From an uncultured bacterium (GTDB lineage: Bacteria; Eisenbacteria; RBG-16-71-46; CAIMUX01): 9,973 nucleotides of DNA. Made by a program: the position numbers and the translations under genes. The stretch is taken from contig CAMPIC010000061.1 in assembly GCA_946886185.1 (NCBI GenBank), positions 1-9,973 of the forward strand, written 5' to 3'. How positions within the stretch are numbered: the stretch's first letter is position 1; the number at the start of each line of letters is the position of its first letter. The notes under the pieces were generated by a model. It saw nothing but the letters and a program-made list of their open reading frames with translations, searched no databases and was not told the origin of the DNA. This document shows, in pieces, positions 1 to 9,973 of the stretch.

Positions 1-3000
1 GACGCGGACAGCGCATGGTCGGACCTTTCGAATCGACCGACCATTCCCATCGCTTCCTCAGATGACGCGATTCCTCCCGCCGCGATTGCCAATCTCGAAA
101 TCGTGGAAGTGAGCGCCGACTCCGCGCGACTGGAGTGGACGGCGACCGGCGACGATGAGCATGAAGGGCAGGCGGCGCGCTACGAAATCCGGTGGGCGAT
201 CTTCTCGATCGATGAAGCGACATGGAACCAGGCGACGATCGCTCCGAATGCGCCCAATCCAGCCATGTCCGGAGAGCGTGAATCGTTCTGGCTGTATTCG
301 CTGCCATGGAACCAGCGATTCTGGGTCGCCGTGCGCGCCGCTGACGATGGCGGGAATCTCTCCGGGCTTTCCAACGAATCCTCCGCGGATGGTTCAGAGG
401 ACCCGGTTCCTCCAGATGCGGTGCAGGACTTGCGCGCGAGCCTCGAAAGCCCGACTTCCGTCCGGCTGGACTGGACAGCGCCCGCAGATTCGGTTGGAAC
501 CGTGAGGGAATATCAGATCCGATATTCGGTGGATCCGATCGAGGAAGCGAACTGGCACTACGGCACTCGAGTCTTGAGTCCACCGGCGCCGGGTGCTCCA
601 GGGACTCCGCAATCGCTGACGATCTCCCGGCTCGAGGAAGCGACAACCTACTTCTTTGCGCTCAAAGCGGAGGACGAGGGCGGGAACGTATCTGCGCTTT
701 CCAACGTGCCGTCCCTGACCATGCCTGCCGACATGATCCCTCCTGCACCGATCACCGATCTTCGGATCGTGGAAGCAGCCGGGGATTCCGCTTTGACGAT
801 TTGGACGACGACTGGAGACGACGGCTACTCCGGGACTGCCGCGCTCTACGATCTTCGCTCCGCGCCGTTTCCGATCGACGAGAGCAATTGGGACGCGGCA
901 ACCATCGCGCCGAACCCTCCTACGCCTTCCAGGGCAGGGACGACCGACGCGTACCGCTGGCGCTCGCTCCACCCGGGAATTCGATCCTGGCTCGCGCTGC
1001 GGAGCATCGATGAATCGGGAAACGAATCGGAGATATCGAATCTGGCGATCGCCTATCCCGATCCAGATGTGTATCCCCCATCGCGCATCTCCGATCTCTC
1101 CATCGCGGCGAACACCTACCACACCGCGACGTTGAGCTGGACCGCACCTGGGGACAACGACGAGTCGGGTCAGGCCGAACGATACGATCTGCGCATCTCT
1201 CCGACGCCGATCGATCCCAACGATTTCGAGTCCTACGAAACGCGTCCCGCGCCGGAACCGCAAACCTCCGGCTCCAGTGAGAGCGTGATACTTGTGGATT
1301 TGCCGGGTGGGGGGACCTACGCCGCGATCCGCGCGATCGACGACGCGGGCAACGCTGGCGAGGTCTCTGACGTCATCGCTATCCAATTGCCGGCGGACGA
1401 TCAACCTCCCAGCGTCATCACCGATCTGGAAGCGGCCGTTCTCGGCGACTCTGGAGTCGAGCTCCTCTGGACCGCTCCGGAAGACAACCAAGGTCTCGAC
1501 CGGATCGTCCGCTACGACGTGCGCTATCTCGACGAGCTGCTCGACGAATCGAACTGGGACCGCGCCGCGAAAGCGAAAGATCCGCCGACGCCGTCTGCTC
1601 CCGGCACGCGGGAACGGATGATCATCGAGAATCTACAGGCCGGCATCACTTATTGGCTCGCGGTTAAGGCCGTCGATCTGGCGGACAACGCGGCAGACAT
1701 CTCGAACATCGCGTCCGTCACCATTCCTGAGGACGGCCCGTTCGTCACACAGCCGGATGGAAGCGGCACCCATCGGAACATCCAGGCCGCTCTCGACAGC
1801 GCCGTTCCAGGCCAGCTAGTTCTCCTCGGCGATGGTGTGTTCGAAGGACGAGGCAATCATGACCTGGAGTTCCCTCCATTCGACGTGACCGTGCGCTCCA
1901 TATCCGGAAATCCCAACGCATGCGTGATCGATTGCGGATCTCCGGAGAGCGAGGAGATCCAGGCCGTCTCGGGCAATGTCCCGGTCGGATCGGGAACGGA
2001 GATCCGGGGAATCAAATTCCGCGGAGGGCGCTCGCTCTTGGGTGGAGCCATGCACATTCGCGATTGCGATGATCTCCTCATCCGCGATTGCCTCTTCGAG
2101 GGCAACCGGAGCTCCCAGGAGATCGACCCGGGAACAGGCGGTTTCTTGATCGAACGATCGACGGTTCGACTCGTCGATTGCTCCATGACCTCTTCCTTCG
2201 GCGACATGATTCTCCTCGACGCCCAGTCTCGACTCGAGGCGATCCGGTGCCGCTTTATCGGCGTGGGCTACGGCGCGGCGATTCACGCCAATGGCGGATC
2301 GGTCTACATCGAGGACGCAGAGATTCGTCCCGGTTGCAACGAGAACTGCTCCGCGATCGATTGCGACGGATGCGAGCTCGAGGTGCACGGAACTTCGATC
2401 GAGGATGTGGTGCAGGGAGTCGCCCTGGGCCTGACTAATGGCGCGGACGCGCAGATCTTCGATTCCTCCGTCTCCGAGACATGGTTGGAGGGCGTGCCTC
2501 TCATCTACTCGAATCAGAGCCGACTTCATTTGGAGCGCTGCACGCTCGACCGCGTTTTTGGTTCCGGAAGCAGCGATGCCCTCCGCGCCAGCAATTCCGT
2601 TGTCGCGCTCGTAGGATGCGAGCTGCAAACAATCAGAGGGGTACAGCCGGCGAGCTTCCAGGATTGTGACGTTCTGATCGAAGGTACCTCGACGCGCCGT
2701 TTGCAGCCGCCCGAGGAGGATGGACCCGAGACGATCCTTTCATTCGATGGAGCATGTGACGTGGTCGTGCGAGAGTCCACGCTGTGCGGAAGCTTCCTGT
2801 CGGATCGAGTGCGTTCCGGACGTGCGCCGATCCTCGCGATGAACCAGGGATCGCTCACGATCGAGAACTCCATCCTCTTCGGCAACGAAAACGGGGAAGC
2901 GATCTCCGCGGGAAATGCGACTGTGGCGATCCGCTGCACCGACATTTTCGGCAACAGCTATCGACAGGAAGGCGAGCCCGACCCGATCGACGGCAATTGG

Positions 3001-3177
3001 ATCGGCCCCATCGCGGAACAGCTCGGACAGAACGGCAACATCGAAGCCGACCCACGGTTCTGCGACCCCGATGCACACGACTATCGTTTGCAACCCGCGT
3101 CCCCGTGCGCCCCGTTCTCGGAACCGAACCCCGAGTGCGACCGAATCGGTGCCTTCGACGTCGGCTGCGCCCCGTGA
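1..3177 (+). CDS. Secreted/surface FN3-repeat and right-handed beta-helix protein (5' partial)
   Basis: The reading frame is open from the first base, so the start lies upstream; 1058 residues are visible. Residues 1-11 are the end of one FN3 domain. Five full FN3 domains follow, starting near residues 25, 137, 247, 359 and 469, each opened by a 'PP..I.DL'-type strand and about 110 residues long. Shared motifs are W-T-A/T-x-G-D-D, Y-(D/E)-(I/L/V)-R, 'PIDE..W' and 'D..GN.S..SN'. From about residue 580 a right-handed parallel beta-helix begins with 'DGSGTHRNIQAALDSA' and 'GDGVFEG', a pattern typical of pectate-lyase-like or DUF1565-like helices. The end has 'ADPRFCDPDAHDYRLQPASP' and 'IGAFDVGC', which usually close such helices. 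There are no cysteines before residue 641 and 20 after. No type IX sorting domain, LPXTG motif or C-terminal membrane segment is visible, so the mode of attachment is unknown. A role in adhesion or glycan binding is inference; no catalytic residues were identified. Confidence 0.88.
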   Translation, partial: DADSAWSDLSNRPTIPIASSDDAIPPAAIANLEIVEVSADSARLEWTATGDDEHEGQAARYEIRWAIFSIDEATWNQATIAPNAPNPAMSGERESFWLYSLPWNQRFWVAVRAADDGGNLSGLSNESSADGSEDPVPPDAVQDLRASLESPTSVRLDWTAPADSVGTVREYQIRYSVDPIEEANWHYGTRVLSPPAPGAPGTPQSLTISRLEEATTYFFALKAEDEGGNVSALSNVPSLTMPADMIPPAPITDLRIVEAAGDSALTIWTTTGDDGYSGTAALYDLRSAPFPIDESNWDAATIAPNPPTPSRAGTTDAYRWRSLHPGIRSWLALRSIDESGNESEISNLAIAYPDPDVYPPSRISDLSIAANTYHTATLSWTAPGDNDESGQAERYDLRISPTPIDPNDFESYETRPAPEPQTSGSSESVILVDLPGGGTYAAIRAIDDAGNAGEVSDVIAIQLPADDQPPSVITDLEAAVLGDSGVELLWTAPEDNQGLDRIVRYDVRYLDELLDESNWDRAAKAKDPPTPSAPGTRERMIIENLQAGITYWLAVKAVDLADNAADISNIASVTIPEDGPFVTQPDGSGTHRNIQAALDSAVPGQLVLLGDGVFEGRGNHDLEFPPFDVTVRSISGNPNACVIDCGSPESEEIQAVSGNVPVGSGTEIRGIKFRGGRSLLGGAMHIRDCDDLLIRDCLFEGNRSSQEIDPGTGGFLIERSTVRLVDCSMTSSFGDMILLDAQSRLEAIRCRFIGVGYGAAIHANGGSVYIEDAEIRPGCNENCSAIDCDGCELEVHGTSIEDVVQGVALGLTNGADAQIFDSSVSETWLEGVPLIYSNQSRLHLERCTLDRVFGSGSSDALRASNSVVALVGCELQTIRGVQPASFQDCDVLIEGTSTRRLQPPEEDGPETILSFDGACDVVVRESTLCGSFLSDRVRSGRAPILAMNQGSLTIENSILFGNENGEAISAGNATVAIRCTDIFGNSYRQEGEPDPIDGNWIGPIAEQLGQNGNIEADPRFCDPDAHDYRLQPASPCAPFSEPNPECDRIGAFDVGCAP

Positions 3178-3362
3178 CCTTGGCGCATTCGGGCCCGGCT
3201 CCCCCGTTGTGGCCGAGGGACCGCCGATCACTCGCGAGCCTTCGGAAAAGCCCTTGCAGCGCCGCATAGCGGCAAGGTTCGAAACATTTCTGCGACCAAA
3301 TCGATGGCTTGTGCGTCTCCGCACCGTGGATAGGAAATCGAGACGCGGACGAAGGATGACCA
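3178..3362. other. Intergenic region upstream of the sigma factor gene
   Basis: These 185 bases separate the beta-helix gene from the sigma gene. A small perfect inverted repeat, GCCGC-ata-GCGGC, lies at 3261-3273; it has no T-run, so it is not a convincing terminator. No -35/-10 pair could be named with confidence. A promoter for the sigma/anti-sigma pair is expected here, possibly autoregulated, but this is inference. Confidence 0.35.
3351..3356 (+). promoter_or_regulatory. Ribosome binding site for the sigma factor TTG start
   Basis: GAAGGA lies 6 bases before TTG at 3363. This supports the TTG start over the in-frame ATG at 3426, which has no comparable purine-rich site at the right distance. 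Confidence 0.6.
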
Positions 3363-3962
3363 TTGGACCGTAGACCACAGGATCGCGATCGAGTCGACGA
3401 ATCAGACACCCGATGGGATCGTCTGATGACTCTGCTCGAACCGATCCACGAGTCCGCGGCCATGACGGCCCGGCGGCTTTCTCGGACTACCGGAGAAGGG
3501 GACGACCTGTACCAGGAGGCCCTCCTCCGAGCCTTCCGGAAGCTGCCCTCCCTTCGAGACGAATCCCGATTCCGATCCTGGTTCTTCGCGGTCCTCTTGT
3601 CCTTGCACCGTTCTCGCAGCCGGCGCGCGTTCTGGAAGCGCTTCCTCCCTCTGGACGAAGCCTCCTCCGAGCGAACGATGCCCGTGTGGAGCGTGACGGA
3701 CCAGGACGAGGCGGCGCGGGCCGATCGGGCGTCGAAGGCGCTCGCCCTGCTTCCGGCAGTACAACGGGAAGCGATCGTGCTGTTCGAAATGAACAGGTTC
3801 TCCATCGCCGAGATCGCGCAGCTCCAGAACGTGTCGGAGTCTGCGGTCAAGTCTCGGCTGGCACGAGGGCGCGAACGGTTGCGCGGCGCGTATCGCCGCT
3901 TGGGAAGGACGGAGGTTGCCAGTGAACGACCGAAGCTCCAATTCGAACGGACGCCTCGATAA
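3363..3962 (+). CDS. ECF-type RNA polymerase sigma factor
   Basis: A 199-residue sigma-70 family protein that should direct core RNA polymerase to a small set of promoters. Region 2 spans about residues 24-95 and contains 'DDLYQEALLRAFRKLPSLRD' and 'RFRSWFFAVLLSLHRSRSRR', matching the region 2.1-2.4 pattern D-x-x-Q-E-x-(F/L)-x-(K/R)-(A/V)...F-x-x-W. A charged linker follows. Region 4 (about 124-175) contains 'LALLPAVQREAIVLFEMNRF' and the helix-turn-helix 'SIAEIAQLQNVSESAVKSRL', then 'ARGRERLR'. No region 1.1 or region 3 is present, which gives the ECF architecture and usual length. The TTG start is chosen for its GAAGGA site; an ATG at 3426 would give 178 residues and keep both domains. The last 41 bases overlap the next gene, indicating co-transcription. 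Its regulon cannot be read from this window. Confidence 0.9.
   Translation: MDRRPQDRDRVDESDTRWDRLMTLLEPIHESAAMTARRLSRTTGEGDDLYQEALLRAFRKLPSLRDESRFRSWFFAVLLSLHRSRSRRAFWKRFLPLDEASSERTMPVWSVTDQDEAARADRASKALALLPAVQREAIVLFEMNRFSIAEIAQLQNVSESAVKSRLARGRERLRGAYRRLGRTEVASERPKLQFERTPR
3911..3915 (+). promoter_or_regulatory. Ribosome binding site for the putative anti-sigma gene
   Basis: GGAGG lies inside the 3' end of the sigma gene, 6 bases before GTG at 3922. It favours this GTG over the TTG at 3916, which directly abuts the site. Confidence 0.65.
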
Positions 3963-4980
3963 CGGGCGCTCCGAACACCTCGACCAGCAAGTCCTGAAAG
4001 ATTTGGCGGCTCTTCGCGAGCGCACTTCCCGCGGTGCTCCGGGCATCGATCGCGCGCTCCGAACTGCCCGCAATGCCCACGAATCGGGCAGAGGAGGAAT
4101 GTCGATGCTTTTCCAGACCGGTACCAGGAGATGGATCACGTTCGCGGGAGGGCTGGCGCTCGCAACGCTCTTCCTCGTCGGAGTACCTCTCCCCTATCAG
4201 CGCACGGTCGGGCATGAAGTCACGCTGAGCCTTTCCGGCGCAAGCCTGGATCGCTCGCAGCTCCAGCACGTCGCCGATCAGATGCGCTCGCTGCTCCACT
4301 CTCGCGGAGTGCGCGTCTCCATGGCCGAAGAATCGGCCGGCGATCCGCGCTTCGAATTGACCACCGATGTCCCGCGCGAAAGCAGGGTCGACGTCCAGAC
4401 GATGGCGCAGGCTTTGGAAGCTGCGCTCGAGGCACGAGGCTTCGATGCGAAGACGCGGGTCGAGGTGCGCAAGGAGCGGATCTCCGGAACCCTCCTCGCC
4501 ATGGCGCAGGAACGCATCATCGAGATCAGCGTCGACGGTAAGAGCGCGTCCGAATTGGAAGCCGAGATCAGTCAGGCACTCACCGAGGCGGGCCTGGACT
4601 ACGCGGAAGTGTCCGTGGAGGAGGAAGCGGGCGGCGGCAAGCGCGTCCTGATCGAGGCCAAGGCCGAGAGCGATCAGCCCGGCTCCGGTGAAGTGCTCGA
4701 GCCGACCATCGTGCTCACTTCGAACGGCCAGCCGCTCTCCGAGCAAAGCGACGCGAAGCGCACGACCTGCCGAGTCATGAAGAGAGTGGAGGACAGCGGA
4801 GCCGTTCTCGCGATCGAAGTGACGACGAACTCTCGCGAAACGACGGTCGAGATCCCGAATCCGGAGACGTACTCGGACTCGGACCTCGCCTCGGAGATCG
4901 AGTCGCGCTTGTTCGCGGAAGGCGTCTCGGCGGACGTCACGGTCGAGGATGGGCGCGTCGAGCTGTCCGTCCGGGATTGA
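3922..4980 (+). CDS. Single-pass membrane protein, putative anti-sigma factor
   Basis: A 352-residue protein from the GTG start. About 70 N-terminal residues ('LDQQVLKDLAALRER' and a basic 'RTARNAH' stretch) would be cytoplasmic. A hydrophobic segment at about residues 71-90 ('WITFAGGLALATLFLVGVPL') is a single membrane span. The remaining 260 residues should lie outside the cytoplasm. That part looks like divergent copies of a strand-helix-strand-strand unit, clearest at 'EISVDGKSASELEAEISQAL' and 'DSDLASEIESRLFAEGVSAD', with related stretches just after the membrane span and around 'VDVQTMAQALEAALEARGF'. The overlap with an ECF sigma gene and the topology fit an anti-sigma factor. No H-x3-C-x2-C zinc anti-sigma motif is present, and the only cysteine lies far down the outer domain. 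The role is therefore inferred from context. An alternative is an envelope protein co-regulated with the sigma factor. Confidence 0.7.
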   Translation: MNDRSSNSNGRLDNGRSEHLDQQVLKDLAALRERTSRGAPGIDRALRTARNAHESGRGGMSMLFQTGTRRWITFAGGLALATLFLVGVPLPYQRTVGHEVTLSLSGASLDRSQLQHVADQMRSLLHSRGVRVSMAEESAGDPRFELTTDVPRESRVDVQTMAQALEAALEARGFDAKTRVEVRKERISGTLLAMAQERIIEISVDGKSASELEAEISQALTEAGLDYAEVSVEEEAGGGKRVLIEAKAESDQPGSGEVLEPTIVLTSNGQPLSEQSDAKRTTCRVMKRVEDSGAVLAIEVTTNSRETTVEIPNPETYSDSDLASEIESRLFAEGVSADVTVEDGRVELSVRD

Positions 4981-4988
4981 CGAGTTCC

Positions 4989-5018
4989 AGGGCGCTGGGT
5001 GCACCGATCCAGCGCCCT
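4989..5018 (+). terminator. Perfect 10-bp GC-rich hairpin after the sigma/anti-sigma pair
   Basis: AGGGCGCTGG at 4989-4998 pairs exactly with CCAGCGCCCT at 5009-5018 across a 10-base loop, starting 8 bases after the stop codon. Only two T residues follow, so it is a strong stem with a poor U-tract. It may be a weak intrinsic terminator or an mRNA 3'-end stabiliser. Confidence 0.6.
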
Positions 5019-5027
5019 TCCGCACTA

Positions 5028-5263
5028 AAATGGCATGTCTTCGAACCACGCGTCGGCCAGCTGGTCCAGGCAAGCGTGTCACCGGCGGATTTTGCACGCG
5101 AACGCGCGAAGTTGACGGGCTCATCGAAGCGATGACGGAAACGGGACTCGATCAGTCTGTCATCGTGACCCTTGCGGAAGACGAGACTGTCGAGACGAAG
5201 TCAGGGACTATCCGAGTCGTTCCCGCGTGGCGCTGGATGTTGGAATCCTCAGAGCCTCGGTAG
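5028..5263 (+). pseudogene. C-terminal remnant of a DUF4143-type AAA ATPase, frameshifted
   Basis: The frame from 5102 to the TAG at 5261-5263 reads 'TREVDGLIEAMTETGLD', then 'VIVTLAEDETVE' and 'GTIRVVPAWRWMLE'. This matches the conserved end of the DUF4143 family: R-E-V...L-x-E-A, then a strand ending T-x-D/E-E, then I-x-V-V-P-x-W-x-W-L/M-L. The preceding block, 'LVQASVSPADFARER', lies in another frame (5061-5105) and matches the usual L-(I/V)-Q-V...R-E block just before it. Removing two bases from the CGCGCG run at 5103-5108 joins the frames into 'FAREREVDGLIEAM', the expected family pattern. The ATPase domain and the rest of the gene are absent; upstream lie the hairpin and the anti-sigma stop. 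The left boundary is uncertain. No start codon with a ribosome site is visible, so it is probably not expressed as a working protein. Confidence 0.62.
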
Positions 5264-5288
5264 CTTCGCTCGCTTCGAGCGCGCCGAG
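5256..5288. terminator. Hairpin between the converging transcription units
   Basis: Nested inverted repeats: CGCTCG (5267-5272) pairs with CGAGCG (5276-5281) over a 3-base loop, and outside it CTCGG (5256-5260) pairs with CCGAG (5284-5288). It lies about 30 bases past the mobA stop on the minus strand. No T-run follows on either strand, so a role as bidirectional terminator is only plausible. Confidence 0.35.
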
Positions 5289-5319
5289 TCTCGCTCCCTG
5301 CGCCGTCGAACCAGATGCT

Positions 5320-6090
5320 CTACTCCATTTCGGGCCGCCGAACGAGGCGCGCGAGATCTCCGGGAGTGTTGACGTTGAGAAATCCGCCCTCGAGGTCGCG
5401 AGGCAGCTCCAGCCAGCGCGTATGAACGAGGTCCAGGAATCGATGGGCTGCTCGTTGGCCTTCGTCTAGATAGCGGCGCAGGTCAGGCAATGTCTCGGGC
5501 TCCGCGAGCACGACGGCCGGTTCCAATTGCCCGCTCGCCAGTCGAAACGCCAGCGCGGGTGCGCTCCCGCGAGCGGCGAGCAGCAGATCGAGCGCGCGCG
5601 GATCCAGCCGCGGCAGATCACACGGGATCACGAGCGCGGCCTCGCCGGCGGCGAACTCGAGCGCCGTCTCGAGCCCCGCGAGAGGACCGGCGCCGGGACG
5701 AAGATCCTCACGGCTTCGCAGCTCCGGAAAGCTCTCGGGGAATGCCGAGAGATTCGGCACCTCGGGATCGCCGCGCGCGATCTTGCGCCCCACGACCCAC
5801 GGCTCCGCGAATCGTTGCGCGAGGAGCAGGATCGCTCGCTCGAGCCAAGTGAGCTCCGGCTCATTGATCGCGATCGCCGGATCACGCGACGTTGTAGGTG
5901 AATTTGCGACGCGTGGCGACGTGGATGGATGCGCGTCGTCCGATGACGTGGGCGGATGCGCACCACGAGCAGACGTGCCGCCGGCGCCGTCGGAGTCACC
6001 GGACTTACCGTGCGCCTCTCGCATCCGGAGCGCGGCTTTGTCGCGTCCCATTCGCGCGGAGCGCCCGCCGGCCAGGACGGCGCCGATCAT
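5320..6090 (-). CDS. mobA: Molybdenum cofactor guanylyltransferase MobA, with inserted repeat
   Basis: A 256-residue protein that transfers GMP from GTP to molybdopterin-bound molybdenum, giving the bis-MGD cofactor used by DMSO-reductase-family enzymes. Residues 3-20 carry the nucleotidyltransferase signature 'GAVLAGGRSARMGRDKAA'. Later come 'GPLAGLETAL', 'VIPCDLPRL' with the metal-binding Asp, and 'FLNVNTPGDL', all in MobA order. The protein is longer than the usual 190-210 residues because about 55 residues (24-80) are inserted after the GTP-binding motif. They are rich in Ser, Thr, Pro, Gly and Asp and include three 9-residue repeats. The catalytic motifs seem intact. It is the last gene of the operon. 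Its ATG overlaps the moaC stop as ATGA and no clear Shine-Dalgarno is visible, so translation probably depends on coupling to moaC. Confidence 0.92.
   Translation of the reverse strand: MIGAVLAGGRSARMGRDKAALRMREAHGKSGDSDGAGGTSARGAHPPTSSDDAHPSTSPRVANSPTTSRDPAIAINEPELTWLERAILLLAQRFAEPWVVGRKIARGDPEVPNLSAFPESFPELRSREDLRPGAGPLAGLETALEFAAGEAALVIPCDLPRLDPRALDLLLAARGSAPALAFRLASGQLEPAVVLAEPETLPDLRRYLDEGQRAAHRFLDLVHTRWLELPRDLEGGFLNVNTPGDLARLVRRPEME
5881..5961 (-). repeat. In-frame 27-bp x 3 tandem repeat in mobA
   Basis: Three 27-base units at 5935-5961, 5908-5934 and 5881-5907 encode AHPPTSSDD, AHPSTSPRV and ANSPTTSRD (MobA residues 44-70). The first two units are closest; the third is more diverged. 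The encoded peptide is hydrophilic and probably unstructured. Confidence 0.75.
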
Positions 6091-6956
6091 GCCCGGCGAA
6101 AGTCACCGCTCTTGCCGCCCGACTTCTCGAGCAGCCGGATGGGACCGATCTCGATCCCTTTCTCCACCGCTTTGAGCATGTCGTAGACGGTGAGCGCAGC
6201 CACCGACACGGCGGTCATCGCTTCCATTTCCACGCCGGTGCGCGCGAACGCGGACGCCGAGGCGACGATGCGGACGTTCTCTCCCTCCAGGGTCAAATCC
6301 ACCTGAACATGGTCGAGCGGCAGCACGTGGCACAACGGAATCAACTCGAACGTGCGCTTGGCCGCTCCGATTCCGGCGAGACGGGCGACCTGAAGGACGT
6401 TTCCCTTCGCGACATGCGAGTCGGCGATCGCAGCGGCGGCCGCGGACCCCACGTGGACCCATCCTTCGGCGACCGCGCGGCGGGCTGTCTCCTTCTTCTG
6501 GCCGACGTCGACCATGCGAGCTTCCTCGTCCGGACCGAGATGGCTCAGAGAACGATCGATCCGACGGGAGGACGTGTCGAAGCGGTCCATCGGATGGCCG
6601 TCTCCACTCCGGCGCTCATCGGGATAGTTGGGAATCCGGTCACCCGGGAATCGAGTATACGAATCGTCTGCCTCCGCGCGACGAATATCCAGAACGCCGT
6701 CGTCCGCGTGACGAGTATCCGGATCGCCGGCATCTGCCCGTCGAGTATCCGGATAGCCGGCATCCGCGCGCCTCGTATTCGCATGGTCGCGATTCGCATG
6801 CTTGGTATCCGCGTGGTCGGGATCGGCGGGCCTGGTATCGGGACCATCGAATGGGACATCCGGATGGTCGGCTTTTGAATCCGTTTGGTCGGTCTTCGGC
6901 TCACGATCGGTGCGCGCGAAGAATCCGCGCCTCTTTTCACCCGACTGGTCGCTCAT
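6087..6956 (-). CDS. moaC: Cyclic pyranopterin monophosphate synthase MoaC with repeat-rich N-terminal extension
   Basis: A 289-residue protein. The core (about residues 138-289) is MoaC, which converts the MoaA product 3',8-cyclo-GTP to cyclic pyranopterin monophosphate in the cytoplasm. Visible signatures are 'ARMVDVGQKKETARRAVAEG', 'KRTFELIPLCHVLPLDHVQV', 'TGVEMEAMTAVSVAALTVYD' with the active-site Asp and Lys of Y-D-M-x-K, and 'EKSGGKSGDF' at the end. MoaC is normally about 160 residues; here some 130 Asp/Arg-rich residues precede the core, including seven 10-residue repeats. The start at 6956 is supported by the ATGA overlap with moeA and a GGAGG site 7 bases upstream. An in-frame ATG at 6590 would give 167 residues, the normal family length, but its nearest GGAG is about 11 bases away. 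Two products are therefore possible. The stop overlaps the mobA start. Confidence 0.93.
   Translation of the reverse strand: MSDQSGEKRRGFFARTDREPKTDQTDSKADHPDVPFDGPDTRPADPDHADTKHANRDHANTRRADAGYPDTRRADAGDPDTRHADDGVLDIRRAEADDSYTRFPGDRIPNYPDERRSGDGHPMDRFDTSSRRIDRSLSHLGPDEEARMVDVGQKKETARRAVAEGWVHVGSAAAAAIADSHVAKGNVLQVARLAGIGAAKRTFELIPLCHVLPLDHVQVDLTLEGENVRIVASASAFARTGVEMEAMTAVSVAALTVYDMLKAVEKGIEIGPIRLLEKSGGKSGDFRRA
6630..6839 (-). repeat. In-frame 30-bp x 7 degenerate tandem repeat in the moaC extension
   Basis: Seven 30-base units encode DTRPADPDHA, DTKHANRDHA, NTRRADAGYP, DTRRADAGDP, DTRHADDGVL, DIRRAEADDS and YTRFPGDRIP (MoaC residues 40-109). The consensus is D-T-R-x-A-D-x-x-x-x. On the plus strand the mark is a 'GTATCC'-like word recurring at exact 30-base steps from 6651 to 6840. 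The middle units are the most alike and the flanking ones more decayed, as expected for a minisatellite that expanded from its centre. Confidence 0.85.
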
Positions 6957-8227
6957 GTGGCTACCTCCCCTGCTCTCTTCGACTCCGACGGCATCGCCGC
7001 GCTCATCTCGCGCTCTCGGAAGAGCGGATGCACCACAACGGGCGTACCCGCTTCCACGTCGGAATGCTCCGATTCGATTCGGATCAACGCATCGGCATAT
7101 CCGAGCGCGATGAAATCTCCCGATCCGTGATATTGCACCGGCGCCACCGAGGCCTCGGACATCCGCGCCGGGATGAAATGGGTCAGACCGGGCTTCCGAT
7201 GGATATCGCGCCCCACCGGCAGGCGGATCTCGAGAGGCTCGGGATGCGTCGCGCCGGCCGACTTCCGCAAGAGAGGGAGCAAGAACTCCCACGCCGTCAC
7301 GCAGACCGAGACCGGATTTCCAGGCAGTCCGAACGCAATCTGCCGCTTCCCCGCTTTCCGGCGCGTGGCGAAGAGAAGCGGTTTGCCGGGCCGGAGCGCG
7401 ATGCGATGAAAATGGATCGAGAATCCCGCTTCTTCCAGCAAGTCGGGGACGAGATCGAACTGTCCCATCGACACGCCGCCGGTGAACACGAGGACATCCG
7501 GCGAATCCTGGCCCGCATCGAGCGTGCGCCGCAGTGAGGCCATGCGATCCCGCGCGCGCCGCGCACGGACAGTCCCGACCCATCCGCTCATGGAGAGCAT
7601 CGCCTGCAGGAGCGCACCGTTGCTGTTGCGAATCTGCTCGGGCCGCGGCCTCTGATCCGGTTCGACCACCTCGTCTCCCGTGGTCACGATCGTGACCGAC
7701 GGCCGTTTCCATACGGGTGGCTCGGTGATGCCAATCGAAGCGAGGATCGCGATCTGCGCCGGAGTGAGTCGCGTCCCGGCCAGTAGAAGCGGTTCCCCGC
7801 GCCGCGCATCCTGACCGCGGGGCGCGAGCCCCGGACGGGCGCCCCGGGTCTCGAATGGTCCAGTGAGGCGCACTTGTTCCCCGCACGGTTCTGAGCGTTC
7901 CACCATCACGACTCCGTCTGCTTCGGGCGGGACCGGCGCACCCGTCATGACGTGCACCGCTTCTCCTGGCGCGAGCCTTCCTCGGAATCGATCTCCCGCG
8001 GCCACCTGACCGCGCAGGCGGAATAGCGTGCCCGACTCGTTCCAACCCCCATCGAGACGGACCGCGAAACCGTCCACGGCCGCGCGATCGAACGGGGGAA
8101 GGTCGCGATCGGCGCGCACATCGCGCGTTAATACGGCTCCGCGCGCATTCAAGAGCGGCTCGGTCGCGCGCGCGGCACGTAGGGCATGTGAGAGGACGAT
8201 CTCGAGCGCTTGATCGACCGTGATCAT
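6953..8227 (-). CDS. moeA: Molybdopterin molybdenumtransferase MoeA
   Basis: A 424-residue protein of normal family length that inserts molybdate into adenylylated molybdopterin in the cytoplasm. Motifs in order: 'PPFDRAAVDGFAV' (residues 44-56, with the conserved Asp at 52), 'MTGAPVPPEADGVVMVE' (94-110), 'TTGDEV' (182-187), 'IRNSNG' (199-204), 'TGGVSMGQFD' (249-258), 'RPGKP' (279-283) and 'GLPGNPVSV' (300-308). A domain IV-like strand region follows. The start is placed at ATG 8227, where the family alignment begins and where ATGA overlaps the decarboxylase stop; a weak AGGA lies 8 bases upstream. Its own stop overlaps the moaC start as ATGA. Unlike its three operon neighbours it has no repeat insertion. 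Confidence 0.95.
   Translation of the reverse strand: MITVDQALEIVLSHALRAARATEPLLNARGAVLTRDVRADRDLPPFDRAAVDGFAVRLDGGWNESGTLFRLRGQVAAGDRFRGRLAPGEAVHVMTGAPVPPEADGVVMVERSEPCGEQVRLTGPFETRGARPGLAPRGQDARRGEPLLLAGTRLTPAQIAILASIGITEPPVWKRPSVTIVTTGDEVVEPDQRPRPEQIRNSNGALLQAMLSMSGWVGTVRARRARDRMASLRRTLDAGQDSPDVLVFTGGVSMGQFDLVPDLLEEAGFSIHFHRIALRPGKPLLFATRRKAGKRQIAFGLPGNPVSVCVTAWEFLLPLLRKSAGATHPEPLEIRLPVGRDIHRKPGLTHFIPARMSEASVAPVQYHGSGDFIALGYADALIRIESEHSDVEAGTPVVVHPLFREREMSAAMPSESKRAGEVAT
6964..6968 (-). promoter_or_regulatory. Ribosome binding site for the long moaC start
   Basis: On the minus strand GGAGG (CCTCC on plus) sits 7 bases before ATG at 6956, inside the end of moeA. It is the clearest Shine-Dalgarno in the operon and supports translation of the repeat-bearing N-terminal extension. 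Confidence 0.65.
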
Positions 8228-9973
8228 GAGTCGCGTCCTGACTCGTCGTGCAGGGAGACGAGCAGATCGAATGCTTGTCGCACGTGTTTCTCCTCCGTAC
8301 GCAGATTTCCGATCGCGAGCCGGAGCGTGACCCGACCCGAAAGGCGCGTCGGAGCCAGGAACACCGGGCCCGCCGCGGAGACGCGAGCCACCAGCAGCTC
8401 GTTCGCCGCGTCTTCTTCTTCCTCGGACAGTCCCGGCCAGCGGCCTCGGAAGCAGACCGTGGAAAAGGGAACGGGAGCCGCCAGAACGAAACGATCGTCC
8501 GACTCGATCCAGGAAACGAAGCGACGCGCCAGCGCGCAATGCGCGCGCACACGACCTCGCAGACCTTCGACTCCGAACGTCCGGATGACCCACCAGAGCT
8601 TGATCGCTCGGAATCGCCGCCCGAGCTGGACTCCGTAGTTCATGAGGTCCACCGGCGTGTTCCATTCGGTGTGTGATTCGCTGAGGGCTTTCCATTCGGT
8701 GTGTGTTTCGTTGAGGGATTTCCATTCGATGTGTGATTCGCTCAGGGCTCCGCGTTCGACTTCGACTTCGGGGCGCGCACGCTCCTCGGAATCGAGCTCC
8801 GAGGGCGTTTCACCGCGGACATCGCGTTCATGTTCCGGACGCGAACCTGCCTTTCGATCCGGTTTTGCAGAAGCGGAAGGTTCCGTGCGCAAATACTCCG
8901 GCACGAGCTGGAAGGTACGCCGCAGAATGTGCGGGTGACGCGTGTAGAGCGCACTGCAATCGATCGGGACGAACATCCACTTGTGCGGATTCATCAAGTA
9001 CGAGTCGGCTCGTTCGCATCCCACGAACTGTTCGCGCATCTCCGGCAAGATCGCGGCCGCGCCGGCGTAGGCGGCATCCACGTGCAGCCAGAGCCGCTCC
9101 GCCTCGCAGATGTCCGCGATCGCATCCACCGGATCCACGCTCGTCGAGGAGGTGGTGCCCGCGGTGGCGACTACCGCGAACGGGCGGAATCCTGCGGCCC
9201 GATCCTCATGAATCGCATCGCGAAGCGCGCGGGGATCCATTCGATAGGCGGAATCGATTGGAATCTTCCGCAGCCCATCTTGTCCGAGACCGAGAGTGAT
9301 GAGCGCTTTCTCCACGGAAGAGTGCGCCTGCTCCGATGCGTAGGCGCGCAATCGTGGATGCCCGGGAGCCGCGAGACCGCGCACGCGCACCGCGAGATCG
9401 TCCTGAGCTTCGCGCGCCGCCGCGAGCGAGACGAGAGTGCCGATGGAGGCGGTGTCGACCAGTTGGCCGAACCAATCGCGCGGTAGATCGAACATCTGGA
9501 GCATCCAGGACAGGACGCGCAGCTCGAGCTCCGTGGAGGCCGGCGACGTCTTCCAGAGCATCGCGTTGGTGTTGAGCGCGGCGGCGACCAGCTCTCCGAG
9601 GATGCCCGGTCCCGAGGCGGTGATCCCGAAGTAGGCGAAGAAGCCAGGGTGATTCCAATGCGTCACTCCGGGGAGAACGACGCGGTCCAGATCCTCGAGC
9701 AACCGTTCGAACGGCTCTCCCTCTGCCGGAGCCTGCTCGGGCAAGGCTGCGAAGATCTCCCCCGGTGTCACATGCGGCAGCACGGGAAGGGTGTCGACGC
9801 GAGCGAGATAATCCGCGACCCAGTCGACGACGCGATGCCCGTGCGCGCGAAACTCCTCCGGATCCCAGTCCCGAACGAACTCCTCGGAGAGCGTCGCATC
9901 GCCAGGGGCGGAGGAAGGCGAACGGCTCGAGCCGCCGTCTCCGCGGAGGACGTTCGAAGAAGGAGTCTCAGGA
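8224..9973 (-). CDS. Group II PLP-dependent decarboxylase (aromatic-amino-acid decarboxylase type), 5' partial
   Basis: The frame stays open to the window edge, with no ATG, GTG or TTG codon between 9784 and 9973, so the start is outside; about 582 residues are visible. After a Ser/Gly/Pro-rich leader come 'RVVDWVADYLARVDTLPVLP', 'THWNHPGFFAYFGITAS', 'AALNTNAMLWKTSPASTELE', the pyridine-stacking His in 'QAHSSVEKA', 'HVDAAYAG' and the Schiff-base lysine in 'NPHKWMFVPIDCSALY' (Lys codon 8980-8982). 'QLGRRFRAIKLWWVIRTFGV' follows. These are the marks of the DOPA/tryptophan/tyrosine decarboxylase family; the substrate cannot be told. Between 'EYLRTE' and 'TPVDLMNYG' about 73 charged residues (roughly 8660-8880) replace a loop of some 10-15 residues in relatives, and three 10-residue repeats lie in it. 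The gene heads a run of molybdenum cofactor genes and its stop overlaps the moeA start. Its link to that pathway is unexplained. Confidence 0.92.
   Translation of the reverse strand, partial: PETPSSNVLRGDGGSSRSPSSAPGDATLSEEFVRDWDPEEFRAHGHRVVDWVADYLARVDTLPVLPHVTPGEIFAALPEQAPAEGEPFERLLEDLDRVVLPGVTHWNHPGFFAYFGITASGPGILGELVAAALNTNAMLWKTSPASTELELRVLSWMLQMFDLPRDWFGQLVDTASIGTLVSLAAAREAQDDLAVRVRGLAAPGHPRLRAYASEQAHSSVEKALITLGLGQDGLRKIPIDSAYRMDPRALRDAIHEDRAAGFRPFAVVATAGTTSSTSVDPVDAIADICEAERLWLHVDAAYAGAAAILPEMREQFVGCERADSYLMNPHKWMFVPIDCSALYTRHPHILRRTFQLVPEYLRTEPSASAKPDRKAGSRPEHERDVRGETPSELDSEERARPEVEVERGALSESHIEWKSLNETHTEWKALSESHTEWNTPVDLMNYGVQLGRRFRAIKLWWVIRTFGVEGLRGRVRAHCALARRFVSWIESDDRFVLAAPVPFSTVCFRGRWPGLSEEEEDAANELLVARVSAAGPVFLAPTRLSGRVTLRLAIGNLRTEEKHVRQAFDLLVSLHDESGRDS
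8661..8750 (-). repeat. In-frame 30-bp x 3 tandem repeat in the decarboxylase
   Basis: Three units at 8661-8690, 8691-8720 and 8721-8750 differ at only a few bases. In protein order they read ALSESHIEWK, SLNETHTEWK and ALSESHTEWN. The repeat forms the C-terminal end of the insertion that precedes the conserved 'LGRRFRAIKLW' segment. Confidence 0.92.

Follow-up and report, generated by a model that had tools for sequence, protein, structure and literature searches.

In-frame tandem repeats in three genes of a candidate Eisenbacteria operon, probably minisatellites born in place

Results

The operon and its enzymes

The window, i.e., the whole stretch of 9,973 nucleotides which was analyzed, has Candidatus Eisenbacteria as its nearest named relative and carries on the minus strand four genes in the order decarboxylase, moeA, moaC and mobA, which are tightly packed with 4-base overlaps. 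The first gene (8224–9972, minus strand; its 5′ end lies outside the window) codes for a PLP-dependent aromatic-type amino acid decarboxylase (PF00282, Pfam E 3.5e-94). The protein has the conserved domain and the NPHKW motif of a group II decarboxylase, the latter being what we take to be the PLP lysine motif. A structure search with the orthologue P0125 returned as nearest solved relatives proteins named DOPA or tryptophan decarboxylases. The moeA gene (6953–8227, minus strand) overlaps each of its neighbours by 4 bases and matches the Pfam families MoeA_N, MoCF_biosynth and MoeA_C. In the product of moaC (6087–6956, minus strand) the MoaC domain with its conserved motifs occupies residues 148–281 (Pfam, E 1.3e-51), and ahead of the domain there is an N-terminal extension of 134 residues (6555–6956, minus strand). 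The last gene, mobA (5320–6090, minus strand), encodes a molybdenum cofactor guanylyltransferase (Pfam NTP_transf_3, E 3.4e-20) with the LAGGxSxRMGxDK signature and, as judged from a structural model, the MobA fold; the best match of the model is 1h4d, among the E. coli MobA entries (Foldseek E 4e-10). Scans of the window with Rfam and for tRNA genes gave no matches.

The motifs NPHKW, AKGNVL, LIPLCH, GVEMEA, YDMLKA, GGRSARMGRDK and PCDLP, which we take to be the catalytic motifs of the operon's enzymes, are all found in the window proteins. At the position of a tyrosine that is presumably catalytic in animal DOPA decarboxylase the aligned orthologue P0125 has a leucine. Since 7xin and 6khn also have leucine at this alignment position, the leucine is no mark of the insert described below. 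The top decarboxylase relative in the genomes searched (L001, Candidatus Eisenbacteria HKST-UBA01) is 79% identical in its best segment.

Tandem arrays in the decarboxylase, moaC and mobA

It had been claimed from the sequence that three genes of this one operon carry short in-frame tandem repeats, and we could confirm an array in each of the three. The array in the decarboxylase gene (8660–8749, minus strand) consists of 3.0 units of 30 bp (Tandem Repeats Finder score 145, 86% match) coding for ALSESHIEWK, SLNETHTEWK and ALSESHTEWN; its best period score was equalled in none of 1000 codon shuffles of the insert. It lies in a hydrophilic insert (8653–8877, minus strand, delimited by alignment) in the loop preceding DLMNYGVQLGRRFR. 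In the alignment the same loop has only 5–6 residues in P0125 (encoded at L001) and P0124, so that the insert is almost absent there. Among the 116 decarboxylases whose loop could be read, from the best 120 of 7997 hits, the median loop length is 19 residues and the window protein has 90; the next-longest loops among these best 120 are those of P0123 (54) and P0122 (42), followed by 23. The insert of P0123 is of unrelated sequence. P0122 has an insert of 28 residues that ends in ...SRSEHAEWNTP ahead of VDLM and resembles a single copy of the window unit SESHTEWN. The number of repeat units across these relatives is therefore zero (P0124 and P0125), one (P0122) and three (window). In the AlphaFold model of the decarboxylase P0121 the pLDDT is below 50 at residues 374–443, which correspond to the insert; this model is built on 12 sequences, is middling overall (mean pLDDT 70.6) and has further weak segments at residues 1–40, 122–127 and 142–145.

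The moaC array (6652–6839, minus strand) appears in the self-comparison as a block of period 30 with about six degenerate, in-frame units of 30 bp coding for DTRRADAGYP-like peptides, running from DTRPADPDHA to DIRRAEADDS. Neighbouring units are 63–77% identical and the best period score was not reached in any of 1000 codon shuffles of the extension. The array is situated in the N-terminal extension, before the MoaC domain. The number of residues ahead of the MVDVG/S motif has a median of 18 in the 111 MoaC proteins read from the best 120 of 7999 hits, and the longest N-termini among these best 120 are found in the window protein (147) and in P0002 (139), the next one having 52. In the same extension P0002 carries a strong array of a different sequence with a unit of 14 residues (0/1000 shuffles). 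P0004 has no array; its alignment covers 55% of the query, with 90% identity.

The mobA array (5881–5961, minus strand) comprises three in-frame units of 27 bp coding for AHPPTSSDD, AHPSTSPRV and ANSPTTSRD, with identities of 70% and 56% between adjacent units, and 27 is the best period in the gene. This array is weaker than the other two but significant. It is absent from the output of Tandem Repeats Finder even at a score of 30; its best period score was equalled in one of 2000 codon shuffles of the insert and its protein periodicity in 7 of 1000 residue shuffles. Against 200 shuffles of the whole gene the score of 16 is barely outside the bulk (95th percentile 14, maximum 20). The array is located in a low-confidence, disorder-like insert (5869–6021, minus strand, from the alignment) in the loop that follows LAGGRSARMGRDKAAL and the nucleotide-binding signature. 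In the AlphaFold model of MobA the block means of the pLDDT are 45–54 for residues 31–70, and 170 of the 256 residues reach at least 90.

Across P0242, P0243, P0244 and P0245 the aligned MobA inserts vary in length and sequence, and P0250 has an insert of about 20 residues. Where the window has three units, P0242 has two unit-like segments, AHPSESSSD and VRPSTPSRD; the periodicity of P0242 by itself is insignificant (319/1000 shuffles). P0241 differs from the window protein in two residues, both outside the insert, and its array is identical, with the same number of copies.

The MobA homologues were the best 120 of 234 hits. Since length parsing by regular expressions missed 102 of these 120, compared with 9 of 120 for MoaC and 4 of 120 for the decarboxylase, the insert-length statistics refer to the decarboxylase and MoaC only. 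Among the homologues read, long inserts in these two proteins are limited to the nearest relatives of the window.

Reading frame, chance and relatedness of the arrays

With periods of 30, 30 and 27 bp all arrays are multiples of three and the reading frames stay open. The decarboxylase and moaC arrays are far beyond chance in the codon shuffles, the mobA array by the shuffle test only. In moeA no repeat rises above the shuffles (best period score 11, 95th percentile of the shuffles 14). The repeats had been said to sit in loops or at a domain edge with all motifs intact; indeed we find two loops and one N-terminal extension, and the motifs are present. The prediction of disorder also agrees with the models in that the decarboxylase and MobA inserts are modelled as low-confidence regions.

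A comparison of the three inserts revealed nothing in common beyond words of 7–10 bases. When the DNA of the decarboxylase and moaC arrays was searched against 39 related genomes, short matches with E of at most 1 were obtained in 20 and 37 genomes, respectively, the best E being 0.019 and 0.007, which is the chance level for such queries. Within the window and, for these two arrays, in the 39 relatives, this bears out the view that one element did not simply copy itself. A search of the three inserts for inverted repeats of at least 12 bases gave none in two of them and a lone pair of 16 nt (81%) within the moaC array.

Between the units of an array pN/pS is 1.86 for the decarboxylase, a value resting on nine changes, 0.62 for moaC and 0.48 for mobA. 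In the comparison with L001 it is 0.25 for the decarboxylase gene and 0.36 for the MoeA gene. As all between-unit values exceed these, the array peptides are less constrained than the enzymes. The values below 1 mean that some constraint on the moaC and mobA peptides is possible, and these two values do not prove neutrality.

The arrays thus have the properties of coding minisatellites, namely copies beyond chance, units that are a multiple of three and arrays that differ between relatives. Copy numbers differ between relatives; at the level of strains a single near-identical MobA allele (P0241) was compared, and it has as many copies as the window.

Arrays in related genomes

We surveyed the relatives for arrays with a period of at least 12 and a score of at least 70. 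The stretches are not random, as several contigs were picked for carrying a search match; the stretches around search matches (L032, L053–L098, L139–L168 and L209–L211) were excluded from the counts. By these criteria the window has 2 arrays in 10 kb. We counted 7 in 175 kb in G001 (the closest genome searched by decarboxylase), 19 in 240 kb in G002, 35 in 400 kb in G003 and 24 in 160 kb in G005. Further counts were 3 in 80 kb each in G017 and G021, 2 in 160 kb in G022, and 1 in 80 kb and 1 in 120 kb in G024 and G142, respectively. No array was present in G006 and G016 (80 kb each), G105 (120 kb), G123 (40 kb) and G147 (101 kb). The remaining relative loci gave 8 in 359 kb and 0 in 67 kb. In a first survey L054–L098 without L084 had contributed 6 arrays in 143 kb; there L084 was counted under G001 and L053 under G003, where it duplicates one array of L125 (36 instead of 35).

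Per 100 kb this amounts to 7.9–15 arrays in G002, G003 and G005, 4.0 in G001 and about 1.3 in the other sampled stretches. The three repeat-rich genomes together (78 in 800 kb) exceed the other stretches (18 in 1368 kb, with G001 and the window on neither side) with p 7e-19, and the GC-rich genomes G017, G021, G024 and G123 (7 in 280 kb) with p 6e-5. G001 shows no clear enrichment over the GC-rich genomes (p 0.42). The density in the window (p 0.009 when compared with the other stretches, 18 in 1368 kb, and p 0.26 when compared with the three repeat-rich genomes) carries little weight because the window was chosen for its repeats and is hence biased. G123 is fairly close (decarboxylase 61% identity) yet has no arrays in its 40 kb; the excess is therefore not uniform among the relatives.

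G002, G003 and G005 have 59 coding arrays between them, 48 of which have a period divisible by three. When G001 and G006 are added to this pool, the figure is 51 of 64 (p 4e-14 against one third), compared with 8 of 21 noncoding or unclear arrays in the same five genomes (Fisher p 0.0007), which is the pattern expected from selection against frameshifts. Coding was called with a simple codon model. Short contigs in the training data are the probable reason why the model of G001 itself classed all seven of its arrays as noncoding; the model of G002 was applied to G001 and the window instead. The original proposal of a genome-wide process creating minisatellites is thus supported in the sampled stretches of G002, G003 and G005, which are rich in coding arrays, housekeeping genes included, mostly with a period divisible by three, but not in those of G006 and G123, where none were seen.

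From the ORFs behind these 59 coding arrays we picked 17 by hand, mostly long ones, and 16 of them have a Pfam match at E 1e-5. Arrays lie within or next to the domains in, among others, a UvrA-like protein, QueA, Fmt, a DeaD-like protein and RpoN. In QueA the array (about residues 360–400) lies inside the domain, which takes 371 residues for 321 profile positions. In Fmt it lies at about residues 309–337, within a C-terminal domain of 97 positions that is drawn out to 119 residues. The array is between the domains in the DeaD-like helicase, follows the last domain in RpoN and precedes the domain in an Asp/Glu racemase. The QueA repeat unit contains a VGTTTVRALE-like sequence, which we take to be a native motif of the QueA family; this suggests that the gene's own DNA was copied.

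Loss of MutS was considered as a cause of the excess and rejected, since a MutS_I match is present in 13 of the 15 genomes searched, among them G002, G003 and G005. No MutS_I match was found in G001 and G123, both of which may be incomplete genomes.

Discussion

Close orthologues have no array, a single unit or another array at these sites while the enzyme cores are conserved, and we conclude from this that each array originated where it now stands, at a site that tolerates insertions. We consider it likely that they are near-neutral minisatellites, the outcome of an elevated rate of tandem duplication filtered for reading frame and tolerance. Short coding stretches would be duplicated in tandem more often than usual in this lineage, possibly by replication slippage or unequal exchange. 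Duplications of a length that is a multiple of three, at the end of the chain or in a tolerant surface loop, would survive and the others would be removed. The resulting peptides would be disordered, fast-changing and close to neutral, and the enzymes would retain their ordinary jobs. This assumes that the genome of the window resembles its repeat-rich relatives.

The inserts could also have been selected as disordered hydrophilic surface loops which serve solubility, ion tolerance or loop dynamics, a task for which many sequences would do. The hydrophilic character of the inserts, the low model confidence of the two that were modelled (decarboxylase and MobA), the differing sequences of the inserts that relatives carry at these positions and the pN/pS below 1 between the moaC and mobA units would all fit. 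The close orthologues P0004, P0124 and P0125, however, manage without inserts, and tolerated sites yield the same picture without selection, so that we regard selected loops as unlikely. For a small mobile element, inserted in frame and amplified afterwards, there is a precedent in the Rickettsia palindromic elements (RPEs), which according to PMC10969869 insert in frame into unrelated metabolic genes. With inserts that share only 7–10 base words, chance-like short matches of the decarboxylase and moaC arrays in the 39 relatives, no palindromic design apart from one imperfect 16-nt pair in the moaC array, and an orthologue (P0122) with a single unit, such an element is improbable and was rejected as the main reading.

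The tether that had also been proposed, by which the repeats would link successive cofactor enzymes and allow channelling, has in its favour that all but one gene of this compact four-gene operon carry repeats. Against it, moeA lies inside the operon between repeat-bearing genes and has no repeat, the decarboxylase is presumably not a cofactor enzyme, and close orthologues have no inserts or unrelated ones. Nor do insert lengths run in parallel across the proteins: the MoaC P0006 has only 25 residues before the domain, whereas the MobA P0244, which lies on a contig of equal length (46268) and is thus probably of the same genome, has a 34-residue insert. We therefore abandoned tethering as the main reading and consider it very improbable. 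As to the assembly, a metagenomic origin is likely, and errors are known to arise when tandem repeats are assembled (title of PMC6868369). An artefact is nevertheless highly improbable, as the separate MobA record P0241, with its two residue differences outside the insert, carries the same array, and the arrays are degenerate, hence their units can be distinguished.

Returning to minisatellites born in place, there is about an even chance that within one branch of the Eisenbacteria coding minisatellites arise continually and throughout the genome, by which housekeeping enzymes would gain and swap disordered inserts while MutS is still encoded in the three repeat-rich relatives. Should the pattern hold in complete genomes, nature would have run an experiment that shows where enzymes accept insertions and which factors make tandem duplication more frequent in bacteria. 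For this lineage, the lengths that gene callers and family models give would then also call for caution, as they may be wrong. Among open-licence papers we found none joining Eisenbacteria with repeats, which is weak evidence of absence.

Comparison with known systems

The arrays are like bacterial coding VNTRs (intragenic minisatellites) in having head-to-tail units of tens of bases, a period that is a multiple of three and a hydrophilic product. Coding VNTRs are best known in surface and adhesion proteins, of which PMC7230257 gives examples, whereas here they are found in ordinary operon enzymes. According to the same paper over 30% of bacterial proteins contain tandem repeats, a figure which in our judgement rests on a much more permissive definition of a repeat; it describes short repeats as biased toward the protein ends and gives housekeeping proteins a section of their own. 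Unlike the usual coding VNTRs, the arrays described here are young, unrelated in sequence and spread over three genes of a single operon; some relatives, moreover, have coding arrays at a high density.

With the RPEs the arrays share in-frame insertion into unrelated metabolic genes; according to PMC10969869, RPEs are dispersed, measure about 150 bp and form ten families whose peptides are conserved within the family. Here, in contrast, the inserts differ from one another in sequence and would grow by tandem copying. Apart from the one imperfect 16-nt pair in the moaC array, the three inserts lack palindromic DNA, and dispersed copies were found neither within the window nor, for the decarboxylase and moaC arrays, in the 39 relatives.

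Housekeeping proteins of Plasmodium, a eukaryote with AT-rich DNA, carry low-complexity disordered inserts with fast turnover in the loops of conserved enzymes. The odds are roughly balanced that an insert-swapping branch of the Eisenbacteria represents a bacterial counterpart of such insert-rich parasite proteomes, with the difference that the inserts here are bacterial, GC-rich and made of minisatellite units.

Gene grouping around the decarboxylase

At the locus of Candidatus Eisenbacteria HKST-UBA01 which carries the best relative of the window's decarboxylase in the genome collection searched (L001), the start of moaC, moeA and the decarboxylase gene are grouped together (L001:5676-8772). 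In G003, a related genome whose sampled stretches are rich in coding tandem arrays, the decarboxylase and moaC lie on a common contig, C52 (131254-134542), and are separated by about 1.4 kb. An association between an aromatic-type decarboxylase and cofactor genes thus probably predates the repeats. The MoeA protein of L001 (7169-8497) carries a hydrophilic stretch, containing RETGSRRESQEDREPG, and this stretch is about 18 residues longer than the corresponding site in the window's MoeA.

Elsewhere in the window, Pfam matches place fibronectin type III and beta-helix domains in a large protein (1-3177) that extends past the window start, and identify a sigma factor (Sigma70_r2 and r4_2) which together with an overlapping ORF occupies 3363-4980. 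This 354-residue ORF follows the sigma factor gene and has no match in Pfam; possibly it encodes a regulator of the sigma factor.

In this decarboxylase family, leucine occupies the site of the catalytic tyrosine of animal DOPA decarboxylase, as seen in P0125, the L001 orthologue, and in the window's protein (codon at 8644-8646).
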